From Streptomyces sp. CA-278952 (lineage in GTDB: Bacteria > Actinomycetota > Actinomycetes > Streptomycetales > Streptomycetaceae): 64,000 bases of DNA. Below the pieces are notes generated by a model. The model was not told the DNA's origin and did not search any database. It worked only from the letters and a program-made list of their open reading frames with translations. The stretch covers positions 7,723,501 through 7,787,500 of the forward strand of contig NZ_CP112880.1 of assembly GCF_028747205.1 (NCBI RefSeq), given 5' to 3'. Shown here piece after piece: positions 1 to 64,000 of the stretch (the stretch's first letter is position 1; each line of letters starts with the position of its first letter). The position numbers and the translations under genes are program-made.

Positions 1-2128
1 CGCGCCGCACGCGGAAGTCTTGGTGGCGGAGGAACTCGCCGGGATAGTTCCGGGACTCGAAGGAGTAGCAGTTGCCGTTGGCGAGACCGGGGACGATCTT
101 CCAGGTGGCGTCCGCCTTCAGCACCGCCGGACTCCCGCTGTTCACCACCTCGGTGAAGGCCAGCCCGTCGTAGTGCCGGAGGTGCTTCGTCGTGTGCCCG
201 GGGGTGGTGACCCGCAGCGACCGGTTCTGCCCGGTGGGGAGGTTCACCGGGGGAGCGGGGTTCCGGGACGCCTGGATCAGGGCCTGGTTGGCGGCTCTGA
301 CCCGGGCGGTGTCGACCTTGACCACCTGGCGGTCGTAGGTCAGCAGCCCGTTCGCCTCGTTCTCGACGTCCGTGATCTCCGTGTAGACCGACGCGGAGAG
401 CCCGGCGGGGAGTTGGCCGACGCGGATGGCGTCGAGGAGTCCGACGAACCGGTTGTTGAGAGCCGCGATGCTCGGCTGGTCCTCGTAGCTGAAGCCGCCG
501 CCCGGATACCACTCGTGACCGGGCACCTTGTAGCCGAGCCCGCCGAATTCGCCCAGCACGGCGGCCCGGGTGGCGCTCGGCGCGGTGTTGCCGGGGCCGA
601 CGTAGATGTGGTGGTCGACCACGTCGCCGTTCCCGCCGTCGACCGAGCCGCAGCAGTTGACGCCGCTCATGTTGTTGACCAGGCGCGAGGGGTCCTGGGC
701 CTTGACCTCGTCGGCGATCCGGGCTTGGTCGTACTGTCCCCAGCCCTCGTTCTGGTTGACCCACATCACCACCGACGGCGAACTGCGGTGCTGGTCGATG
801 ATGGTGCGGTACTCCGTCTCCCACTGGGTGCGGGCCGGCCCGTCGGGCACCTTGCCGGTGTCCATCGACGGCATGTCCTGCCAGACCAGCAGACCCAGCT
901 TGTCCGCCCAGTAGAACCACCGCTGCGGCTCCACCTTGATGTGCTTGCGGACCATGTTGAACCCGAGGTCCTTGTGCGCCTGGAGGTCGTACTTCAACGC
1001 CTCGTCGCTCGGCGCGGTGTAGATGCCGTCCGGCCAGTACCCCTGGTCCAGGGTGCCGGTCTGGAAGACGAACTTCCCGTTGAGCACCGGCCGCAGGATG
1101 TCGTCCACCTTCGCCAGGCCCACCGACCGCATGCCGGTGTAGCTGCCCACGGTGTCGGTGACGGCCGAGCCGTCGAGCAGGTCCGCCCGCACGTCGTACA
1201 GGAACGGGTCCTCGGGGCTCCACAACCGCGGATTCGGGACGGGTACGGAGATCTCCCCGCCCACCGCGCCGGTCGCCGTGCCCACCACCGTACCGCCAGT
1301 GGAGACGGTGATCCGGGCGTTCCGGCCCGCCGCGCCCGCCGACTGGACCTTCACCCGCAGGGTGTTGCTCCCCAGGTGCGGCGTCATGTCGAGGCGGGTG
1401 ATGTGGGCGGCGGCCACCGGCTCCAGCCAGACCGTCTGCCAGATGCCGGAGGCCGCGGTGTAGAAGATCCCGCCGCCCGGGTGCGGCTTCACGTCGTTGA
1501 TCCGCTGCTTGCCGACCGCCTGCCCGCCGGTCTGGCTCGGGTCGTACACGGAGACCACGACGGTGTTCGTACCCCTGTTGAGCTGCGGGGTGATGTCGTA
1601 CGCGAACGAGTCGAAGCCACCCTTGTGCGCCCCGACCTCGGTGCCGTTGACCCAGACGGTGGTCTGCCAGTCGGAGGCCCCGAAGTGCAGCTTGACCCGG
1701 CGGCCGTCCCAGTTCGCGGGGACGGTGAAGGTCCGCTTGTACCAGAGCTTGTCCATCTCGGTGATGCGCCGCTGGATGCCGGAGAGCGCGGACTCGGCGA
1801 CGAACGGGACCCGGATCTGCTCCGGGAAGGCGGCGGGCTGCCCGGCGTCACGGCCGGTGACGGCGAAGTCCCAGATGCCGTTGAGGTTCGTCCAGTCCGG
1901 CCGGGTCAGCTGCGGGCGCGGATACTCCGGCAGCGGCTTGTCGACGGAGACCTGGTTCGTCCACGGCGTCGTCATGGGCGCCGGCTTCGGCTCCCAGGCG
2001 GCGGGCGCGGCGGCCGCCGGCGAGGTGCCGGTACTCACGAGGGCGGTGGCCACCAGGGCGAGGAGGCCGGTGGTGGCCGTTAACCTCCGCCACCAGGTGC
2101 GATGGCGGGGTGCGGGTGCTGGTCGCAT
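1..2128 (-). CDS. Secreted GH2 family glycoside hydrolase with C-terminal AbfB-like domain, cut by the window edge
   Basis: Probably an extracellular beta-galactosidase/beta-glucuronidase-class or arabinan-side-chain hydrolase. About 709 residues are visible; the 3' end lies beyond base 1. It starts at ATG 2128 with an AGGGA ribosome site 9-10 nt upstream. The N-terminus is a basic stretch, a hydrophobic core and an Ala-rich cleavage region, so it is exported. The GH2 sugar-binding, Ig-like and TIM-barrel order follows. The acid/base motif NQNEGWG lies near residue 460 and the nucleophile motif GEFGG near residue 527. From about residue 635 the sequence matches the AbfB (CBM42-type) arabinofuranose-binding fold, with FESRNYPGEFLRH. 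It sits 59 bp downstream of the GH127 gene on the same strand, so the two are probably one operon. The exact substrate is inferred only from AbfB and this neighbour. Confidence 0.88.
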   Translation of the reverse strand, partial: MRPAPAPRHRTWWRRLTATTGLLALVATALVSTGTSPAAAAPAAWEPKPAPMTTPWTNQVSVDKPLPEYPRPQLTRPDWTNLNGIWDFAVTGRDAGQPAAFPEQIRVPFVAESALSGIQRRITEMDKLWYKRTFTVPANWDGRRVKLHFGASDWQTTVWVNGTEVGAHKGGFDSFAYDITPQLNRGTNTVVVSVYDPSQTGGQAVGKQRINDVKPHPGGGIFYTAASGIWQTVWLEPVAAAHITRLDMTPHLGSNTLRVKVQSAGAAGRNARITVSTGGTVVGTATGAVGGEISVPVPNPRLWSPEDPFLYDVRADLLDGSAVTDTVGSYTGMRSVGLAKVDDILRPVLNGKFVFQTGTLDQGYWPDGIYTAPSDEALKYDLQAHKDLGFNMVRKHIKVEPQRWFYWADKLGLLVWQDMPSMDTGKVPDGPARTQWETEYRTIIDQHRSSPSVVMWVNQNEGWGQYDQARIADEVKAQDPSRLVNNMSGVNCCGSVDGGNGDVVDHHIYVGPGNTAPSATRAAVLGEFGGLGYKVPGHEWYPGGGFSYEDQPSIAALNNRFVGLLDAIRVGQLPAGLSASVYTEITDVENEANGLLTYDRQVVKVDTARVRAANQALIQASRNPAPPVNLPTGQNRSLRVTTPGHTTKHLRHYDGLAFTEVVNSGSPAVLKADATWKIVPGLANGNCYSFESRNYPGEFLRHQDFRVRR

Positions 2129-2187
2129 GGTTTGAACATCCCTTTCATGGTTGTACGGGGAGGAGCGGGGGGACGTCAGGGAGGGCC

Positions 2188-4632
2188 TCACCGGAGCCGC
2201 CACAGGTGATCGGCCGTTCCGTTGTCGTCGTACTGGACGACGTGGGAACTGTCGGCCGTGGACATCCCGTCCACGGCCAGCACCTTGGCGGAGTTCCGGT
2301 TGCGGACGCGGTACCAGCCGTCGCCGTCCGGTACGAGCTGCCAGAGGTGGTCGGCGGTGTCGTTGTCGTCGAACTGCACGACGTGCGCGCTGTTCGCGGT
2401 GGACATCAGGTCGACGCCCAGCACCTTGCCGGAGTGCTGGTTACGGATCCGGTACCAGCCGTCCCCGTTGGCCACCAGCCGCCAGAGGTGGTCGGCCGTC
2501 CCCGTGTCCCCGAACTGCACGACGTGGGCGCTGTTCGCGGTCGACATGCCGTCCACGCCCAGCACCTTGCCGGAGTGCCGGTTCGCGATCCGGTACCAGC
2601 GGTCCGCCAGCCACGGTTCCGCGTCCGGGGCGGCCGTCGGGAAGGCCGTGACCCGCAGCCGGGCCGCACCCATCGGCACCAGGGTGACCTCCTCGACCGG
2701 CTCGGCCGAGCGCGCCGGACTCGCCTGGAGCGGAGCGACCACCCGCTCGTCGTCCGCCGTCCACTCCGGGATGCGGCGGGCGCGGGCGGTCATGGTGAGC
2801 GGGGTGCCCTCCAGGGTGAACGGGTTGTCGCCGGCCGCCCGGCGGGTGGAGCGGTGGCGCAGGGACGCGGTGGGGCGGTCGGTGTCCAGGACGAGGCCGT
2901 AGTTCCAGGGGCTTGTGGCGTGGACCGCGTACTCCGGGAACGTGTCGCTGCCGCCGATCCGCTCGTACCGCTCCCCGATCCGCAGGGAGTACGTGAGCGG
3001 CCCGTGGTCCACGCTGACCGAGCCGTGGTTGTCCGCCCAGGTACGTACGGCGGTCCGCTGCGGCAGCCGCAGGGTGACCTCGTCGCCGCTCGACCAGGTC
3101 CGCTCGATCCGGGTGAAGGCAGGTCCGGCCGGGGCGGCGACCCGCCGGCCGTTGACCCGGATGTCCGGGTCCGCGCACCAGGCCGGAACGCGCAGGACCA
3201 GCGGGAAGCGCAGGCGCTTCGGCGAGGTGAGGGAGAGCGTGACGGTGTCGGTGAAGGGGTAGCCGGTCTCCTCGGTGAACGTCACCTCCGTGCCGTCCGC
3301 GACCTTCGCCGTCACCTCGCTCGGCGCGTACATGGCCGCCGCGAGCCCGCCGTCCGGGGTGGCGAGCCACAGCTCCTCGGTGAAGTACGGCCAGCCCATG
3401 CCGTAGTTGTGCGGGCAGCAGCGGTACTGGTCGACGCCCGGCAGATACGCGAGCATCGCGAAGCCGTTCTGGAACTGGCGGTCCCGCTTGGGCGCGTTGT
3501 CCAGGTCCACGCTGTTGGCGCAGGTGATGTAGTGCACCGCCCTGCCCGACGGATCGAGCGCCGCCGGAGGCGAGTTGAAGGCCAGCTCCTCGCAGCGGTC
3601 CGCCCACAGCGGGTCCCCGGTGATCCGGGTGAGCAGCTGGTGGCTCGCCATGAACTCGACGATGCCGCAGGTCTCGAAGCCCTGGCGGGGGTCGCCGTGG
3701 CCCGGCCGGGCGTTCTCGTCGCCGGCGAAGCCGCCTCCGGGGAACTGCCCGTAGGCGTCCATGGCCTTCGCGTAGGTGCCGTAGGTGTTACGCGTGTCGG
3801 TGGCCGAGCCGCTGCGCAGCGCGAACTGGGCGGGCTCCCGGAAGCCCTGCGCGATGTTGACGTTGTGCGGGTTGACGAGGTTGTCGCCCCAGTCGGCCCC
3901 GTACCGGTGGATCTTGTCGACGAGGTCCAGGAGGAACGCGTCGCCGGTGCGGTTGTAGAGCCACATGGCGCTGTCCAGGCCGTCGCCCCAGCGCAGGGCG
4001 ATCCAGCTGGTGTCGAAGGCCCCCGGGCCCTGGGCGACCATGTAACGGAAGAAGCGGCTGAGGAAGGGGATGATCCGGGTGTCGCCGCTGTACTCCTGCC
4101 AGGAGCGCAGGGCCAGGATCAGGGGGAGGAACGGCCAGAAGTCGGGCCCGCCGTTCAGCGAGGTGCGCAGTGCCTTCGGGCCGAAGAAGCCGTCGGACTG
4201 CCCGGTGGCGAGGATCGCGTCCAGCCAGCGGCGGGTGGTGGCCAGCGCGTTCGCGTCCCCGGTGACGATCGCGAGATCGACGTATCCGCGCAGCCAGTAG
4301 GGGACTTCCTCCCAGCCGCCCCGGTCCGGGCGCACCCAGCCGGTGGCCGTGAAGTCGAGGAAGTGCGAGAACTCCTCGTACCGGCCGCACAGCCCCTCCA
4401 GTTGGAGCTTCAGCTGCCCGGCCAGCCAGCCGCGCGCGGTCACCTTGCCGGGCGGCAGCTTCAGGAACGCGGTGGGGTGCAGCGGGGCGGCGTTGGGGGA
4501 GTAGTGGCCGCCCCGGGCGGCCCGGGCCCGGTGGCGGTCGGGGGTCGCGGCGGTCGCCCACCGGCTTGTCGCGCCGGTGGCGATCGCGGTGGCCACCGCG
4601 GAGGTGATGAGCTGCCTGCGGTTCAGGGGCAT
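2188..4632 (-). CDS. Secreted GH127 beta-L-arabinofuranosidase with C-terminal ricin-type lectin repeats
   Basis: This 814-aa protein probably removes beta-L-arabinofuranose from plant glycans outside the cell. The start ATG 4632 has AGGAG 8 nt upstream. Twin arginines (NRRQ) followed by a hydrophobic Ala/Thr segment suggest Tat export. The GH127 domain spans roughly residues 55-660. The zinc and nucleophile residues known for the family are visible: the E-x-C pair in FETCGIVEF and the paired cysteines in RCCPHNYG. The last 130 or so residues are three near-identical repeats ending in HLWRL or HLWQL, each with WYR.NR.S.KVLGVDGMS, typical of ricin-B/CBM13-like carbohydrate binding. A longer reading frame continues upstream, but its composition is not protein-like. 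It is divergent from the sugar ABC transporter and shares a regulatory gap with it. Confidence 0.9.
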   Translation of the reverse strand: MPLNRRQLITSAVATAIATGATSRWATAATPDRHRARAARGGHYSPNAAPLHPTAFLKLPPGKVTARGWLAGQLKLQLEGLCGRYEEFSHFLDFTATGWVRPDRGGWEEVPYWLRGYVDLAIVTGDANALATTRRWLDAILATGQSDGFFGPKALRTSLNGGPDFWPFLPLILALRSWQEYSGDTRIIPFLSRFFRYMVAQGPGAFDTSWIALRWGDGLDSAMWLYNRTGDAFLLDLVDKIHRYGADWGDNLVNPHNVNIAQGFREPAQFALRSGSATDTRNTYGTYAKAMDAYGQFPGGGFAGDENARPGHGDPRQGFETCGIVEFMASHQLLTRITGDPLWADRCEELAFNSPPAALDPSGRAVHYITCANSVDLDNAPKRDRQFQNGFAMLAYLPGVDQYRCCPHNYGMGWPYFTEELWLATPDGGLAAAMYAPSEVTAKVADGTEVTFTEETGYPFTDTVTLSLTSPKRLRFPLVLRVPAWCADPDIRVNGRRVAAPAGPAFTRIERTWSSGDEVTLRLPQRTAVRTWADNHGSVSVDHGPLTYSLRIGERYERIGGSDTFPEYAVHATSPWNYGLVLDTDRPTASLRHRSTRRAAGDNPFTLEGTPLTMTARARRIPEWTADDERVVAPLQASPARSAEPVEEVTLVPMGAARLRVTAFPTAAPDAEPWLADRWYRIANRHSGKVLGVDGMSTANSAHVVQFGDTGTADHLWRLVANGDGWYRIRNQHSGKVLGVDLMSTANSAHVVQFDDNDTADHLWQLVPDGDGWYRVRNRNSAKVLAVDGMSTADSSHVVQYDDNGTADHLWRLR

Positions 4633-4905
4633 CGGTGCGGCTCCTGTTCTCGGGCACGGCCGCCTGTGCCGCGGCCGGCTCGGTGGGGGTGGCCGCACGG
4701 CGCCGTGGCCGTGCGGGGCGGGGCTGCTGGGCAGTGCGCTGTGCGGCTGAGGTGCGGCTGACGTGCGGCTGACGTGCGGCGGAGCGGTGAACGGGACGCT
4801 GCCGGGCGTGTGGTGGGGCCCGGAAGGACCGGGGCGCGGGGCAGCGGCGGTCGGCGCACGCCGCAGGCCGCCGTCGCGCGGCGGGCGGTCGGACGGCGAT
4901 CGTTC

Positions 4906-4919
4906 TTCCAACGTTGAAA
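4906..4919. promoter_or_regulatory. LacI-type operator candidate, GH127 side
   Basis: TTCCAACGTTGAAA is a 14-bp palindrome with a central CG and one mismatched pair. It lies 274 bp upstream of the GH127 start. It shares the AACGTTG core with the second site in the same gap. Assignment to the LacI regulator at 10259-11290 is inferred from proximity and site shape. Confidence 0.45.
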
Positions 4920-5084
4920 AACAGGCGTCCGGCGGTATGACAGCACGGCGTCGGGCGGGTGTCCAGGCTTCGCGCAGCGCCTGTGCCGAAGGGTGAGGCG
5001 TCGGCCGACGACGTGCTCCGGCGGTCCGCCGACACATTTTGGAAACGCATCGACATCGCTCTTGCCGCCCGTGCCGCACCGCAT

Positions 5085-5098
5085 ATATAACGTTGTAA
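5085..5098. promoter_or_regulatory. LacI-type operator candidate, transporter side
   Basis: ATATAACGTTGTAA is an imperfect palindrome centred on CG, in the most AT-rich part of the gap, about 170 nt upstream of the binding-protein gene. It shares AACGTTG with the site at 4906-4919. Confidence 0.45.
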
Positions 5099-5269
5099 AC
5101 CGAGCCGCCGACAGACCCCGCAGGCTCTCACGGCCACTGTTCCCGCAGTACGGAGCAGGGGCGTGAGGAATGCGGCGGCAGCGGCCGCAGAGCAGCCGAT
5201 GCCTCGTCCCGCATGCCCCGACCGCACGCCGACCAGCGTGCCGTCAACCCGCCAAGGAGCGTTCCGCGC

Positions 5270-6352
5270 ATGATGATCCAGCGTCGATCCCGTACCCTCG
5301 CCGTGGCCTGCGTCCTCGCCGCCACCACGCTGGCCGCCGCCGGCTGCGCCAAGTCGGAGACCTCCAACAACGCGGGCGGCGACAGCAGCCAGGGAGCGCA
5401 GGAGGCCAAGTCCCCCGAGTCCACGTCCGGTTCGGGCTGCAAGCTGACCACCTACGGCGCGCCGAAACTGGACCTCAAGGACGCCGTGGTCGGCTTCTCC
5501 CAGTCGGAGAAGGAGGCCAATCCCTTCCGGATCGCCGAGACCCAGTCCATCAAGGACGAGGCGAAGAAGGTCGGCGTCAAGAAGCTCCTCACCACCAACG
5601 CCCAGTCCCAGCTGTCCAAGCAGATCAGCGACATCCAGGACATGCTGTCCCAGGGCGCCCAGTTCCTCATCGTCGCCCCGCTCAACTCCGACGGTCTGGA
5701 GCCCGCGTTGAAGGCGGCGGCAGCCAAGAAGGTCCCCGTCCTCACCATCGACCGCAAGGTCAACTCCACCGCCTGCAAGGACTACGTGGCCTTCCTCGGC
5801 TCCGACTTCGTCGAGCAGGGCAAGCGCGCCGCCGACGCGATGATCAAGGTCACCGGCGGCAAGGGCAAGGTCGCCATCCTGCTCGGCGCGTCGGGCAACA
5901 ACGTCACCACCGACCGCACCAAGGGCTTCGTCGACCAGGTGAAGGCGGAGGCCCCCGGCCTGGAGATCGTCGCGCAGCAGACCGGCGAGTTCGCCCGCGA
6001 CAAGGGCCAGCAGGTCATGGAGCAGCTCATCCAGTCCAAGCCCGACATCACCGCCGTCTACGCCGAGAACGACGAGATGGGCCTCGGAGCCGTCACCGCG
6101 CTGAAGGCCGCCGGCAAGAAGCCCGGCAAGGACGTCAAGATCGTCTCCGTCGACGGCACCCGCAACGCCGTCCAGGCCCTCGTCAACGGCGAGTACAACG
6201 CCGTCATCGAGTCCAACCCGCGCTTCGGCCCGCTCGCCTTCGCGACCGCGCAGAAGTTCTACGCCGGTGAGGAGATCCCCGAGAACGTGATCATCACCGA
6301 CCGCGAGTACGACGAGGCCAACGCCAAGGAATCGCTCGGCGGAGCGTACTGA
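5270..6352 (+). CDS. YtfQ-type sugar ABC transporter substrate-binding lipoprotein
   Basis: This 360-aa extracellular receptor delivers a sugar to the membrane transporter encoded just downstream. The chosen start is ATG 5270, with AAGGAG 10 nt upstream; an in-frame ATG follows immediately. The N-terminus is MMIQRRSR, a hydrophobic core and the lipobox LAAAGC, so it is lipid-anchored. The mature part is a periplasmic-binding-protein type I fold (Peripla_BP_4), with VGFSQ near the start, the hinge-region motif YAENDEMGLGA and SVDGTRNAVQALVNGE. These closely follow E. coli YtfQ, which binds galactofuranose. With arabinofuranosidases next door, the ligand could be L-arabinofuranose, galactofuranose or another furanose sugar. 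It is the first gene of a five- or six-gene operon. Confidence 0.9.
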   Translation: MMIQRRSRTLAVACVLAATTLAAAGCAKSETSNNAGGDSSQGAQEAKSPESTSGSGCKLTTYGAPKLDLKDAVVGFSQSEKEANPFRIAETQSIKDEAKKVGVKKLLTTNAQSQLSKQISDIQDMLSQGAQFLIVAPLNSDGLEPALKAAAAKKVPVLTIDRKVNSTACKDYVAFLGSDFVEQGKRAADAMIKVTGGKGKVAILLGASGNNVTTDRTKGFVDQVKAEAPGLEIVAQQTGEFARDKGQQVMEQLIQSKPDITAVYAENDEMGLGAVTALKAAGKKPGKDVKIVSVDGTRNAVQALVNGEYNAVIESNPRFGPLAFATAQKFYAGEEIPENVIITDREYDEANAKESLGGAY

Positions 6353-6353
6353 C

Positions 6354-6421
6354 CCCCTTCGACGGCCGGCCCCCTTCGACGGCCGGCCCCCTTCGACGGC
6401 CGGCCCCTCGACGGCCGGCCG
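6354..6421. repeat. Four-copy GC-rich 17-bp tandem repeat between binding protein and ATPase genes
   Basis: The core CGACGGCCGG recurs at 6361, 6378, 6395 and 6410 (steps 17, 17 and 15 bp), starting just after the binding-protein stop. Each unit contains the self-complementary GGCCGG, so the transcript can fold into alternative hairpins. The position suggests processing or attenuation that lowers expression of the ATPase and permeases relative to the binding protein, but that is inference. Confidence 0.75.
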
Positions 6422-6494
6422 CCGCGACGCCCGGGGCACCCCGGGGCGCCCGGCGGCCCGGCCCCATTCCCGTAACACCGGAAGGCCAGGATTC

Positions 6495-8141
6495 ATGGCA
6501 CCAACCCCAGCGACACCCCAGCACCCGGAGACCGCCGGGGCCGGTGCCGCCGCCGTGGCGGACCCCGTCCTCGAAGCCCGCTCGGTGAGCAAGCGGTTCC
6601 CGGGCGTCATCGCCCTGGACGGCGTCTCCTTCGCCCTGCGCGCGGGCGAGGTCCACGCGCTCGTCGGCGAGAACGGGGCCGGCAAGTCCACCCTCATCAA
6701 GGTGCTCACCGGCGTCTACCGGAGCGACGAGGGCGAGGTGTGCGTCAGCGGCGAACCGGTCCGCTTCGCCCGCCCGTTCGAGGCGCAGCAGGCCGGGATC
6801 TCCACCATCTACCAGGAGGTGAACCTCGTCCCGCTGATGAGCGTGGCGCGCAACATCTTCCTGGGCCGGGAGCCGAAGAACCGCTTCGGGCTCATCGACT
6901 TCGCCCGGATGAACCGCGAGACCACCGAACTCCTCGACGGCTTCGGCGTCCGCGTCGACCCCAAGCGGCCCCTGCACACGCTCGGCATCGGCACCCAGCA
7001 GATGGTCGCGCTCGCCCGCGCCGTCTCCGTACGGGCCCAGGTCGTCATCATGGACGAACCCACCTCCTCGCTGGAGCCCCGCGAGGTCGAGACCCTCTTC
7101 CGGGTCATCGAGAACCTGCGCGGCCAGGGCATCGCCGTCCTCTACGTCAGCCACCGCATGGACGAGCTCTACCGCATCTGCGACCGGGTCACCGTCCTGC
7201 GCGACGGCCGCCACATCCACACCGGCGAACTGGCCCCGCTGGACCGCATGCAGTTGGTGTCCATGATGCTCGGCCGCGACTTGGCCGAGGTCCGGCGCGA
7301 CGGGCTCACCGGCTTCGCCGCCGAAGGACACGACGCGGCCCGCACCCCCGTCCTCACCGCCAAGCGCCTCGACCGCCGCCACCAACTGCACGACATATCC
7401 GTGGAGTTGTACGCCGGTGAGGTGCTGGGCCTCGGCGGACTGCTGGGCTCCGGGCGCAGCGAGACCGCCAAGGCGCTCACCGGCGCGCTGCCCCTGGACG
7501 GCGGGGAGATCACCGTCGACGGCAAGCGCCTCGGCCGCCCCACCCCGGCCGCCGCCATCCGCGCGGGCATCAGCATGCTCCCCGAGGACCGCAAGGCCGA
7601 GGGCATCGTCCCCGGCCTCTCCGTCCGCGAGAACATCGTGCTCGCCGCCATGCCCCGGCTCTCCAGGGGCGGCATCGTCTCCCGCGCCAAGCAGGACCGC
7701 GTCGTCGACCTCTTCATGAAACGGCTGCGGATCAAGGCATCCAGCCCCGAGCAGAAGGTCGGCGAACTCTCCGGAGGCAACCAGCAGAAGGTGCTGCTCG
7801 CTCGCTGGCTCTGTCTGGAGCCCAAGGTGCTGCTGCTCGACGAGCCCACCCGGGGCATCGACGTCGGCGCCAAGGCCGAGGTGCAGAGCCTGATCGACGA
7901 ACTCGCCCGCGAAGGGCTCGCCGTACTGCTGATCTCCTCCGACATCGAGGAGCTGATCGAGGGCGCCGACCGCATCGTCGTCCTGCGCGGCGGCGCGGTC
8001 GCCGGTGAACTCGCCGGCGACGAGGTGGACGAGAGCCGCCTGCTCGAAGTGCTCGCCGACCACACGCCCGACGCCGTGTTCGCCGACCACACGCCCGATT
8101 CCGGTGGGAAGGCCCCGGCCGCCCAGGAGGACCCCCGATGA
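6495..8141 (+). CDS. YtfR-type sugar ABC transporter ATP-binding protein (two ATPase domains)
   Basis: This 548-aa cytoplasmic ATPase energises sugar import. It has two tandem ABC domains, as in RbsA/MglA/YtfR. The first has Walker A GENGAGKST near residue 60 and the degenerate signature LGIGTQQMVALARA before MDEPTSSLE. The second has GLLGSGRSE in place of a canonical Walker A, then LSGGNQQKVLLARW and LLDEPTRGIDVGAK. This asymmetry is normal for the family. The start ATG 6495 follows a GGAAGGCCAGG purine-rich site. The 3' end overlaps the first permease by ATGA. The last 30 residues contain two near-identical DHTPD repeats (around 8059-8100), a small duplication not expected in the family. 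Confidence 0.92.
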   Translation: MAPTPATPQHPETAGAGAAAVADPVLEARSVSKRFPGVIALDGVSFALRAGEVHALVGENGAGKSTLIKVLTGVYRSDEGEVCVSGEPVRFARPFEAQQAGISTIYQEVNLVPLMSVARNIFLGREPKNRFGLIDFARMNRETTELLDGFGVRVDPKRPLHTLGIGTQQMVALARAVSVRAQVVIMDEPTSSLEPREVETLFRVIENLRGQGIAVLYVSHRMDELYRICDRVTVLRDGRHIHTGELAPLDRMQLVSMMLGRDLAEVRRDGLTGFAAEGHDAARTPVLTAKRLDRRHQLHDISVELYAGEVLGLGGLLGSGRSETAKALTGALPLDGGEITVDGKRLGRPTPAAAIRAGISMLPEDRKAEGIVPGLSVRENIVLAAMPRLSRGGIVSRAKQDRVVDLFMKRLRIKASSPEQKVGELSGGNQQKVLLARWLCLEPKVLLLDEPTRGIDVGAKAEVQSLIDELAREGLAVLLISSDIEELIEGADRIVVLRGGAVAGELAGDEVDESRLLEVLADHTPDAVFADHTPDSGGKAPAAQEDPR

Positions 8142-9115
8142 CCACCCAGGCCACCCTGCCACGCCCCGCCGCGAAGCCACTGGCCCGGCTGCGCGACCCC
8201 GCCTGGTACCAGGAGTACGGGGTTTACGCGGCCGTCGCCGTCGTCCTGCTGTTCAACGCGCTGTTCACCGAGCACTTCATGACGGCCGACAACCTGCGCA
8301 CCCAGCTCGTCCAGGTCGCGCCCATCGTGATCGTCGCCCTCGGCATGGCCCTGGTCATCGGCACCGAGGGGATCGACCTCTCCGTCGGCTCCACCATGGC
8401 GCTCGCCGCCGCCCTGCTGCCGCTCTACCTCGGCTACGGGTTGGTCCCCGCGCTGCTGATCGCGCTGCTCGCCGGAGCGGTCGTCGGCGCGATCAACGGG
8501 ACGCTCGTCTCGCTCGTGGGGCTGCAACCCATCGTCGCCACGCTCGCCCTGTTCGTCGGCGGGCGGGGCCTCGCCCTCGTGATGGCGGACGGTCAGCTCA
8601 AGCAGATCGTCAACCCCGACATCCTCGCGCTCGGCACCGGCTCCTTCCTCGGCATCCCGACGGTCGTCCTCATCGCGGGCGTCCTCGCGCTCGCCGTCGC
8701 CTTCCTGGTGCAGCGCACCACCTTCGGCCGCCAGATCGTCGCCATCGGCGGCAACCGCTCGGCCGCCGCGCTCTCCGGACTGCCCGTCAAGCGCGTCCTG
8801 ATCGGCGTCTACATCCTGTGCGGGGTGATGGCCGCCCTCGCCGGCATCCTCGCCACCGCCCGGCTCACCGCCAGCGACCCGTCCTCGCTCGGCACCCTCA
8901 TGGAGCTGTCCGCCATCACGGCGGTCGTCGTCGGCGGCACCCCGCTGAACGGCGGCTCCATCCGGGTGCTCGGCACCGTCGCGGGCGCCCTGCTCATGCA
9001 GCTGCTGCGCGCGACCCTCGTCAAGCACGACCTGCCCGACTCCACCGCACAGATCGCCCAGGCGGCCATCATCATCGCCGCCGTCTACGTCGCCCGGGAG
9101 CGTAGGTCCCGATGA
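8138..9115 (+). CDS. YtfT-type sugar ABC transporter permease
   Basis: This 325-aa inner-membrane permease is one half of the channel for the sugar captured by the YtfQ-like lipoprotein. It belongs to the BPD_transp_2 (ribose/galactose-type) family. The conserved segment GMALVIGTEGIDLSVGS lies near residues 67-85, VGGTPLNGGSIRVLGTVAGA lies near the C-terminus, and multiple hydrophobic helices lie between. It starts on the ATGA overlap with the ATPase gene and ends on an ATGA overlap with the second permease, so translation of all three is coupled. Confidence 0.92.
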   Translation: MTTQATLPRPAAKPLARLRDPAWYQEYGVYAAVAVVLLFNALFTEHFMTADNLRTQLVQVAPIVIVALGMALVIGTEGIDLSVGSTMALAAALLPLYLGYGLVPALLIALLAGAVVGAINGTLVSLVGLQPIVATLALFVGGRGLALVMADGQLKQIVNPDILALGTGSFLGIPTVVLIAGVLALAVAFLVQRTTFGRQIVAIGGNRSAAALSGLPVKRVLIGVYILCGVMAALAGILATARLTASDPSSLGTLMELSAITAVVVGGTPLNGGSIRVLGTVAGALLMQLLRATLVKHDLPDSTAQIAQAAIIIAAVYVARERRSR

Positions 9116-10161
9116 ACAACACCCCACCGGCCACCGTGCCCGCGGCCGAGACCCCGGCGCCGCTCAAGAGCGCCCCCTCGCGCCCCGAACCCCGCCCCGG
9201 ACGCTCCACCGGCTCCCGGATCGGCGAACTGCTCCAGCGCCAGGGCGTCCTCGCGGTCCTGCTGACCGTGATCCTCATCGCCTCGTTCGTCTACCCGACG
9301 TTCGCGAGCCTCGACAACGCCCGGGGCGTCACCGTCCAGGCCTCGTTCCTCGCGATCGTCGCGCTCGGCATGACCCTGGTCATCATCACCGGCGGCATCG
9401 ACCTCTCCGTCGGCTCGGTCTTCGCCCTCGGCGGCGTGCTGGCCGCCTGGGCCTCGCAATGGGGCTTCCTCGCCGCCCTGCTCGTACCCCTGGTGGTCTG
9501 CGGCGCGATCGGACTGGTCAACGGCCTGCTCATCGCCCGCGGGAACATGGCGCCCTTCATCGTCACGCTCGCCACCCTCCTCGCGGCGCGCGGCATGCTG
9601 CTCGCCTTCACCGACGAGGGCGCCACCACCTACCTGGTCCCCAAGGACTCCGCCTTCGCCGAGCTCGGCCAGGGCAGCGTCTGGGGCTTCGGATACCCGA
9701 TCCTCGTCGCACTCGCCCTCTTCGGGGCGGGCGGACTCCTGCTCCAGCGGACCTCGTTCGGACAGACCCTGTTCGCCGTCGGCGGCAGCAGCGACGCGGC
9801 CACCCTCATGGGCCTGCCCGTCGCCCGGACGAAGATCCTCGTCTACACCCTCAGCGGACTGCTCGCCGGACTCGCCGGAGCGCTCAACGCCGCCCGCCTC
9901 TCCTCCGGCGTCACCATCGTCGGCGTCGGCATGGAACTCGACGCGATCTCCGCCGTCGTCATCGGCGGAACCCTCCTCATCGGCGGCGCGGGATCCATCA
10001 GCGGCACCCTCTGGGGCGTCCTGCTCCTCGCCGTGATCCAGAACCTCATCAACCAGATCGGCTCGCTCAACTCCTCGTACCAGTCGGTGGTCAGCGGCGG
10101 CTTCCTTATCGTTGTCGTGGTGGCGCAGCGTTACCTCGCGCGCAGCCGGAGAACCACCTGA
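9112..10161 (+). CDS. YjfF-type sugar ABC transporter permease
   Basis: This 349-aa membrane permease is the second half of the heterodimeric channel. It shows the family signature GMTLVIITGGIDLSVGSV (about residues 85-103) and the C-terminal VVIGGTLLIGGAGSISGT segment. The first 35 or so residues are proline-rich and cytoplasmic. It starts in the ATGA overlap with the preceding permease. The gene order binding protein, ATPase, permease, permease matches the ytfQ-ytfR-ytfT-yjfF order of enteric bacteria. Its last codons form the beginning of a 27-bp tandem repeat leading into the LacI gene. Confidence 0.92.
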   Translation: MNNTPPATVPAAETPAPLKSAPSRPEPRPGRSTGSRIGELLQRQGVLAVLLTVILIASFVYPTFASLDNARGVTVQASFLAIVALGMTLVIITGGIDLSVGSVFALGGVLAAWASQWGFLAALLVPLVVCGAIGLVNGLLIARGNMAPFIVTLATLLAARGMLLAFTDEGATTYLVPKDSAFAELGQGSVWGFGYPILVALALFGAGGLLLQRTSFGQTLFAVGGSSDAATLMGLPVARTKILVYTLSGLLAGLAGALNAARLSSGVTIVGVGMELDAISAVVIGGTLLIGGAGSISGTLWGVLLLAVIQNLINQIGSLNSSYQSVVSGGFLIVVVVAQRYLARSRRTT

Positions 10162-10225
10162 ACCGTACGTATCCGCAGAACCGCCTGAACCGTATGTATC
10201 CGGAGACCACCTGAACCGTACGGAT
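10146..10225. repeat. Three-copy 27-bp direct repeat at the permease-LacI junction
   Basis: Units begin at 10146, 10173 and 10200 (27, 27 and 26 bp). They share the CCTGAACCGTA core followed by CGTAT, TGTAT or CGGAT. The array spans the permease stop codon and ends 33 bp before the LacI start. CCGTACG is partly palindromic, so the array could be an operator cluster or a recent slippage duplication. Confidence 0.7.
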
Positions 10226-10258
10226 CGGGCCGAGTCGAACCAAGCAACAAGGAGTGCC

Positions 10259-11290
10259 GTGGGCGTCAGCCTCAAGGACGTGGCTCAACGGGCGGGCGTG
10301 TCCATCAAGACCGTGTCGAACGTGGTCAACAACTATCAGCACGTCACCCCGAAGATGCGGGCCAAGGTCCAGCAGGCGATCGACGAGCTCGGCTACCGGC
10401 CGAACCTCACCGCCCGCCACCTCCGTAAGGGCCGCACCGGCATCATCGCCCTCGCCGTCCCCGAATTCGGCAACCCGTACTTCGCGGAACTGGCCGGCGA
10501 GGTCGTCGACGCGGCGGCCCGGCACGACTACACCGTCCTGGTCGACCACACGGCGGGCCTGCGGGAGAACGAACTGCTGGTCTGCCAGGGGTTCCGCTCC
10601 CACGTCATCGACGGCCTCATCCTCAGCCCCATCCACCTGGAGACCGAGGACCTGATGGCCCGCACCGAGACCGCGCCGCTGGTGCTGCTCGGCGAGCGCG
10701 AGTACGAGGCCCCCTACGACCACATCGCCATCGACAACGTGGCCGCCGCCCGCGAGGCCGTCGCCCACCTCGTCGCCCTCGGCCACCGCAGGATCGCCTT
10801 CCTCGGCTCCCGCACCGGCCAGGAACGCCAGCCCGCCCACCTCCGGCTGCGCGGCTGGCGCGAGGAACTGGCCGCCTCCGGCATCGAACCCGACGAGTCC
10901 CTGGTCGTCGTCACCGATGGTTACGGGCGCGAGGACGGTGCGGCGGCGATGGCCTCCCTCCTCGACCGGGGCCGGCGGCCCGACGCCGTGTTCGCGTACA
11001 ACGACATGATCGCGACCGGCGCCATGCGCACCATCACCGAACGCGGCCTCGCCATCCCGGACGACATCGCCGTCGTCGGCTTCGACGACATCGAGGAGAG
11101 CAGGTACGGGGCCACCACCCTCACCACCATCGCGCCCGACAAGGCGGCCATCGCCCGGCTCGCAGTCGACAGCCTCGTCGAACGCCTCGCGGGCACCCCC
11201 GTCGCCGAACCCCGGCGGCCCCGCCCCGGCTACCGGCTCGTCGTCCGCGAATCCACCACACCCCGCGAGGCTCCCGGACCGCCCCGCTAG
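10259..11290 (+). CDS. LacI-family transcriptional regulator of the furanose-use operon
   Basis: This 343-aa sugar-responsive DNA-binding protein has an N-terminal HTH (SLKDVAQRAGVSIKTVSNVV) at residues 3-22, a hinge at about 45-60 including the ARHLRKGRTG stretch, and a periplasmic-binding-like effector domain with VAYNDMIATG- and VVGFDDIEES-type motifs. GTG 10259 is taken as the start because AAGGAG lies 4 nt upstream and the HTH begins two residues later. The frame stays open further upstream, but that part only translates the 27-bp repeats. Its place after the transporter and before an epimerase suggests it controls this locus, probably through the AACGTT sites upstream. Confidence 0.9.
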   Translation: MGVSLKDVAQRAGVSIKTVSNVVNNYQHVTPKMRAKVQQAIDELGYRPNLTARHLRKGRTGIIALAVPEFGNPYFAELAGEVVDAAARHDYTVLVDHTAGLRENELLVCQGFRSHVIDGLILSPIHLETEDLMARTETAPLVLLGEREYEAPYDHIAIDNVAAAREAVAHLVALGHRRIAFLGSRTGQERQPAHLRLRGWREELAASGIEPDESLVVVTDGYGREDGAAAMASLLDRGRRPDAVFAYNDMIATGAMRTITERGLAIPDDIAVVGFDDIEESRYGATTLTTIAPDKAAIARLAVDSLVERLAGTPVAEPRRPRPGYRLVVRESTTPREAPGPPR

Positions 11291-11334
11291 CGGCCCCTTC
11301 GCGGGCCCCTTCCACACCCCCCAAGGAACTCCTC

Positions 11335-12399
11335 ATGCCCACCGTGCACCGCAAACCGTTCGGCCGCGCCCACGGGCAGAGCGAGACCGACCTCTGGACC
11401 CTCGACTCCGGCACCGGCGTCCGGGCCGAGATCCTCACCTACGGCGGTGTCCTGCACAGCCTCACCGTGCCGGACACCGCGGGCAGCCCCGGCCCGGTCG
11501 TCCGCTCGCTGCCCGCGCTCGACGACTACACCGACAAGAACCCGTACTTCGGGGCCGTCGTCGGCCGGTACGCCAACCGCATCGCCCACGGCCGCTTCAC
11601 TCTCGACGGGACCACCCACCACATCCCCGCCAACGACCGGGGCCACGCCCTGCACGGGGGCCCCGACGGCTTCCACACCAAGGTCTGGGAGGCCATCGGG
11701 GACCGTACCGACACCACCGCCGTCGTCCGGCTCACCCTGCACAGCCCCGACGGCGACATGGGCTTCCCCGGAGCGCTCGACGTCACCGCCACCTACACCC
11801 TGGACACCACCGGGACCCTCGCCGTCGACTACCGGGCCGTCACCGACCGGCCCACCGTCGTCAACCTCACCAACCACTCCTACCTCAACCTCGGCGACGA
11901 CGACATCCTCGGCCACACCCTCCAGGTCGACGCCGACGCCTACCTCCCCATCGACCCCGGCTCCATCCCCGAAGGCCCGCCCGCCCCGGTGGCCGGCACC
12001 CCGTTCGACCTCACCGCCCCGCAGCGGCTGGGTGGACAACTCGCCCTGCCGCACCCCCAACTCGCCCTGGCCGGCGGCTTCGACCACTGCTGGGTCCTGC
12101 GCCCCGCCGCCCCCGGGACCCTGCGCCGGGCCGCCCGCCTCACCGCCCCCGGCGACCGGCGCACCCTGGAGCTCTGGACCACCGAGCCCGGCCTCCAGGT
12201 CTACACCGCCAACCAGCTCGACGGCGCGTTCACCGATGGCACCGGCCGCCGCCACCGCCGCCACGGATCGCTCTGCCTGGAGACCCAGCACCTGCCGGAC
12301 TCGCCCAACCGCCCGGGCCACCCCACCACCGTGCTGCGCCCCGGCGAGGTCCTGCGCAGCCGCACCGAATGGCGCTTCCCGCACCTGCGGGCGCGGTAG
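11335..12399 (+). CDS. Aldose 1-epimerase (GalM family)
   Basis: This 354-aa mutarotase interconverts alpha and beta anomers of aldoses, which suits the sugars released by the neighbouring retaining glycosidases. Family features seen are YGGVLHSL near residue 40, GRYANRIAHGRF near 77-88, the catalytic-His region GHALHGGPDGFH near 103-114, and the NLTNHSYLNL segment near 178-187, followed by FDLTAPQRLG. The catalytic Glu is probably in CLETQHLPDSPN near residue 312. The start ATG 11335 has AAGGA 8 nt upstream. It lies 44 bp after the LacI gene, same strand, and is probably the last gene of the operon. The hydrophilic N-terminus indicates a cytoplasmic enzyme. Confidence 0.92.
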   Translation: MPTVHRKPFGRAHGQSETDLWTLDSGTGVRAEILTYGGVLHSLTVPDTAGSPGPVVRSLPALDDYTDKNPYFGAVVGRYANRIAHGRFTLDGTTHHIPANDRGHALHGGPDGFHTKVWEAIGDRTDTTAVVRLTLHSPDGDMGFPGALDVTATYTLDTTGTLAVDYRAVTDRPTVVNLTNHSYLNLGDDDILGHTLQVDADAYLPIDPGSIPEGPPAPVAGTPFDLTAPQRLGGQLALPHPQLALAGGFDHCWVLRPAAPGTLRRAARLTAPGDRRTLELWTTEPGLQVYTANQLDGAFTDGTGRRHRRHGSLCLETQHLPDSPNRPGHPTTVLRPGEVLRSRTEWRFPHLRAR

Positions 12400-12480
12400 C
12401 CGCGCATCCGGGCGGCCGGGCCGTGCGTATGGTTCGCCCGTACGCAGGTGAACGGGGAGATTTTCGAGGGTGGGGACCTG

Positions 12481-12658
12481 ATGACGCGCAAGAACGGACG
12501 GAGACTGGGGCCGGCGGTGGCACTGGTGACGGCGATCGGACTGACCTCGGCATGCGGGGACGCCACCGAAGCTCGCCACGTTCAAGCCGGAGCCGGGCCC
12601 CGACGAAGGGGTCATCGCCAGACTCGTCGAGAACGTCGCCGACGCCCAGGGCGCCTGA
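12481..12658 (+). pseudogene. Frameshifted remnant of a small lipoprotein gene
   Basis: ATG 12481 opens a convincing lipoprotein signal peptide (MTRKNGRRLGPAVALV, then the lipobox LTSAC), with a GAGGG-containing purine stretch upstream. Soon after the lipobox this frame becomes Arg-rich and unprotein-like. A second frame instead reads PKLATFKPEPGPDEG then VIARLVENVADAQGA, ending in TGA at 12656-12658. Head and tail look like the two ends of one gene joined by a frameshift or internal deletion around 12565-12575. The parent family was not recognised. The rest of the 335-bp gap (12400-12734) holds only a terminator. Confidence 0.5.
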
Positions 12659-12669
12659 GGACGGTGACA

Positions 12670-12713
12670 ACCCGCCGCACCGCGAAGTACCTGCGGCGCA
12701 CGGTGCGGCGGGT
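12670..12713. terminator. Bidirectional terminator hairpin at the amylase 3' end
   Basis: Arms CCCGCCGCACCG (12671-12682) and CGGTGCGGCGGG (12701-12712) pair perfectly, with an extra A-T pair outside and an 18-nt loop. The hairpin lies just beyond the amylase stop codon and after the broken lipoprotein gene on the other strand. Confidence 0.7.
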
Positions 12714-12734
12714 CGTGACGGGAGGCCGGGACCG

Positions 12735-15700
12735 CTACTTCACGTACGGGCCCGCCGCGCCGATCTTCCCCGGCGCGGCGTTCTTCCCGCCGAGGTCCAG
12801 GACGTACACGCGCAGGTTGGCCTTCCCGGGGGCCGGGACCGCGAGGGTGCCGCCGGTGACGACCTTCGTGTCACCCGTCACGGCGTCCCTGTACGTGCCG
12901 TTGGGGATGCCGGTGTACGCGGCGCTCCCGGAGACCGTCACCAGGGCGAAGCTGTCGGTGCCGCTCGCCGCGTCGGTGTAGCGCCTCTTGTACGCCATGG
13001 ATCCGCTGATGCCCTCCGTGGAGTACTGGCCCATCTGGAGTGCGGGCACCGCCCGCCGGATCTCGTTGAGCCGCTGGAGGTGCCGTGCCAGCGGTGCGGC
13101 CAGCGTGTCCGCGACCTTCCCGGTGGCCGACGACACCTTGCCGAAGTCCGAGGCCGTCACCTCACCGGCCAGGTGGTCCCCGAAGTAGGCCCGCCCGGTC
13201 GTCGCCAGAGGGCACGTCGGCCCGCAGTCGATCTTCTTCCCCTTCTGGAACTCGATCTCGGAGCCGTAGTAGAGCGTCGGGATCCCCCGGAAGGTCCACA
13301 TCAGCGACATGTTCTCGGCCCAGGCGTCCGTGCCGCCCGTGTACCGCTCGCTGCTCTTGTTGGGCCCGTAGTCGTGGCTGTCGACGTAGACGACGTTGTA
13401 CGTGGCGTCGTTGACCGCGTCGTCGGAGTCCTTGCCGTTGTGGTAGGCGTTGTTCGCGTCCCCGAAGTTCATGTGCATCCGCATGTCGATGATGTTCATC
13501 CCGGAGGACCGGCTCCGGTCGGGGGTGCGGTAGGCGTTGCCCTTGAGGAAGGCGTTGTCGGAGACGGGCTGCGATGCCGTGCCCTGCCGCTGCTCGTGGT
13601 CGTACATCTCCAGGGCGGCCTTCTCGTCGTCCGCGCTGTACTCCTCGCGTTCCTTCCAGGTGAAGAACTGCGCCGAGTGGTTGACCGAACCGCGGTTCCA
13701 CTTGTCGTTGACGAAGGCGGCGACCTCACCGAACACGAAGAAGTTCTTCGCCGCCCCGGCCCCGAACCGCTGGGTGACGCGCTCCTGGATGGCGGGCAGG
13801 AAGCGGCGGTTCCAGGTGGTGCGGGGGATGTGCACCGCCGTGTCGAGCCGGAAGCCGTCGACGCCCATGTCGATGTACTTGTTGTACGCGCCGATCAGAT
13901 AGTTCTGGACCTGGGCGTTCTCGGTGTTGAAGTCGGCGAGGTCGTCATGCAGCCAGCAGGAGCGGGAGTCCTCGCCCTCCCAGTTGCCGATCCAGCAGTT
14001 GTGGTAGAGCGCTTTCGGGAACATGCCCGAAGTAGGGCTCGGCCACTGACAGTTGTAGATCCGGTAGCCCTCCGGCGAGGTGTGTCCGGTGGGGGTGCCC
14101 CAGTTGAGGCAGGTGTTGCCGGACGGTTCGGCCGTGGACCACAGGTCGCCGTTGTAGTACGACTTCCCCGACTTGGGCTCGACGGTGAGGCCGTCGTAGG
14201 TGAAGGCGTCGTCCTTCTCGTCGTAGTACCAGCTCCACTGGGCGTCGCGCACCCCGTAGGCCTTCGGGGTGAACAGTCCCTCGGCGCCCCAGCGCGAGGA
14301 GTGGTTGTGGACCACGTCCTGGTAGATCTTCATGCCCTTGGCGTGCGCCGCGTTGATGAGGTCCTGGTACGAGGCCCCGGCGGACTCCAGCCTCGGGTCG
14401 ACCTTGTAGAAGTCGTAGCCGTGGTAGCCGTGGTAGTCGTAGTCCGAGCGGTTGAGCACGACCGGGGTGATCCAGATCGCGGAGAAGCCGAGGCCCTTGA
14501 CGTAGTCGAGCTTCTGCACGAGTCCCTTGAAGTCGCCACGGAACATGGGGTCGCCGCCCACGGCGTTGCCGGACTTCTCGTGCTGGCTGCCGCCCCGGTT
14601 GTTCGTGCTGTCGCCGTCGTTGAAGCGGGCGGTGAGCACGAAGTAGATCGGGTCCTTGCGGGGGTCGGTGCCCAGTGGCGTACCCGACGGCGGAGCGGTT
14701 GGCTTGTCGCCGGTGGTGGCGGAGGCCGGGGCGGATTCCGCCGAGACGTTCCCGGCGGCGTCCACGGCCCGGACGGTGTAGCGGTAGCCGGTCCTCGCCT
14801 CGAGGCCGGTGTCGGAGAACACGGTCGAGGTGGTGTCGGCGACCACCGTGCCCTTCGTGCCGCCGGTCCGGATGACCTGATACTTCGTCACCCCGCGGTT
14901 GTCCGTCGCGGGTTCCCAGGTGACCACGACCGCGACCCCGTCGGCTGCGGCCTTCACCGCCGGGGGCGCGGTGGGCGCCTCGGTGTCCGGTTCCTCGGCG
15001 GCGCACGGGTCCTTAGCCGAGGCGGTCACCTTGCGGTCCTTGACCGTGGTGAGACCGGTCGCCAGGGTGTAGTCGTTGCCGTTGTTGTTGTCCCAGACCC
15101 CGTTGCCGTTGTTGAACGTCGCCTGGAGGCCGGTGGCGCCGCCCAGGTCCACCGTGCGCTTCACCCAGCCGGCGCAGGCGGCTTGCATGCCGATGCCGGG
15201 GACGGCCGTCCAGGCTCCGCCGTGCGGTCGGTAGTGCAGATTGACGGTGGGCCAGCCGACGCTGGAAGTCGCGTAGTAGACGGAGGCCGTGTTCGGCCCT
15301 GCGGGCTCCTCCGGCTCCTCGGGCCCCGGGCCCGCGCAGGGGTCGCTGTGCGCCACGACCCCGTCCTGGACGGTGATGTTCCCGGTGCCCAGGTCGTAGT
15401 TCTTGCCCGCGTTGTTGTCCCAGATGCCCGAGCCGTCGGTGAAGGTCGCCTTCAGTCCGCCCGCGCTCCCGAGGGGGACCGTCAGCTTGACCCAGTCGGT
15501 GCAGGCGGCCTCCATCCGGGTGCCGGGCGCGGTGGTCCAGGGACCGCCGTCGGGGGAGTAATGCAGGTAGTACGCCGACCAGTTCCGGGTCTTCGTGGAG
15601 TAGAAGACGGTCGCCGTGGTCCCGGCGGCGGCCGAGGCCCCGGCGGGTGCGGTGGCCGGGTCGGGAACGGCTTGCGGTGCGGCGGTGAGGAGTCCCAGCA

Positions 15701-15764
15701 GCCCGGCCGCTGCCACGGCCGCCGCGAGCGGGCGTCGCAGCAGCCGGTGAGGGGTGCGTCTCAT
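12735..15764 (-). CDS. Secreted GH13 alpha-amylase with two CBM25 starch-binding domains and a fibronectin III domain
   Basis: This 1009-aa extracellular enzyme hydrolyses alpha-1,4-glucan. The start ATG 15764 has GGAG about 8 nt upstream. A signal peptide covers residues 1-40. Two CBM25-like modules (about 45-130 and 150-240) each carry the WDNN and Y..G patterns of starch binding. An Fn3 domain follows (about 255-345), then a GH13 barrel from about 365. All four GH13 regions are visible: DVVHNH near 482, GFRLDTAVH with the nucleophile Asp near 637, FGEV with the acid/base Glu near 678, and DSHD near 796. It has its own promoter region to the right, with a likely MalR-type operator. A hairpin terminator follows the stop. 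Confidence 0.93.
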   Translation of the reverse strand: MRRTPHRLLRRPLAAAVAAAGLLGLLTAAPQAVPDPATAPAGASAAAGTTATVFYSTKTRNWSAYYLHYSPDGGPWTTAPGTRMEAACTDWVKLTVPLGSAGGLKATFTDGSGIWDNNAGKNYDLGTGNITVQDGVVAHSDPCAGPGPEEPEEPAGPNTASVYYATSSVGWPTVNLHYRPHGGAWTAVPGIGMQAACAGWVKRTVDLGGATGLQATFNNGNGVWDNNNGNDYTLATGLTTVKDRKVTASAKDPCAAEEPDTEAPTAPPAVKAAADGVAVVVTWEPATDNRGVTKYQVIRTGGTKGTVVADTTSTVFSDTGLEARTGYRYTVRAVDAAGNVSAESAPASATTGDKPTAPPSGTPLGTDPRKDPIYFVLTARFNDGDSTNNRGGSQHEKSGNAVGGDPMFRGDFKGLVQKLDYVKGLGFSAIWITPVVLNRSDYDYHGYHGYDFYKVDPRLESAGASYQDLINAAHAKGMKIYQDVVHNHSSRWGAEGLFTPKAYGVRDAQWSWYYDEKDDAFTYDGLTVEPKSGKSYYNGDLWSTAEPSGNTCLNWGTPTGHTSPEGYRIYNCQWPSPTSGMFPKALYHNCWIGNWEGEDSRSCWLHDDLADFNTENAQVQNYLIGAYNKYIDMGVDGFRLDTAVHIPRTTWNRRFLPAIQERVTQRFGAGAAKNFFVFGEVAAFVNDKWNRGSVNHSAQFFTWKEREEYSADDEKAALEMYDHEQRQGTASQPVSDNAFLKGNAYRTPDRSRSSGMNIIDMRMHMNFGDANNAYHNGKDSDDAVNDATYNVVYVDSHDYGPNKSSERYTGGTDAWAENMSLMWTFRGIPTLYYGSEIEFQKGKKIDCGPTCPLATTGRAYFGDHLAGEVTASDFGKVSSATGKVADTLAAPLARHLQRLNEIRRAVPALQMGQYSTEGISGSMAYKRRYTDAASGTDSFALVTVSGSAAYTGIPNGTYRDAVTGDTKVVTGGTLAVPAPGKANLRVYVLDLGGKNAAPGKIGAAGPYVK

Positions 15765-15849
15765 GCGTGTCTCCAGGGGAGGGGGAGAACCCTGACGCGC
15801 CTCGGGGTTCGGCGGGTGAACACGACCCGACGGCAAGTCCCGCCGGAAT

Positions 15850-15868
15850 CTTGCTGCAATTCCTTGCG
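15850..15868. promoter_or_regulatory. MalR-type operator candidate upstream of the amylase
   Basis: CTTGCTGCAATTCCTTGC contains two TTGC elements whose starts are 13 bp apart (15851 and 15864), 87 bp upstream of the amylase start. Streptomyces amylase and maltose promoters are known to use CTTGC/GCAAG repeats bound by MalR/Reg1. The MalR-like gene at 40086 has the same 13-bp-spaced TTGC pair upstream. Confidence 0.5.
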
Positions 15869-15962
15869 GGGTGGAAGTTACCGGTGCATGACAGGTGCGT
15901 AAAGGGATACGGCAGCACCGTCTCACCGGAATGGAAGGGCTGGTGCGGGCGTTCGCACGGTC

Positions 15963-16379
15963 ATGACCTTCTCCGTTGATGTGACCGTGCGCGGCTACGA
16001 GCTCGACACCCAGGGCCACCTGAATCAGGCCGTCTACCTCCAGTACGCGGAGCACGCGCGCTGGGAGCTGCTGCGGGCCGCCGGGCTGCCCCAGGAGAAG
16101 CTGCTGGCCGACGGGATCGGCCCGGTGCAGCTGGAAGTGACGGTCAAGTACCGCCGGGAGCTGCGCGGCGGCGAGCGGGTGCGCGTCACCTGCCGGTTCG
16201 ACTACGGCACGGGCAAGACGTTCACGATGGAGCAGCAGATCCTCAAGGAGGACGGGACGGTGGCCGCGGAGATCACCGGAGTGGCCGGCGTCCTCGACCT
16301 GATCGAACGCCGGCTCGTCCCGGACCCGCAGGGCCGTCTCGCCGCCCTGGCCGGCCACCCCGATCTGCTGACCGGCTGA
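15963..16379 (+). CDS. Acyl-CoA thioesterase, 4HBT hot-dog family
   Basis: This 138-aa cytoplasmic single-domain protein probably hydrolyses an acyl-CoA or acyl-ACP. The hot-dog active-site helix is recognisable in DTQGHLNQAVYLQYAEHARW (residues 14-33), where H-x-N replaces the catalytic D-H-x-N region of YbgC/4-hydroxybenzoyl-CoA thioesterases. VKYRRELRGGERV follows, as in FadM/YbgC relatives. ATG 15963 has no strong ribosome site, but no better start exists downstream. It diverges from the amylase with a shared 198-bp gap. Its substrate and pathway cannot be told from context. Confidence 0.82.
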   Translation: MTFSVDVTVRGYELDTQGHLNQAVYLQYAEHARWELLRAAGLPQEKLLADGIGPVQLEVTVKYRRELRGGERVRVTCRFDYGTGKTFTMEQQILKEDGTVAAEITGVAGVLDLIERRLVPDPQGRLAALAGHPDLLTG

Positions 16380-16395
16380 CCGGCGGGGGAGCGGA

Positions 16396-16424
16396 CCGCT
16401 CCGGAGCGGGCCTCCCGTGGGAGG
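16396..16424. terminator. Double hairpin after the thioesterase gene
   Basis: A perfect 14-bp palindrome, CCGCTCCGGAGCGG (16396-16409), is followed one base later by the hairpin CCTCCCGTGGGAGG (16411-16424), 16 bp after the thioesterase stop. This is consistent with a GC-rich actinobacterial terminator. Confidence 0.55.
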
Positions 16425-16634
16425 GCGGGCGTTCGTTCAGGCCGTGCGGGCGCCCGTACGGCCGGCCGGGACCGATGCGAGCGCTTCCCGCACCGCGGGC
16501 GGAGGCGGAGCGTGTTCGCTCGGCAGGGCGGGCAGGTGGCGCGCGAACCAGACGGTGAAGACGGGTCCGACCTGCCCGCCACCGCCCCGTTTCCGTACCC
16601 CGTCCCCGCACGTGAAAAGGATCCATCGACGCTC

Positions 16635-17882
16635 ATGTCCGTACTCGCGAAGGAATCGGTCGTCCGGGCCCCGGGCATCCCGCCCCTGTTGGTGACGGTG
16701 CTGTTCTGCTTCTCCGGATTCGCCCTCCTGCTCCCGGTCTCACCGGCGTGGGCCGTCGAGGGAGGGGCCGACGAGTTGGGTGCCGGACTCGTCACCGCCG
16801 TCCTGATGGCCGCCACGGTCCTGACCCAGCTGTTCGTCAGAACCACGCTGCGCAGGCTCGGTTGGACCCGCACCCTCGTCCTCGGCGCACTGCTGCTCGG
16901 CCTGCCCTCCCTCCTGCAAGCCCTCAGCGACCATCTGCTGCCCGTCCTGCTGACGACCGCCCTGCGGGGAGCGGGCTTCGGCATCGTCACCGTCTGCGGC
17001 GCCACCGCCGCGGCCGTACTGGCCCCGGCTGGACGCCAAGGGGCGGTCATCGGCCTCTACGGTCTTGCCGTCGCCCTGCCCCAGGTCGTCCTGACCCCGG
17101 CGGCCCCCTGGCTGACCGACACGTTCGCCCTCCCGGCGGTCATCGCCTGCGGCGTGCTCCCCGTCCTCGCGCTGCCCTGGGCGCGCTCCCTCGGCCACGC
17201 CGTCGAGGCCCGCGCCGACGGTCCGGCGTCGCCGGGCGGCCCCGCCCGGAACCCCGCATCCGCCGGTGCGGTGCTCCGACGCATCCGGTGGCCTCTCGCC
17301 GTGCTGCTCCTGGTCACGGCGGCGGGGGGAGCCGTGCTCACCTTCGCCCCGCAGTTCACCGCCACTCCCGCGCTCGCCGCCACGGGGCTGCTCGCCCTCA
17401 CCGCCACCGCAGCACTGGCCCGTTGGGGGTGCGGAGCGCTCGCCGACCGGATCGCCCTGCCGCCCATCACCGGAACCCTCGCCCTCACCGCGTGCGCGGG
17501 CCTGGCGCTGATCGCGTCCGCCATCGGAACGGACCGCGCCCCCGCCCTGCTGGCCGGCCTGCTTCTCCTGGGGGCGGCGTACGGGGGGCTCCAGAGCCTC
17601 ACCCTTGTCCAGGCGTTCGACTACGCGGGCGCGGAGAACCGGCACGCCGCCTCGGTCGCGTGGAACATCGGCTACGACGCGGGCACCGGCCTCGGATCAC
17701 TCATGCTGGGCGTGGCAGCGCACGTGGCCACGTTCTCCACCGGCTTCACCGCCCTGTCCGTGCTGATGGGACTCGCGGGCCTGGCCGTTCTTCTCGCCGG
17801 CCACAACAAGCCCGTCGACCCCTCGGGGAGCCGCGGCCCGCGTCCGCCCAGAGCGAAGCGCCTGCCCTTCGACAAGCGCTGA
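16635..17882 (+). CDS. MFS transporter
   Basis: This 415-aa integral membrane protein has about a dozen hydrophobic segments alternating with Arg-containing loops. The family-wide motif between helices 2 and 3 is degenerate here (RTTLRRLGWTRTL, about residues 71-83). RWGCGALADRI near residue 258 is the matching loop in the second half. The halves are joined by a charged linker (ARADGPASPGGPARN). The C-terminus is a basic proline-rich tail. The start ATG 16635 follows AAAAGGA by 13 nt; an upstream in-frame extension looks non-coding. It is probably a drug or small-molecule exporter; the substrate is unknown. It stands alone between a terminator and the next operon's promoter. Confidence 0.85.
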   Translation: MSVLAKESVVRAPGIPPLLVTVLFCFSGFALLLPVSPAWAVEGGADELGAGLVTAVLMAATVLTQLFVRTTLRRLGWTRTLVLGALLLGLPSLLQALSDHLLPVLLTTALRGAGFGIVTVCGATAAAVLAPAGRQGAVIGLYGLAVALPQVVLTPAAPWLTDTFALPAVIACGVLPVLALPWARSLGHAVEARADGPASPGGPARNPASAGAVLRRIRWPLAVLLLVTAAGGAVLTFAPQFTATPALAATGLLALTATAALARWGCGALADRIALPPITGTLALTACAGLALIASAIGTDRAPALLAGLLLLGAAYGGLQSLTLVQAFDYAGAENRHAASVAWNIGYDAGTGLGSLMLGVAAHVATFSTGFTALSVLMGLAGLAVLLAGHNKPVDPSGSRGPRPPRAKRLPFDKR

Positions 17883-17990
17883 GCTTGTTCTTCCAGCCGG
17901 AAGCGGAGGCCACGGAGAACGGAACGGCGACATCGCGCGACTGCTGGCGCCTCCCCCGTGAGAGCTACAGGAGCCGTCCTCGCACGGGTG

Positions 17991-18019
17991 ATCCGCGGAC
18001 GTCCGCGGATTCCTAGTGT
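17991..18019 (+). promoter_or_regulatory. Perfect 20-bp palindrome and -10 element ahead of the CPBP-two-component operon
   Basis: ATCCGCGGACGTCCGCGGAT (17991-18010) reads the same on both strands. It is followed by TAGTGT (18014-18019), a fair -10 box 47 nt before the CPBP start. The palindrome therefore sits where the -35 element would be. Such a position suits an activator, and the operon itself encodes a NarL/LuxR-type response regulator. Confidence 0.5.
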
Positions 18020-18066
18020 GGTCGTCAGGTCGCCGAGGGGGCGACCCGATTATCGGGGAGGCCACC

Positions 18067-18945
18067 ATGGAAGCGACATCCGCCGTACGGCACAGCGCGG
18101 GCTCCGGCCCGGGCAAGGACCGTGGAAGGGGCGGCGGCCGGTTCGGCCGGATCATGCGGTCTCCGCTCGGCTGGATGCTGGCGGGAGTGGTCGGCGTCGG
18201 CCTGGTGTCGGGGCTGACGGCGACCGGCCCCGGCCCCGTGCCGGTGCTGGGCGCGGTTGCCGCGGTGGCCGTGTATTACTACGTCATGCGCCGTATGGCA
18301 CGACGCTCCACACCGGAGATCGCCCGGTCCGGAGCCGCCCGGGAGGTGCTGCTGGGCGGCGGGATCGGCCTGGGCTTCATCCTTGTCTCCGCCCTCCTGA
18401 TCACGGCGTTCGGGGGCTACTCGTTCACCTGGGCCGGCGACGGACTCATGTCGGTCGTTTGGACCGCGGTCGTGGTGCAGATCGGCGCCGCGGTCACCGA
18501 GGAGCTGGTGTTCCGCGGTCTTGCCCTGCAGGCCCTTGAACAGCTGTGGGGCAGCCGGGCCGCCATCGTGATCACCTCGCTGTTCTTCGGTGTCGCCCAC
18601 CTGGGCGCCCCGGGCGCGAACGCGTGGAGCGGACTGGCGATCGCCCTGGAGGCGGGCGTCCTCCTCGGAGCCGCGTTCTTGTGGCGGCGTAACATCTGGT
18701 TCGTCGTGGGGCTGCACTTCGCCTGGAACACCACGCAGCAGCTGCTCGGCATCCCGGTCTCCGGACACCCCCCCGAGGGCCTGTTCACCGTGGACGTCCA
18801 CGGCTCCGCCCTTCTGACCGGTGGCAGCTTCGGTCTGGAGGCGTCGATCATGCCCGTCCTCACGGGCGTGGCCATCGCCGTTCCGATGCTCGTCCGCGCC
18901 CACCGGAGCGGTGGCATCAAGCCCCGTCGAAGCGCGCCCCGTTGA
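18067..18945 (+). CDS. CPBP family intramembrane metalloprotease
   Basis: This 292-aa polytopic membrane protein of the CAAX-protease/bacteriocin-processing (Abi) family has all three family motifs: EELVFRG near residue 145 (glutamates and arginine), FFGVAHLG near residue 177 (FxxxH), and HFAWN near residue 218. These normally form the metal site inside the membrane. The N-terminus is basic and Gly-rich before the first hydrophobic helix. The start ATG 18067 has GGGGAGG 4-5 nt upstream. It is the first gene of an operon with a sensor kinase (28 nt downstream) and its response regulator. A role in cleaving or sensing a membrane peptide within that signalling pathway is plausible but unproven. 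Confidence 0.88.
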   Translation: MEATSAVRHSAGSGPGKDRGRGGGRFGRIMRSPLGWMLAGVVGVGLVSGLTATGPGPVPVLGAVAAVAVYYYVMRRMARRSTPEIARSGAAREVLLGGGIGLGFILVSALLITAFGGYSFTWAGDGLMSVVWTAVVVQIGAAVTEELVFRGLALQALEQLWGSRAAIVITSLFFGVAHLGAPGANAWSGLAIALEAGVLLGAAFLWRRNIWFVVGLHFAWNTTQQLLGIPVSGHPPEGLFTVDVHGSALLTGGSFGLEASIMPVLTGVAIAVPMLVRAHRSGGIKPRRSAPR

Positions 18946-18973
18946 GTCGGGCCGGCTGGAGGAAACTGAAGTG

Positions 18974-20191
18974 ATGTCCCGTCAGGCGATCTGGAGTCCG
19001 CCGCTGCTCCGGGTGCCGCTCGACCGGTGGCGGGGGCGGGATGCTCTCGTCAAGGACGGCGTCCTCGCCCTGGCGCTCACCCTGCTGGCCTTCGTGCCGC
19101 CCCTGTCTCCGATCGGTGCGCAGATCGGCGATCTGCCCCAGAGGCCGACGGACGTACTGAGCCTCGGGCTGGTCCTGGCCCAGACCGTGCCGCTGGCGGT
19201 CCGCCGCAGGTGGCCCGCTGCCTGTCTGGCCGTCATCGCGGGCGCGTTCGCCGTGCACCAGGCGCTGGGCTTCGCGACAACGTTCGCGAGCATGGGTCTG
19301 TATCTGGCCCTGTACTCCGCCGGGGCCCACCAGGTCCGCTTCCGGCGCGGCCTGGTCGTCGTGGCGAGTGCGGGTTACGCCGTGCTGGCCGTCGTCCTGA
19401 ACCGTCTCGGCTCACCGAGCGCGCTACCGGACTACCTCGCGTTCTCCCTGGCTCTGGCCACGGCCTGGCTGGTGGGGAGCACGGTGCGCATGCGGCGGAC
19501 GGAAGAGGCGAAGCGGCGGCGGCTGGCCGTCGTGGTGGCCACGGCCGCCGAGCGGGCGCGGATCGCCCGCGAGCTGCACGACGTGGTCACCCACCACGTC
19601 ACGGCCATGGTGGTCCAAGCCGACGCGGCGCAGTTCCTGCTCATGTCTGCGCCGGAACGCGTCGGCGAGGGGCTGACGGCCGTGAGCGGCACCGGCCGCC
19701 GGGCGCTGACGGAACTGCGGTACCTGCTCGGTGTTCTGGAGGCGACCGGCGAGGCGGCATCGGCGGACCCGGCGGGTGTGGGCCGGGCACCCGCCCTGGG
19801 GCGGGTGGGGGACCTGGTCGAGGAGACCCGCAGGTCGGGTCAGCCGGTCGAGTTCCGCGAGCAGGGTGAGCGGCGGCCGCAGGGCGTGGACGTGGAGCTG
19901 GCCGCTTACCGGGTGGTGCAGGAGGCGCTCACCAACGCCTTGAAGCACGCGGCCGGGAAGCCGACACGGGTCCTGCTCCGGCACGGCGACGAGCACCTCG
20001 AGATCGTGGTGACCACAGACGGACCCGCCACCGCACCGGGCGCGTGGAAGCCTGGCCCCAAGGGCGGACGAGGGCTGGCCGGGCTGGGTGCTCGGGTGCG
20101 GATGCTCGATGGTGAACTGGAGGCCGGTCCCCGGCCCGGAGGCGGGTTCGAGGTCCGTGCAACGATTCCGTCCAAGCCCCTTCAGGAGTGA
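18974..20191 (+). CDS. Two-component sensor histidine kinase, NarL/DesK type
   Basis: This 405-aa membrane sensor has several N-terminal transmembrane segments (about residues 22-155). A HisKA_3 dimerisation domain follows, with the phospho-acceptor His in ARELHDVVTHHV near residue 202, then a HATPase domain with VVQEALTNALKHA and GRGLAGLGARVRML. No extracellular ligand domain is evident, so it may sense the membrane itself or the CPBP protein. ATG 18974 is used; GTG 18971, three bases earlier, has the better spacing (7 nt) to GGAGGA and may be the true start. It is followed 4 bp later by the response regulator. Confidence 0.92.
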   Translation: MSRQAIWSPPLLRVPLDRWRGRDALVKDGVLALALTLLAFVPPLSPIGAQIGDLPQRPTDVLSLGLVLAQTVPLAVRRRWPAACLAVIAGAFAVHQALGFATTFASMGLYLALYSAGAHQVRFRRGLVVVASAGYAVLAVVLNRLGSPSALPDYLAFSLALATAWLVGSTVRMRRTEEAKRRRLAVVVATAAERARIARELHDVVTHHVTAMVVQADAAQFLLMSAPERVGEGLTAVSGTGRRALTELRYLLGVLEATGEAASADPAGVGRAPALGRVGDLVEETRRSGQPVEFREQGERRPQGVDVELAAYRVVQEALTNALKHAAGKPTRVLLRHGDEHLEIVVTTDGPATAPGAWKPGPKGGRGLAGLGARVRMLDGELEAGPRPGGGFEVRATIPSKPLQE

Positions 20192-20195
20192 CCTC

Positions 20196-20888
20196 GTGAG
20201 CGATACGCCGCCACCGACCCGTGTGCTCGTCTGCGACGACCAGGCGCTCGTGCGGACCGGCTACGTCACCATCTTCTCCGCGCAGCCCGACATGCAGGTC
20301 GTCGGGGAGGCCGAGAACGGCCACGAAGCGGTCCGGGCCGCGCGGCTGCTGCGTCCCGACGTGGTCGTGATGGACATCCGGATGCCCCTGCTCGACGGCA
20401 TCGAGGCGACGCGACAACTGGCCGGTCCCGGTGGCGAAGACGCACCCAAGGTACTGGTCGTCACCACGTTCAACGTCGATGCCTACGTCTACGACGCGTT
20501 GCGTGCCGGAGCGAGCGGGTTCCTCCTCAAGGACGCGCCTCCGGCGGAGCTGGTCAACGGTATCCGGACCGTCGCCCGGGGCGAGGCCCTGCTGGCGCCC
20601 GCCGTCACCCGCCGGCTCATCGGCCACTTCGCCCAGCATCTGCGGCCGGCCGAGGCCTCCCGGCCGGCCAGACAGGACGTCGTGCGTGCGCTGGCCCCCC
20701 GCGAGCTGGAAGTACTCCAACTGATCGCGGAGGGGCTGTCGAACGCGGAAATCGCCGTGTCGATGTACATCACGCCTGAGACCGTCAAGACCTACGTGTC
20801 GCGCATCCTGGCCAAACTCGGCCTGCGCGACCGTGTCCAGGCCGTCGTCCTCGCCTACCGGGTCGGACTGGTGCCCGGCAGCCCGTGA
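20196..20888 (+). CDS. NarL/LuxR-type response regulator
   Basis: This 230-aa DNA-binding regulator has a receiver domain at residues 8-125, with the acidic pair in VCDDQ, phospho-acceptor Asp near 58 in VVMDIRMPLLDG, switch Thr in VVTTFN and Lys in FLLKDA. A C-terminal LuxR HTH follows (about 165-225, LAPRELEVLQLIAEGLSNAEIA). GTG 20196 starts 4 bp after the kinase stop, with AGGAG overlapping the kinase's last codons, so the two are translationally coupled. It probably controls its own operon through the palindrome at 17991-18010 (inference). Confidence 0.93.
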   Translation: MSDTPPPTRVLVCDDQALVRTGYVTIFSAQPDMQVVGEAENGHEAVRAARLLRPDVVVMDIRMPLLDGIEATRQLAGPGGEDAPKVLVVTTFNVDAYVYDALRAGASGFLLKDAPPAELVNGIRTVARGEALLAPAVTRRLIGHFAQHLRPAEASRPARQDVVRALAPRELEVLQLIAEGLSNAEIAVSMYITPETVKTYVSRILAKLGLRDRVQAVVLAYRVGLVPGSP

Positions 20889-20936
20889 CCGGCCTGGGCG
20901 TGCGCTCGGGTGCTGCGGGTCCGTTTCACGAACTGG

Positions 20937-22043
20937 TCAGCCGGTGCGGTTGTAGATCGCCGTACCGGGGCAGGCGGTGACGCCCGAGCGGGTTGCGCAG
21001 CCGGTGTACTGGCTTGAGCCGTTCCACCAGGCCCAGCCGCCGATGGTGCGGCCGTTGAGCCAGGTGTACTGGCCGTTGTAGTTGGCGTCGTACGTGCGCA
21101 GGCTCCAGTGGACGTGGGCTCCGGTCGCGGCTCCGCCGGCACAGGTGTCGGTGCCGATGGTGCCGAGCAGGGCGCTGCGGGCGATCGATGTTCCGTTGTA
21201 GTAGGTGGTGTTCCACATGTGGTAGTAGTCCGTCGAGAAGCCGCCGGGGTGGATCACTCTGGTCCAGCCGCCTCCGGCACCGCACATCGAGGTCGCTGTC
21301 CCCTCCCGGGACGAGCGGACCCGCCCGCTGGCGTTGCCTCCCGCGAAGTCGAGGCTGCTCCAGTAGCCCGTCGAGCCGGTGTGGGAGTGTGCCCCGCCGG
21401 TGAGAGTCATGTAGTGGTCGGGCATCCAGGGAAGCAGCAATCCGTTGGTGTTGGCGGCCGTGGTCCCCACCGACGGCGTCTCCTGCTGCGGAGCCGCCTT
21501 GCGCTGAGCGTACGCCGTCATGGTCCGCCGCTCCGCCTTGCCGACCAGCGGAGACTTGGCCACGTGATCGGCGAACTCGCGGTCGCCCTCAAGGCCCGAG
21601 ACCCATTGCCCGTCCTTGCGGTGAGCGATGTAGAGCCAGCCCTCCGGCTCGCCGTGGTGGGTGCGGGGCGCTTCGACGTACGCGACGCCACGAGCCCAGC
21701 CGGCCGAGACGGTGCGGACGTCGACGACCACCTTGCGGCTCTCGTCGGCGAGTTTGGTGACGGCGGCTTCCGGGGTGAGGCCCTTGGCTTCGTGGGACCG
21801 GGAGAGGACGTCCGTGGAGACGGCGTCTATCAGCGCCTGCCGGCCGGTGCCGAGGCGGTTGGCCACCGCGGACGGCATCTTCACGGTGACATCGGAGGAA
21901 GACGACTGGGCGGCGGTTGCCGGAGCCCCGGCAGGTGTTGCGGCCGAGTCGCGGAAGGCCGCCGTCGCCGAGGGCGCGGTGGCGAGCAGGCCGATGGCGG
22001 CGAGGGTGGCGACGGTGGTTCTCACGGACAGCTTGGAGAGCAC
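20937..22043 (-). CDS. Secreted M23-like (LasA-type) peptidase
   Basis: This 368-aa exported protein has a signal peptide (basic start, hydrophobic core, ATAAF cleavage region), then an N-terminal domain of about 170 residues rich in charged residues that may be a propeptide. A C-terminal LasA/M23-like domain follows from about residue 195, with GGAHSHTG, SLDFAGG and the HVHWSLR metal-ligand motif near residue 325. Family members cleave Gly- or Ala-containing peptide cross-links in cell walls. GTG 22043 is chosen because the hydrophobic segment follows at the usual distance; upstream translation is Arg/Pro-rich. It converges on the two-component operon. An inverted repeat at 22172-22186 lies in its upstream region. 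Confidence 0.85.
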   Translation of the reverse strand: MLSKLSVRTTVATLAAIGLLATAPSATAAFRDSAATPAGAPATAAQSSSSDVTVKMPSAVANRLGTGRQALIDAVSTDVLSRSHEAKGLTPEAAVTKLADESRKVVVDVRTVSAGWARGVAYVEAPRTHHGEPEGWLYIAHRKDGQWVSGLEGDREFADHVAKSPLVGKAERRTMTAYAQRKAAPQQETPSVGTTAANTNGLLLPWMPDHYMTLTGGAHSHTGSTGYWSSLDFAGGNASGRVRSSREGTATSMCGAGGGWTRVIHPGGFSTDYYHMWNTTYYNGTSIARSALLGTIGTDTCAGGAATGAHVHWSLRTYDANYNGQYTWLNGRTIGGWAWWNGSSQYTGCATRSGVTACPGTAIYNRTG

Positions 22044-22633
22044 GGGAGGTGTGTCCCTTCTGGACGAGAGGGGCCTGACAGGTCGACAGGGGTGAGAGCG
22101 GGGTGGAACGCGCGCGGCCACACCACAGGAGAAGAAGGACAACGTTGAAATGGCATGTCCGCACCAAAATCTATGCGCGTAGCATACGGGTCTCCGGCCA
22201 CCCGCAACAGATCAAGTGACTGTGGAATCAGCTCAGATGGCGAGCGCGAGCGACGGGGGCGGTGACAGCCCGGGCGGGGCTGTCCCGGAAGAAACCGCCA
22301 CGAGTGCCGGGTCCGCCCAGCGACAAATGACGCAAGAGTGCCCGCGCGATTCCATACATGTGTATGAAGTGGGGATGTGGGCGGGCTGCAAGAGTGCGGT
22401 CCACGGTAAGCAGCCGTACTGCCCAGGGAGTTGAGCTTGCCCAAGTCGGCGCTGCCCGGGCCGTGGGGGCCTGTGCCGAAGCGGCGTGGACGATCGGGCT
22501 CACCGCACGCCCCCGCGCTCGCCCCGACCCGAGGCGTGCGGCCGGCGACGCCGTTGCCGCGACGGGCGCGCTCCTGGAGGTCGTCCGGTTGGTTCCCCGA
22601 AGGGCATGGACCTCTGCGATGGAAAGGAACAGC
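22044..22633. promoter_or_regulatory. Divergent gap between the M23-like peptidase and aminopeptidase P genes
   Basis: No gene is supported in these 590 bp. Two symmetric elements stand out: TATGC-N5-GCATA at 22172-22186, about 130 bp upstream of the peptidase start, and CATACATGTGTATG at 22353-22366, about 270 bp upstream of aminopeptidase P. AACGTTGAA at 22141-22149 resembles the core of the LacI-type sites at 4906 and 5085. The region is more AT-rich than its surroundings from 22140 to 22200. Confidence 0.4.
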
Positions 22634-24097
22634 GTGACGGATTCGCATCAGGAGGACGTCGTGGCCGGTGAGACGGATGAGAACAGAACACGGAAGAACG
22701 GCCTTTACGCGGACGTGAGTTCCGAGCTCGCCGAGAACATGAGGCAGGGCTGGGCCGACACCGAGCGCCGCGACGTCGAGCCCATCGCCCAGGCGGCGCA
22801 CACCGCGAGGCGTCGGGCGGCACTCTCCGCGCTGTTTCCCGGTGAACTGCTGGTGGTACCGGCCGGCAACCCGAAGGTGCGTGCCAACGACACGGACTAT
22901 CCGTTCCGGCCGTCCTCCGACTACGTCTACCTGACGGGTGATCAATCCCAGGACTCCGTACTGGTCCTGGAGCCCGGTGCGGACGGTGAGCACCGGGCGA
23001 TCGCCTATCTGCTTCCCCGTTCGGACCGCGAGACCGGGGAGTTCTGGCTCGACTACCACGGTGAGCTCTGGGACGGCCGTCGCAACAGTCTCACCGAGAA
23101 CGAGCGGCTCCTGGGCCTGCCCTGCCGTGATGTCCGCACGCTGACCGAGCGGCTCGCCGCGGCCACCGGCCCGGTCCGTCTGCTGCGCAACTACGATGCC
23201 GGCGTCGACGCCGCCCTGGACGACAAGGTGACCGCCGAGCGCGACACCGAGTTCCGTGCCGCCCTGTCCGAGATGCGCCTGCGCAAGGACGAGTTCGAGA
23301 TCGCGGACCTGCGTCACGCCTGTCAGGCGACGGCGCGTGGCTTCGAGGACGTGGTGCGCGTTCTCGGCACGGACACGCCGACCGCGGAGCGGGTCATCGA
23401 GGGCACGTTCTGGATGCGTGCGCGGACCGAGGGCAACGACGTGGGTTACGCGTCGGTCTGCGCCGCGGGGCCGCACGCCACGACGCTGCACTGGGTCCGC
23501 AACGACGGCGAGACCCGGCCGGGCGAACTGCTGCTGATCGACGCCGGAGTGGAGAGCCGTCATCTCTACACCGCCGATGTCACCCGCACCCTGCCGGTCG
23601 ACGGCCGTTTCACGCCGGTCCAGCGCAAGGTGTACGACGCGGTGTACGAGGCGCAGTCGGCCGGCATCGCCGCGGTCAGGCCCGGTGCGAAGTACCGCGA
23701 CTTCCACCACGCCGCTCAGCGGGTGCTGACCGAGCACCTCGCCTCCTGGGGCCTGTTCGGTGAGCGGTCGGTGGACGAGGCGTACGAACTCGGGCTCCAC
23801 CGCCGCTGGACGCTGGCCGGCACGGGCCACATGATCGGCCTGGACGTCCACGACTGCGCGAAGGCCCGTACCGAGCTGTACGTGGACGGGACGCTGGAGG
23901 CGGGCATGGTGCTCACCGTCGAGCCCGGCCTGTACTTCCAGTCGGACGACCTGACGGTGCCCGAGGAGCTCCGCGGCATCGGCGTGCGGATCGAGGACGA
24001 TTTCCTGGTCACCGACGAGGGCAACGAGAACCTCTCGGCCGGCCTTCCCCGGGCGGCCGACGAAGTGGAGGCGTGGATGGCCCGGCTTCGCGGCTGA
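22634..24097 (+). CDS. Xaa-Pro aminopeptidase (aminopeptidase P, M24B), first copy
   Basis: This 487-aa cytoplasmic metallopeptidase removes an N-terminal residue that precedes proline. The AMP_N domain (about residues 40-180) contains PFRPSSDYVYLTG. The M24 pita-bread domain has all five metal ligands: Asp in LLIDAGVE (about 302), Asp in YTADVTR (about 314), His in GTGHMIGLDVHD (about 397), Glu in VEPGLYF (about 429) and Glu in RIEDDF (about 453). GTG 22634 is preferred, with AAAGGA 5 nt before it; ATG 22619 would add five residues. An identically organised paralogue follows 102 bp downstream. Confidence 0.92.
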   Translation: MTDSHQEDVVAGETDENRTRKNGLYADVSSELAENMRQGWADTERRDVEPIAQAAHTARRRAALSALFPGELLVVPAGNPKVRANDTDYPFRPSSDYVYLTGDQSQDSVLVLEPGADGEHRAIAYLLPRSDRETGEFWLDYHGELWDGRRNSLTENERLLGLPCRDVRTLTERLAAATGPVRLLRNYDAGVDAALDDKVTAERDTEFRAALSEMRLRKDEFEIADLRHACQATARGFEDVVRVLGTDTPTAERVIEGTFWMRARTEGNDVGYASVCAAGPHATTLHWVRNDGETRPGELLLIDAGVESRHLYTADVTRTLPVDGRFTPVQRKVYDAVYEAQSAGIAAVRPGAKYRDFHHAAQRVLTEHLASWGLFGERSVDEAYELGLHRRWTLAGTGHMIGLDVHDCAKARTELYVDGTLEAGMVLTVEPGLYFQSDDLTVPEELRGIGVRIEDDFLVTDEGNENLSAGLPRAADEVEAWMARLRG

Positions 24098-24199
24098 CAT
24101 CGGCCGCCGCGGCCCCTCGGGGGCGCGGCTCGAACAGGCGCGTTCTCCCGGTGGAGTGAGGACGCGGCACCACGGAACGGTATGACGGGGAGGCGTGCG

Positions 24200-25642
24200 A
24201 TGGAACGGCAGGACGGCCCGCGCGGGGCACGGAGTCACGATCGTCGAGCACCGGCGGCGGTGGCGGAGGTCTTTCGGCAGGGGTGGGCGGACACGGACAG
24301 GAGGCTTCGGCCCGTCTCCGGAGCCGCATACGCGGCCAAGCGGCGTGCGGCGGTGTCCGAGCGGTTCCCCGGAGAGCGGATCGTCGTCCCGTCGGGCGGG
24401 CTCAAGGCCCGCAGCAACGACTTCGACTACGCCTTCCGGCCGCATTCCGCCTACATCCACCTCACGGCCGAGCAGGGGACGGGGGCGGTGCCGGACAGTG
24501 TGCTCGTCTTCGAGCCCACCGGCAGCGGACACGAGGTGACCCTGTTCACCCGGCCCCGGTCACCGCGCGATGCCGGTCCGTCCGGTGCGGAGTTCTACAG
24601 CGACCGGCAGCACGGCGAGTTCTGGGTCGGCCGGCGCCGGACGCTCCGGGAGACCGCCGAAGCCCTCGGCGTCGAGGCGGTCGCCCGGGAGGGGCTGGAG
24701 CGGGCACTCGGCGGTGGCGTCCCGACCCGGGTGGTGCGCGGCGAGGACGCGGTCGTCGACGCGACTGTCCCGCCGTCCGCGCCGGCCGACGCCGAGCTGC
24801 TCGCCTTCCTGTCGGAGTCGCGGCTGGTCAAGGACGCGTGGGAGATCGAGCAGCTGCGCGCCGCCGTGGGGCACACGGTCGCCGGCTTCCACGACGTCGT
24901 CGGTGAACTGCCCCACGCCACCCGCCTCGCACGCGGGGAGCGGTGGGTGGAGGGCACCTTCAACCGGCGCGCCCGGCTGGAGGGTTACGGCCTGGGGTTC
25001 GAGACCATCGCGGCGGCCGGCGCGCACGCGTGCGTGCTGCACTGGATGCACAACGACGGCCCGGTACGGGAGGGGGAGCTGCTCCTGCTGGACGCGGGCG
25101 TCGAGGCCGATTCGTTCTACACCGGGGACGTCACCCGGACGTTGCCGGTCGGCGGGCGCTTCACGGACGTGCAGCGCCGCGTCTACGACCTGGTGTTCGC
25201 CGCCCAGTCGGCGGGCATCGCCGCCCTGCGGCCCGGTGCCCCGTACGGCGCCTTCCACGACGCCGCGACGCGCGTCATCGCCGAGGGGCTCGACGCCTGG
25301 GGCCTGCGGCCCGGTGGCGCGGCGGTCCCGCACGAGTCGGAGCTCTACCGCCGGTACACCGTATGCGGTACTGGTCACATGCTCGGCCTCGACTGCCACG
25401 ACTGCGCTGCCGCCCGCAGCGAGACCTACCTGGGCGGTGTGCTGGAGGAAGGGCACGTGCTCACCGTCGAGCCCGGGCTGTACTTCCAGCCCGACGACCT
25501 GACGATCCCCGAGGAACTGCGTGGCATCGGTGTGCGGATCGAGGACGACTTCGTCATCACCGCCGACGGCGCGCTGTGTCTCTCGTCGGGCCTGCCACGC
25601 GACGCGGACGGGGTCGAGGCGTGGATGGACGCGTCGCGGTGA
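24200..25642 (+). CDS. Xaa-Pro aminopeptidase (aminopeptidase P, M24B), second copy
   Basis: This 480-aa paralogue of the preceding gene probably has the same proline-specific aminopeptidase activity. All metal ligands are conserved (LLLDAGVE, YTGDVTR, GTGHMLGLDCHD, VEPGLYF, RIEDDF). The N-terminal domain keeps DYAFRPHSAYIHLT but is clearly diverged, including a longer insert around RPRSPRDAGPSGAEFYS. ATG 24200 is chosen for GGGGAGG 6 nt upstream; ATG 24182 is in frame but lacks such a site. The pair looks like an old tandem duplication with divergence mainly in the substrate-capping domain. Confidence 0.9.
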   Translation: MERQDGPRGARSHDRRAPAAVAEVFRQGWADTDRRLRPVSGAAYAAKRRAAVSERFPGERIVVPSGGLKARSNDFDYAFRPHSAYIHLTAEQGTGAVPDSVLVFEPTGSGHEVTLFTRPRSPRDAGPSGAEFYSDRQHGEFWVGRRRTLRETAEALGVEAVAREGLERALGGGVPTRVVRGEDAVVDATVPPSAPADAELLAFLSESRLVKDAWEIEQLRAAVGHTVAGFHDVVGELPHATRLARGERWVEGTFNRRARLEGYGLGFETIAAAGAHACVLHWMHNDGPVREGELLLLDAGVEADSFYTGDVTRTLPVGGRFTDVQRRVYDLVFAAQSAGIAALRPGAPYGAFHDAATRVIAEGLDAWGLRPGGAAVPHESELYRRYTVCGTGHMLGLDCHDCAAARSETYLGGVLEEGHVLTVEPGLYFQPDDLTIPEELRGIGVRIEDDFVITADGALCLSSGLPRDADGVEAWMDASR

Positions 25643-25769
25643 GAACGCGCCGCCCGCTGGTCGACCAGGTCTTCGAAGAGCTGCGGCAGGTGCGGGTGGA
25701 TCGCGGGGATGCCGCAGCCTGACCTCCCGCACCGCTCTGCTGGTCACGGACATGGACGCCCGGCTCGAC

Positions 25770-25795
25770 CGGGGCACGGCCCCGGCCGTGCCCCG
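25770..25795. terminator. Strong bidirectional hairpin between convergent genes
   Basis: Arms CGGGGCACGGCC (25770-25781) and GGCCGTGCCCCG (25784-25795) are perfect 12-bp complements with only CC between them. The hairpin lies between the convergent aminopeptidase P and EF-hand genes. The other sequence in the 195-bp gap shows no gene. Confidence 0.7.
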
Positions 25796-25837
25796 CTCCC
25801 TCGTGCCGGGAAGTCCTGGCGCCCACGTCGGGGACGG

Positions 25838-26371
25838 TCAGACGGCGGTGCCGACGACCAGGTGGTCGCCGGGGATGCCGGCCTTGCCCGGCGCGTAGTA
25901 GTCCTTGATCCCGGCGACCCACGTCTCCACCCGGATCCGGTCCCCGTCGTTCGGCTCGAAGGCGTCGAAGAGAGCGTCGATGTTCGCGGGCTCGAACCCG
26001 ATGGCCGTCATCAGCGCCATGAACAGCGGGCGCTCGATCAGACCGTCGCCGTCCGGGTCGCCGAGCGCGGCCAGTGCCTCGGCGAACGCCCCGACGGTCG
26101 CGTCGAACCGCTCCGGCGACAGCACGCAGGCGGTGAACTCCTCGAAGCTGACCTCGCCGTCGCCATCGGCGTCGAGCTCGGTGCGCAGCGTCGTCCAGTA
26201 CCGCCGGAACGCCGCGCGCATCGCGTCCTGCGCCGCCCGGTCCGACGCGTGCGCCTCCCGGACGACGCGGTCGGCCATGAGGTCGAAGTCGTCCGCCTCC
26301 AGGACGCCGTTGGCGTTGGCGTCGAACAGGGAGAAAACGAGCGTGACCCGCCTGGTGGCCTCAATGCCCAT
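25838..26371 (-). CDS. EF-hand calcium-binding protein (calerythrin-like)
   Basis: This 177-aa soluble protein has four EF-hand positions. Loops read DANANGVLEADD (about 17-28), DADGDGEVSFEE (about 67-78), DPDGDGLIERPL (about 103-114) and a degenerate EPNDGDRIRVET (about 138-149). The first three keep the calcium-ligand pattern at positions 1, 3, 5 and 12 or nearly so; the fourth begins with Glu and is probably weak. Size and loop spacing fit the calerythrin/sarcoplasmic-type proteins of actinomycetes, thought to buffer or sense cytoplasmic calcium. There is no signal peptide. The start ATG 26371 has GGAGAAAGGT upstream. It stands alone, so no partner can be named. Confidence 0.9.
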   Translation of the reverse strand: MGIEATRRVTLVFSLFDANANGVLEADDFDLMADRVVREAHASDRAAQDAMRAAFRRYWTTLRTELDADGDGEVSFEEFTACVLSPERFDATVGAFAEALAALGDPDGDGLIERPLFMALMTAIGFEPANIDALFDAFEPNDGDRIRVETWVAGIKDYYAPGKAGIPGDHLVVGTAV

Positions 26372-26569
26372 GAATCCGTCACCTTTCTCCGCATGTCACG
26401 TTCCCTCCGACCGCGGCCCGGTGCCCGGTCGGCCCACCCACTGTCCGCCGAGGAGCGGCGTCCACGGCGAAAGCCGTGGTTCTTTCACCTGAAGGACGTA
26501 AAGGACCTGCGTAAACGTCGAGTTGAGGCAGAAGGAGGGGCTCGCTGGATCCGAGCGCCCCCGGCCTCC

Positions 26570-26605
26570 AAGGGCTGTCCCGCCGGGAAGAGGGGAGCAG
26601 CCCTT
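26570..26605. promoter_or_regulatory. Hairpin in the leader ahead of the AraC gene
   Basis: AAGGGCTG (26570-26577) pairs with CAGCCCTT (26598-26605), and short inner TCCC/GGGA matches add to it, 65 nt before the AraC-family start. It may be a leader attenuator or simply a terminator-like fold. The remaining 26372-26669 gap contains nothing else recognised. Confidence 0.35.
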
Positions 26606-26669
26606 AGGCTGAGCCGATGCGCGTCCCGTCCGCCGCGAGCGGCCCCCGTACGAGAGAGGTCCACCTTCG

Positions 26670-27443
26670 ATGACCAGGGAGACCCGGACGCTGCCCGCGT
26701 TCGCTCCCGGTTCGGTGGACACCCCCTTCGTCATCGCCGGCTACGACGAGGTCGTCACCCACGACACGCTCTGGGACGCGCACTCCCACGCCTTCCATGA
26801 ACTGCTCTGGAACGAGCGCGGCGCCTCCACCGCGGTGGTCGGGAGCCGGATCTGGACGATCACCCCGGCCTTGGGCCTGTGGATGCCCGCGGGGACCCTG
26901 CACGGGGGATCGGCGACCGCCGGAACCTGGTTCCGGGCGAGCTTCTTCGGCTTCCGCACCACCGCGTCGATCTCCGCCACTCCGGTCGCCGTCGAGATCA
27001 CCCCGCTGTTGCGCCTGCTGCTGGAACGGCTCGGCGAACCCGGACTCCCGGCTGCCTCGCGCGCCGCGACCGAGGCGCTGGTGCTCGACGTCCTCGTACC
27101 GTCGCCCCGCGAGCTGCTCGTGCGGATCCCGGCCTCCGAGCTGCTTCGCCCGATCGCCGACGCGGTGCGCGAGGACCCGGCCGACCGGCGGACGCTGGCG
27201 GACTGGGCGTCCGCCCTCGGCGTCAGCGCCCGCACGGTCACCCGGGCGTTCACCAGCGAGACGGGCACGAGCTTCGTGCGCTGGGTGGCAGCGGTCCGCG
27301 CCCAGCACGCCATCGGCCTGCTGGCCCGGGGATGGGACGTGGAGGCGGTGGCCGAACAGGTCGGCTACCGCTCGGCGAGCGCGTTCGGCGCCGCCTTCCG
27401 GCGGACGACCGGCCTCACCCCGGGAGCCTTCCGGCCGGAATGA
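26670..27443 (+). CDS. AraC-family transcriptional regulator with N-terminal cupin domain
   Basis: This 257-aa cytoplasmic regulator has a cupin-like sensor at about residues 25-95 (HSHAFHELLW and MPAGTLHGG are the metal/ligand-type histidine motifs). A C-terminal double HTH follows at about 155-257 (LADWASALGVSARTVTRAF, then AVAEQVGYRSASAFGAAFRR). A GAGGTCC site lies just upstream of ATG 26670. It is encoded immediately before the iron-regulated siderophore importer, same strand, with the iron box between them, so a role in activating siderophore or xenosiderophore uptake is plausible. It could equally regulate an unrelated target. Confidence 0.88.
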   Translation: MTRETRTLPAFAPGSVDTPFVIAGYDEVVTHDTLWDAHSHAFHELLWNERGASTAVVGSRIWTITPALGLWMPAGTLHGGSATAGTWFRASFFGFRTTASISATPVAVEITPLLRLLLERLGEPGLPAASRAATEALVLDVLVPSPRELLVRIPASELLRPIADAVREDPADRRTLADWASALGVSARTVTRAFTSETGTSFVRWVAAVRAQHAIGLLARGWDVEAVAEQVGYRSASAFGAAFRRTTGLTPGAFRPE

Positions 27444-27526
27444 CCGCCGGGCCCCCTGTCCGTATCGCTACAGGGCATGTCCTAAACGGTTGATTGCGAC
27501 AGTCGGGTCGATTCTCATAGGGTTCG

Positions 27527-27545
27527 AAGGCAAGCCTTACCTAAG
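27527..27545. promoter_or_regulatory. IdeR/DmdR1-type iron box
   Basis: Read on the minus strand the 19-mer is TTAGGTAAGGCTTGCCTTC, a close match to the actinobacterial iron-box consensus (TTAGGTTAGGCTAACCTAA). It lies about 100 nt upstream of the binding-protein start, where an iron-loaded repressor would block the importer promoter. Confidence 0.8.
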
Positions 27546-27643
27546 CCGACGACGCACGCACCGCGCACCGATCCATGACGGCTGCGCACGCCCGGACGTG
27601 CGAGAAGCGGCACCCCGACATCCGGAAAGCCGGGTACACACCC

Positions 27644-28675
27644 ATGTCTTCACACCGCCTCCGCCTGCTCGTCGTGGCGGCCGCCCTCGTCTCCGTCTCC
27701 GCCTGCGGCGGGACCACCGACGCCGGGAACGAGAACGACGAAAGCCGTTCCGGCGGGTTTCCCCTGACCGTCGAGCACGCCCTGGGCAAGACGACCATCC
27801 CGGCGAAGCCGAAGCGCGTCGCGACCGTCAACTGGGCCAACCACGAAGTGCCGCTCGCGCTCGGCGTCGTGCCCGTCGGCATGGCCGCGGCCAATTTCGG
27901 CGACGACAACGACGACGGCGTGCTGCCCTGGGTCGAGGAGAAGCTCGACGAGCTGAAGGCCAGGACGCCGGTGCTCTTCGACGAGACCGACGGCATCGAC
28001 TTCGAGGCCGTGGCGGACACGAAGCCGGACGTCATCCTGGCCGCGTACTCGGGTCTGACCAAGAAGGACTACGAGACCCTCAGCGAGATCGCCCCCGTCG
28101 TCGCCTACCCGGACGCCGCCTGGGCGACGCCCTGGCGCGAGATCATCCGGACGAACAGCACGGCGATCGGGCTGGCCGAGGCGGGCGAGAAGCTGATCAA
28201 GAAGCTCGACGGAGACATAGCGAAGACCGCCGCGAAGTACCCGCAGCTCAAGGGCGTGTCGGCGATGTTCATGACGCACGTCGACCCCAACGACGTCAGC
28301 CAGGTGGGCTTCTACACCGCCCACGACACCCGCACACAGTTCTTCCAGGACCTCGGCATGAAGATCCCCGGGTCCATCGCGAAGGCGTCCGAGGGCACGA
28401 AGAAGTTCGCCCTCACCAAGAGCGCCGAGCAGATCGACGCGTTCGACGACGTCGACATCATCACCGGCTACGGCGACGACACCGGCGAGCTGCTGAAGAC
28501 GATCACCAAGGACCCGCTGCTCTCGAAGATCCCCGCCGTCGAGCGAGGCTCCGTCTACCTCCTGCCCGGCACCAGCCCGCTGGCCACGGCCGCCAACCCG
28601 ACGCCGCTGTCGATCAGCTATGTGCTGGACGACTACGCCGCCGCGCTCGCCAAGGCCGCGGACAAGGTCAAGTGA
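27644..28675 (+). CDS. Iron-siderophore ABC transporter substrate-binding lipoprotein
   Basis: This 343-aa surface receptor captures a ferric siderophore. ATG 27644 starts a lipoprotein signal (MSSHRLRLLVVAAAL, lipobox SVSAC). The mature protein is a class III (BtuF/FhuD-like) binding fold: LTVEHALGKTTIPAKPKRVA near residues 43-62 and KPDVILAAYSGLTKKDYE near 127-144. A class III long helix joins the two lobes. An iron box lies upstream, and two FecCD permeases plus an ATPase lie downstream with GTGA/ATGA overlaps. The ligand cannot be assigned from sequence; no siderophore biosynthetic genes are in the window, so it may take up a foreign siderophore. Confidence 0.92.
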   Translation: MSSHRLRLLVVAAALVSVSACGGTTDAGNENDESRSGGFPLTVEHALGKTTIPAKPKRVATVNWANHEVPLALGVVPVGMAAANFGDDNDDGVLPWVEEKLDELKARTPVLFDETDGIDFEAVADTKPDVILAAYSGLTKKDYETLSEIAPVVAYPDAAWATPWREIIRTNSTAIGLAEAGEKLIKKLDGDIAKTAAKYPQLKGVSAMFMTHVDPNDVSQVGFYTAHDTRTQFFQDLGMKIPGSIAKASEGTKKFALTKSAEQIDAFDDVDIITGYGDDTGELLKTITKDPLLSKIPAVERGSVYLLPGTSPLATAANPTPLSISYVLDDYAAALAKAADKVK

Positions 28676-29712
28676 CCGAGCCCGACACCCGTACCCCGCC
28701 GGACGTCGTCACCAGGCGTCCGGCGGGCGTGCGCCTGCTGTGGGTCCTCCTCTCCGTGCTCGCCCTGGCCGCCGTCATGGTCGCGTCCGTCGCCATCGGC
28801 TCCCGCGACGTCCCCTGGTCCGACGTCGTCGCGGCGCTCGGCGGCGCGGACGACACCCTGGGCCGGGCGGCGGCGGCGAAGCGCATCCCCCGTACCGTCC
28901 TCGCCGTCGTCATCGGCGCCGCACTCGGCCTCGCGGGCGGCGTGATGCAAGGCGTGACGCGTAACCCGCTGGCCGATCCGGGCATCCTCGGCGTCAACAT
29001 GGGGGCTTCCCTCGCCGTCGTCACAGCGGTCGCGTTCTTCGGGCTCACCTCGCCGACCGGATACATCTGGACCGCCGTCCTGGGCGCGGCCCTCGCCGCG
29101 CTGTTCGTCTACACCGTGGGAACCCTCGGCAGAGGAGGGGCGACCCCCCTCAAGCTGGCACTCGCCGGAGCCGCCACGTCCGCGGCCTTCGCCTCGCTCG
29201 TCAGCGCGGTCATCCTGCCGCGCAACGACATCGCCGGAAGTTTCAAGCTCTGGCAGATCGGCGGCGTCGGCGGCGCGTCCTTCGAACGCATCGGCCAGGT
29301 CATGCCGTTCCTCGCGGTCGGCTTCGCCGTCTGCCTGCTGTCGGCCCGCGCGCTCAACTCGCTGGCGCTGGGCGACGAGTTGGCGGCCGGACTCGGTGAA
29401 CGCGTCGCCGTGGCCCGGGCCGTGGCCGCCCTCGGCGCCGTACTGCTCTGCGGAGCGGCCACCGCCGTCGCCGGACCGATCGGCTTCGTCGGCCTCGTCG
29501 TCCCGCACACCTGCCGGCTGCTCGTCGGCGTCGACCACCGCTGGCTCCTGCCGCTCTCCACGGTGCTCGGCGCGGTCCTGCTCACCGCCGCCGACGTCGT
29601 CGGCCGGATCGTGGCACGCCCCTCGGAGATCGACGTCGGCATCGTGACCGCACTGATCGGGGCCCCCTTCTTCATCTACATCGTCCGCCGACAGAAGGTA
29701 CGTGCCCTGTGA
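28672..29712 (+). CDS. FecCD-family siderophore ABC transporter permease (1)
   Basis: This 346-aa inner-membrane permease has the FecCD signatures R-x-PR at IPRTVLAVVIGAALGLAGG, MQGVTRNPLADPGILGVNMG near residues 90-110, and FVGLVVPHTCRLLVG near 275-289. The start GTG 28672 overlaps the binding-protein stop (GTGA). It pairs with the next permease to form the channel. Confidence 0.93.
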   Translation: MTEPDTRTPPDVVTRRPAGVRLLWVLLSVLALAAVMVASVAIGSRDVPWSDVVAALGGADDTLGRAAAAKRIPRTVLAVVIGAALGLAGGVMQGVTRNPLADPGILGVNMGASLAVVTAVAFFGLTSPTGYIWTAVLGAALAALFVYTVGTLGRGGATPLKLALAGAATSAAFASLVSAVILPRNDIAGSFKLWQIGGVGGASFERIGQVMPFLAVGFAVCLLSARALNSLALGDELAAGLGERVAVARAVAALGAVLLCGAATAVAGPIGFVGLVVPHTCRLLVGVDHRWLLPLSTVLGAVLLTAADVVGRIVARPSEIDVGIVTALIGAPFFIYIVRRQKVRAL

Positions 29713-30761
29713 GCGCCCCCGTCCTCACCCGGCGGCCGTCCGTCGAGGCCGCCACCCGCCGTCGCGTGCGCGGCGCCTCGCGCCGCCGCCGGGTCGTCCT
29801 GGCGCTGCTGGTCCTCGTCCTCGCCGCGTTCGCCGTGACGCTCATGGCGGGCCGGACCTTCTACCCGCCCGGAGACGTGCTCCGGGTGATCCTCGGGGAG
29901 CAGGTGCCGGGCGCGTCGTTCACGGTGGGCCGGCTGCGGCTACCCCGCGCGGTCCTCGCTCTGGTGGCCGGATTCAGCTTCGGCCTGGCCGGGGTCACCT
30001 TCCAGACCATGCTCCGCAACCCGCTCGCCAGCCCCGACATCATCGGCATCAGCTCCGGGGCGAGCGCCGCCGCGGCCATCGCCATCGTGACCCTGTCGCT
30101 CGGCGAGGTCCAGGTCTCCGTCCTCGCCATCGCCGCCGGCCTGGGGGTCGCCCTGCTGGTGTACTCCCTGGCGTTCAAGGGCGGCGTCGTCGGCACCCGG
30201 CTCATCCTGATCGGCATCGGGATCTCCGCGATGCTCGACAGCGTCACCTCCTACGTCCTGTCCCGGGCCGCCGAATGGGACCTTCAGGAGGCGATGCGCT
30301 GGCTGACCGGCAGCCTCAACGGAGCCACCTGGGACCAGGTGGTCCCCGCGCTCGTCGCGGCGGCCGCCCTCACCCCGCTGCTGCTGGGCCAGGCCCGTAA
30401 CCTCTCCGCGCTCCAGCTCGGCGACGACACCGCCTCCGCCCTCGGCGTACGGGTGGAACGCACCCGGATCACGGTGATCGTCGCCGCCGTCGGGCTGATC
30501 GCCTTCGCCACGGCGGCGGCCGGCCCCATCGCGTTCGTGGCGTTCCTCTCCGGGCCCATCGCGGCCCGGATCACCGGGGCGGGCGGCTCCCTGCTGGTGC
30601 CCGCCGGGCTCGTCGGCTCGCTGCTCGTCCTCGTCGCCGACTTCACCGGCCAGTTCGCCTTCGGCGAGCGCTACCCGGTCGGCGTCGTCACCGGCGTCCT
30701 CGGAGCCCCCTACCTCGTCTACCTGATCATCCGCACCAACCGGGCGGGAGGCTCGCTATGA
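29709..30761 (+). CDS. FecCD-family siderophore ABC transporter permease (2)
   Basis: This 350-aa permease is the partner of the preceding gene. It begins with an Arg-rich cytoplasmic segment, then the FecCD hallmarks RLRLPRAVLALVAGFSFG, FQTMLRNPLASPDIIGISSG (about residues 98-117) and IAFVAFLSGPIAARITG near 272-288. GTG 29709 overlaps the previous stop by GTGA, and the gene ends in an ATGA overlap with the ATPase, so the importer is translationally coupled. Confidence 0.93.
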   Translation: MSAPVLTRRPSVEAATRRRVRGASRRRRVVLALLVLVLAAFAVTLMAGRTFYPPGDVLRVILGEQVPGASFTVGRLRLPRAVLALVAGFSFGLAGVTFQTMLRNPLASPDIIGISSGASAAAAIAIVTLSLGEVQVSVLAIAAGLGVALLVYSLAFKGGVVGTRLILIGIGISAMLDSVTSYVLSRAAEWDLQEAMRWLTGSLNGATWDQVVPALVAAAALTPLLLGQARNLSALQLGDDTASALGVRVERTRITVIVAAVGLIAFATAAAGPIAFVAFLSGPIAARITGAGGSLLVPAGLVGSLLVLVADFTGQFAFGERYPVGVVTGVLGAPYLVYLIIRTNRAGGSL

Positions 30762-31597
30762 CCACGCACCACCGACTGACCGCCGAAGGACTCACCCTCG
30801 GCTACGGCGACCGCACCGTCGTCGACTCCCTCGACCTGGCCGTACCGCCCGGCCGGATCACCGTGATCGTCGGCGCCAACGCCTGCGGCAAGTCGACGCT
30901 ACTGCGTTCCATGTCCCGGCTGCTCGCCCCCCGGGCCGGCCGTGTCGTCCTGGACGGCAAGGAGGTGCACCGGCTGCCCGCCAAGGAGCTGGCCCGCACC
31001 CTCGGCCTGCTGCCGCAGTCGCCCGTCGCGCCCGAGGGCATCACCGTCTCCGACCTCGTCGGCCGGGGCCGCCACCCCCACCAGTCCGTCTTCTCCCGCT
31101 GGAACGAGAAGGACGACGCCGCCGTGGCCGCCGCCCTGGAGGCCACCCACACCGAACCCCTCGCCGAGCGCGCGGTGGACGAACTCTCCGGCGGCCAGCG
31201 CCAGCGTGTCTGGATCGCGATGGCCCTCGCCCAGCAGACCGATCTGCTGCTGCTCGACGAGCCGACCACCTTCCTCGACGCCAGCCACCAGATCGAGGTC
31301 CTCGACCTCCTGACCGACCTGAACCGCTCGCGCTCCACCACCATCGTGATGGTCCTGCACGACCTCAACCTCGCCGCCCGGTACGCGGACCACCTGATCG
31401 CCCTGGCCGACGGCGGGCTCCACGCGTCCGGCACCCCGGCCGAGGTGCTGACGGAGGAGACCGTACGGGTGGTGTTCGACCTCGACAGCCGCATCATCGA
31501 GGACCCCGTGTCGGGCCGGCCCCTGATGCTCCCGATCGGCCGTCACCACGTCCTGGACCGGGCCGAGGCACTGAGCGCCAGGGAGGCGACCGCGTGA
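30758..31597 (+). CDS. FecE/FepC-type siderophore ABC transporter ATPase
   Basis: This 279-aa ATP-binding subunit has Walker A GANACGKST near residue 40, the Q-loop in LLPQSPVAPEG, signature LSGGQRQRVWIAMA near 140-153, Walker B LLLLDEPTTFLD, and H-loop VMVLHDLNLAAR. It is the last gene of the four-gene importer and starts in an ATGA overlap. A partial inverted repeat follows the stop in the gap before the P450. Confidence 0.94.
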   Translation: MTTHHRLTAEGLTLGYGDRTVVDSLDLAVPPGRITVIVGANACGKSTLLRSMSRLLAPRAGRVVLDGKEVHRLPAKELARTLGLLPQSPVAPEGITVSDLVGRGRHPHQSVFSRWNEKDDAAVAAALEATHTEPLAERAVDELSGGQRQRVWIAMALAQQTDLLLLDEPTTFLDASHQIEVLDLLTDLNRSRSTTIVMVLHDLNLAARYADHLIALADGGLHASGTPAEVLTEETVRVVFDLDSRIIEDPVSGRPLMLPIGRHHVLDRAEALSAREATA

Positions 31598-31638
31598 GCG
31601 CGGGGGCGTGCGCCCCCCTGATCGACTGACTGCCGTGT

Positions 31639-31664
31639 GTCACTGACATGTTTCGGAGAGTGAC
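31639..31664. promoter_or_regulatory. Inverted repeat between the siderophore importer and P450
   Basis: GTCACT (31639-31644) and AGTGAC (31659-31664) are complementary arms around a 14-nt loop, extended imperfectly outward by GTGT and GGCACAC. It lies 40 bp after the ATPase stop and 80 bp before the P450 start. It could be a terminator of the importer or an operator for the P450-rppA pair. Confidence 0.35.
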
Positions 31665-31745
31665 GGGGCACACAGGGTAGGTCGGGTGCCGGGTCCCGGT
31701 CCGGCACTCGCCCTTTTCCTCGAAGCGGTCATTGGGAGAACCTCG

Positions 31746-32978
31746 GTGGAGAACACCTCGGTGCAGAACTCGGTGCAGAACAAGGAAACCGTCCGGAACT
31801 GTCCTTTCGACTACGCGCAGCAGCTGGAGTTCGACCCCCAGCTCAGGCAATTGCTGACCGAGGAGCCGGTGTCCCGCATCCGTATGGCGTACGGAGAGGG
31901 CGAGGCCTGGCTGGTCACCCGCTACGAGGACGTCCGGACGGTCACCACCGACCGGCGGTTCAGCCGCAGCGCCGTCCTCGGCCGTGACTTCCCCCGGATG
32001 ACGCCGGAGCCGATCGTGCAGGCGGAGTCCATCAACCTCATGGACCCGCCCGCCAGCAGCCGGCTGCGCGGCCTGGTCGCCAAGAGCTTCACCCCGCGTC
32101 GTGTCGAGCAGATGCGCGGCGGGACCCAGGGTGTGGTGGACCGGCTGCTGGACGAGATGGAGGAGGAGGGTTCACCGGCCGACTTCGTCGCCCGGGTCTC
32201 CGCGCCCCTGCCGCTGATCACCATCTGCGAGGCACTCGATATCCCCGAGGCCGACCGTCCCTGGCTCCGGGCCCACGCCATGACCATGATGAACGTCGGG
32301 GCCGCGGGCAAGGAGGACGCGGTTCGAGCCAAGGCGGAGCTGCGCGGCTACTTCCAGGAGCTGACCGCACAGCGGCGCCGCTCCCCGGGCGAGGACCTCA
32401 TCAGCACCCTGGCCACCGCCAGGGACGGCGACGAACTGCTGGACGACGACGAGCTGGCCGTCATGGCGATGGTCCTGCTCATCACCGGCCAGGACACCAC
32501 GACCTACCAGCTCGGCAACATCGCCTACACCCTGCTCACCCGCCCGGACCTCATGCGGTCCCTCCGGGCCGAACCGCAGCGGCTGCCCCGCACCCTGGAG
32601 GAGCTGCTGCGCCACATCCCCTTCCGCAAGGGCGTCGGCATCCCGCGCATCGCGCTGGAGGACGTGGAGCTCTCCGGAGTCCTCATCAAGGCCGGCGACG
32701 TGGTGCACGTGTCCTATCTGACGGCCAACCGGGACTCCGCCAAGTTCGACCGTCCCGACGAGCTGGATCCCGACCGGCCGACCATCCCCCACATGACGTT
32801 CGGCTGGGGCGCCCACCACTGCCTGGGCGCACCGCTGGCCACCATGGAACTGGAAGTGGCCTTCTCCACGCTGCTGACCCGCTTCCCGGCCCTGCGTCTG
32901 GACGTGCCGCCCGCGGACGTCTCGTGGAACACGACGTCCATCTGGCGTTACCCGCTCGCCCTGCCCGTCACATGGTGA
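31746..32978 (+). CDS. Cytochrome P450, CYP158-like, paired with RppA
   Basis: This 410-aa soluble heme monooxygenase has an I-helix LLITGQDTTTYQ, the K-helix pattern in EELLRHI, and heme loop FGWGAHHCLGAPLA with the Cys ligand near residue 359. Several stretches (GIPRIALEDVELSGV, DVVHVSYLTANRD, LPVTW at the C-terminus) resemble S. coelicolor CYP158A1/A2, which couple flaviolin into biflaviolin. GTG 31746 has GGGAGAA 6 nt upstream; the next residues repeat NTSVQNSVQN. It precedes rppA by 34 bp on the same strand. Hence it most likely oxidises THN/flaviolin to dimeric or polymeric pigment, as in S. griseus and S. coelicolor. Confidence 0.9.
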   Translation: MENTSVQNSVQNKETVRNCPFDYAQQLEFDPQLRQLLTEEPVSRIRMAYGEGEAWLVTRYEDVRTVTTDRRFSRSAVLGRDFPRMTPEPIVQAESINLMDPPASSRLRGLVAKSFTPRRVEQMRGGTQGVVDRLLDEMEEEGSPADFVARVSAPLPLITICEALDIPEADRPWLRAHAMTMMNVGAAGKEDAVRAKAELRGYFQELTAQRRRSPGEDLISTLATARDGDELLDDDELAVMAMVLLITGQDTTTYQLGNIAYTLLTRPDLMRSLRAEPQRLPRTLEELLRHIPFRKGVGIPRIALEDVELSGVLIKAGDVVHVSYLTANRDSAKFDRPDELDPDRPTIPHMTFGWGAHHCLGAPLATMELEVAFSTLLTRFPALRLDVPPADVSWNTTSIWRYPLALPVTW

Positions 32979-33012
32979 CGAGAGCCTTCGCTCCAGAGAA
33001 CGAGGAGAACCC

Positions 33013-34131
33013 ATGGCGACCCTGTGCCGACCGGCCATCGCTGTGCCCGAGCACGTCATCACGATGCAGCAGACCCTCGACCTGGCCCGGGAGACCCACG
33101 CCGGGCACCCGCAGCGCGAGCTCGTCCTGAGGCTCATCAAGAACACCGGCGTCCAGACCCGGCACCTCGTGCAGCCCATCGAGAAGACCCTGCGGCACCC
33201 CGGATTCGAGGCGCGCAACCAGGTCTACGAGGCCGAGGCCAAGACCCGGGTCCCCGAAGTCGTCCGGCAGGCGCTCGCCAACGCCGAGACCGATCCGTCC
33301 GAGATCGATCTGATCGTCTACGTCTCCTGCACGGGCTTCATGATGCCCTCGCTGACCGCGTGGATCATCAACAGCATGGGCTTCAGACCCGAGACCCGCC
33401 AACTGCCCATCGCCCAGCTCGGCTGCGCGGCGGGCGGCGCGGCGATCAACCGCGCGCACGACTTCTGCCTGGCCTACCCCGATTCCAACGTCCTCATCGT
33501 CTCCTGCGAGTTCTGCTCGCTGTGCTACCAGCCCACCGACATCGGGGTCGGCTCGCTGCTCTCCAACGGGCTCTTCGGCGACGCCATCTCCGCAGCCGTC
33601 GTACGGGGGCAGGGCGGCACCGGCATGCGCCTGGAGCGCAACGGCTCCCACCTGGTGCCCGACACCGAGGACTGGATCTCCTACGCCGTCCGCGACACCG
33701 GGTTCCACTTCCAGCTGGACAAGCGGGTCCCGGGCACCATGGAGATGCTCGCCCCGGTGCTCCTGGACCTGGTCGACCTGCACGGCTGGTCCGTCCCGAA
33801 CATGGACTTCTTCATCGTGCACGCGGGCGGACCGCGCATCCTGGACGACCTCTGCCACTTCCTGGACCTGCCGCCCGAGATGTTCCGCTACAGCCGGGCC
33901 ACCCTCACCGAACGCGGCAACATCGCCAGCTCCGTCGTCTTCGACGCACTGGCGCGGCTCTTCGACGACGGCGGAGCCGCCGAGTCCGCGCAGGGGCTCA
34001 TCGCCGGCTTCGGGCCCGGTATCACCGCCGAAGTGGCCGTGGGAAGTTGGGCGAAGGACGACCTCCGGGCGGAGGTCGGACACGACCTCGACGGGCTGGA
34101 GCTGACGGCGGGCGTTGCGCTGTCCGGCTGA
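33013..34131 (+). CDS. rppA: Type III polyketide synthase, 1,3,6,8-tetrahydroxynaphthalene synthase
   Basis: This 372-aa chalcone-synthase-fold homodimer condenses five malonyl-CoA units into THN, which oxidises to flaviolin. The catalytic triad falls at the expected family numbering: Cys138 in QLGCAAGG, His270 in FIVHAGGP, and Asn near 303 in TERGNIASS. The Tyr/Cys-rich pocket segment EFCSLCYQ is also present. ATG 33013 follows GAGGAG by 6 nt. It is co-transcribed with the upstream CYP158-like P450. The expected product is a brown naphthoquinone pigment or UV-protective polymer. Confidence 0.95.
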   Translation: MATLCRPAIAVPEHVITMQQTLDLARETHAGHPQRELVLRLIKNTGVQTRHLVQPIEKTLRHPGFEARNQVYEAEAKTRVPEVVRQALANAETDPSEIDLIVYVSCTGFMMPSLTAWIINSMGFRPETRQLPIAQLGCAAGGAAINRAHDFCLAYPDSNVLIVSCEFCSLCYQPTDIGVGSLLSNGLFGDAISAAVVRGQGGTGMRLERNGSHLVPDTEDWISYAVRDTGFHFQLDKRVPGTMEMLAPVLLDLVDLHGWSVPNMDFFIVHAGGPRILDDLCHFLDLPPEMFRYSRATLTERGNIASSVVFDALARLFDDGGAAESAQGLIAGFGPGITAEVAVGSWAKDDLRAEVGHDLDGLELTAGVALSG

Positions 34132-34230
34132 ACCCGCTAAGGCGACCGACGGGCGGGGACGAAGGAACGGGTGTTCGCGCTTCGCGGACGCACTTGCTCC
34201 GTGACCGGATCCCCACCTCTAGGAGAACGC

Positions 34231-35421
34231 ATGCGCCTGCCCGCCCGATGGGCCACGGCCGCCCTGCTGCTGATCGCACCGCTGATCGGCGCACCCGCCA
34301 CGGCCTCGGCCGACAGCGGACCGGAAGGGGTTCTGGTGGAGCAGTCCACCCGGGCCGTACCCGGGCAGTACATCGTCACCCTGAAGCCCGAACTCTCGCC
34401 GGACACCGTCCTGCGGGAGTTCGGGCTCGACCCGCTGTTCCGTTACGGAAACGCTCTGCACGGCTTCGCCGCCACGCTCACCGCCACCGAACTCCAAGCG
34501 GTCCGGACCGTTCCCGGCGTCCTCGCCGTCGAGGAGAACGCCGAGGTGACCGTCCCTGCGCCCACCGCCGCGAACCTGCTGCGGGCCCCCGCGGCCGGCT
34601 GGGGCACCGACCGCATCGACCAGCGCGCCCTGCCACTGGACGACACCTTCACCACCACGGCCACCGGCAAGGGAGTGAAGGCGTACGTCGTCGACACCGG
34701 GATCGACGCCGCACACAGCGAATTCGGCGGCCGGGTGGTGAACGGGTACGACGCCGTCGGGGACGGCCGCTCCGGCATGGACTGCAACGGGCACGGCACG
34801 CACGTGGCGGGCACGGTCGGCGGCGCGACGTCCGGCGTGGCGAAGGACGCCTCGCTGGTCAACGTGCGCGTCCTGAACTGTGAGGGCCAGGGCACCTGGG
34901 CCGGCATCCTCGCCGGGTTCGACTGGGTCGCCAAGGACGCCGCGCGCAGTGGTGTCCCCGCCGTGCTGAACGCCTCGCTCGGCGGCGACCGCTCCACGGC
35001 GGTCGACGCGGCGGTCGAGGCGGTCGCCGACGCGGGCGTGCTGCCCGTCGTGGCCGCGGGCAACGACAACCGGGACGCATGCGACGTCTCCCCGGCCGCC
35101 GCGGACGGTGTGCTCACCGTCGGGGCGAGCGACCGGCAGGACCGGGAGACCTCCTTCAGCAACTGGGGCTCCTGCCTCTCGCTCTATGCCCCCGGCGCCG
35201 ACATCGTCTCCGCCCGCCTCGGCGGCGGCACCGTCTCGCTGAACGGCACCTCCATGGCCAGCCCGCACGTCGCGGGCGTCGCGGCGCTCTACAAGGAGGG
35301 CAACCCCTCGGCCTCTCCCGCCGCGGTCTCCCGGTGGCTGACGGACACGGCCACCCCGGACGTGCTCTCCGCTCTCGGTCAGGGCTCGCCCGACCTGCTG
35401 CTGTACACCGGCGGCCTCTGA
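34231..35421 (+). CDS. Secreted subtilisin-like serine protease (S8)
   Basis: This 396-aa secreted protease has a signal peptide at residues 1-28, an inhibitor I9 propeptide at about 38-115 (PGQYIVTLKPELSPD to VEENAEV) and a catalytic domain to the end. The triad is Asp in VVDTGID near 153, His in GHGTHVAGT near 188, and Ser in NGTSMASPH near 340, with the oxyanion Asn region VLNASLGG. Paired cysteines (MDCNGHG, LNCEGQG, DACDVS, GSCLS) resemble the disulfides of proteinase K-like Streptomyces enzymes. ATG 34231 has AGGAG 5 nt upstream. A 10-bp hairpin follows the stop. Confidence 0.94.
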   Translation: MRLPARWATAALLLIAPLIGAPATASADSGPEGVLVEQSTRAVPGQYIVTLKPELSPDTVLREFGLDPLFRYGNALHGFAATLTATELQAVRTVPGVLAVEENAEVTVPAPTAANLLRAPAAGWGTDRIDQRALPLDDTFTTTATGKGVKAYVVDTGIDAAHSEFGGRVVNGYDAVGDGRSGMDCNGHGTHVAGTVGGATSGVAKDASLVNVRVLNCEGQGTWAGILAGFDWVAKDAARSGVPAVLNASLGGDRSTAVDAAVEAVADAGVLPVVAAGNDNRDACDVSPAAADGVLTVGASDRQDRETSFSNWGSCLSLYAPGADIVSARLGGGTVSLNGTSMASPHVAGVAALYKEGNPSASPAAVSRWLTDTATPDVLSALGQGSPDLLLYTGGL

Positions 35422-35461
35422 CGATCCGTCGGACAGCCGGAACGGCGGCTCGTCCGCAGGG

Positions 35462-35498
35462 CGGGGAGCGGTGACCGTGCGACGGGATCCGCTCCCCG
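35462..35498. terminator. Hairpin after the subtilase gene
   Basis: CGGGGAGCGG (35462-35471) pairs perfectly with CCGCTCCCCG (35489-35498) across a 17-nt loop, 40 bp after the subtilase stop. The sequence on to 35671 holds the GH87 promoter region and no gene. Confidence 0.55.
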
Positions 35499-35532
35499 GC
35501 CCGGCCGCCCCGCCGTTGCCGGAACGGTGGAC

Positions 35533-35546
35533 GGTCTCTCATTTCT
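35533..35546 (+). promoter_or_regulatory. 14-bp motif shared with the gap at 45009
   Basis: GGTCTCTCATTTCT lies 126 bp upstream of the GH87 start. The identical 14-mer lies in the gap between the metallopeptidase and the binding-protein homologue at 45009-45022. Both copies are followed 9-11 bp later by TGACGA. Two secreted-hydrolase genes therefore share an AT-richer element of unknown function. Confidence 0.35.
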
Positions 35547-35671
35547 CTGCAACTCTCTGACGACACAACGCAAAACAGGCCGCAGCGCATGCAGAAACTC
35601 GTGTTCCCTGGCTGCGGTCACAGAGCCGCGCCCTCGACGCGTTCTGCGCCGAGGCCGAAGATCGGGGAGCT

Positions 35672-38600
35672 ATGAGAGCCCAACGCTGGAGATGGCGGGC
35701 GATATCCGCCTTGGTCACGACCAGTCTTCTGATGATCGGCATACCGTCGCTCGCCGCCGCGGCGGCCGACGGCCCCAACCTCGCCGCGGGCCGGGCCGCG
35801 GCCGCGAGCAGTGCCCACGCCGAGTACGGCGCGTCCCACATCACCGACGGCAACCGGTCCACGTACTGGGAGAGCGCGGGAGGCGGACTGCCCCAGTGGG
35901 TCCAGGCGGACCTGGGCGCGGGCAGCCGCGTCGACGAGGTGAAGCTGACCCTGCCGGCGGGCTGGGAGACCCGCACCCAGACGCTGTCCCTCCAGGGCAG
36001 CGCGGACGGCACCAGCTTCGCCACGCTGAAGAACTCCGCGACGTACACCTTCGCCCCGGGGGCGGCGAACGAGGTCACCATCGCGTTCCCGGCCACGCTG
36101 ACGCGCTTCGTACGCGTCGACATCACCGCCAACACCGGCTGGCCGGCCGCGCAGCTCTCCGAGCTGGAGGTCCGGGGCGCCGGTGACTCGTCGGCCGACC
36201 TCGCCGCGGGCAAGACCCTCACCGCGAGCAGCGGCAGCGGGTCCCGGGCTCCGGCCAACGCCAACGACGGCAACCGGGAAAGCTACTGGGCCGGCGGCGA
36301 CGACCAGTTCCCGCAGTGGATCCAGGCGGACCTGGGCGGATCGCTCGGTGTGGACCGGGTGGTCCTGCGACTGCCCGACGGCTGGGCCGCGCGCAGCCAG
36401 ACGCTCAAGCTCCAGGGCAGCGCGAACGGTACGGACTTCACCGACCTCACCGCGTCCCAGGCATACCGCTTCGAAGCGGCGGGGGGACAGTCGGCGACGA
36501 TCACCTTCGACGCCACGACCACCCGGTACGTCCGCGTCCTGTTCACCGCCAACAGCGGTGCATCGGCAGCCCAGTTGGCCGAACTGGAGATCTACGGTCC
36601 CACCACCGGCGACACACAGGCCCCGACCGCACCGGCCGGTCTGGCGTTCACCGAGCCCGCCACCGGGCAGATCCGGCTGACGTGGAAGGCCTCCACGGAC
36701 GACAAGGGCGTCACCGGCTACGACGTCTACGCGAACAACACCCTGCTGACCAGCGTCGCGGGCGACGTCACCACCTACACCGACACCCGGCCCGCCGGGC
36801 AGGACGTCAGCTACTTCGTCCGCGCCAAGGACGCGGCGGGCAACGTCTCGGCCAACAGCGGCACCGTGACCCGCGGCGGCGACGCCGGTGACACCCAGGC
36901 GCCCACCGCCCCCACCGCCCTGGCGTACACCGAACCGTCCAGCGGCTCGGTGAAGCTGACGTGGGGAGCGTCCACCGACAACAAGGGCGTGAGCGGCTAC
37001 GACGTCTACGCCAACAACGTGCTGCGCGGCAGCGTCGCCGGCGATGTGCTGACGTACACCGACACCCAGCCGGCGTCCTCCACGGTCAGTTACGTCGTAC
37101 GGGCCAAGGACGCGGCGGGCAACGTCTCCGGCGACAGCAACACCGTGACCCGCAACGGGCAGGGCGGCTCCGCCTCCAACCTCGCCGTGAACAAGCCGGT
37201 CACCGCCTCCTCCGTGATCCACACCTACGTCGCGGAGAACGCCAACGACAACAGCACCTCCACCTACTGGGAGGGCGCGGGCGGCAGTTACCCGAACACC
37301 CTCACCGTGAAGCTCGGCTCCAACGCCGACACCGAGAACGTCGTCGTCAAGCTCAACCCCGACAACAGCTGGGGGCCGCGCACCCAGCGCATCGAGGTCC
37401 TCGGCCGGGAGCAGAGTTCCTCGTCCTTCAACTCCCTCTCGGCCGCCAAGGATTACGCCTTCAGTCCGTCGTCCGGCAACACGGTGACCATCCCGGTCTC
37501 CGCACGCGTCGCGGACGTCCAGCTGAGGTTCACCGCCAACAGCGGCTCCGGAGCCGGGCAGGTCGCGGAGTTCCAGGTCCTGGGCGCTCCGGCGGCCAAC
37601 CCGGACCTCCAGGTCACCGGCGTCACCGCCGCACCCGCCGTACCGGTCGAGACGGACGAGGTCACCCTGACCGCGACCGTCCGCAATGCCGGCGCGCTCG
37701 CCGCCCCGGCGAGCAAGGTCGAACTGCGCCTCGGCGGCACCAAGGTCGCCACCGCCTCCGTCGGCGCACTGGCGGCGGGCGCCTCCACCCAGGTCGACGC
37801 CTCCATCGGGGCCCGGAGCGCGGGCAGTTACATCCTGAGCGCCGTCGCCGATCCGGCAGGCGAGGTCATCGAGCAGAACGAGACCAACAACAGCCACACC
37901 AGCGCCTCCCCGCTGGTCGTGAAGCCGGTCTCCAGCTCCGATCTGGTGGCCTCGGCGGTCACCACCTCACCCTCGGCCGCGTCCGAAGGCGAGACGGTCA
38001 CCTTCTCCGTCGCGCTGAAGAACCAGGGCACGGTGGCCTCGGCCGCCGGCGCCCACGGCATCACCCTGACGCTCGTCGACAGCAAGGGCGCCACGGTGAA
38101 GACGCTCGCCGGCAGCCACACCGGGGCCATCGCACCGGGAGCCACCACCGGGCCGGTCGCCCTCGGCTCCTGGACCGCAGCCAACGGCTCGTACACCGTG
38201 CGGACCGTGATCGCGGCCGACGCCAACGAACTCCCGGTCAAGCGCGAGAACAACACCGCCACCCAGGCGCTCTTCGTCGGACGCGGCGCCGACATGCCGT
38301 ACGCCATGTACGAGGCGGAGGACGGTACGGCCGGCGGCGGTGCGAAGGTCGTCGGCCCGAACCGGACGGTCGGCGACATCGCGGGCGAGGCCTCGGGACG
38401 CAAGGCCGTCACCCTCGACCGGACCGGCGACTACGTCGAGTTCGCCACCCGGGCTGCCACCAACACCCTGGTCACCAGGTTCTCCATCCCCGACGCCCCG
38501 GGCGGCGGCGGCATCGACTCCACCCTGAACGTCTACGTGGACGGCGTCTTCCTCAAGGCGATCGACCTCACCTCCACGTACGCCTGGCTGTACGGGAACG

Positions 38601-39961
38601 AGGCCGCTCCCGGCAACTCCCCGGGCTCCGGAGCGCCCCGTCACATCTACGACGAGGCGAACATGATGCTGGGCAAGACCGTCCCGGCGGGGTCCAGGAT
38701 CCGGCTCCAGAAGGACAGCGCCAACACCACCACGTACGCGATCGACTTCATCAACCTGGAGCAGGTCGCCCCGGTCGCCAACCCGAACCCCGCCGCGTAC
38801 ACTGTGCCGGCCGGATTCACCCACCAGGACGTCCAGAACGCCCTGGACAAGGTCCGCATGGACACCACGGGCACCCTCGTGGGCGTCTACCTCCCGGCGG
38901 GGCAGTACAGCACGGCCAGCAAGTTCCAGGTCTACGGCAAGGCCGTCAAGGTGGTCGGCGCGGGTCCCTGGTACACCCGCTTCAACGCCCCTTCCACCCA
39001 GGACAACACCGATATCGGCTTCCGGGCCGAGGCCAGTGCCAAGGGGTCCTCGTTCGCGAACTTCGCGTACTTCGGCAACTACACGTCCCGGATCGACGGA
39101 CCGGGCAAGGTGTTCGACTTCTCCAATGTGTCGGACATCGTGATCGACAACATCTGGAACGAGCACATGGTGTGCCTCTACTGGGGCGCCAACACCGACA
39201 GCGTGACCATCAGGAACTCCCGGATCCGCAATATGTTCGCCGACGGCGTCAACATGACCAACGGGTCCACCGACAACCTGGTGACCAACAACGAGGCACG
39301 GGCCACCGGCGACGACAGCTTCGCGCTCTTCTCGGCGATCGACGCCGGGGGAGCGGACATGAAGAACAACGTCTACGAGAACCTGACCTCGATCCTCACC
39401 TGGCGCGCGGCGGGCGTCGCCGTCTACGGCGGTTACGACAACACCTTCCGCAACATCCACATCGCCGACACCCTGGTGTACTCCGGGATCACGGTCAGCT
39501 CACTCGACTTCGGCTACCCGATGAACGGGTTCGGGACCGTACCCACGACGATCGAGAACGTCTCGATCGTGCGCGCGGGCGGTCATTTCTGGGGATCACA
39601 GACCTTCCCCGGCATCTGGCTGTTCTCGGCGTCCAAGGTGTTCCAGGGCATCCGCATCACCAACGTGGACATCGTCGATCCCACCTACAGCGGGATCATG
39701 TTCCAGACGAACTACGTCGGCGGACAGCCCCAGTTCCCGATCAAGGACACCGTGCTCACCGACGTCTCCATCTCGGGTGCGCGCAAGAGCGGTGACGCCT
39801 TCGACGCCAAGTCCGGGTATGGGCTGTGGGCCAACGAGATGCCGGAGGCCGGGCAGGGGCCCGCCGTCGGCGAGGTCACCTTCAACGGCCTGAAGCTCAG
39901 CGACAACGCCCAGGACGTCAGGAACACCACCTCCACCTTCAAGATCATCACCAACCCGTAG
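35672..39961 (+). CDS. Large secreted modular GH87 alpha-1,3-glucanase (mutanase/mycodextranase type)
   Basis: This 1429-aa extracellular enzyme is probably active on alpha-1,3-glucan of fungal walls or biofilms. Order: signal peptide (1-33); discoidin (F5/8C) domains at about 36-175 and 178-312; two Fn3 domains at about 316-405 and 411-500; a third discoidin domain at about 505-645; two CARDB domains at about 650-870; a CBM6/35-type module at about 875-1030; and a right-handed beta-helix catalytic domain from 1040. The acidic motifs ADGVNMTN near 1189 and GDDSF near 1212 match the Asp and Asp-Asp catalytic positions described for GH87. Discoidin-Fn3 assemblies are typical of this family in Bacillales and Streptomyces. 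ATG 35672 follows GGGGAGC. Confidence 0.88.
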   Translation: MRAQRWRWRAISALVTTSLLMIGIPSLAAAAADGPNLAAGRAAAASSAHAEYGASHITDGNRSTYWESAGGGLPQWVQADLGAGSRVDEVKLTLPAGWETRTQTLSLQGSADGTSFATLKNSATYTFAPGAANEVTIAFPATLTRFVRVDITANTGWPAAQLSELEVRGAGDSSADLAAGKTLTASSGSGSRAPANANDGNRESYWAGGDDQFPQWIQADLGGSLGVDRVVLRLPDGWAARSQTLKLQGSANGTDFTDLTASQAYRFEAAGGQSATITFDATTTRYVRVLFTANSGASAAQLAELEIYGPTTGDTQAPTAPAGLAFTEPATGQIRLTWKASTDDKGVTGYDVYANNTLLTSVAGDVTTYTDTRPAGQDVSYFVRAKDAAGNVSANSGTVTRGGDAGDTQAPTAPTALAYTEPSSGSVKLTWGASTDNKGVSGYDVYANNVLRGSVAGDVLTYTDTQPASSTVSYVVRAKDAAGNVSGDSNTVTRNGQGGSASNLAVNKPVTASSVIHTYVAENANDNSTSTYWEGAGGSYPNTLTVKLGSNADTENVVVKLNPDNSWGPRTQRIEVLGREQSSSSFNSLSAAKDYAFSPSSGNTVTIPVSARVADVQLRFTANSGSGAGQVAEFQVLGAPAANPDLQVTGVTAAPAVPVETDEVTLTATVRNAGALAAPASKVELRLGGTKVATASVGALAAGASTQVDASIGARSAGSYILSAVADPAGEVIEQNETNNSHTSASPLVVKPVSSSDLVASAVTTSPSAASEGETVTFSVALKNQGTVASAAGAHGITLTLVDSKGATVKTLAGSHTGAIAPGATTGPVALGSWTAANGSYTVRTVIAADANELPVKRENNTATQALFVGRGADMPYAMYEAEDGTAGGGAKVVGPNRTVGDIAGEASGRKAVTLDRTGDYVEFATRAATNTLVTRFSIPDAPGGGGIDSTLNVYVDGVFLKAIDLTSTYAWLYGNEAAPGNSPGSGAPRHIYDEANMMLGKTVPAGSRIRLQKDSANTTTYAIDFINLEQVAPVANPNPAAYTVPAGFTHQDVQNALDKVRMDTTGTLVGVYLPAGQYSTASKFQVYGKAVKVVGAGPWYTRFNAPSTQDNTDIGFRAEASAKGSSFANFAYFGNYTSRIDGPGKVFDFSNVSDIVIDNIWNEHMVCLYWGANTDSVTIRNSRIRNMFADGVNMTNGSTDNLVTNNEARATGDDSFALFSAIDAGGADMKNNVYENLTSILTWRAAGVAVYGGYDNTFRNIHIADTLVYSGITVSSLDFGYPMNGFGTVPTTIENVSIVRAGGHFWGSQTFPGIWLFSASKVFQGIRITNVDIVDPTYSGIMFQTNYVGGQPQFPIKDTVLTDVSISGARKSGDAFDAKSGYGLWANEMPEAGQGPAVGEVTFNGLKLSDNAQDVRNTTSTFKIITNP

Positions 39962-39991
39962 CCCGGGGGAGAGGCCCCGATCGCCGGCAAG

Positions 39992-40026
39992 GGGGCGCTT
40001 CCCGATGGCAGGGGAGCGTCCCTTTT
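39992..40026 (+). terminator. Rho-independent terminator after the GH87 gene
   Basis: GGGGCGCTTCCC (39992-40003) and GGGGAGCGTCCC (40011-40022) pair over 12 positions including two G-T wobbles, with a 7-nt loop, followed by TTTT (40023-40026). It abuts the MalR-like operator candidate. Confidence 0.8.
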
Positions 40027-40041
40027 GCATGCAATCCTTGC
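40025..40041. promoter_or_regulatory. MalR-type operator candidate upstream of the LacI-family gene
   Basis: TTGCATGCAATCCTTGC has TTGC elements starting 13 bp apart, the same spacing as in the amylase upstream region, and the same TCCTTGC right half. It is centred about 53 bp before the regulator start, which suggests autoregulation and a shared regulon with the amylase. Confidence 0.5.
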
Positions 40042-40085
40042 ATTGATAAGTCAATTGTTTGCGCTGCTTACGCTAGTCTTGCGGC

Positions 40086-41093
40086 ATGACGCGACGACTT
40101 GCTCAGGTTGCCAAGAAGGTTGGGGTCAGCGAGGCCACGGTGAGCCGAGTGCTCAACGGCAAGCCCGGGGTGTCCCGGACCACCCGGCAGTCCGTGCTGA
40201 CCGCCCTGGACGTCCTCGGTTACGAGCGGCCCACCCAACTGCGGGGCGAGCGCGCCCGGCTCGTCGGCCTCGTCCTGCCCGAACTGCAGAACCCGATCTT
40301 CCCCGCCTTCGCCGAGGTGATCGGCGGCGCCCTCGCCCAGCAGGGACTGACCCCCGTGCTGTGCACCCAGACCAAGGGCGGAGTCTCCGAAGCGGACTAC
40401 GTGGACCTCCTGCTCCAGCAGCAGGTCTCCGGGGTGGTCTTCGCCGGCGGTCTGTTCGCACAGGCCGACGAGGCCCATGAGCACTACCACCGGCTCGCCG
40501 AGCGCCGCATCCCCGTCGTGCTGATCAACGCCCCCATAGAAGGACTGGACTTCCCCTGCGTCTCCTGCGACGACGCCGTCGCGATCGAGCGCGCCTGGCG
40601 CCACCTGGCCTCCCTCGGCCACGAGCGCATCGGCGTGGTGATGGGCCCCTCCGACCATGTGCCCTCCCGCCGCAAGCTCGCGGCCGCCCGGTCCGTCGCG
40701 GCGGCCACCGGCGGGGAGCTGGCCGAGGAGTACGTCGAGCGCTCGATGTTCTCCCTGGAAGGCGGGCAGGCCGCGGCCTCCCGGCTGCTGGAGCGCGGAG
40801 TCACCGGCATCATCTGCGCCAGCGATCCGCTGGCGCTCGGCGCGGTGCGGGCGGCCCGCAGGCGCGGCCTCGGGGTTCCGTCGGAGGTCTCGGTCGTCGG
40901 CTACGACGACTCGGCGTTCATGAACTGCACCGAACCCCCGCTCACCACGATCCGCCAGCCCATCGAGGCCATGGGCCGGGCCGCCGTCGAACTGCTCTGC
41001 GCGGGTATCCAGGGCGGGTCGGTCCCCCCGGACGAGCTGCTGTTCGAGCCGGAGCTGGTGGTACGGGGCTCCACCGCGAAGGCGCCCCGCTGA
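40086..41093 (+). CDS. LacI-family regulator, MalR-like
   Basis: This 335-aa repressor has an N-terminal HTH (RLAQVAKKVGVSEATVSRVL, residues 4-23), then NGKPGVS and LDVLGYERP, which closely follow Streptomyces MalR/Reg1, as do LPELQNPIFPAFAEVIG, LEGGQAAASRLLERG and PELVVRGSTA. The effector domain is a type I periplasmic-binding fold. MalR represses alpha-glucan use until maltose-type sugars appear. Here the gene follows the GH87 alpha-1,3-glucanase rather than malEFG, so this may be a paralogue tuned to another alpha-glucan. The upstream TTGC-pair site supports autoregulation. The start ATG 40086 lies very close to a possible -10 (TAGTCT, 40074-40079), so the message could be leaderless. Confidence 0.88.
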   Translation: MTRRLAQVAKKVGVSEATVSRVLNGKPGVSRTTRQSVLTALDVLGYERPTQLRGERARLVGLVLPELQNPIFPAFAEVIGGALAQQGLTPVLCTQTKGGVSEADYVDLLLQQQVSGVVFAGGLFAQADEAHEHYHRLAERRIPVVLINAPIEGLDFPCVSCDDAVAIERAWRHLASLGHERIGVVMGPSDHVPSRRKLAAARSVAAATGGELAEEYVERSMFSLEGGQAAASRLLERGVTGIICASDPLALGAVRAARRRGLGVPSEVSVVGYDDSAFMNCTEPPLTTIRQPIEAMGRAAVELLCAGIQGGSVPPDELLFEPELVVRGSTAKAPR

Positions 41094-41137
41094 TCCCGCG
41101 GATCGCGGCGCTGTCCCGGCTGCGGCACAGTGGGCAC

Positions 41138-41455
41138 ATGGACGACCTCAACGCACTCGCCGAGGAACACCTGACCGCCGCCCGCGCCTCCGCGCACGGC
41201 CGCAGCGCCCACCTCCTGCTCCAGCAGCCCCCCTTGCGGCAGACGGTGATCGCCCTCACCGAGGGGACGGCGCTCGACGAGCACAACGCGCCGCCCGCGG
41301 CCTCGCTCCTCGTGCTGCGCGGCAGCGTCCGTCTCACCGCCGCCTCCGGGGACGTCGAGCTGCCGTCCGGGATCCTGCACCCGATCCCGCAGGAACGGCA
41401 CGGGCTGCTGGCGCTCCAGGACGCGGTGGTCCTGCTCACGGCCGTCAACGACTGA
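41138..41455 (+). CDS. Small cupin-domain protein
   Basis: This 105-aa cytoplasmic protein has a single cupin barrel. VIALTEGTALDEHNAP (about residues 37-52) is motif 1, with only one His. LVLRGSVRLTA and LPSGILHPIPQERHGLLAL make up the second half, with His near 81 and 88. Such proteins often bind a metal or small ligand, but the usual H-x-H pair is not present, so the function is open. It begins 44 bp after the MalR-like gene on the same strand and may be co-transcribed. Confidence 0.7.
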   Translation: MDDLNALAEEHLTAARASAHGRSAHLLLQQPPLRQTVIALTEGTALDEHNAPPAASLLVLRGSVRLTAASGDVELPSGILHPIPQERHGLLALQDAVVLLTAVND

Positions 41456-41597
41456 TCCGTCCGGGGGCGCGGTCCGGCCGGGGTGGGGTGTGCTTCGGCC
41501 GCGACGTGGCAGGAGAGGATCGAGCGGAGTCACCCCGTCCGGAAACGGACAGGTCACGCCGCCCACCGCGTCCCGCCCACGTCCCCGGAGTACCAGC

Positions 41598-42521
41598 TTG
41601 TCCACCCAGACCGCGTCCGCCGCGGAAAGCACCGCCCCCGCCGCCCTGCCCCGCCGCTGGGGCACCGCCCTGCGCCGCACACCGGTCTCGCTGTGGAACG
41701 ACGACGTCACCGACTGGGCCGCCGCCCTGACGTACTACGCCATCCTCGCCCTGCTCCCGGCGCTCCTGGTCACCGTCTCCGTGATCGGGCTGGCCAACCC
41801 CGGCGCGACCGGCGCCCTGATCGCCGACATCACCGCGTTCGCCCCGGCCGAGTCCGGCGAGGCGCTGCGCAGGCCGTTGGAGGCGGCGACCGAACAGCGC
41901 TCCGCCGTCTGGCTGCTCGTCGCCACCGGGTCCGTGAGCGCCGTGTGGTCCGCGTGCAGCTACCTCGCGGTCTTCCGCCGGGCGATGCACGCCATGCACG
42001 GCGTCCGGGACACGCGCCCGCCCCTGCGGCAGGCGCACATCATCCTCGTCTCCGCGTTCGGCCTGCTCCTCCTGCTGATGACCAGCGCCTTCGCCATCGT
42101 CATGACCGGCCCGGTGGCCCGCTGGCTGGGCCGCCTCATCGGCCTGCCGCACGAGGGGGAGACCCTGTGGGCGGCGCTGAAGTGGCCGCTGCTGGTCTTC
42201 CTCGTGGCCTGCCTGATCATGGTCCTCTTCAGTACGGGTCCCCGCTCCGCGCGCGGTGTCCGCCGGGGTCTGCCCGGCGGGATCCTCGCCGCGTTCTGCT
42301 GGCTCGCCGCGTCGGCGCTGTTCGCTCTCTACGCGAACCAGGTCGGCAGCTACAGCAGGCTGTACGGGTCGCTCGCCGGGCTCGTCGTCTTCCTCATCTG
42401 GGTATGGTTCGCCAACCTCTCACTGCTGGCCGGAGCTCAGTTCAACGTGGAGCTGCGGCGGCCCGAGCCGGAGGCCGGCGCCCACGGCGGGGAGCCCGTC
42501 ACGGCCGCAGAACGATCCTGA
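41598..42521 (+). CDS. YihY/UPF0761-family membrane protein
   Basis: This 307-aa polytopic inner-membrane protein was formerly mislabelled RNase BN. The conserved DWAAALTYYAILALLPALL segment lies near residues 35-53. SACSYLAVFRRAMHAMHGV near 120-138 and VVFLIWVWFANLSLLAGAQFN near the C-terminus are the other family blocks. TTG 41598 is taken as the start, with GGAG 7 nt upstream and a short hydrophilic N-terminus; the upstream open frame is Arg/Pro-rich and unlikely to be coding. Function is unknown in this family. The 3' end overlaps the convergent alcohol dehydrogenase gene by 23 bp. Confidence 0.88.
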   Translation: MSTQTASAAESTAPAALPRRWGTALRRTPVSLWNDDVTDWAAALTYYAILALLPALLVTVSVIGLANPGATGALIADITAFAPAESGEALRRPLEAATEQRSAVWLLVATGSVSAVWSACSYLAVFRRAMHAMHGVRDTRPPLRQAHIILVSAFGLLLLLMTSAFAIVMTGPVARWLGRLIGLPHEGETLWAALKWPLLVFLVACLIMVLFSTGPRSARGVRRGLPGGILAAFCWLAASALFALYANQVGSYSRLYGSLAGLVVFLIWVWFANLSLLAGAQFNVELRRPEPEAGAHGGEPVTAAERS

Positions 42522-43509
42522 CCGGGTCGCCCTCCTTGGTCTCCATCCGCCGCACGGCCGCCGCCGCGTCGTCCAGGGGCAGGACGTCGGTGATCGACCG
42601 GGAGAAGTCCAGCCGGCCGCCCTCGGTGAGCCGGACGAGCTGCTCGACATGGTGTCCCTCCGAGCCGTAGTGGCCCAGGATGCGGTGCTGGAGGTAGCTG
42701 AACAGGGTGGGGCGGGCGACGGTCAGCGGCTGGTCGGTCAACCCCACCAGCACCAGCCGTCCCTTCGGGGCCAGCGTCGTCAGCGCCTGTTCGCGGGCCG
42801 CGGGGACCCCGGCGAAGTCGAACGCCGCCTCCAGGCCCACGCCGCCCGTCGCCCCGAGCACCTTCTCGCGGAACAGCGGATCGGCGGGGTCCAGCGCCAG
42901 GTCGGCCCCGAACTCCAGGGCCCGCCGCCGGGCCGCCGGAGCCGGGTCCACCGCGACGACCGGATGCGCGCCCACCGCCCGCAGTAACTGCACGGCGTGC
43001 GCGCCGAGCCCGCCCGCGCCCCAGACGCCCACGGCCTCCGCCGCCCGGACGTCGCCGGTGGCGGTCACCGCCGCCCAGGGCGTCGAGACCGCGTCCGGGA
43101 TGATCGCGGCCTGCTCGAAGGGGAGGGCGTCGGGAAGGGCGACGAGGGTAGACGCGGTGGCGAGGGCGTACTCGGCCCAGCCGCCGTCGTAGTCGACGCC
43201 GCGGGTGTGCGTCCGGCCCCGGCGCTGCTCGCCCGCCTGGAGCACCACCCTCGTGCCGGGCGACCAGCCGGTGACGTCCGGACCCGGCTCCGCCACCGTC
43301 CCGGCCACCTCGTGGCCCAGGGTGACCGTGTCCCCCTCCAGGTACAGCGGGCTCAGCGTGCCGTCGACGAGGTGCACGTCGGAGAGGCAGACCCCCGCCG
43401 CCTCGATTTTCACCAGCACTTCGCCGGGACCGGGCACGGGCCGGTCCACCTCCTCCACGGCGAGAGTGCGGCTGGGCAGGTGCAGACGCGCGGCGCGCAT
43501 GCGTTCCAT
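42499..43509 (-). CDS. Zinc-type alcohol dehydrogenase, MDR superfamily
   Basis: This 336-aa NAD(P)-dependent oxidoreductase has catalytic zinc ligands in GVCLSDVHL (Cys near 41) and LGHEVAGTV (His/Glu near 64-65). The Rossmann motif GVWGAGGLGAHAVQLL lies near 163-178. Where most zinc ADHs carry four structural-zinc cysteines, this protein reads VVLQAGEQRRGRTHTRGVDY, so the structural zinc site is absent. ATG 43509 is at the left edge of a short gap facing the truncated TetR gene, which probably once regulated it. The substrate is unknown. Confidence 0.88.
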   Translation of the reverse strand: MERMRAARLHLPSRTLAVEEVDRPVPGPGEVLVKIEAAGVCLSDVHLVDGTLSPLYLEGDTVTLGHEVAGTVAEPGPDVTGWSPGTRVVLQAGEQRRGRTHTRGVDYDGGWAEYALATASTLVALPDALPFEQAAIIPDAVSTPWAAVTATGDVRAAEAVGVWGAGGLGAHAVQLLRAVGAHPVVAVDPAPAARRRALEFGADLALDPADPLFREKVLGATGGVGLEAAFDFAGVPAAREQALTTLAPKGRLVLVGLTDQPLTVARPTLFSYLQHRILGHYGSEGHHVEQLVRLTEGGRLDFSRSITDVLPLDDAAAAVRRMETKEGDPVRIVLRP

Positions 43510-43568
43510 GACGGGTCCTTACGGTGTTCGGATCGGCGGCCTATCGCAAGTCGCCTTGCTTTGAAACG

Positions 43569-44033
43569 GTGCACGAGACCTCCGTGTACCGGCGGTGGAA
43601 GACCCGCGAGAACCTGCTGCTGGACGCCCTCGGCTCGTACGCCGACGAGGCGCTGCCCGAGCCCGACACGGGGGACGTGCGCCAGGACCTGATCCAGCTG
43701 ATGTCGGCGGTCTCGGACTATCTCGCCTCGCCCCGGGGCGCGGCCCTGCTCCACCTCGGCGCCTCCCCCGACGCGGGGTCCGTCGAGGCGGAACGCCTGC
43801 CGTACTGGGACGCCCGGCTGGAACGGGGCGAGGACATCGTGCGGCGCGGTGTCGAGCGCGGCGAACTGGCCCCGGACACCGACGCCCGGCTGGTGGCGGA
43901 GACCCTGGCGGGACCGTTGTTCGCCCGGGTCCTGCTCACCGGGGCGCCGCTGGACAGGGGGCTCGCGCGCCGGATCGTGGACCTGACGCTCGACGGCGCG
44001 CGCCCCCGCGACGGGCGCGCCGCCAACGGCTGA
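43569..44033 (+). pseudogene. 5'-truncated TetR-family regulator
   Basis: The translation from 43569 begins in the middle of a TetR DNA-binding domain: HETSVYRRWKTRENLLLDAL is the recognition-helix end of the HTH. The ligand-binding part is intact (ADEALPEPDTGDVRQDL to LTLDGARPRDG). The 30-40 residues that normally precede it are missing. The 59 bp back to the alcohol dehydrogenase start encode nothing HTH-like in any frame, although a GTG at 43524 allows a short unrelated leader. The gene has probably lost its start and half its HTH by deletion and cannot bind DNA normally. Confidence 0.75.
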
Positions 44034-44103
44034 CGCCCCTTGGGCGGCGGTCACGGACCCGGCCTTGCCCGGGAGTGGCGTGAAGCCCCCAAGGGCTGCC
44101 GGG

Positions 44104-44952
44104 TCAGCGCTTGTCGCGGTATCCGGCGACGATCGGCATCGTCTCGCGCAGCACCCGTACACCGTCGTTGTCGGCGTCACCCAGCCGATGGCCCTTCCAC
44201 GTCTCCGTCGCGCTGGAGAACCGGCTGATCCGCCGGCAGTGGTCCCCGCACGCCGAGCGGTACGCCATGATCGTGTAGTGATTGCCGTCCTCGGTGATCC
44301 AGCCGGTGTTGTACGGACGGTTGCGGCTCACGCTCATCGAACCGTCCGTGTTGCCCGCCAGGGTCGTGCGGTCGTGGGCGAGCCCCAGATTGTGGCCGAT
44401 CTCGTGGCTCGCCGAATCCAGGCGGATGCCGTCGACCTCGACGACCGCGTAGGCGTACTCGTCCGTGGAGCCGTCGAGTACGGGCGTGTAGTCCGCGGTG
44501 CCGCCTCCCCGCTCCTCCCGGTCCACGACGAGCGTGACCAGATCGGCGCCGTACCGCGCCCGCTGCTCGTGCACCTGGCGTCCGAGCCCCGCCGAGTGGT
44601 CCTTGAGGGTGGAGTGCGCGGCGTGGAATTCCTCCGAGCCCTCGTAGCCGGACGCCGTGTACGGGTGGATGACGCGAACGGCACCGCAGAGCCCGCCCGC
44701 CGCCAGGGACCGGTTCATCCGCGTCGCGATCTCCTGGGCCGATGAGGAAACCCGATGCTCGCCGCCGGCCCGTTTCGCCGCCTTGGGTGTGAAGACGGCC
44801 AGCACGTCGACCACGGGACACACCGCCGCCCTCGCCGCTCCCGCCGCCGGACGTGTCGCGGCCCCTGCCGTGGCCGGGGCGTCCGCCGAGGCCGCACTGA
44901 GCGATGCGCCGACGCCGAGGGCCAGGGCTGCCTTCAAAAGGGTCGCGCGCAT
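44104..44952 (-). CDS. Secreted reprolysin-like zinc metallopeptidase
   Basis: This 282-aa exported peptidase has a signal peptide (MRATLLKAALALGVGASLS to ADAPATAG). Its metzincin zinc motif SHEIGHNLGLAHDR lies near residues 181-194, of the H-E-x-x-H-x-x-G-x-x-H-D type seen in reprolysin-like and snapalysin-like enzymes. The downstream IMAYRSACG segment supplies the Met-turn. Conserved cysteines (AVCPVV, GLCGAV, ACGDHC) suggest disulfides. ATG 44952 has GGAG 10 nt upstream. It is divergent from a binding-protein homologue; the gap contains the 14-bp element also seen upstream of the GH87 gene. Confidence 0.88.
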   Translation of the reverse strand: MRATLLKAALALGVGASLSAASADAPATAGAATRPAAGAARAAVCPVVDVLAVFTPKAAKRAGGEHRVSSSAQEIATRMNRSLAAGGLCGAVRVIHPYTASGYEGSEEFHAAHSTLKDHSAGLGRQVHEQRARYGADLVTLVVDREERGGGTADYTPVLDGSTDEYAYAVVEVDGIRLDSASHEIGHNLGLAHDRTTLAGNTDGSMSVSRNRPYNTGWITEDGNHYTIMAYRSACGDHCRRISRFSSATETWKGHRLGDADNDGVRVLRETMPIVAGYRDKR

Positions 44953-45008
44953 GGGGAGGTGACTCCGTCCGGAAGGGGGCCGGCCGGGAGAGCCGCCCGA
45001 TGACTGAG

Positions 45009-45022
45009 GGTCTCTCATTTCT
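45009..45022 (+). promoter_or_regulatory. Second copy of the 14-bp shared motif
   Basis: GGTCTCTCATTTCT is identical to 35533-35546 and is again followed within 11 bp by TGACGA. It lies 57 bp upstream of the metallopeptidase start and 157 bp upstream of the binding-protein homologue. Confidence 0.35.
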
Positions 45023-45178
45023 AACACTCCGTGACGAGGGTTGCCCGCCGTGCCCGAAACCGGTTGACGGCCGTTTGTTCCCTGGCCGGAGGGGTGTGGC
45101 AGCGGGGAGGTGGGCAGGTACACGTGTACGAACTCGCACGAATGGAACGGCAGTCGGCGGCAGAGGGGCGTGTGTGAC

Positions 45179-46051
45179 GTGACGGAGCAGAGCGAATGGC
45201 GGTTCTCCGACGACCGGGGTCAGCAGTCGACGGCACCCAGGCCGCCCGGGCGGGTGCTGGCCTACGTCCAGGCCGGTGCCACCCTGTGGGACCTGGGAAT
45301 CCGGCCGGTGGGGATCTTCGGCTCCGGCCACGACGGACCGGACCCCGACACGGCGAAGACCGGGACCCTGCCGCTGGGCGAGGTGGTGTACGCCGGTGCG
45401 GGAGCGGCCCTGGACGTCGAACGGCTGCTGAGCACCGGGCCGGACCTCGTGGTGGCCGTCAGTTACGGCGGCGGCCATGTCTACGGGCTGACCCCCGAGA
45501 CGGCCAAGCCCTTGGAGGAGAGGGTTCCGGTGGTCGTCCTCGACGTCAGCCAGGCCCGTACGTTCGGTGAGATCGGCGAGCGGTTCGCCGAACTGGCCCG
45601 CTCGCTCGGCGCCACGGCCCGGCCGGGCGCCGACCGGGACCTGGACGCCGCCCGGGAGCGGCTGCGCTCCGTGGTCGCCGCCACGTCCGTCGAAGCGCCC
45701 CGGGTGCTCGCCCTCTCCCCGGCCGGCCCGGACCAGGCGCATGTCGCGCGCCCCAAGATGTGGCCCGAGCTGCGCGTGCTGACCGAACTGGGCGTCCAGG
45801 TCGTGGAGCCGGCCGAGGGCCCGGGGGCCAACTGGTCCACGCTCGGCCGCTCCGACACCTTCGCGCTGCGCCCCGAGGTGATCCTGACGGACATCCGCGC
45901 CCACGCGGCCCCGCTGGAGGAGCTGCGGGGGAGCGAGGGCGTGTCGACGCCCGTCGTCCCGTGGAACCCCGAGCCCCTCTACGGGCCCCGCGACCATGCC
46001 CGGTTCCTGGGCCTGGTCGCGGACGCCCTGGAGGCGGCGCGGGCGAGCTGA
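45179..46051 (+). CDS. Siderophore-binding-protein homologue without a signal peptide
   Basis: This 290-aa protein has a class III (FhuD/BtuF-like) binding fold: VLAYVQAGATLWDLGIRPVGIFG near residues 23-45, LDVERLLSTGPDLVVAVSYGGG near 79-100 and LRPEVILTDIRAH near 230-242. Unlike the importer receptor at 27644, it has no signal peptide or lipobox from GTG 45179, and none in the upstream frame. It therefore appears cytoplasmic. No permease or ATPase is adjacent. It may bind or release a ferric siderophore or cofactor inside the cell, or be a decayed receptor. Domain assignment is good; function is uncertain. Confidence 0.75.
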   Translation: MTEQSEWRFSDDRGQQSTAPRPPGRVLAYVQAGATLWDLGIRPVGIFGSGHDGPDPDTAKTGTLPLGEVVYAGAGAALDVERLLSTGPDLVVAVSYGGGHVYGLTPETAKPLEERVPVVVLDVSQARTFGEIGERFAELARSLGATARPGADRDLDAARERLRSVVAATSVEAPRVLALSPAGPDQAHVARPKMWPELRVLTELGVQVVEPAEGPGANWSTLGRSDTFALRPEVILTDIRAHAAPLEELRGSEGVSTPVVPWNPEPLYGPRDHARFLGLVADALEAARAS

Positions 46052-46057
46052 GCGAGA

Positions 46058-46110
46058 GCGCTGTCGCCGGGCGCTGTCACAGGGGCGCTGTTGCTGGGTG
46101 CTGTTACGGG
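46058..46110. repeat. Four degenerate 13-14-bp repeats between convergent genes
   Basis: GCGCTGT or GTGCTGT recurs at 46058, 46071, 46085 and 46098, each followed by a short G-rich spacer. The array begins 6 bp after the binding-protein homologue stop and runs into the last codons of the SnoaL-like gene on the other strand. Confidence 0.6.
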
Positions 46111-46529
46111 GCGGGTACGAGGCCGTCGGCGACCAGGCCGGTGAGCACGGCCTCGCCCAGCGCCTGGACGGCGGACTGCGGGCGGACCATCACGGTGAAC
46201 TCCTTGATGCGTCCGTCCTCGTCCAGGTGCAGCAGGTCGATGCCGTGGATCTCCCGGCCGCCGACCGTCGCCCGGAAGAGCAGGACCGCCGACGGGGCCT
46301 CGGCCCCGTCGGCGCTCGTCTGCGAGGCACCCGCGAACTCACCGACGTAGCGGAAGTCCTCGAAGGTGCGCAGCAGGACCCCGAAGAGGCCCAGGACCAT
46401 CGGCCTGCCCTCGAACGGGGTGAACTTCACCGGGCTGTAGAGCCGGATGTCCTCGGTGAACAGATCATCGAGGGCGCCAAGGTCGCGGCGGTCGACGGCG
46501 GCGCGGAATCGCTCCACTGTGGTGGTCAT
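46104..46529 (-). CDS. SnoaL-like/NTF2-fold protein
   Basis: This 141-aa cytoplasmic protein has the cone-shaped NTF2-like fold. VERFRAAVDRRDLGALDDLFTEDI (residues 5-28) and a FTVMVRPQSAV strand near 112-122 are typical of SnoaL-like polyketide cyclases and limonene-epoxide-hydrolase relatives. The catalytic residue cannot be assigned. ATG 46529 has AAGGAGG upstream. It faces a PadR-type repressor across a gap with a duplicated palindrome, so PadR probably controls it; a detoxification role is the usual reading of such pairs. Confidence 0.82.
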   Translation of the reverse strand: MTTTVERFRAAVDRRDLGALDDLFTEDIRLYSPVKFTPFEGRPMVLGLFGVLLRTFEDFRYVGEFAGASQTSADGAEAPSAVLLFRATVGGREIHGIDLLHLDEDGRIKEFTVMVRPQSAVQALGEAVLTGLVADGLVPAP

Positions 46530-46578
46530 GTGGTGTGTCCTCCTTGGTGAGGCGCGTCCTCACCGGGGCGCGCTGCAT

Positions 46579-46610
46579 AGTCATCAAAGTGACTAGTCAG
46601 TTTCATGACT
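46579..46610. promoter_or_regulatory. Duplicated palindromic operator between SnoaL-like and PadR genes
   Basis: Two 16-bp inverted repeats lie directly end to end: AGTCATCAAAGTGACT (46579-46594) and AGTCAGTTTCATGACT (46595-46610), each AGTCA-N6-TGACT. This is a textbook arrangement for cooperative dimer binding. It overlaps the ATG at 46605, which argues that this ATG is not the PadR start. Confidence 0.75.
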
Positions 46611-46682
46611 ATCATGGAGGCCGGTGTTCCGGACAGGGGTGGGCGGGATGTGCCCGGCCGCGGTGGAGAGGGAGACGGTCCG

Positions 46683-47255
46683 ATGGCGTTGCGCCACGCG
46701 GTGCTGGCGGCACTGCTCGACGAGGAACTGAGCGGCTACCAGGTGACGAAGGCGTTCGCGGCGGGCGTCGCGAACTTCTGGCACGCCCTGCCGCAGCAGG
46801 TCTACGCGGAGCTGGCCAGGCTGGAGAAGGAGGGTCTGGTCGCCGGGCGCGAGGTCGTCCAGGAGGCGCGTCCCAACAAGCGGCTGTTCCGCGTCACCGG
46901 CGAGGGGCTGGCCGAGCTGGAGAGCTTCGCGTCCGCCGCCGCCAAACCCTCGTTCCTGCGGGAGGATCTGCTGGTCCAGGTCCAGGCCGCCGACCACCTC
47001 GACACCGACGTGCTGATCGAGCGGCTCACCGAACGGTACGCGTTCGCCGAGGCCAAGGCCGCGCTGTTCGAGGAGCAGCTGCGCACGATGCGCGGGGAGC
47101 GCGGCGAGGCGGAGTTCCTGCTCCGCGGCGCACGGGTCGGCCCGTACCTCACCTGCCGACGGGGGCGGGACTTCGAACGGGCCAACCGTGACTGGTGCCG
47201 GGACGTGGTGGAGGTCCTCCGGGCGCGGCGGGAGGCCGGCGCCGCCGGGTCGTGA
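46683..47255 (+). CDS. PadR-family transcriptional regulator
   Basis: This 190-aa winged-helix repressor has the PadR N-terminal domain at residues 2-75 (ALRHAVLAALLDEELSGYQV; LEKEGLVAGREVV) and a C-terminal coiled dimerisation domain (about 100-185, Virul_fac-type). The start is set at ATG 46683, with GAGGGAG upstream, because the alternative ATG 46605 falls inside the operator and its extra 26 residues are Gly/Arg-rich. It is divergent from the SnoaL-like gene, with its likely operator at 46579-46610. The effector is unknown, often a phenolic or drug in this family. Confidence 0.9.
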   Translation: MALRHAVLAALLDEELSGYQVTKAFAAGVANFWHALPQQVYAELARLEKEGLVAGREVVQEARPNKRLFRVTGEGLAELESFASAAAKPSFLREDLLVQVQAADHLDTDVLIERLTERYAFAEAKAALFEEQLRTMRGERGEAEFLLRGARVGPYLTCRRGRDFERANRDWCRDVVEVLRARREAGAAGS

Positions 47256-47278
47256 CGGGCGCCGCTCCGGGACCCCGT

Positions 47279-47310
47279 CAGGTTTCCAAGGTCCCTGGCC
47301 AGGTTTCCAA
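47279..47310. promoter_or_regulatory. Paired 11-bp direct repeats upstream of the ArsR-type gene
   Basis: CAGGTTTCCAA occurs at 47279-47289 and 47300-47310, exactly 21 bp apart (two helical turns), 22 bp upstream of the -35 box. TTTGGGAAA just downstream (47331-47339) is a partial inverted copy. Together these look like an autoregulatory operator. Confidence 0.5.
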
Positions 47311-47331
47311 AAAATATTCTGCAAAAATACT

Positions 47332-47367
47332 TTGGGAAAGTGCTCCTGTCGTCCTACGCTGATGTCA
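47332..47367 (+). promoter_or_regulatory. Leaderless promoter of the ArsR-MFS-PfkB operon
   Basis: TTGGGA (47332-47337) and TACGCT (47355-47360) are separated by exactly 17 bp. The ATG at 47367 lies 6 nt after the -10 box, so transcription should begin at or next to the start codon. No ribosome-binding site is present, as expected for a leaderless message. Confidence 0.65.
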
Positions 47368-48044
47368 TGGACAGCGAAGACGGTCGTCGCGTACTCGATC
47401 CGGCGCAGGAGGGGGCCGCCCTGAAGGCCCTCACCCACCCCCTGCGCCTCACCCTGCTCGGACTGCTGCGGCAGCACGGCCCGGCCACCGCCAGCGAGCT
47501 CGCGGCCAGGACGGGGGAGTCCTCGGCCTCCACCAGCTACCACCTGAGGGTGCTCGCCAAATACGCCTTCGTCACCGAGGCCGAACACCGTGACAGCCGG
47601 GAACGGCGCTGGAAATCCGTGCACACCATGACCTCGTGGAGCAACGAGGCGATGCACCGCAGCCCCGGCGGCAGCACGATCCTCAGCGTTCTGCACCGCC
47701 GCCAGATCGAGCACCTCCAGCGGTCCCTGGACCGCCACGAGGCGGACCTGGAGAGCGGCCGTCTGGGTGAGGAGTGGCAGGAGCCGTCGGGCGTCAGCGA
47801 CTCGATGCCCCGGCTGACCCCCGAGTCTCTCGCCGAGTTGTGGGAGGCGATCCAGACGAAGACGGACGAACTGACCGCCCGTGATGCCGGGAACCCCCGG
47901 GCCGAGCAGGTCGTCCTCTTCACCGCCGGGCTGCCGCTGGCCCCGGAGCCGGTGGGCGGTCAGGAACAGGCGGACGCCCCCGCCGGACCCGATGCCCCGG
48001 ACGCCGGAGCCCCGGACGTCCCCGCTGCCGGAGATGCCTCATGA
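47367..48044 (+). CDS. ArsR-type winged-helix regulator
   Basis: This 225-aa protein has an HTH_20/ArsR-like winged helix at about residues 15-90 (LKALTHPLRLTLLGLLRQHG; SASTSYHLRVLAKYAFV). A C-terminal region follows that is alpha-helical and then Pro/Ala/Asp-rich (PAGPDAPDAGAPDVPAA). No metal-binding Cys motif is present, so it is not a metal sensor of the classic kind. It is translationally coupled by ATGA to an MFS exporter, a common pairing where the regulator controls drug efflux. The start is ATG 47367, on a leaderless promoter. Confidence 0.85.
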   Translation: MDSEDGRRVLDPAQEGAALKALTHPLRLTLLGLLRQHGPATASELAARTGESSASTSYHLRVLAKYAFVTEAEHRDSRERRWKSVHTMTSWSNEAMHRSPGGSTILSVLHRRQIEHLQRSLDRHEADLESGRLGEEWQEPSGVSDSMPRLTPESLAELWEAIQTKTDELTARDAGNPRAEQVVLFTAGLPLAPEPVGGQEQADAPAGPDAPDAGAPDVPAAGDAS

Positions 48045-49510
48045 CCGGCGCGCCGGTCGTCGCCGTCCCCGCCCCGGGCAGTGGCGTCGACGAGGCGACC
48101 GCGCGCCGTCGGTTCGTCACGGTCTCCTTCCTCTTCTGGCTCCCCATCGGCATGTCCATCGCGACAGGAGTCCTCCTCTTCACCGAACGGGGCATGGGCC
48201 TCGCCGCCATCGCCGGCTTCTACGCGGTGCACTCCCTCACGGCCGCCGCGATGGAACTGCCCACCGGCGGCCTCTCCGACGTCATCGGACGGCGCCCCGT
48301 CCTGGCCATCGCCGGGCTGCTCAACCTGACCGCCTTCACCCTCATCGGCCTCGGTGCGGCGGGCTGGGCCATCGCTCTCGGCATGGGGCTGATGGGCCTG
48401 GCCCGCGCCCTGTCCAGCGGTCCCGCAGAGGCCTGGTACGTCGACACCGTCCACGCCCACGCGGGACCCGGCGCCGATCTGCGTACGGGGCTGGCGCGCG
48501 GCGGCTCCGCCACCTCGGCCGCCCTCGCGCTCGGCACCCTGCTCGGCGGCGGGCTCCCCTGGCTGCTCGGGCTCGCACCCGGCCTGGGGGAGTGGCTGGC
48601 CGACACGACCGGCGGGCTCGTGATCCTGCTCTCCGTGCCCGCCCTGCTCGGCGCGCTGGTCGAGGTCGTCTTCGTGCTCTACGTGCTGAGCGCCCTGACC
48701 GAACCGCCCCGGCCCCGGGCGGGTGTGCGAGGGGTCGTGGGCGGGGTGCCCGCCGCCATCGCCGCCGGGCTCCGGCTCGGCGCCCGGGACGCCCTGATCC
48801 GGCGCATCCTGCTGACCGCGAGCGCCGCGGGTGCCGCGCTCGCGGCCGTCGAACTGCTCACCCCCGGCCGGGCCGCCGCCCTCATGGGGACGGCCGAATC
48901 CGGGGCCCTGGTCTTCGCGGGGCTCGCCTGCGCCGGGTTCCTCTGCTCCGCCCTGGGAAGTCAACTCGCCCCGCTCGTCGCCCGGTTCGCCGGCAGCAGT
49001 GAGCGCGCGGTGCTCGTGAGCCTCGGGCTGGTGACGCTGGGGCTGACCCTGCTCGGCCTCACCGCGCACTCGATGAGCCCCCTCGCCATGGCGGCGGCCG
49101 TCACCGGCTACGGGCTGGTGTACCTGGGCCTGGGAGCCGCGGGCCCCAACGAGAACGACCTGCTGCACCGCCGGGTCGACGCCTCGGGTCGCGCCACCGC
49201 CCTCTCCATCCAGTCGCTCTCCCTGCAACTGGTCGCCGCCGGCGCGGGACTGGCCGCCGGTACCCTGCCGCCGGGCCCGCTGCCCTGGCTGCTGGCAGCC
49301 ACGGCGGTGCTGGCCGGGGCCCTTCTCTGGCTCCGCCGGGCCGCCCCCGCGAAGCCGCTCCTCGGGCCGGCTCGGCTCGGCCACGACGAGCCTCCCCCGG
49401 AGAACACGCCCCCTTCGACGCCGGTGCCCGCCCCCGCGAGCGGCGGCACCGCCGGACAACTCCCCGATACGGCAACCCAGGAGACCCGCCCCCATGCCCG
49501 ACCGCTTTGA
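48041..49510 (+). CDS. MFS transporter
   Basis: This 489-aa membrane protein has repeated hydrophobic helices. The MFS loop 2-3 motif appears as GGLSDVIGRRPVL near residues 77-89. SSGPAEAWYVDTVH near 125-138 is seen in YqjV/TetA-like exporters. The last 60 residues are a Pro/Ala-rich cytoplasmic tail. It starts in an ATGA overlap with the ArsR-type gene and its 3' end overlaps the sugar-kinase start by 17 bp. It is probably a multidrug or metabolite exporter repressed by the upstream regulator. Confidence 0.87.
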   Translation: MTGAPVVAVPAPGSGVDEATARRRFVTVSFLFWLPIGMSIATGVLLFTERGMGLAAIAGFYAVHSLTAAAMELPTGGLSDVIGRRPVLAIAGLLNLTAFTLIGLGAAGWAIALGMGLMGLARALSSGPAEAWYVDTVHAHAGPGADLRTGLARGGSATSAALALGTLLGGGLPWLLGLAPGLGEWLADTTGGLVILLSVPALLGALVEVVFVLYVLSALTEPPRPRAGVRGVVGGVPAAIAAGLRLGARDALIRRILLTASAAGAALAAVELLTPGRAAALMGTAESGALVFAGLACAGFLCSALGSQLAPLVARFAGSSERAVLVSLGLVTLGLTLLGLTAHSMSPLAMAAAVTGYGLVYLGLGAAGPNENDLLHRRVDASGRATALSIQSLSLQLVAAGAGLAAGTLPPGPLPWLLAATAVLAGALLWLRRAAPAKPLLGPARLGHDEPPPENTPPSTPVPAPASGGTAGQLPDTATQETRPHARPL

Positions 49511-50426
49511 TCCGCTGGTCATCGGCGAATGCGTCGCCGACATCGTCCGGCTGCCGGAGGAGCCCGACCGGGTCCACCCGGGCGGCAGCCCCGCGAACGT
49601 CGCGTACGGCCTGGCTCGCCTCGGCCACGACACCACCCTCCTCACCCAGTTGGGACCGGACGCCCACGGGCGGCTCATCCGGGACCACCTGACCGCCGCC
49701 GGGGTCGAGGTCCGCACCGACGACGCCACCGGCCCCACCCCGTCGGCGGCCGTCACCCTCGACGACCACGGGCACGCCACGTACGCCTTCGAGGTGGGCT
49801 GGACCCTGGGCCCGGTCGTCCTCGACCGGGTGCCGCTCCATGTCCACACGGGTTCGATCGCGGCCGTCGTCGAGCCCGGGGCCGCGACGGTCCTGGCCGC
49901 AGTGGAGTCGCTGCGGGCCGGTGCCACCGTCAGCTACGACCCCAATGTGCGGACCGAGTTGATGGGCGAGCGCGCCCGGGCCCTGGCTCGCGTCGAGCGC
50001 TGCGTCGCGCTGAGCGACGTGGTGAAGGCCAGCGACGAGGACCTGACGTGGCTGTACCCGGACGAGCGCGCGGAGCAGGTGGCCGAGCGGTGGCTCGCGG
50101 CCGGCCCCGCGCTCGTCCTTGTCACCCGGGGCGGGGCGGGCGCGTTCGCCCTGTTCGCCGACGGCCGTGCCGTCGCCGAAGCGCTGCGGGTCGACGTCGT
50201 CGACACCGTCGGGGCGGGCGACGCGTTCATGTCGGGGACGCTCCACGCCCTCGCCGCGCACGGCCTCCTCGGCCCCGGCGCCCGTGACCGGCTGCACGCC
50301 ATGGACCGGGACACCGTCACCGACGTCCTGCGCCACGCGGTCGCCTCCGCCGCCGTGACCGTCTCCCGGGCCGGGGCCAACCCGCCCGGCGCGGACGAGC
50401 TCCGCGAGGCGCTCGACAACACCTGA
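49494..50426 (+). CDS. PfkB-family carbohydrate kinase (fructokinase-like)
   Basis: This 310-aa cytoplasmic kinase phosphorylates a sugar or nucleoside with ATP. The ribokinase-fold markers are GGSPANVAYGLARLG (signature 1, about residues 30-44), YDPNVRTELM near 146-155 and DTVGAGDAFMSGTL (signature 2, with the catalytic Asp near 244). The C-terminus ends at ADELREAL. It is encoded with a 17-bp overlap after the MFS gene. Fructokinase is the closest match by motif context, but the substrate is not certain. Confidence 0.88.
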   Translation: MPDRFDPLVIGECVADIVRLPEEPDRVHPGGSPANVAYGLARLGHDTTLLTQLGPDAHGRLIRDHLTAAGVEVRTDDATGPTPSAAVTLDDHGHATYAFEVGWTLGPVVLDRVPLHVHTGSIAAVVEPGAATVLAAVESLRAGATVSYDPNVRTELMGERARALARVERCVALSDVVKASDEDLTWLYPDERAEQVAERWLAAGPALVLVTRGGAGAFALFADGRAVAEALRVDVVDTVGAGDAFMSGTLHALAAHGLLGPGARDRLHAMDRDTVTDVLRHAVASAAVTVSRAGANPPGADELREALDNT

Positions 50427-50526
50427 CGCCACGTCATGACCCGTTCGGCGCAGTCGAACGCATCCTCGTGAGACGTTCCGCCGTTCGTCAACCGGATGCA
50501 GTACGACAACGGGATCGGGGCAACGG

Positions 50527-51642
50527 GTGGCGAGGCGACGGGTGGCCGACAGCGGTACGGAGCCGGGGACGCGGGCGGGCGTCTTAGGGGCCGGGGCGCG
50601 CACGGCGGTGCTGGAGAGCGTGGCGGGATGGGTGCCGGGGGAGCCGATCGGCAACGACCGGCTCCCCGCGGACTGGGACGTCGACGACGCCTGGGTCCGC
50701 CGCCGCACCGGCATCGGCAGCCGGCACCGCGCCGGACCGGGCGTCGCCACCGGGGACCTCGCCTACGAGGCGGCCTCCCGGCTGCTGGTCCGCGACCCGG
50801 CGGCGGGGGAGGTGGACGCGGTGGTCCTCGCCACCGCCACCCCCGACCACCTCTGTCCGGGCACCGCCCCCGCGCTGGCGGCCCGGCTCGGGCTCGGCAC
50901 CGTACCGGCCCTGGACATCGCCGCCGTGTGCAGCGGCTTCGTCTACGGACTCGCCGTCTGCCACGGGCTGGTCGCCTCGGGCCTCTACGACCGGGTCCTG
51001 CTGGTCGGCGCCGACGCCTACTCGACCTGGCTCGACCCGGCCGACCGCTCGGCGGGCGTCGTCTTCGGCGACGGGGCGGGCGCCGCCCTGGTGGCGGCCG
51101 GGCGCCTGGGCGATCCCGGGGAACTGCTCGCGTTCGACCTGGGCAGCGACGGCACGGGCTACGACCTGATCACCGTCCCCGGCGGCGGGGCCCGCGCGCG
51201 GGCGAGCGGAAAGCCGCCGGCCCCGGACGACGGGTTCTTCCGCATGCAGGGCGGCACCGTCTACCAGCACGCCGTCGAGCGGATGACCGGCTCCTGCCGG
51301 ACGCTCCTGGACCGGGTCGGCTGGGACCCGGCCGAGGTCGACCGGTTCGTGCCGCACCAGGCCAACGCCCGGATCCTGCACGCCGTCGCGGAGCGGGTCG
51401 GCATCGCCCCGCAGCGCTGCGTCACCCATGTGGAGCGGGTCGGCAACACCGGCGCCGCCTCCATCCCGCTGGCCCTGGCCGACGAGGCGGGCCGAGGTCG
51501 CCTCCGCTCCGGCGACCGGGTGCTGCTCACCGCCTTCGGGGGCGGACTGACCTGGGGTTCGGCGGCACTTCGCTGGCCGGGGGCCCCGGGGACCATTTCC
51601 ACGGATTCTACGGAAGGAACACAGCATGTCGCTCCCCGCTGA
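50527..51642 (+). CDS. Beta-ketoacyl-ACP synthase III (FabH-like), first gene of a fatty-acyl operon
   Basis: This 371-aa condensing enzyme starts a chain by joining an acyl-CoA to malonyl-ACP. The triad is intact: Cys in DIAAVCSGFVYG near 136, His in VPHQANARIL near 280, Asn in RVGNTGAASIP near 310. GTG 50527 is the likely start; an N-terminal extension of about 25 residues precedes the thiolase fold. It lies in a five-gene same-strand set with two FabF-like KAS, an acyl-CoA oxidase and an ACP, and overlaps the next gene by 17 bp. This is the composition of the lipid-tail genes (fabH4, fabF3, hxcO, ACP) of the calcium-dependent antibiotic cluster. Confidence 0.9.
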   Translation: MARRRVADSGTEPGTRAGVLGAGARTAVLESVAGWVPGEPIGNDRLPADWDVDDAWVRRRTGIGSRHRAGPGVATGDLAYEAASRLLVRDPAAGEVDAVVLATATPDHLCPGTAPALAARLGLGTVPALDIAAVCSGFVYGLAVCHGLVASGLYDRVLLVGADAYSTWLDPADRSAGVVFGDGAGAALVAAGRLGDPGELLAFDLGSDGTGYDLITVPGGGARARASGKPPAPDDGFFRMQGGTVYQHAVERMTGSCRTLLDRVGWDPAEVDRFVPHQANARILHAVAERVGIAPQRCVTHVERVGNTGAASIPLALADEAGRGRLRSGDRVLLTAFGGGLTWGSAALRWPGAPGTISTDSTEGTQHVAPR

Positions 51643-52882
51643 TCAGGGCACCGAGGCCGGAGCCGGCACCGCCATCGCGGTGACGGGGGTCGGCCTGGTG
51701 ACACCCGCAGGGGCGGACGAGCACAGCTTCTGGGAGAGGCTGTGCTCCGGGCACTCCACCGCCCGGCGGTGCGAGGAACTGGCCGGTCTGCCGGTCGACT
51801 TCGCCTGCCCGGTGGACGGCATCGACCTGGACGAGGCAGTGGGCGGCCGGTCGGTGTGGCGGATGGCCCGGTTCGTGAAGCTGGCACTGGTGGCCGCCCG
51901 GCAGGCCGTCGCCGACGCGGGCCTCGACCCGGCACGGTGGGACGGCAGCCGGGTCGGGGTGGTCCTCGGCGTCGGCGTCGGCGGCGTCTCCGTCCTGGTG
52001 GACAACGCGGCCAAGCTGGCGGCCTCGGGCCCCGAGGCGGTCTCCCCGCTGCTCGTCCCGATGATGATCCCGAACGCGGCGGCGGGCGAGGTCGCCATCG
52101 CGCTGAAGGCGGGTGGCCCCAGCCTCGCCCCCGCCACCGCCTGCGCCTCCGGGGCCACCGCCGTCGCGGTCGCCCGCGACCTGCTGCTCGGCGGCAGCTG
52201 CGACGTGGTGGTGGCGGGCGGTGCGGAGTCGGTGCTGACCCCGCTGGTGGTCACCGCCTTCGCCCGGATGGGCGCGCTCTCCACCCGCACCGGCGACCCG
52301 GCCGGCGCGTCCCGCCCGTTCGCCGCCGACCGGGACGGTTTCGTCATCGGCGAGGGCGCCGCCATGCTCGTCCTGGAGCGCGAGAGTGCGGCCCGCGCCC
52401 GGGGCCGTCGTCCGCGTGCCCTGCTCACCGGGGCCGGGTCCAGCACGGACGCCCACCACCCCACCGCCCCGGCCCCCGACGGGTACGGCGCCCAGCGGGC
52501 GGTCCAGGCGGCGCTGGACCAGGCGGGCTGGGCCCCGTCCGACGTCGACCACATCAACGCCCACGGGACTTCCACACCCCTCAACGACGCCATGGAGACC
52601 GCCCTCATCTCCCGGCTCTTCCCGCACCGGCCGCCGGTGACCGCCCCCAAGGGGGTCGTCGGGCACACCCTGGCCGCGGCGGGCGCGATCGAGGCGGTGG
52701 CCACCGTCCTGACGCTGGAACGTTGCGCCATCCCGCCGATCGCCAACCTGGACGCGTTCCCCGACGCCTTCCCGCTCGACTGCGTGACGAAGGAGCCCCG
52801 TCAGCAACGGGTCGAGACGGCACTCAGCCACTCCTTCGGCTTCGGCGGCCACAACGTCGCCCTCGCCTTCCAACGCGCCTGA
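51626..52882 (+). CDS. Beta-ketoacyl-ACP synthase II (FabF-like), copy 1
   Basis: This 418-aa elongating condensing enzyme has a complete catalytic set: Cys in ATACASGATA near 172, His in NAHGTSTP near 312, His in GVVGHTLAAAG near 346, plus the gating HSFGFGGHN motif near the C-terminus. Because the active Cys is present it is not a chain-length-factor-type partner. ATG 51626 has GGAA upstream and overlaps the FabH gene. It is about as long as, and clearly homologous to, the second KAS at 55361. It probably extends the starter by one or two malonyl units. Confidence 0.92.
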   Translation: MSLPADQGTEAGAGTAIAVTGVGLVTPAGADEHSFWERLCSGHSTARRCEELAGLPVDFACPVDGIDLDEAVGGRSVWRMARFVKLALVAARQAVADAGLDPARWDGSRVGVVLGVGVGGVSVLVDNAAKLAASGPEAVSPLLVPMMIPNAAAGEVAIALKAGGPSLAPATACASGATAVAVARDLLLGGSCDVVVAGGAESVLTPLVVTAFARMGALSTRTGDPAGASRPFAADRDGFVIGEGAAMLVLERESAARARGRRPRALLTGAGSSTDAHHPTAPAPDGYGAQRAVQAALDQAGWAPSDVDHINAHGTSTPLNDAMETALISRLFPHRPPVTAPKGVVGHTLAAAGAIEAVATVLTLERCAIPPIANLDAFPDAFPLDCVTKEPRQQRVETALSHSFGFGGHNVALAFQRA

Positions 52883-52901
52883 TCCACAGGGGCATTTCGG
52901 G

Positions 52902-52923
52902 ACGGCGAGGGTGTCCTCGCCGT
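52902..52923. terminator. Perfect 9-bp hairpin between KAS and acyl-CoA oxidase genes
   Basis: ACGGCGAGG (52902-52910) and CCTCGCCGT (52915-52923) flank a GTGT loop, followed by TCCTT. It lies 20 bp after the KAS stop. It may split the operon into two transcripts, with a new promoter in the AT-rich 52924-52955 stretch. It also makes the in-frame GTG 52911 (in the loop) an unlikely start. Confidence 0.55.
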
Positions 52924-52955
52924 TCCTTGATCGTTACTTTGTTGTGACCGTAATC

Positions 52956-54983
52956 ATGAACGACGCGGCCCCGCCGTCCACGAACGACCTGCTCACCGCG
53001 GTGCTTTTCGGACCGAACTTCCTTCAGGAGCACGGGTTCTGGCGCCGGCTGCTCACAACGGAGCCGTTCCGCCGTCCCGGTGGTGGCACCCCCGACGAAC
53101 GACTCGCCCTCTCCTACCACCGGCTGCGCATCCTCAACAACGCGCTCGACAGCGGCGCGAGACTGGCCGCCGACCCCCGGGCGCTGGCCGCCCTGCACGA
53201 GTGGCTCGGCCCCGTCGACCCGGCGCTGACCACCGTGGCGGGCATCCACTACAACCTCTTCCTCGGCAGCCTCCTCGACCACGACGCGGGCACACTCCGT
53301 GACTTGTCGGACTTCCTCGCCCTGCGGCGTGTGGGCACCTTCCTCTGTACGGAGGTGGCGCACGGCAACGACGCGGCGGCCATCGAGACGACCGCGACGT
53401 ACGACCGGGAACGCGACGGCTTCGTGCTGCACACCCCGCACGCCGGGGCGCAGAAGTTCATGCCGAACACCAGCCCCGCCGGAGGCCCCAAGTCCGGTGT
53501 GGTCGCGGCCCGGCTGCTCGTCGACGGCGCCGACCACGGGGTCTTCCTCTTCCTCGTCCCGCTCACCGACGCCCATCGCGCCCTGCCCGGCGTCCGGGTG
53601 CGGCGGCTGCCCGCCCGGATGGGTTCCCCGGTCGACCACTGCCTGACCTCTTTCGACCGTCACTTCGTGCCGCGCGACGCGCTGCTCGCCGGACAGCAGG
53701 GACGGATCGGCGACGACGGGCGCTTCCACAGCGAAGTCCCGAACCGCAGAAGGCGGTTCCTCGCCTCCATCGGCCGGGTCACCCCCGGCAAGCTCTCCAT
53801 GAGCGCCTGCGCGGTCGGCTCCGCCCGGGTCACCCTGGCCATCGCCGTCCGGTACGCCGGCCACCGGATGATCTCCGGATCACGCGCCGCGCGGCCGGTC
53901 CCGGTGTACGCGCACCGCACCCATCACGGGCCGCTGGCCGGAGCGATGGCGACCGTCTACGCGATGAGCCTGCTCCACCGCAGGGCCCTGGACCGCTGGG
54001 AGTCCGCCCCGGAGAGCGACCGGGACGAGGCGGAGCGCCTGGTGGCCGTCGCCAAGGGGTGGATCACCTGGCAGGCACGCACCGTCATCGTCGAGTGCCG
54101 CGAACGGTGCGGCGCCCAGGGGCTCCTGGAGAACAACGGCATGACCGAGCTGTTCACCGGCATCGAGGGCGCGATCACCGCCGAGGGCGACAACCTCGCC
54201 GTGCACGCCAAGGCCGCCGCCGAGATGCTGTTCAGCGCCACCGCCCCGGAACCGGCCCCGGACGGCCCGGGGGATACGGACGGCCCCGGCGACACGGACG
54301 ACCCCGCCTTTCTCGGCAGGCTGTTCGCGGCGGTGGAGGACCTCTGGTTCGCCCGGGCCCGCGAGCGGATGGCCGCCGCCCCGCCCGGCGACCCGCTCGG
54401 CCGCTGGAACGCCGCCTCGTCGGCCGCGCTGCGCGGCGTCGAGGCGCACGCCTACCGGCAGGCGGACGAAGCGTACGCCGAGGCCGTCGCCGCCCTGCCC
54501 GAAGGTGCGGCGCGCGAACGGCTGTCCGAGCTGCGCAGGCTCTTCGCGCTCCGCTGGATCGCCCGCAACAGCGGCGCCCTGCTCGCGTCCGGACGGCTGA
54601 CCGCCGATCAGGTCACTTTTCTCCCCGACGCGGTGGAGGAAGCCGTCGCCGTCGTGGCCGAACACACACCCGCCCTGGTGGAGTCCTTCGCGCTCCCCGA
54701 GCGCCTGATGTCGGACTGGCCGATCGCCGGACCCGGCTACGCGGACGTGTACGACGACCCCGAGGGGCCCTGGCACCGGGGCCGCAGGGCGGGAATCCGG
54801 GGCCGCGCGGCGGAGTTCCGGCAGCCCGTCTGTGGCAGCAGGCGGCGCCCGCTGCGCCAGAAGGTGGCGGCGCTCGGTACTCGCGGGGTCCTGCTGGCGT
54901 ACTGGGGAACCACCTCCGTGCTCTCCCGATGGTTCGAGAAGCCGCAGGTGAGCGTAGACGAATCGGTTCGCCCGAAGGCGTAA
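52956..54983 (+). CDS. Acyl-CoA oxidase-family flavoenzyme (HxcO-like)
   Basis: This 675-aa FAD enzyme probably introduces an alpha,beta double bond, and possibly an epoxide, into the acyl chain on ACP. TFLCTEVAHGNDAAAIETTA near residues 128-147 is the flavin-contacting TELxHGSN-type motif. VECRERCGAQGLLENNGM near 379-396 and TAEGDNLAVHAKAAAEM near 407-423 (with the catalytic Glu) are the ACOX C-terminal motifs. The remaining 250 residues form the helical ACOX C-terminal domain. In the calcium-dependent antibiotic cluster the homologous HxcO acts on hexanoyl-ACP. ATG 52956 is chosen because GTG 52911 lies in a hairpin; no clear ribosome site is visible. Confidence 0.88.
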   Translation: MNDAAPPSTNDLLTAVLFGPNFLQEHGFWRRLLTTEPFRRPGGGTPDERLALSYHRLRILNNALDSGARLAADPRALAALHEWLGPVDPALTTVAGIHYNLFLGSLLDHDAGTLRDLSDFLALRRVGTFLCTEVAHGNDAAAIETTATYDRERDGFVLHTPHAGAQKFMPNTSPAGGPKSGVVAARLLVDGADHGVFLFLVPLTDAHRALPGVRVRRLPARMGSPVDHCLTSFDRHFVPRDALLAGQQGRIGDDGRFHSEVPNRRRRFLASIGRVTPGKLSMSACAVGSARVTLAIAVRYAGHRMISGSRAARPVPVYAHRTHHGPLAGAMATVYAMSLLHRRALDRWESAPESDRDEAERLVAVAKGWITWQARTVIVECRERCGAQGLLENNGMTELFTGIEGAITAEGDNLAVHAKAAAEMLFSATAPEPAPDGPGDTDGPGDTDDPAFLGRLFAAVEDLWFARARERMAAAPPGDPLGRWNAASSAALRGVEAHAYRQADEAYAEAVAALPEGAARERLSELRRLFALRWIARNSGALLASGRLTADQVTFLPDAVEEAVAVVAEHTPALVESFALPERLMSDWPIAGPGYADVYDDPEGPWHRGRRAGIRGRAAEFRQPVCGSRRRPLRQKVAALGTRGVLLAYWGTTSVLSRWFEKPQVSVDESVRPKA

Positions 54984-55088
54984 CCGGAAGATCGTCATCC
55001 AGTTACATCGGGCGGCGGGCCCTCGCGTTCACGCACCCGCCGCGCAGAACGAAACCAAGCCGTTGATACGCCGACGAGAGGAACCACC

Positions 55089-55364
55089 ATGAAGACCATC
55101 CACCCCAAGATCACCGAGGTACTGACCGCGACGTTCAAGGTGCCCGCCGCCGAGATCCTGCCGGAGTCCACGATGGACAGCCTGGAGATGGACTCCCTCG
55201 CGGTCGCCGAGTTCGCCGTCGTCATCAAGGAGACCCTGGGCGTCGACGCGGACTCGGAGAAGCTGTACAAGGACGCCACGCTGGCCGACATCTCCGCGTA
55301 CATCGACGCGGCCGTCGGCAGCGCGGCGGCCGAGGCCACGGTGCCGGTGAGCAACACCCGATGA
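55089..55364 (+). CDS. Dedicated acyl carrier protein
   Basis: This 91-aa carrier has its phosphopantetheine attachment Ser at residue 36 in LEMDSLAVAE, in the DSL context of ACPs, followed by the acidic recognition helix VAEFAVVIKETLGVD. It would hold the growing chain for the two KAS enzymes and the acyl-CoA oxidase-type enzyme. GAGAGGAACC lies just upstream of ATG 55089. The 3' end overlaps the next KAS gene by ATGA, so carrier and synthase are translated together. No phosphopantetheinyl transferase or malonyl transferase is nearby; these would come from primary metabolism. Confidence 0.94.
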   Translation: MKTIHPKITEVLTATFKVPAAEILPESTMDSLEMDSLAVAEFAVVIKETLGVDADSEKLYKDATLADISAYIDAAVGSAAAEATVPVSNTR

Positions 55365-56584
55365 AGCGACCCGCCATCGCCGTCACCGGGCTGGGGATGA
55401 TCACCCCGGTCGGCCACACCACCGACACCACCTGGGACGGAGTCTGCGCGGGCGCGTCGCCCGCCCGCACCGTCCCCGAACTGCTGGGCTGCGAAGTCGA
55501 CTTCGCCTGTACGGTCACCGGCATCGACCTCGACGACGCGGTCGGCGGCCGGACCGCGTTCCGGATGGGCAGGTACGTCAAGTTCGCCCTCCTGGCCGCC
55601 CGGGAGGCGGTCGCCGACGCCGGGCTCGACCCGGAGCGCTGGGACGGCGCCCGGGTCGCCGTCGTCGTCGGCACGAGCAGCGGAGGATCCGCCGGACTCA
55701 CCGAGCAGGCCGTCGCCCTGGAGCGGCGGGGCCCCGGGGCCACCTCGCCCTCGGGCATCCTGCTGACCATCCCGAACATGCCCGCGGCCGAGATCGCCAT
55801 CAGGATGGGGGCCACCGGCCCCAGCCTGGCCCCGTGCACGGCCTGCTCGTCCGGGGTGACCGCGCTGTCGGTGGCCCGGGACATGCTGACGCTGGGCCAG
55901 TGCGACATCGCCATCGCCGGGGCCACCGAGTCGATCGTGTTCCCGGTCGCCATGACCGGCTTCGCCCGCTCCGGCGCGGCAGCGCTGCGGGACGGCGACC
56001 CCGCCCTCCTCTGCCGGCCCTTCGCGGCGGACCGGGCCGGCATCGTCATGGGCGAGGGCGCGGCCATCATGGTCCTGGAGCGGGCGGAGGACGCCCGGAG
56101 GAGAGGAGCCGTTCCCCGGGCGCTGATCGCGGGCGCGGGCGCCACCACCGACGCCCATCATCCCACCAGCCCGCACCCGTCCGGGGAGGTCGCGGGGGCG
56201 GCGGTCGACGCCGCGCTGCGCGACGCGGGCTGGCGGGCCGAGGACGTCGACCACGTCAACGCGCACGGGACGTCGACCCCCCTCAACGACGCCACCGAAG
56301 CCGCCCTCATCGGCCGGTCCTATCCGCACCGGCCGCCCGTCACCGCCCCCAAGGGTGTGCTGGGCCACTGCATGGGAGCGGCCGGCGCCATCGAAGCGGG
56401 CCTGACGATCCTCACGCTCCAGCACGGAGTGGTCCCTCCGATCGCGAACCTGGACGCCCCCGAGCCCGGGTTCGACATCGACTGCGTCACCAAGGCCCCG
56501 CGCGAGGTGCCCGTACGGCGGGCCGTCAGCCACTCCTTCGGCTTCGGCGGCCAGAACGCGGTGATCGCCCTCCAGGCTCAGTAA
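55361..56584 (+). CDS. Beta-ketoacyl-ACP synthase II (FabF-like), copy 2
   Basis: This 407-aa condensing enzyme is paralogous to the KAS at 51626 (shared VDFAC.V.GIDLD.AVGGR and HPS/HPTAPxP-type segments). The catalytic residues are complete: Cys in CTACSSGVTA near 162, His in NAHGTSTP near 301, His in GVLGHCMGAAG near 335, and HSFGFGGQN at the C-terminus. Two complete KAS enzymes with one ACP is unusual for a small fatty-acyl operon. They may act at different chain lengths or form a heterodimer. Coupled by ATGA to the ACP gene. Confidence 0.92.
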   Translation: MKRPAIAVTGLGMITPVGHTTDTTWDGVCAGASPARTVPELLGCEVDFACTVTGIDLDDAVGGRTAFRMGRYVKFALLAAREAVADAGLDPERWDGARVAVVVGTSSGGSAGLTEQAVALERRGPGATSPSGILLTIPNMPAAEIAIRMGATGPSLAPCTACSSGVTALSVARDMLTLGQCDIAIAGATESIVFPVAMTGFARSGAAALRDGDPALLCRPFAADRAGIVMGEGAAIMVLERAEDARRRGAVPRALIAGAGATTDAHHPTSPHPSGEVAGAAVDAALRDAGWRAEDVDHVNAHGTSTPLNDATEAALIGRSYPHRPPVTAPKGVLGHCMGAAGAIEAGLTILTLQHGVVPPIANLDAPEPGFDIDCVTKAPREVPVRRAVSHSFGFGGQNAVIALQAQ

Positions 56585-57008
56585 CCCAGGCCGCGCGACC
56601 GGGGCCCGCAACCAGGGCTCCGTAAGCCCAGGGCTGGTCGATCCCCGGGCTGATTGACCCCCGGGCTGATTGACCCCGGGGCTGACTGACCCCAGGGCTG
56701 ATCGATCCCCGGGCTGGTCGATCCCGGTGCTGGTCGGCACCCGGGCTCCGGAGCCCGAGCCCGGGCGGACTTCACCGGGCCGGTGCGGCGGGCCGATCCC
56801 GCGCCGCACCGGCCCCGCGCACAGCCGCCCGCCGCACCGCCCCCGACCTGCTCGGAGACGCGTGCCGGCTTGTCGCCGGGCTGGACATTCCCGCCGCGCC
56901 GCTGAGCGCGGACCGCGCCGGACAGCCCGCCGGGCGGACCCGTGGAACGAGTCCGCCCGGCGGCCGAGGACGTGGGAGCGGCCGTGTGGCCACCTGAGGA
57001 AGTGCCGG
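56585..57008. other. Non-coding gap with repeat array after the fatty-acyl operon
   Basis: These 424 bp contain the 16-bp tandem array (56631-56742), then the palindrome GGGCTCCGGAGCCC (about 56743-56756), a probable terminator. A G/C-rich stretch follows to the DUF2382 gene stop. One frame through 56850-57000 reads APDLLGDACRLVAGLDIP and could be a decayed gene end, but this is too short to assign. Confidence 0.5.
56631..56742. repeat. Seven tandem 16-bp repeats
   Basis: Exactly seven 16-bp units run head to tail. The clearest is GGGCTGATTGACCCCC; the others vary as GGGCTGACTGACCCCA, GGGCTGATCGATCCCC and GTGCTGGTCGGCACCC. Each unit has GGG and CCC ends that can pair, giving a string of small hairpins. 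The array begins 46 bp after the KAS stop. Confidence 0.85.
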
Positions 57009-58052
57009 TCAGCGGCGTCGCCCCTGGCCGAACTCGCCACCGGCGTCCTTGCCCTTGCCCTTGCCCATCTCCGTGCCGTCCGCGTAGTCGATCTTCTCCT
57101 TGCGGACCTCGGCGGAGACCTCCTTCTGCTCGGTGACCCGGTTGGTCTCCAGCCGGACCCGCTCCACCGGCACGGCCTCCTTGCGCACGGTGGCGCGCTC
57201 CGCGTGCAGCGTCACCTCGACGTCCTGCTCGCCGAAGTCCGTGGTCCCGGTGGTCTTCTCACCGGGCTGCAGCGGTTCGCGGACCACGCGGACCTCTTCG
57301 TGGGAGACCGGCACGGTCCGGGTGACCTCCTCGGTCACCACGTACTTGTGCAGCCGCGCCCTGCCGCTCTCGTACTCCTCCTTGCCGACGTGCAGCTGCT
57401 CCTCGGAGCGGATCATCTCCTCGCGGCCGCTCATGTCGGCCGACCGGGACGTCCCCGCGCCGGCGCCCGCCAGCGGGCGCGCCGTGGTGGAGGCGTCCGT
57501 GTCGCGGTGCCTGCCCGTACCGCTGCCTGCTCCTGCCATGCCCGCTCCCGTCGTTCCCGCGCCGGCCATCCCGGCGCTCGTGCCCGCCGTGGTCGCTTTA
57601 CCGGTCGCCTTGGCGCCGGGGGCCGTTCCGGTTCCGCGGCCCGCGCCCGCCGCACCGGCGGCGCCCGCCGCACCCATCGCACCGGTCCCGGCCACGGTCG
57701 GCGCGTCCATGCCCGCCGACCGGCCGGACTTCCTGGTCAGGCCGTAGTGCCGGTACAGCTCCTCCTCCTCGGCCACGGAGAGGTGCGCGTCGGCGTCCAC
57801 GCGCGGTGCGTCCTTGACGCTGTCCTTCGGATGCGCGACGTGCAGGTCGGAGCCCACCCGACGGGCTCCGGCGAGCGGAACAAAGCTCTCCTTCATGCCG
57901 AACAGACCGGTCTTGACCGTGACCCAGTCGGGCTTGCCGGTGTCGTCGTCGACGTACACCCGGCCCACACTGCCGACCTTCTCGCCGTCGTTGTCGTACA
58001 CGGTCAGACCGTCGAGTTCTCCGGAATCCGTGAAACCGTCAGCGGCTCCCAT
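57009..58052 (-). CDS. PRC-barrel and DUF2382 domain protein (stress/envelope type)
   Basis: This 347-aa soluble protein has a PRC-barrel at about residues 10-95 (LDGLTVYDNDGEKVGSVG; DDTGKPDWVTVKTGLFG), then a long Ala/Gly/Thr low-complexity linker (about 130-215). A DUF2382 domain follows at about 230-330 (EEQLHVGKEEYESGRARLHK; VTEEVTRTVPVSHEEVRV). The C-terminus is Lys/Gly/Arg-rich. Such YsnF/DUF2382 proteins are linked to general stress or desiccation responses. ATG 58052 has AGGAGG 9 nt upstream. It stands alone. Confidence 0.88.
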   Translation of the reverse strand: MGAADGFTDSGELDGLTVYDNDGEKVGSVGRVYVDDDTGKPDWVTVKTGLFGMKESFVPLAGARRVGSDLHVAHPKDSVKDAPRVDADAHLSVAEEEELYRHYGLTRKSGRSAGMDAPTVAGTGAMGAAGAAGAAGAGRGTGTAPGAKATGKATTAGTSAGMAGAGTTGAGMAGAGSGTGRHRDTDASTTARPLAGAGAGTSRSADMSGREEMIRSEEQLHVGKEEYESGRARLHKYVVTEEVTRTVPVSHEEVRVVREPLQPGEKTTGTTDFGEQDVEVTLHAERATVRKEAVPVERVRLETNRVTEQKEVSAEVRKEKIDYADGTEMGKGKGKDAGGEFGQGRRR

Positions 58053-58265
58053 AACCGATTCCTCCTCTCGGGCACGCCCTGTGGGTGGCTCCACCAGAGG
58101 TGGCGCGTCCGGATTCCATCGCGCCTCACCCGCATGGACGCTGCAACCGCCCGCTTGCCCGGATCGTGGCTCCCGGAAGCCCGGTGCGGGGCCCCGGGCC
58201 CGTGCGGCGGCGCCGGGCGGCCCCTGAACCCGTTAGGCCAATCGGGTGAGACCCCGGGTCCCGCA

Positions 58266-58281
58266 TATGATCGGCGGACCA
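58266..58281 (+). promoter_or_regulatory. Near-leaderless promoter element before cbiZ
   Basis: TATGAT (58266-58271) is an excellent -10 box only 9 nt before the ATG at 58281, and no ribosome site lies between. Transcription should start within two or three bases of the start codon. No cobalamin riboswitch-like sequence was noticed upstream. Confidence 0.45.
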
Positions 58282-59072
58282 TGGCGGCCGAAGGACGGAC
58301 CACCGCCGACCCGCCGAGCCACCAGGGGTGCGCCATCTCTTCCGTACGCCTCCGGCCGCCCGCGCAACGCGTCGAACTGCGCGACCGGCACGAGGACGGG
58401 CACCGGCTCCACCACCTCCTCTGGCGGCTGGGGCCCGGCGTCCGGGTCTGCAGCAGCGCGGTTCTCGGCGGCGGCATCGGCACCCGGGCCTGGATCCTCA
58501 ACGCCCAGGTCCCCGGTGGCTACCCGCGCCTCGACCCGGACCGGCACCTCGCCGAGATCGCCGCCGCGGAGGGGCTCACGGGGCCGGGCGCGGGGCTGAT
58601 GACCGCTGCCGACGTCACCGCGTACACGAGTGGCCAGGACGGTGGAGTCACCGCGACCGTCACCGCCGGCCTCGGCGTACGGGGCTGGGCGGCGGCCCCC
58701 GACACCGCCACCCGGGCGCCGGGTCTGCCGGAGGCGGAGGCCTCGGCGGCCCAGCTCGCGCCGGGGCCCGCGGAGGTCCCGGTCTCCCCGTTCCGGCCGG
58801 GCACGGTCAACATCGTCGTCACGCTGCCCGTCGCGCTCTCCGACGCCGCCCTCGTCAACGCCGTCGCCACCGCCACCGAGGCCAAGGTGCAGGCCCTCCT
58901 GGACGCCGGACTCGACTGCTCGGGCACCCCCACGGACGCCGTGTGCGTCGCCGCTCCCCAGCCGGGGCCCGACGGCGGCGAACCCTTCGCCGGGCCCCGG
59001 TCCCCCTGGGGCGCGCGGATCGCCCGCGCCGTGCACACCGCCGTACTGGCGGGGGCCCGCACAGCACCGTGA
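58281..59072 (+). CDS. cbiZ: Adenosylcobinamide amidohydrolase
   Basis: This 263-aa cytoplasmic enzyme cleaves the aminopropanol side chain of adenosylcobinamide to give adenosylcobyric acid for vitamin B12 salvage. The CbiZ core is clear: SSAVLGGGIGTRAWILNAQV near residues 52-71, LMTAADVTAY near 105-114, and GTVNIVVTLPVALSDAALVNA near 174-194, then EAKVQALLDAG and GTPTDAVCVA. The N-terminal 25 residues are not conserved. ATG 58281 sits 9 nt after a strong -10 box. No cob genes or B12 transporter flank it, so it is an isolated salvage gene. Confidence 0.87.
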   Translation: MAAEGRTTADPPSHQGCAISSVRLRPPAQRVELRDRHEDGHRLHHLLWRLGPGVRVCSSAVLGGGIGTRAWILNAQVPGGYPRLDPDRHLAEIAAAEGLTGPGAGLMTAADVTAYTSGQDGGVTATVTAGLGVRGWAAAPDTATRAPGLPEAEASAAQLAPGPAEVPVSPFRPGTVNIVVTLPVALSDAALVNAVATATEAKVQALLDAGLDCSGTPTDAVCVAAPQPGPDGGEPFAGPRSPWGARIARAVHTAVLAGARTAP

Positions 59073-59211
59073 CGGGCTCGGGCCGGCTCGGTCCGCCGGT
59101 CACCGGATGCCGCATCACCCCGTCGAACAGCTAGCGCACGGGTGCCGCGCCCGACCGGGAACGCCCGGTCAGCAGCGTGCGCCGACGGGCGCGGCTACGG
59201 AGGGCGGCGGC

Positions 59212-59745
59212 TCAGAGGGCCGCCGGGACCTCGGCGATCGAGCGGCCCGCCCACGCGGGCGTCGGCTCGACGAGCGCGGCCAGCCGCTCCCGTACGGAAT
59301 CCGGAAACGGGACGGTGCGGCCCGCCCGTTGGTCCACGTGGAGGGCCAGCAGCTCGCTCGTCGCCACCGGGGCGGCCTCCGGCTCCGGTACGCCGTCCGG
59401 CGCGCCGACCACGTACAGCTCGTGGCTGAAGCGCGCCTTCTTCGCGTCCACGCCCAACAGACGGGTACGGACGGCGAGATGGGCGCCCTCGGCCACGTCG
59501 CGGAGATAGCGCAGATGCGACTCCACCGTGTAGAGCGAACAGCCCGTGCTCTCCCGGTACCCGGCGTGCAGACCGGTCTCGATCATCATCGCGTCGGTGG
59601 CGTACCCGAAGACGAGGACGTAGAACGCCTCGCTCATATGGCCGTTGTAGTCGATCCACTCGGGTCGCACGGTCCGGTGGAACAGGGGGAGTTCCGTGGC
59701 GTTGTCGGTCACGGTCGCGTCCTCGGGAGTCGCGTGCTCGCTCAT
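59212..59745 (-). CDS. cdhB: Betainyl-CoA thioesterase of carnitine catabolism
   Basis: This 177-aa hot-dog thioesterase has PEWIDYNGHMSEAFYVLVFG near residues 29-48, with D-x-N-G-H-M matching the catalytic region of 4HBT enzymes, and ESHLRYLRDVAEGAHLAVRT near 74-93. In Pseudomonas the gene order cdhC-cdhA-cdhB encodes cleavage, dehydrogenation and thioester hydrolysis of carnitine to glycine betaine. Here the same order is found, and cdhB overlaps cdhA by 4 bp. It would release glycine betaine from betainyl-CoA. Confidence 0.85.
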   Translation of the reverse strand: MSEHATPEDATVTDNATELPLFHRTVRPEWIDYNGHMSEAFYVLVFGYATDAMMIETGLHAGYRESTGCSLYTVESHLRYLRDVAEGAHLAVRTRLLGVDAKKARFSHELYVVGAPDGVPEPEAAPVATSELLALHVDQRAGRTVPFPDSVRERLAALVEPTPAWAGRSIAEVPAAL

Positions 59746-60758
59746 CGGACGACCTCCTCGGCGGACCGGGGCAGTCGGCCCGTGGCCCGCAGGACGTCGA
59801 TGACGCCCCGGTCCCGTTCGGCGACCAGATCGGCGATGCTCCGGCCGTCCGCCGCCTCCTCGCAGCCGGCCACCACCGCCTCGTACAGCGCCCGGTCCAG
59901 TTCCGGTGCTTCGAGCCGGGTCCAGGGCGACTTGAGCGACGGGCCGAAGTGGTCGAGCATATGGGCCATACCGCCCTCGCCGCCCGCGAGCGCGAAGGTC
60001 AGCATCGGTCCCATGACGGCCCAGCGGAGCCCCGGGCCCTCGGTGATCGACGCGTCGATCTCCGCCACCGTGGCCTCGCCGTTGGCGACCATGTGCAGGG
60101 CCTCGCGCCAGAGGGCCTCCTGGAGCCGGTTGGCTATGAAGCCGGGCACCTCGCGCTCCATGGTGATCACGGACTTGCCCGCGACGGCGTAGAAGCGCGA
60201 GGCCCAGTCGACCGCGGCGGGCGCGGTCCGTTCACCGCCGACGACCTCGACCAGGGGAATGAGGTAGGGCGGGTTGAAGGGGTGCCCGACGACGAGCCGC
60301 CCGGGGTCGGCGGCCTCGGTCTGCATGTCCGTCATCGGGTAGCCGGAGGTCGACGAGGCGATCACTGTGCCGACGGGCGCCGCGGCGTCCAGCCGGGCCA
60401 GTAGGTCGCGCTTGAGGTCCAGCTTCTCGGGGGCGCTCTCCTGGACGAACTGGGCGTCGGCCACGGCCTCTTCGAGGGTCGTGGTGACGGTCAGCCGGTC
60501 CTGTGACGCTCCGGGGGCCAGCCCGAGCTGCTCCAGCGCGGGCCAGGCCGCGGCGACGAGCCGGCGCAGCCGGACGGCCGCGTCGGGGGCCGGGTCCCAG
60601 GCGGTGACGTCGTATCCGCGGGCGAGGAAGTGGGCCGCCCAGCCACCGCCGATCACCCCGGCCCCGACGCACGCGACACGGCGTACGTCCTCCGGGGCGC
60701 AGGGGGCGGCGGGGCCGTCGGTCGCGGCGGCAGAGGGGGTGGCAGTCACGGGCGACAC
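59742..60758 (-). CDS. cdhA: L-carnitine 3-dehydrogenase (3-hydroxyacyl-CoA dehydrogenase family)
   Basis: This 338-aa NAD-dependent enzyme oxidises L-carnitine to 3-dehydrocarnitine. The Rossmann motif VGAGVIGGGWAAHFLARG lies near residues 30-47. SSTSGYPMTDMQ and GHPFNPPYLIPLVEVVGG lie near 140-175. The carnitine-dehydrogenase-specific region GPMLTFALAGGEGGMAHMLD is near 247-266. An extra N-terminal stretch of about 25 residues (Ala/Pro-rich) precedes the fold. The gene is preceded by a polypurine tract and 94 bp after the cdhC gene, and overlaps cdhB by ATGA. Confidence 0.9.
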   Translation of the reverse strand: MSPVTATPSAAATDGPAAPCAPEDVRRVACVGAGVIGGGWAAHFLARGYDVTAWDPAPDAAVRLRRLVAAAWPALEQLGLAPGASQDRLTVTTTLEEAVADAQFVQESAPEKLDLKRDLLARLDAAAPVGTVIASSTSGYPMTDMQTEAADPGRLVVGHPFNPPYLIPLVEVVGGERTAPAAVDWASRFYAVAGKSVITMEREVPGFIANRLQEALWREALHMVANGEATVAEIDASITEGPGLRWAVMGPMLTFALAGGEGGMAHMLDHFGPSLKSPWTRLEAPELDRALYEAVVAGCEEAADGRSIADLVAERDRGVIDVLRATGRLPRSAEEVVR

Positions 60759-60772
60759 TCCAGAAAGACGGT

Positions 60773-60823
60773 GGGGGAGGGGAAGAGGGAAAGGGAAAGG
60801 GGGGAGTGAAAGGGGGAGGAGGG
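60773..60823 (+). repeat. Polypurine tract between cdhC and cdhA
   Basis: From 60773 to 60806 the plus strand is uninterrupted G/A (34 nt). One T follows, then purines again to 60823. On the coding strand of the operon this is a pyrimidine-rich spacer just upstream of cdhA. It could adopt unusual structure or bind pyrimidine-specific factors in the mRNA. Confidence 0.6.
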
Positions 60824-60852
60824 CGTACGGGGGAAGAGGGAGGCGTGCGTGG

Positions 60853-61746
60853 TCAGGCGCGCGGGCGCAGGCCGAGCTTCACGCGTGCCTCGTCGGGCGT
60901 GGCGACCCGGGAGCCCAGGGATTCGGTGATCCGCACGGCGCGCTCCACCAACTGACCGTTGGTGGCCTTGACGCCCTTGCCCAGATAGAGGTTGTCCTCC
61001 AGGCCGACCCGGACGTGTCCGCCGAGCAGGATCGACTGGGCGGCCCAGGGCATCTGCATCCGGCCGAGCGCGAAGCTCGCCCACTGGGCGCCCTGCGGAA
61101 GCATGTTGACCATCGCCTGGAGGACGCCCGGGTCGGCGGGCGCGCCCCATGGAATGCCCATGCAGAGCTGGAAGACCGTGGGGTCGTCGAGCAGCCCCTC
61201 GGCGAGGAGCTGTTTGGCGAACCACAGCTGCCCGGTGTCGAAGATCTCCAGCTCGGGCCGGACCCCGAGCTCCTGAATGCGCTTCGCGCCGGTGCGCAGC
61301 ATGTCGGGGGTCGAGACATAGAGGTTGCTGCCGTCACCGAAGTTGAGAGAACCGCAGTCCAGGGTGCAGATGTCCGGCAGCAGATCCTCGACGTGCGGCA
61401 GCCGTTCGAGACCGCCGACCAGATCGGTGCCCGGCAGCCGGCGGAGCGGGGCCTCCGGGTCGATGACGAGGTCTCCGCCCATACCGGCGGTCAGGTTGAT
61501 GACCACATCGGTGCCGGTCTCCCGGATCCGCTCGACGACCTCCCGGTAGAGCCGCGGATCGCGGGAGGGCGCGCCGGTCTCCGGCTCGCGGACATGGATG
61601 TGCACGATGGCGGCACCGGCCCCGGCGGCCTCGACGGCGGAGGCGGCGATCTGCTCGGGCGTCACCGGGACATGGGGGCTGCGGCCGACGGTGTCGCCGG
61701 CTCCGGTGAGGGCGCAGGTGATGATGACGTCCTGGTTCACGGGCAT
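60853..61746 (-). CDS. cdhC: 3-dehydrocarnitine:acetyl-CoA cleavage enzyme (BKACE/DUF849 family)
   Basis: This 297-aa TIM-barrel enzyme is of the beta-keto-acid cleavage family. It should convert 3-dehydrocarnitine and acetyl-CoA into acetoacetate and betainyl-CoA. Family features seen are [12 protein letters not shown] at the N-terminus, the zinc-site IVHIHVRE near residues 47-54, NLTAGMGGD near 84-92, and [11 protein letters not shown] near 198-208. The other zinc ligands are expected around [14 protein letters not shown] near 241-254, which matches the DUF849 C-terminal His/Glu motif. ATG 61746 has AGGAG 10 nt upstream. It precedes cdhA in the order known from Pseudomonas caiX-cdhCAB. Confidence 0.9.
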
Positions 61747-61872
61747 GCGGGAACGTCTCCTCTCGGGGAGTTCGGGGTGTTCGGGGAGTTCGGGGAGTTT
61801 GAGGACTGGGGAGTTCGGGCTCAGGGATTGGGTGGGGTGCAGGGGGGTACGGGGTGGGCGTGGGCGTGGGCG
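61747..61872. other. Gap with short direct repeats upstream of cdhC
   Basis: GGGGAGTTCGG-like units recur between about 61766 and 61820, with variants such as GGGGTGTTCGG. A G/T-rich tract runs to the regulator stop. On the coding strand this forms a C/A-rich leader for cdhC, which may be the operon's promoter region, though no clear -10 or -35 was identified. Confidence 0.4.
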
Positions 61873-62832
61873 TCAGCCGGCCACGGGCGCCGTCAGGCAG
61901 GCGTCCACGTGGGCGATGAGTGCGTCGTGCATGGTCTGTGCGCCGGTGCCCGGGAGGCCGGGCTCGGTGGCCAGCACCTGGGAGGCCAGTCCGTCGATCA
62001 GGGCGGTGAGGGCGAGGGCCGTGCTGTCCGCGTCGACCGGACGGAACACGCCCTGTCCGACGCCGCGACGGATCACGTCGGCGACCGTTCCCCGCCATTG
62101 GCGGTAGTACTCCACATGGAGCCGTCCGACCGTGGTGGACCGGGCGGCCTCGGCCCACAGGTCGAGCCAGACGCACCACTGCCGCCGTTGCTGTTCGGTG
62201 CGGGGCGTCTGGAGCTCGATCAGCAGGCGGAGCTCGTCCCCGGCGTGACGGGTGCCGGCCGTGGCGTCGGCACGGCGACGGGTGTCCTCGTCCATGCACC
62301 AGCGGACCGCCGCCTCGAGCAGTTCGTCACGGCCGGGGAAGTGGTAATGGATCGCCGCCGTGCTGGTGTGGCAGGCCGCGGCGATGTCCGCGACCCGGAC
62401 GGCGTGGAATCCGCGCTCGGCGATGAGCCGGACGGTCTCCCGCACGATCTGCAAGGGCCTGCCGCCCTCCGGCGAGGGCGACGGCGTGCGAGGGGGCGAC
62501 GGAGAGCGAGGGGGCGACGGGGCGCGCGGGGCCGACGGCGTCGACGGCGTGCTGCCGGCCGTCCTGCCGGCTGTCGCGTCGCCCGCACCGACCGTCGCGT
62601 CGCCCGCCGCGTCAACGCCGGCCCCGGCCGTCGTACCGATCAGCCGGCCGACGTCCACGCCGCCGATGTCCGCGATCCGGGCCAGCTCGGCGGCGGTGAA
62701 GCGCCGTGTGCCGTTCAGGGAACGGGACAACTTCGACGGATCGATGACGATCCGCCGCGCGAACTCGCGCGCGCTGACTCCCGTCGCGTCGATCACCTGC
62801 CGGACCCGTGCGGCCACCTCGTCCTGCTGCAT
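61873..62832 (-). CDS. XRE-TetR fusion transcriptional regulator of the carnitine operon
   Basis: This 319-aa regulator combines two DNA-binding domains. Residues 1-65 form an XRE/HTH_3 domain (VIDATGVSAREFARRIVIDP, SKLSRSLNGTRRF). Residues about 66-125 are a Pro/Ser/Ala linker with repeated PSPPR units. Residues about 126-319 are a TetR-family protein (IVRETVRLIAERGFHAVRVA, DIAAACHTSTAAIHYHFPGR). The ligand-binding part (WCVWLDLWAEAARS, then LHVEYYRQWRGTVADVI) resembles BetI-like repressors that sense choline or betaine. Encoded directly upstream of cdhCAB on the same strand, it probably represses or tunes that operon in response to a betaine-type ligand. Confidence 0.87.
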   Translation of the reverse strand: MQQDEVAARVRQVIDATGVSAREFARRIVIDPSKLSRSLNGTRRFTAAELARIADIGGVDVGRLIGTTAGAGVDAAGDATVGAGDATAGRTAGSTPSTPSAPRAPSPPRSPSPPRTPSPSPEGGRPLQIVRETVRLIAERGFHAVRVADIAAACHTSTAAIHYHFPGRDELLEAAVRWCMDEDTRRRADATAGTRHAGDELRLLIELQTPRTEQQRRQWCVWLDLWAEAARSTTVGRLHVEYYRQWRGTVADVIRRGVGQGVFRPVDADSTALALTALIDGLASQVLATEPGLPGTGAQTMHDALIAHVDACLTAPVAG

Positions 62833-62852
62833 GGTCAGCCACCGTAGCCATG

Positions 62853-62871
62853 TGTTGAGAAAACCTCAACA
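62853..62871. promoter_or_regulatory. Operator candidate upstream of the XRE-TetR gene
   Basis: TGTTGAGAAAACCTCAACA is a perfect 7-bp inverted repeat with a 5-bp spacer, 20 bp upstream of the regulator start. Its size and position suit binding by the TetR half, so autoregulation is likely. Confidence 0.6.
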
Positions 62872-62899
62872 TCAGCGGATGTAATCCCTGAGAAAGCAA

Positions 62900-62945
62900 G
62901 GCGTTGCGGTTCTGACTGATGCATCAGTCAGAACCGCAACGCCTG
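62900..62945. terminator. Perfect 46-bp palindrome between the sigma-factor and XRE-TetR genes
   Basis: All 23 base pairs match, centred at 62922/62923, with central motif TGATGCATCA. It lies 50 bp downstream of the sigma-factor stop (minus strand) and 68 bp upstream of the regulator start, so the simplest role is a terminator for the sigma gene. A modest pyrimidine run (TTGCTTTCTC) follows on that strand. Confidence 0.7.
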
Positions 62946-62994
62946 CTCGCCCGCTGTCCGCCCGGCCGACGCCCGACGGGGTGGCTCGCGGTGA

Positions 62995-63867
62995 TCACTC
63001 CTGGACGAGCATCCCGCTCCGCAGCTTGCCCAGCATCCGGCTCAGCAGCCGGGACACGTGCATCTGTGATATTCCGAGCTCCGCGCCGATCTGCGCCTGG
63101 GTCATCTCCTGGCCGAAGCGCATGTCGATGATCCGGCGCTCCCGCTCGTCCAGTTCGCCCAGCAGGGGCGCGAGGGCGTGGAGATTCTCCACGGTCTCCA
63201 TGGCGGGGTCCGGCTCGCCCAGTACGTCGGCGAAGGTCCGCCCGGAGGTCTGACGGGGGCCGGCCTCCGCGGTGTCGGTCGGCATGTCCAGGGAGCCCGC
63301 CGTGTAGCCGTTGGAGGCGACGATCCCCTCCGTGACCTCGGACTCCTCGATCCCCAGGTCCTTTGCCAGCTCCCGCACGGTGGGGTCCCGGTCGAGGTCG
63401 CCCGCCAGGGACTCCTTCGCCTTGGCGAGGTCGACCCGCAGTTCCTGGAGGCGCCGCGGCACGTGCACCGCCCAGCTCGTGTCACGGAAGAACCGCTTGA
63501 TCTCCCCGACGATGTACGGCACCGCGAACGAGGTGAACTCGACTTCCCGCGAGAGGTCGAAGCGGTCGATCGCCTTGATCAGCCCGATGGTGCCGACCTG
63601 AATGATGTCCTCCATGTCGCCGCTGCCCCGGTTGCGGAAGCGGTTGGCGGCGAAGCGGACGAGGGACAGGTTCATCTCGATAAGGGTGTTGCGCGCGTAC
63701 TGGTATTCGTGCGTGCCCTCCTCCAGCGTCTGGAGGCGGTCGAAGAAGAGGCGCGAGAGCCGGCGCGCGTCCATCGGGGCGACCTTCCCGGCGTCCTCGA
63801 TCCACGGAAGTTCCTCGGTGGTGCCCGTCTGCTCCGTACCGGCCGTCTGCGCGGTCTGTGCGGTCAT
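62995..63867 (-). CDS. RNA polymerase sigma factor of the SigB/SigF/SigG family
   Basis: This 290-aa protein redirects RNA polymerase to stress or development promoters. Region 2 is seen as YQYARNTLIEMNLSLVRFAA, MEDIIQVGTIGLIKAIDRFD and EFTSFAVPYIVGEIKRFFRD (about residues 55-130). Region 3 is VPRRLQELRVDLAKAKESL. Region 4 is DERERRIIDMRFGQEMTQAQ, then IGAELGISQMHVSRLLSRML near the C-terminus. Streptomyces carries several SigB paralogues usually held by anti-sigma factors; none is visible here. ATG 63867 is chosen for GGGAG 12 nt upstream; ATG 63924 would add 19 residues. The remaining bases to 64000 show no gene. Confidence 0.92.
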   Translation of the reverse strand: MTAQTAQTAGTEQTGTTEELPWIEDAGKVAPMDARRLSRLFFDRLQTLEEGTHEYQYARNTLIEMNLSLVRFAANRFRNRGSGDMEDIIQVGTIGLIKAIDRFDLSREVEFTSFAVPYIVGEIKRFFRDTSWAVHVPRRLQELRVDLAKAKESLAGDLDRDPTVRELAKDLGIEESEVTEGIVASNGYTAGSLDMPTDTAEAGPRQTSGRTFADVLGEPDPAMETVENLHALAPLLGELDERERRIIDMRFGQEMTQAQIGAELGISQMHVSRLLSRMLGKLRSGMLVQE

Positions 63868-64000
63868 GTCGGCTTCACGCTCCCTGGTTCGTAGGCCCTG
63901 AGGTCTGTTCGCCTTCCCAGGCATACGGCTCTCATACGTTCGAAGAGGAAGTTGATCCGGCCAACGGGAGTGAGTTGGCTTGAAACAGGTGCAGTTCGGC

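Follow-up and report, generated by a model that had tools for sequence, protein, structure and literature searches.

To our knowledge, the route from a fatty acid to an avenolide-type butenolide has not been settled with respect to which chain is used, whether it is bound to ACP or CoA, and what role the oxidase plays. Loss of butenolide 4 has been reported upon deletion of the Aco orthologue XNR_2339 (PMC5575351), and an adjacent TetR-type receptor and P450 serve as the context criterion for butenolide loci (PMC7347384). The lipopeptides CDA and cystargamide are reported to employ FabH4, FabF3 and HxcO homologues together with primary FAS (PMC9136287), and the carbazole proteins NzsE and NzsF are described as a pathway-specific ACP and KASIII, respectively (PMC7466098). 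In Streptomyces sp. NP10, a relative of S. griseus, fasA-K form a stand-alone FabH-ACP-KAS operon, and free fatty acids almost disappeared when fasB was disrupted; the same report gives unnamed antiSMASH ‘fatty acid’ clusters in S. griseus XylebKG-1 (PMC6018390). No description of the operon considered here appeared in the literature listings we searched, although one may exist.

The window, that is the whole 64,000-nucleotide stretch of the Streptomyces sp. CA-278952 chromosome that was analysed, carries open reading frames for FabH, KAS1, ACOX, ACP and KAS2 at 50527-56584, with a GC3 of 0.91-0.97. The original prediction of five same-strand genes was confirmed by these reading frames and by Pfam and NCBIfam, which assigned FabH (PRK09352, 338 bits), two FabF-type KAS, ACOX domains and a PP-binding domain. 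The features are as follows.

50442..50460, strand not assigned: inverted repeat CGTTCG-N7-CGAACG, candidate operator (pattern search)
50481..50495, + strand: second conserved upstream element, CCGTTCGTCAACCGG (pattern search)
50527..51642, + strand: FabH-type KAS III, priming (Pfam/NCBIfam, catalytic residues)
50584..50586, + strand: TTA codon, bldA-type, FabH codon 20 (codon check)
51626..52882, + strand: KAS1, FabF-type, Cys-His-His intact (Pfam, tree, alignment)
52911..54983, + strand: ACOX, flavin acyl-CoA-oxidase-type enzyme assigned to the Aco (avenolide synthase) family (Pfam, identity, tree, model)
54801..54983, + strand: fused microprotein segment (YWGTTSVL...ESVRPKA) at the ACOX C-terminus (comparison with relatives)
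55089..55364, + strand: acyl carrier protein, Ser36 (Pfam, DSL motif)
55361..56584, + strand: KAS2, FabF-type, Cys-His-His intact, KAS1 paralogue (Pfam, tree, alignment)

FabH and KAS1 overlap by 17 bp and ACP and KAS2 by 4 bp, with gaps of 28 bp between KAS1 and ACOX and 105 bp between ACOX and ACP; a promoter and terminator scan was little informative. As had been predicted, the operon contains no reductase or dehydratase, and Pfam revealed no thioesterase in the five-gene unit. The module also stands alone, as proposed: Pfam, run on 31 proteins of the window, identified neither an NRPS nor a PKS. That set covered the three longest proteins called in the window, which are carbohydrate-active enzymes. 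The flank at 59-62 kb carries catabolic-type genes.

KAS2 orthologues were identified in 25 of 295 Streptomyces genomes, 24 at no less than 76% identity and one as a fragment at 82%. In every case an ACOX match lies next to KAS2 on its contig; beyond this orthologue set, the nearest further KAS showed 61% identity. We found the five genes together in four different chromosomal settings (A-D) and one empty site (L220), the genes of the relatives' loci having been called with a codon-usage caller. All locus counts given here are not independent, because overlapping loci and near-identical strains are included. The window's PfkB, MFS, ArsR, PadR and PRC-barrel genes were considered as partners and rejected, since none of the versions present in the window turned up in settings B, C or D; the upstream MFS and PfkB genes lie outside the unit, PfkB being ∼150 and ∼210 kb from ACOX in two genomes (G204 and G166). 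Likewise rejected were a terpene synthase and an SDR, both seen in setting B alone. The original prediction had named two signs that would speak against a dedicated pathway, a neighbourhood conserved in no other genome and a KAS pair clustering with primary FabF; instead, many genomes conserve all five genes as a set and the KAS pair does not cluster in this way. The five-gene unit is real and dedicated.

Catalytic residues are intact in FabH (Cys135/His277/Asn307), KAS1 (Cys173/His313/His347) and KAS2 (Cys162/His302/His336), and the ACP carries Ser36 within DSL. Among PDB entries, FabH matches 2x3e best, which we take to be a P. aeruginosa enzyme. In the relatives aligned the triads are retained without exception (KAS1 69/69, KAS2 68/68, FabH 43/43). 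Because its active Cys is intact, KAS2 is not the chain-length factor of a type II PKS KS/CLF pair, as the original prediction had argued. KAS1 and KAS2 are 60% identical, and in a tree of 73 of the 181 KAS rows they formed single sister clades on a joint branch (99) separate from primary FabF; length and coverage limits were applied to rows ahead of the trees, which dropped L194 from the ACOX set. In the same genome, the FabF that we took as primary (L124), whose neighbours are FabH and an ACP-sized gene, shares 42% identity with KAS1 and 34% with KAS2, and its branching away from both places the pair outside primary FAS II. As judged from these comparisons, KAS1 and KAS2 are an old tandem duplicate distinct from primary FabF.

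The operon ACOX is 50-57% identical to seven Aco-type proteins. In the ACOX tree, for which near-copies were thinned from 145 to 120 rows and L189 (runs of N) was left out, the operon clade (99) was nested inside the Aco-type clade (96), and 20 distant ACOX branched apart from it. Between operon and Aco-type enzymes 146 alignment columns are fixed alike and 3 are fixed differently, and Glu425 aligns with Glu421 of rat ACOX-II, presumably the catalytic base. On tree and alignment, the operon ACOX belongs to the Aco, or avenolide (butenolide) synthase, family and has the catalytic Glu of that subfamily, and its function may have changed since the split from Aco. A TetR receptor and P450 within three genes were found at 0 of 91 operon-type loci versus 24 of 37 other Aco-type loci; the Aco-type genes closest to the operon ACOX in the tree (L077, L192, L197 and L212) are not among the receptor and P450 loci. 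One P450-TetR-Aco contig (L211) is from S. torulosus NRRL B-3889, which is listed with a butenolide locus (PMC7347384) and was matched at strain level. In its own genome the operon has receptor homologues (42% and 39%) located elsewhere, and it encodes no C4-oxygenation enzyme. The tree also indicated two or three lineages in which ACOX was retained where the KAS and ACP genes were lost. From about residue 631 the ACOX of this clade is fused to a microprotein, which in many relatives, S. atratus OK807 (L158) among them, is a separate gene overlapping the ACOX stop codon (our choice of its start codon favoured the -4 position); residues 638-690 had low confidence in the structure model.

Upstream of FabH, the inverted repeat CGTTCG-N7-CGAACG has a single match in the window and none in 100 shuffles. 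There were 28 matches in the 3.68 Mb of fetched loci, found no more than 420 bp upstream of FabH in 28 of 42 five-gene loci and nowhere else in the fetched DNA. It is a candidate operator, and might correspond to a receptor-binding ARE as in Aco systems. The second upstream element matched the pattern CCGTTYGTCADCCGG in 16 of 219 loci, and 35 of the 42 five-gene loci carry a looser form ahead of FabH; this form is not private to the operon, with 70 matches across all fetched DNA. The TTA codon in FabH is conserved in 29 of 33 setting-A loci and absent from all nine setting-B rows (three cut short at the start) and the single setting-D locus.

Our tentative interpretation is that these five genes constitute a dedicated and mobile acyl pathway, a variant of the Aco system that has no receptor, supplies the chain and yields a small oxidised lipid, which might be a butenolide; this explanation as a whole, mobility included, is one that we favour without being confident of it. 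In its favour count the recurrence of the unit, the separate ancestry of the KAS pair, the place of the ACOX within the Aco family and its persistence where the KAS were lost, the butenolide loss on XNR_2339 deletion and the butenolide listing of the L211 strain, the TTA codon in setting A, and flanks free of adenylation and large condensation motifs. Against it speak the absence of an adjacent receptor and P450, the lack of a C4 oxygenase, a possible shift in ACOX function and the absence of TTA in settings B and D. FabH would start a chain from an acyl-CoA, which KAS1 and KAS2 would elongate on the ACP that the operon encodes. Primary FAS enzymes would reduce the chain, and the Aco-family flavin enzyme, which probably acts on the operon's own acyl-ACP, would oxidise it, most likely at the alpha-beta positions. 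Since no thioesterase, ligase or acyltransferase accompanies the unit in the relatives' loci, we infer that release would occur by self-cyclisation to a small lactone (butenolide) or through an unlinked enzyme. The TTA codon would gate the first gene in most close relatives. As the conserved unit includes an enzyme related to the avenolide maker, the operon may make a lipid signal, and a butenolide-class or similar signal is a conceivable, if uncertain, product. More doubtful is a self-contained mobile signal unit, in which an Aco-type butenolide synthase with its own FabH, duplicated KAS, ACP and coupled microprotein would signal to receptors elsewhere or in other strains; no receptor or P450 would be linked to it, and bldA together with a private operator would gate it. 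An operon that couples an Aco-type oxidase with a dedicated FabH, a KAS pair and an ACP offers a small expressible system for settling the butenolide route. Orphan lipid signals may exist in ∼8% of the sampled Streptomyces, including the S. griseus clade, and mining by linked receptor and P450 would overlook such operons.

It is unlikely that the operon instead yields a free fatty acid, unsaturated or branched, or adjusts the membrane lipids in the manner of NP10 fas, with ACOX merely desaturating. The fas operon and its fasB phenotype are a precedent, and no acceptor gene was seen accompanying the unit, but the unit has no thioesterase to release an acid, and the gene list of fas shows no ACOX but does include an AfsA homologue, reductases and a further oxidoreductase (PMC6018390); neither an AfsA homologue nor reductases were detected with FabH-ACP-KAS in the operon by Pfam.

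We consider it improbable that the operon builds, in trans, a CDA-like lipid tail for a product whose NRPS or PKS genes lie elsewhere in the genome. CDA and cystargamide show that such enzymes can serve this role alongside primary FAS, and the genome has many ketosynthase domains elsewhere in very long open frames, which we read as PKS; against this, the flanking DNA fetched for 91 operon-type loci (at least 15 kb in 83 cases) showed no adenylation or large condensation motif, Pfam revealed no HcmO-type monooxygenase gene in the operon, and the ACOX is closest to Aco. The ACOX of L110, next to adenylation and ketosynthase genes, falls outside the Aco-family clade and lacks the catalytic Glu; for the ACOX, the comparison with CDA was indirect, by way of such enzymes. 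The likeness to CDA drawn in the original prediction stands for the enzyme types (FabH, FabF-type KAS, ACP and ACOX-type by Pfam), but as an analogy it is weak given an Aco-family ACOX. Its view of the module as standing alone agrees with the absence of a linked NRPS among the 31 window proteins and at the 91 loci. An epoxyhexanoyl module is not supported, and nothing was found in favour of the predicted short or epoxy chain.

Very improbable, in our estimation, is supply of acyl-ACP to an unlinked non-NRPS acceptor (sugar, indole or amine), comparable to hydroxybutyryl-ACP supply by FabH and ACP in carbazole pathways. The KAS and FabH of FabH-ACP-KAS-KASIII-P450 sets are among the nearest outside ones (58-63%) and NzsE and NzsF are a precedent, but neither a second KASIII nor a ligase or acyltransferase was observed to accompany the unit; a ‘carbazole-like’ label for these sets was not borne out, the neighbour tested in L092 having ferredoxin and CMD domains. 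We give least credence to a catabolic ACOX in an operon recycling fatty acids with the KAS genes as by-standers, which the FabH match to 2x3e, the priming of P. aeruginosa PA3286 from octanoyl-CoA (PMC11801535) and the 59-62 kb flank would favour, since the five genes stay together across settings and that flank does not, the TTA codon is conserved, and the operon has its own ACP and duplicated KAS.

Among known systems, the carbazole acyl supply (NzsE/NzsF, CqsB5/CqsB6) resembles the operon in pairing a pathway-specific FabH and ACP with primary FabG, whereas the operon lacks carbazole-forming enzymes. The ACOX-KASIII-SDR-FabH-ACP-KAS sets (L111-L116, L118, L119, L216) likewise combine ACOX with FabH, ACP and KAS, but have an extra KASIII and a single KAS, and in most of them an SDR-sized gene intervenes (in L112, an AT by Pfam); their ACOX are 29-33% identical to ours, and the four checked fall outside the Aco-family clade without the catalytic Glu. 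NP10 fas (cluster C12-2), likewise from the S. griseus clade, shares a stand-alone set of FabH, ACP and KAS, and a TTA codon is noted there in fasI; it also has a phosphatase, an MFS gene and a second KASIII. The CDA and cystargamide tail genes (fabH4, fabF3, hxcO and ACP) share the four enzyme types and the reliance on primary FAS, and presumably differ in gene order; the operon has a second KAS and an Aco-type ACOX, and neither NRPS nor hcmO. With the Aco/Cyp17/AvaR1 butenolide system (S. avermitilis; XNR_2339 in S. albus; snbX, orf18) the operon shares the ACOX subfamily, including the motifs GTFLCTE, RERCGAQ and TAEGDN and the catalytic Glu; in contrast to that system it has no adjacent receptor and P450 (0/91 loci), and its five genes set beside the Aco-type enzyme a FabH, two KAS and an ACP of its own.

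The original prediction of five same-strand genes, encoding a FabH, a KAS, an acyl-CoA-oxidase-type flavoenzyme (ACOX), an ACP and a second KAS, was borne out in the window, which covers 64 kb of an 8.2 Mb Streptomyces chromosome. The unit, a microprotein segment associated with it, and its four chromosomal surroundings (settings A to D) are as follows.

50527-56584, all on the same strand: FabH, KAS1, ACOX, ACP and KAS2
54801-54983: microprotein segment, fused to the ACOX C-terminus in the window (S. griseus) clade; 44 other loci
Setting A: five genes flanked by PfkB and a PRC-barrel gene; seen in the S. griseus clade and some relatives
Setting B: five genes flanked on one side by a two-domain terpene synthase gene, read as geosmin synthase, and on the other by an SDR gene
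Setting C: five genes 3' of an MFS gene and 5' of an Rsm22 gene
Setting D: five genes elsewhere; a single locus, in S. celluloflavus

All five products keep intact catalytic residues. Aligned relatives retain the triads of KAS1 (69/69), FabH (43/43) and KAS2 (68/68), the last in agreement with the earlier claim of an intact Cys-His-His set in the second KAS. The ACOX structure is predicted with good confidence (mean pLDDT 86.6), acyl-CoA oxidases fill ranks 1 to 33 of its PDB matches, and its Glu425 lines up with Glu421 of rat ACOX-II, taken as the catalytic base there.

KAS1 and KAS2 are 60% identical. In a KAS tree of 73 rows each forms one clade and the two are sisters (99*), so that a single tandem duplication older than the spread of the five-gene unit is indicated. 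The pair branches apart from this genome's FabF taken as primary; its closest outside relatives are the KAS of FabH-ACP-KAS-KASIII-P450 sets and of adenylating-enzyme sets. KAS2 orthologues occur in 25 of 295 Streptomyces genomes (24 at 76% identity or more and one fragment at 82%), the next KAS falling to 61%, and an ACOX match adjoins the orthologue on the same contig in all 25, that of G116 being a 56% end fragment. ACOX itself reaches at least 62% identity in at least 35 of the 295 (fragments only in G028 and G147). A phylum-wide sample of 396 genomes gave ACOX matches at E 1e-60 or better in five, four of them from the window's genus. The best 80 of 257 loci, taken from a scan of named genomes, include S. 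griseus NCTC13033 (95%), S. anulatus, S. globisporus, S. microflavus and S. parvus. We are highly confident that the five genes constitute a dedicated pathway.

Among loci read gene by gene, only the five genes, with the microprotein in part, are common to all settings, and one locus (L220) is an empty site where PfkB and PRC lie 136 bp apart and the unit is absent. In the fetched flanks of 91 operon-type loci (those with an ACOX of the operon clade) no adenylation motif was called, nor any large condensation protein or any protein above 1400 aa, consistent with the claim that no NRPS or PKS lies nearby. Further along the window, a 4HBT thioesterase, a 3-hydroxyacyl-CoA dehydrogenase and a beta-keto acid cleavage enzyme (59212-61746, adjoined by a TetR-type gene) were read as carnitine-type catabolism.

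TTA codons make translation dependent on bldA in Streptomyces. The first gene, FabH, has a single one, at position 20, in the window genome; any TTA occurs in 110 of 3081 called genes. Counting near-identical strains, and with start codons in relatives picked by rule so that positions there are approximate, TTA falls within the first 45 FabH codons in 29/33 rows of setting A, 2/3 of C, 0/9 of B (L174, L188 and L194 cut short) and 0/1 of D. The fetched loci, 3.68 Mb in all and likewise including near-identical strains, contain 28 copies of an inverted repeat that lies at 50442-50460 in the window; it stands within 420 bp upstream of FabH in 28/42 five-gene loci, and none of the loci of settings B, C and D showed it.

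Many relatives carry a small ORF directly 3' of ACOX, of 49-64 aa in 41/44 cases, with a hydrophobic centre (AVLLAYWGTTSVLA) and often the end ESVRRKA. Of 44 separate ORFs, 43 have a start codon at a 4-bp overlap with the ACOX stop, a position partly automatic with an ATGA/GTGA stop and favoured by our start-choice rule. That stop form accounts for 51/58 non-TAA stops in operon-type ACOX versus 15/57 in other ACOX; its share across 2974 called genes is about 31%. In frame the median pN/pS is 0.74, versus 1.08 and 1.19 in shifted frames, which argues for moderate constraint. The microprotein was not seen in 7/8 setting-B loci looked at and has decayed in L061, L167 and L170, where the ACOX ends with a remnant of its tail (ESVHREA or ESVHRNA), a partial in-frame fusion. 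A single microprotein sequence run against Pfam matched no family.

We propose that FabH would prime a chain, that KAS1 and KAS2 would elongate it on the ACP with reduction by primary FabG/FabZ/FabI-type enzymes, and that the ACOX would oxidise it. No thioesterase, ligase or acyltransferase is common to the settings, which favours a chain set free by cyclisation or by some unlinked enzyme. In an ACOX tree of 120 rows the operon clade (99*) is nested inside the Aco-type (avenolide synthase) clade (96*), and its early branches are five-gene loci. KAS presence requires a minimum of three changes on this tree (starred branches oblige the ACOX-alone label to change twice), and FabH presence a minimum of four, one at a contig end. 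Classification of 89 operon-type loci, with overlap between the named and unnamed sets, gave 44 with FabH and both KAS, 24 missing FabH, some of them at a contig end, and 21 in which ACOX stood alone. Retention of ACOX after KAS loss suggests that it can draw from another acyl pool.

ACOX genes were also seen in other sets. A recurrent type II set (L111-L116, L118, L119 and L216; e.g. L112:8003-15377) combines ACOX with an extra KASIII, FabH, ACP and KAS, and in L112 an acyltransferase (Pfam); the catalytic Glu is replaced by G or A in 4/4 ACOX checked, and this flavoprotein may therefore catalyse a different reaction. The Glu is present in 3/3 checked from the FabH-ACP-KAS-ACOX sets of L104-L107 (e.g. 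L106:5092-14512, followed by a 4HBT thioesterase, an FAA hydrolase, a carboxyl transferase, a class IV aminotransferase and an SDR-like gene). In L214 (genome G250) an ACOX (38%) has as its neighbour a 2031-aa protein carrying a ketosynthase motif. The window's genome has a second Aco-type ACOX (49%; G000:C1:3673466-3675271), with no adjacent receptor plus P450 and a TetR receptor homologue (39%) about 15 kb away.

Outside the operon clade we found 37 Aco-type ACOX (44-59% identity). One, adjoined by a P450 and a TetR gene, is from S. torulosus NRRL B-3889, a strain that figures in a list of butenolide loci in PMC7347384. Butenolide 4 was lost on deletion of the Aco orthologue of S. albus (PMC5575351), and avenolide is reported to require Aco and Cyp17 (PMC6930871). 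Operon and other Aco-type ACOX have 146 columns fixed alike, 38 of these residues being rare in distant ACOX, and three fixed differently; the common columns support a shared chemistry. A receptor and a P450 both lie within three genes in 24/37 other Aco-type, 0/91 operon-type and 0/20 distant ACOX loci, and their absence is real evidence against plain membership of the operon in the Aco system. A product of the butenolide class is a tentative reading, somewhat under an even chance. The original likening to the CDA lipid-tail genes (fabH4, fabF3, hxcO and an ACP) is unlikely to hold, on a comparison that covered operon, other Aco-type and distant ACOX. We consider it probable that the chain made by the operon itself undergoes an Aco-type oxidation.
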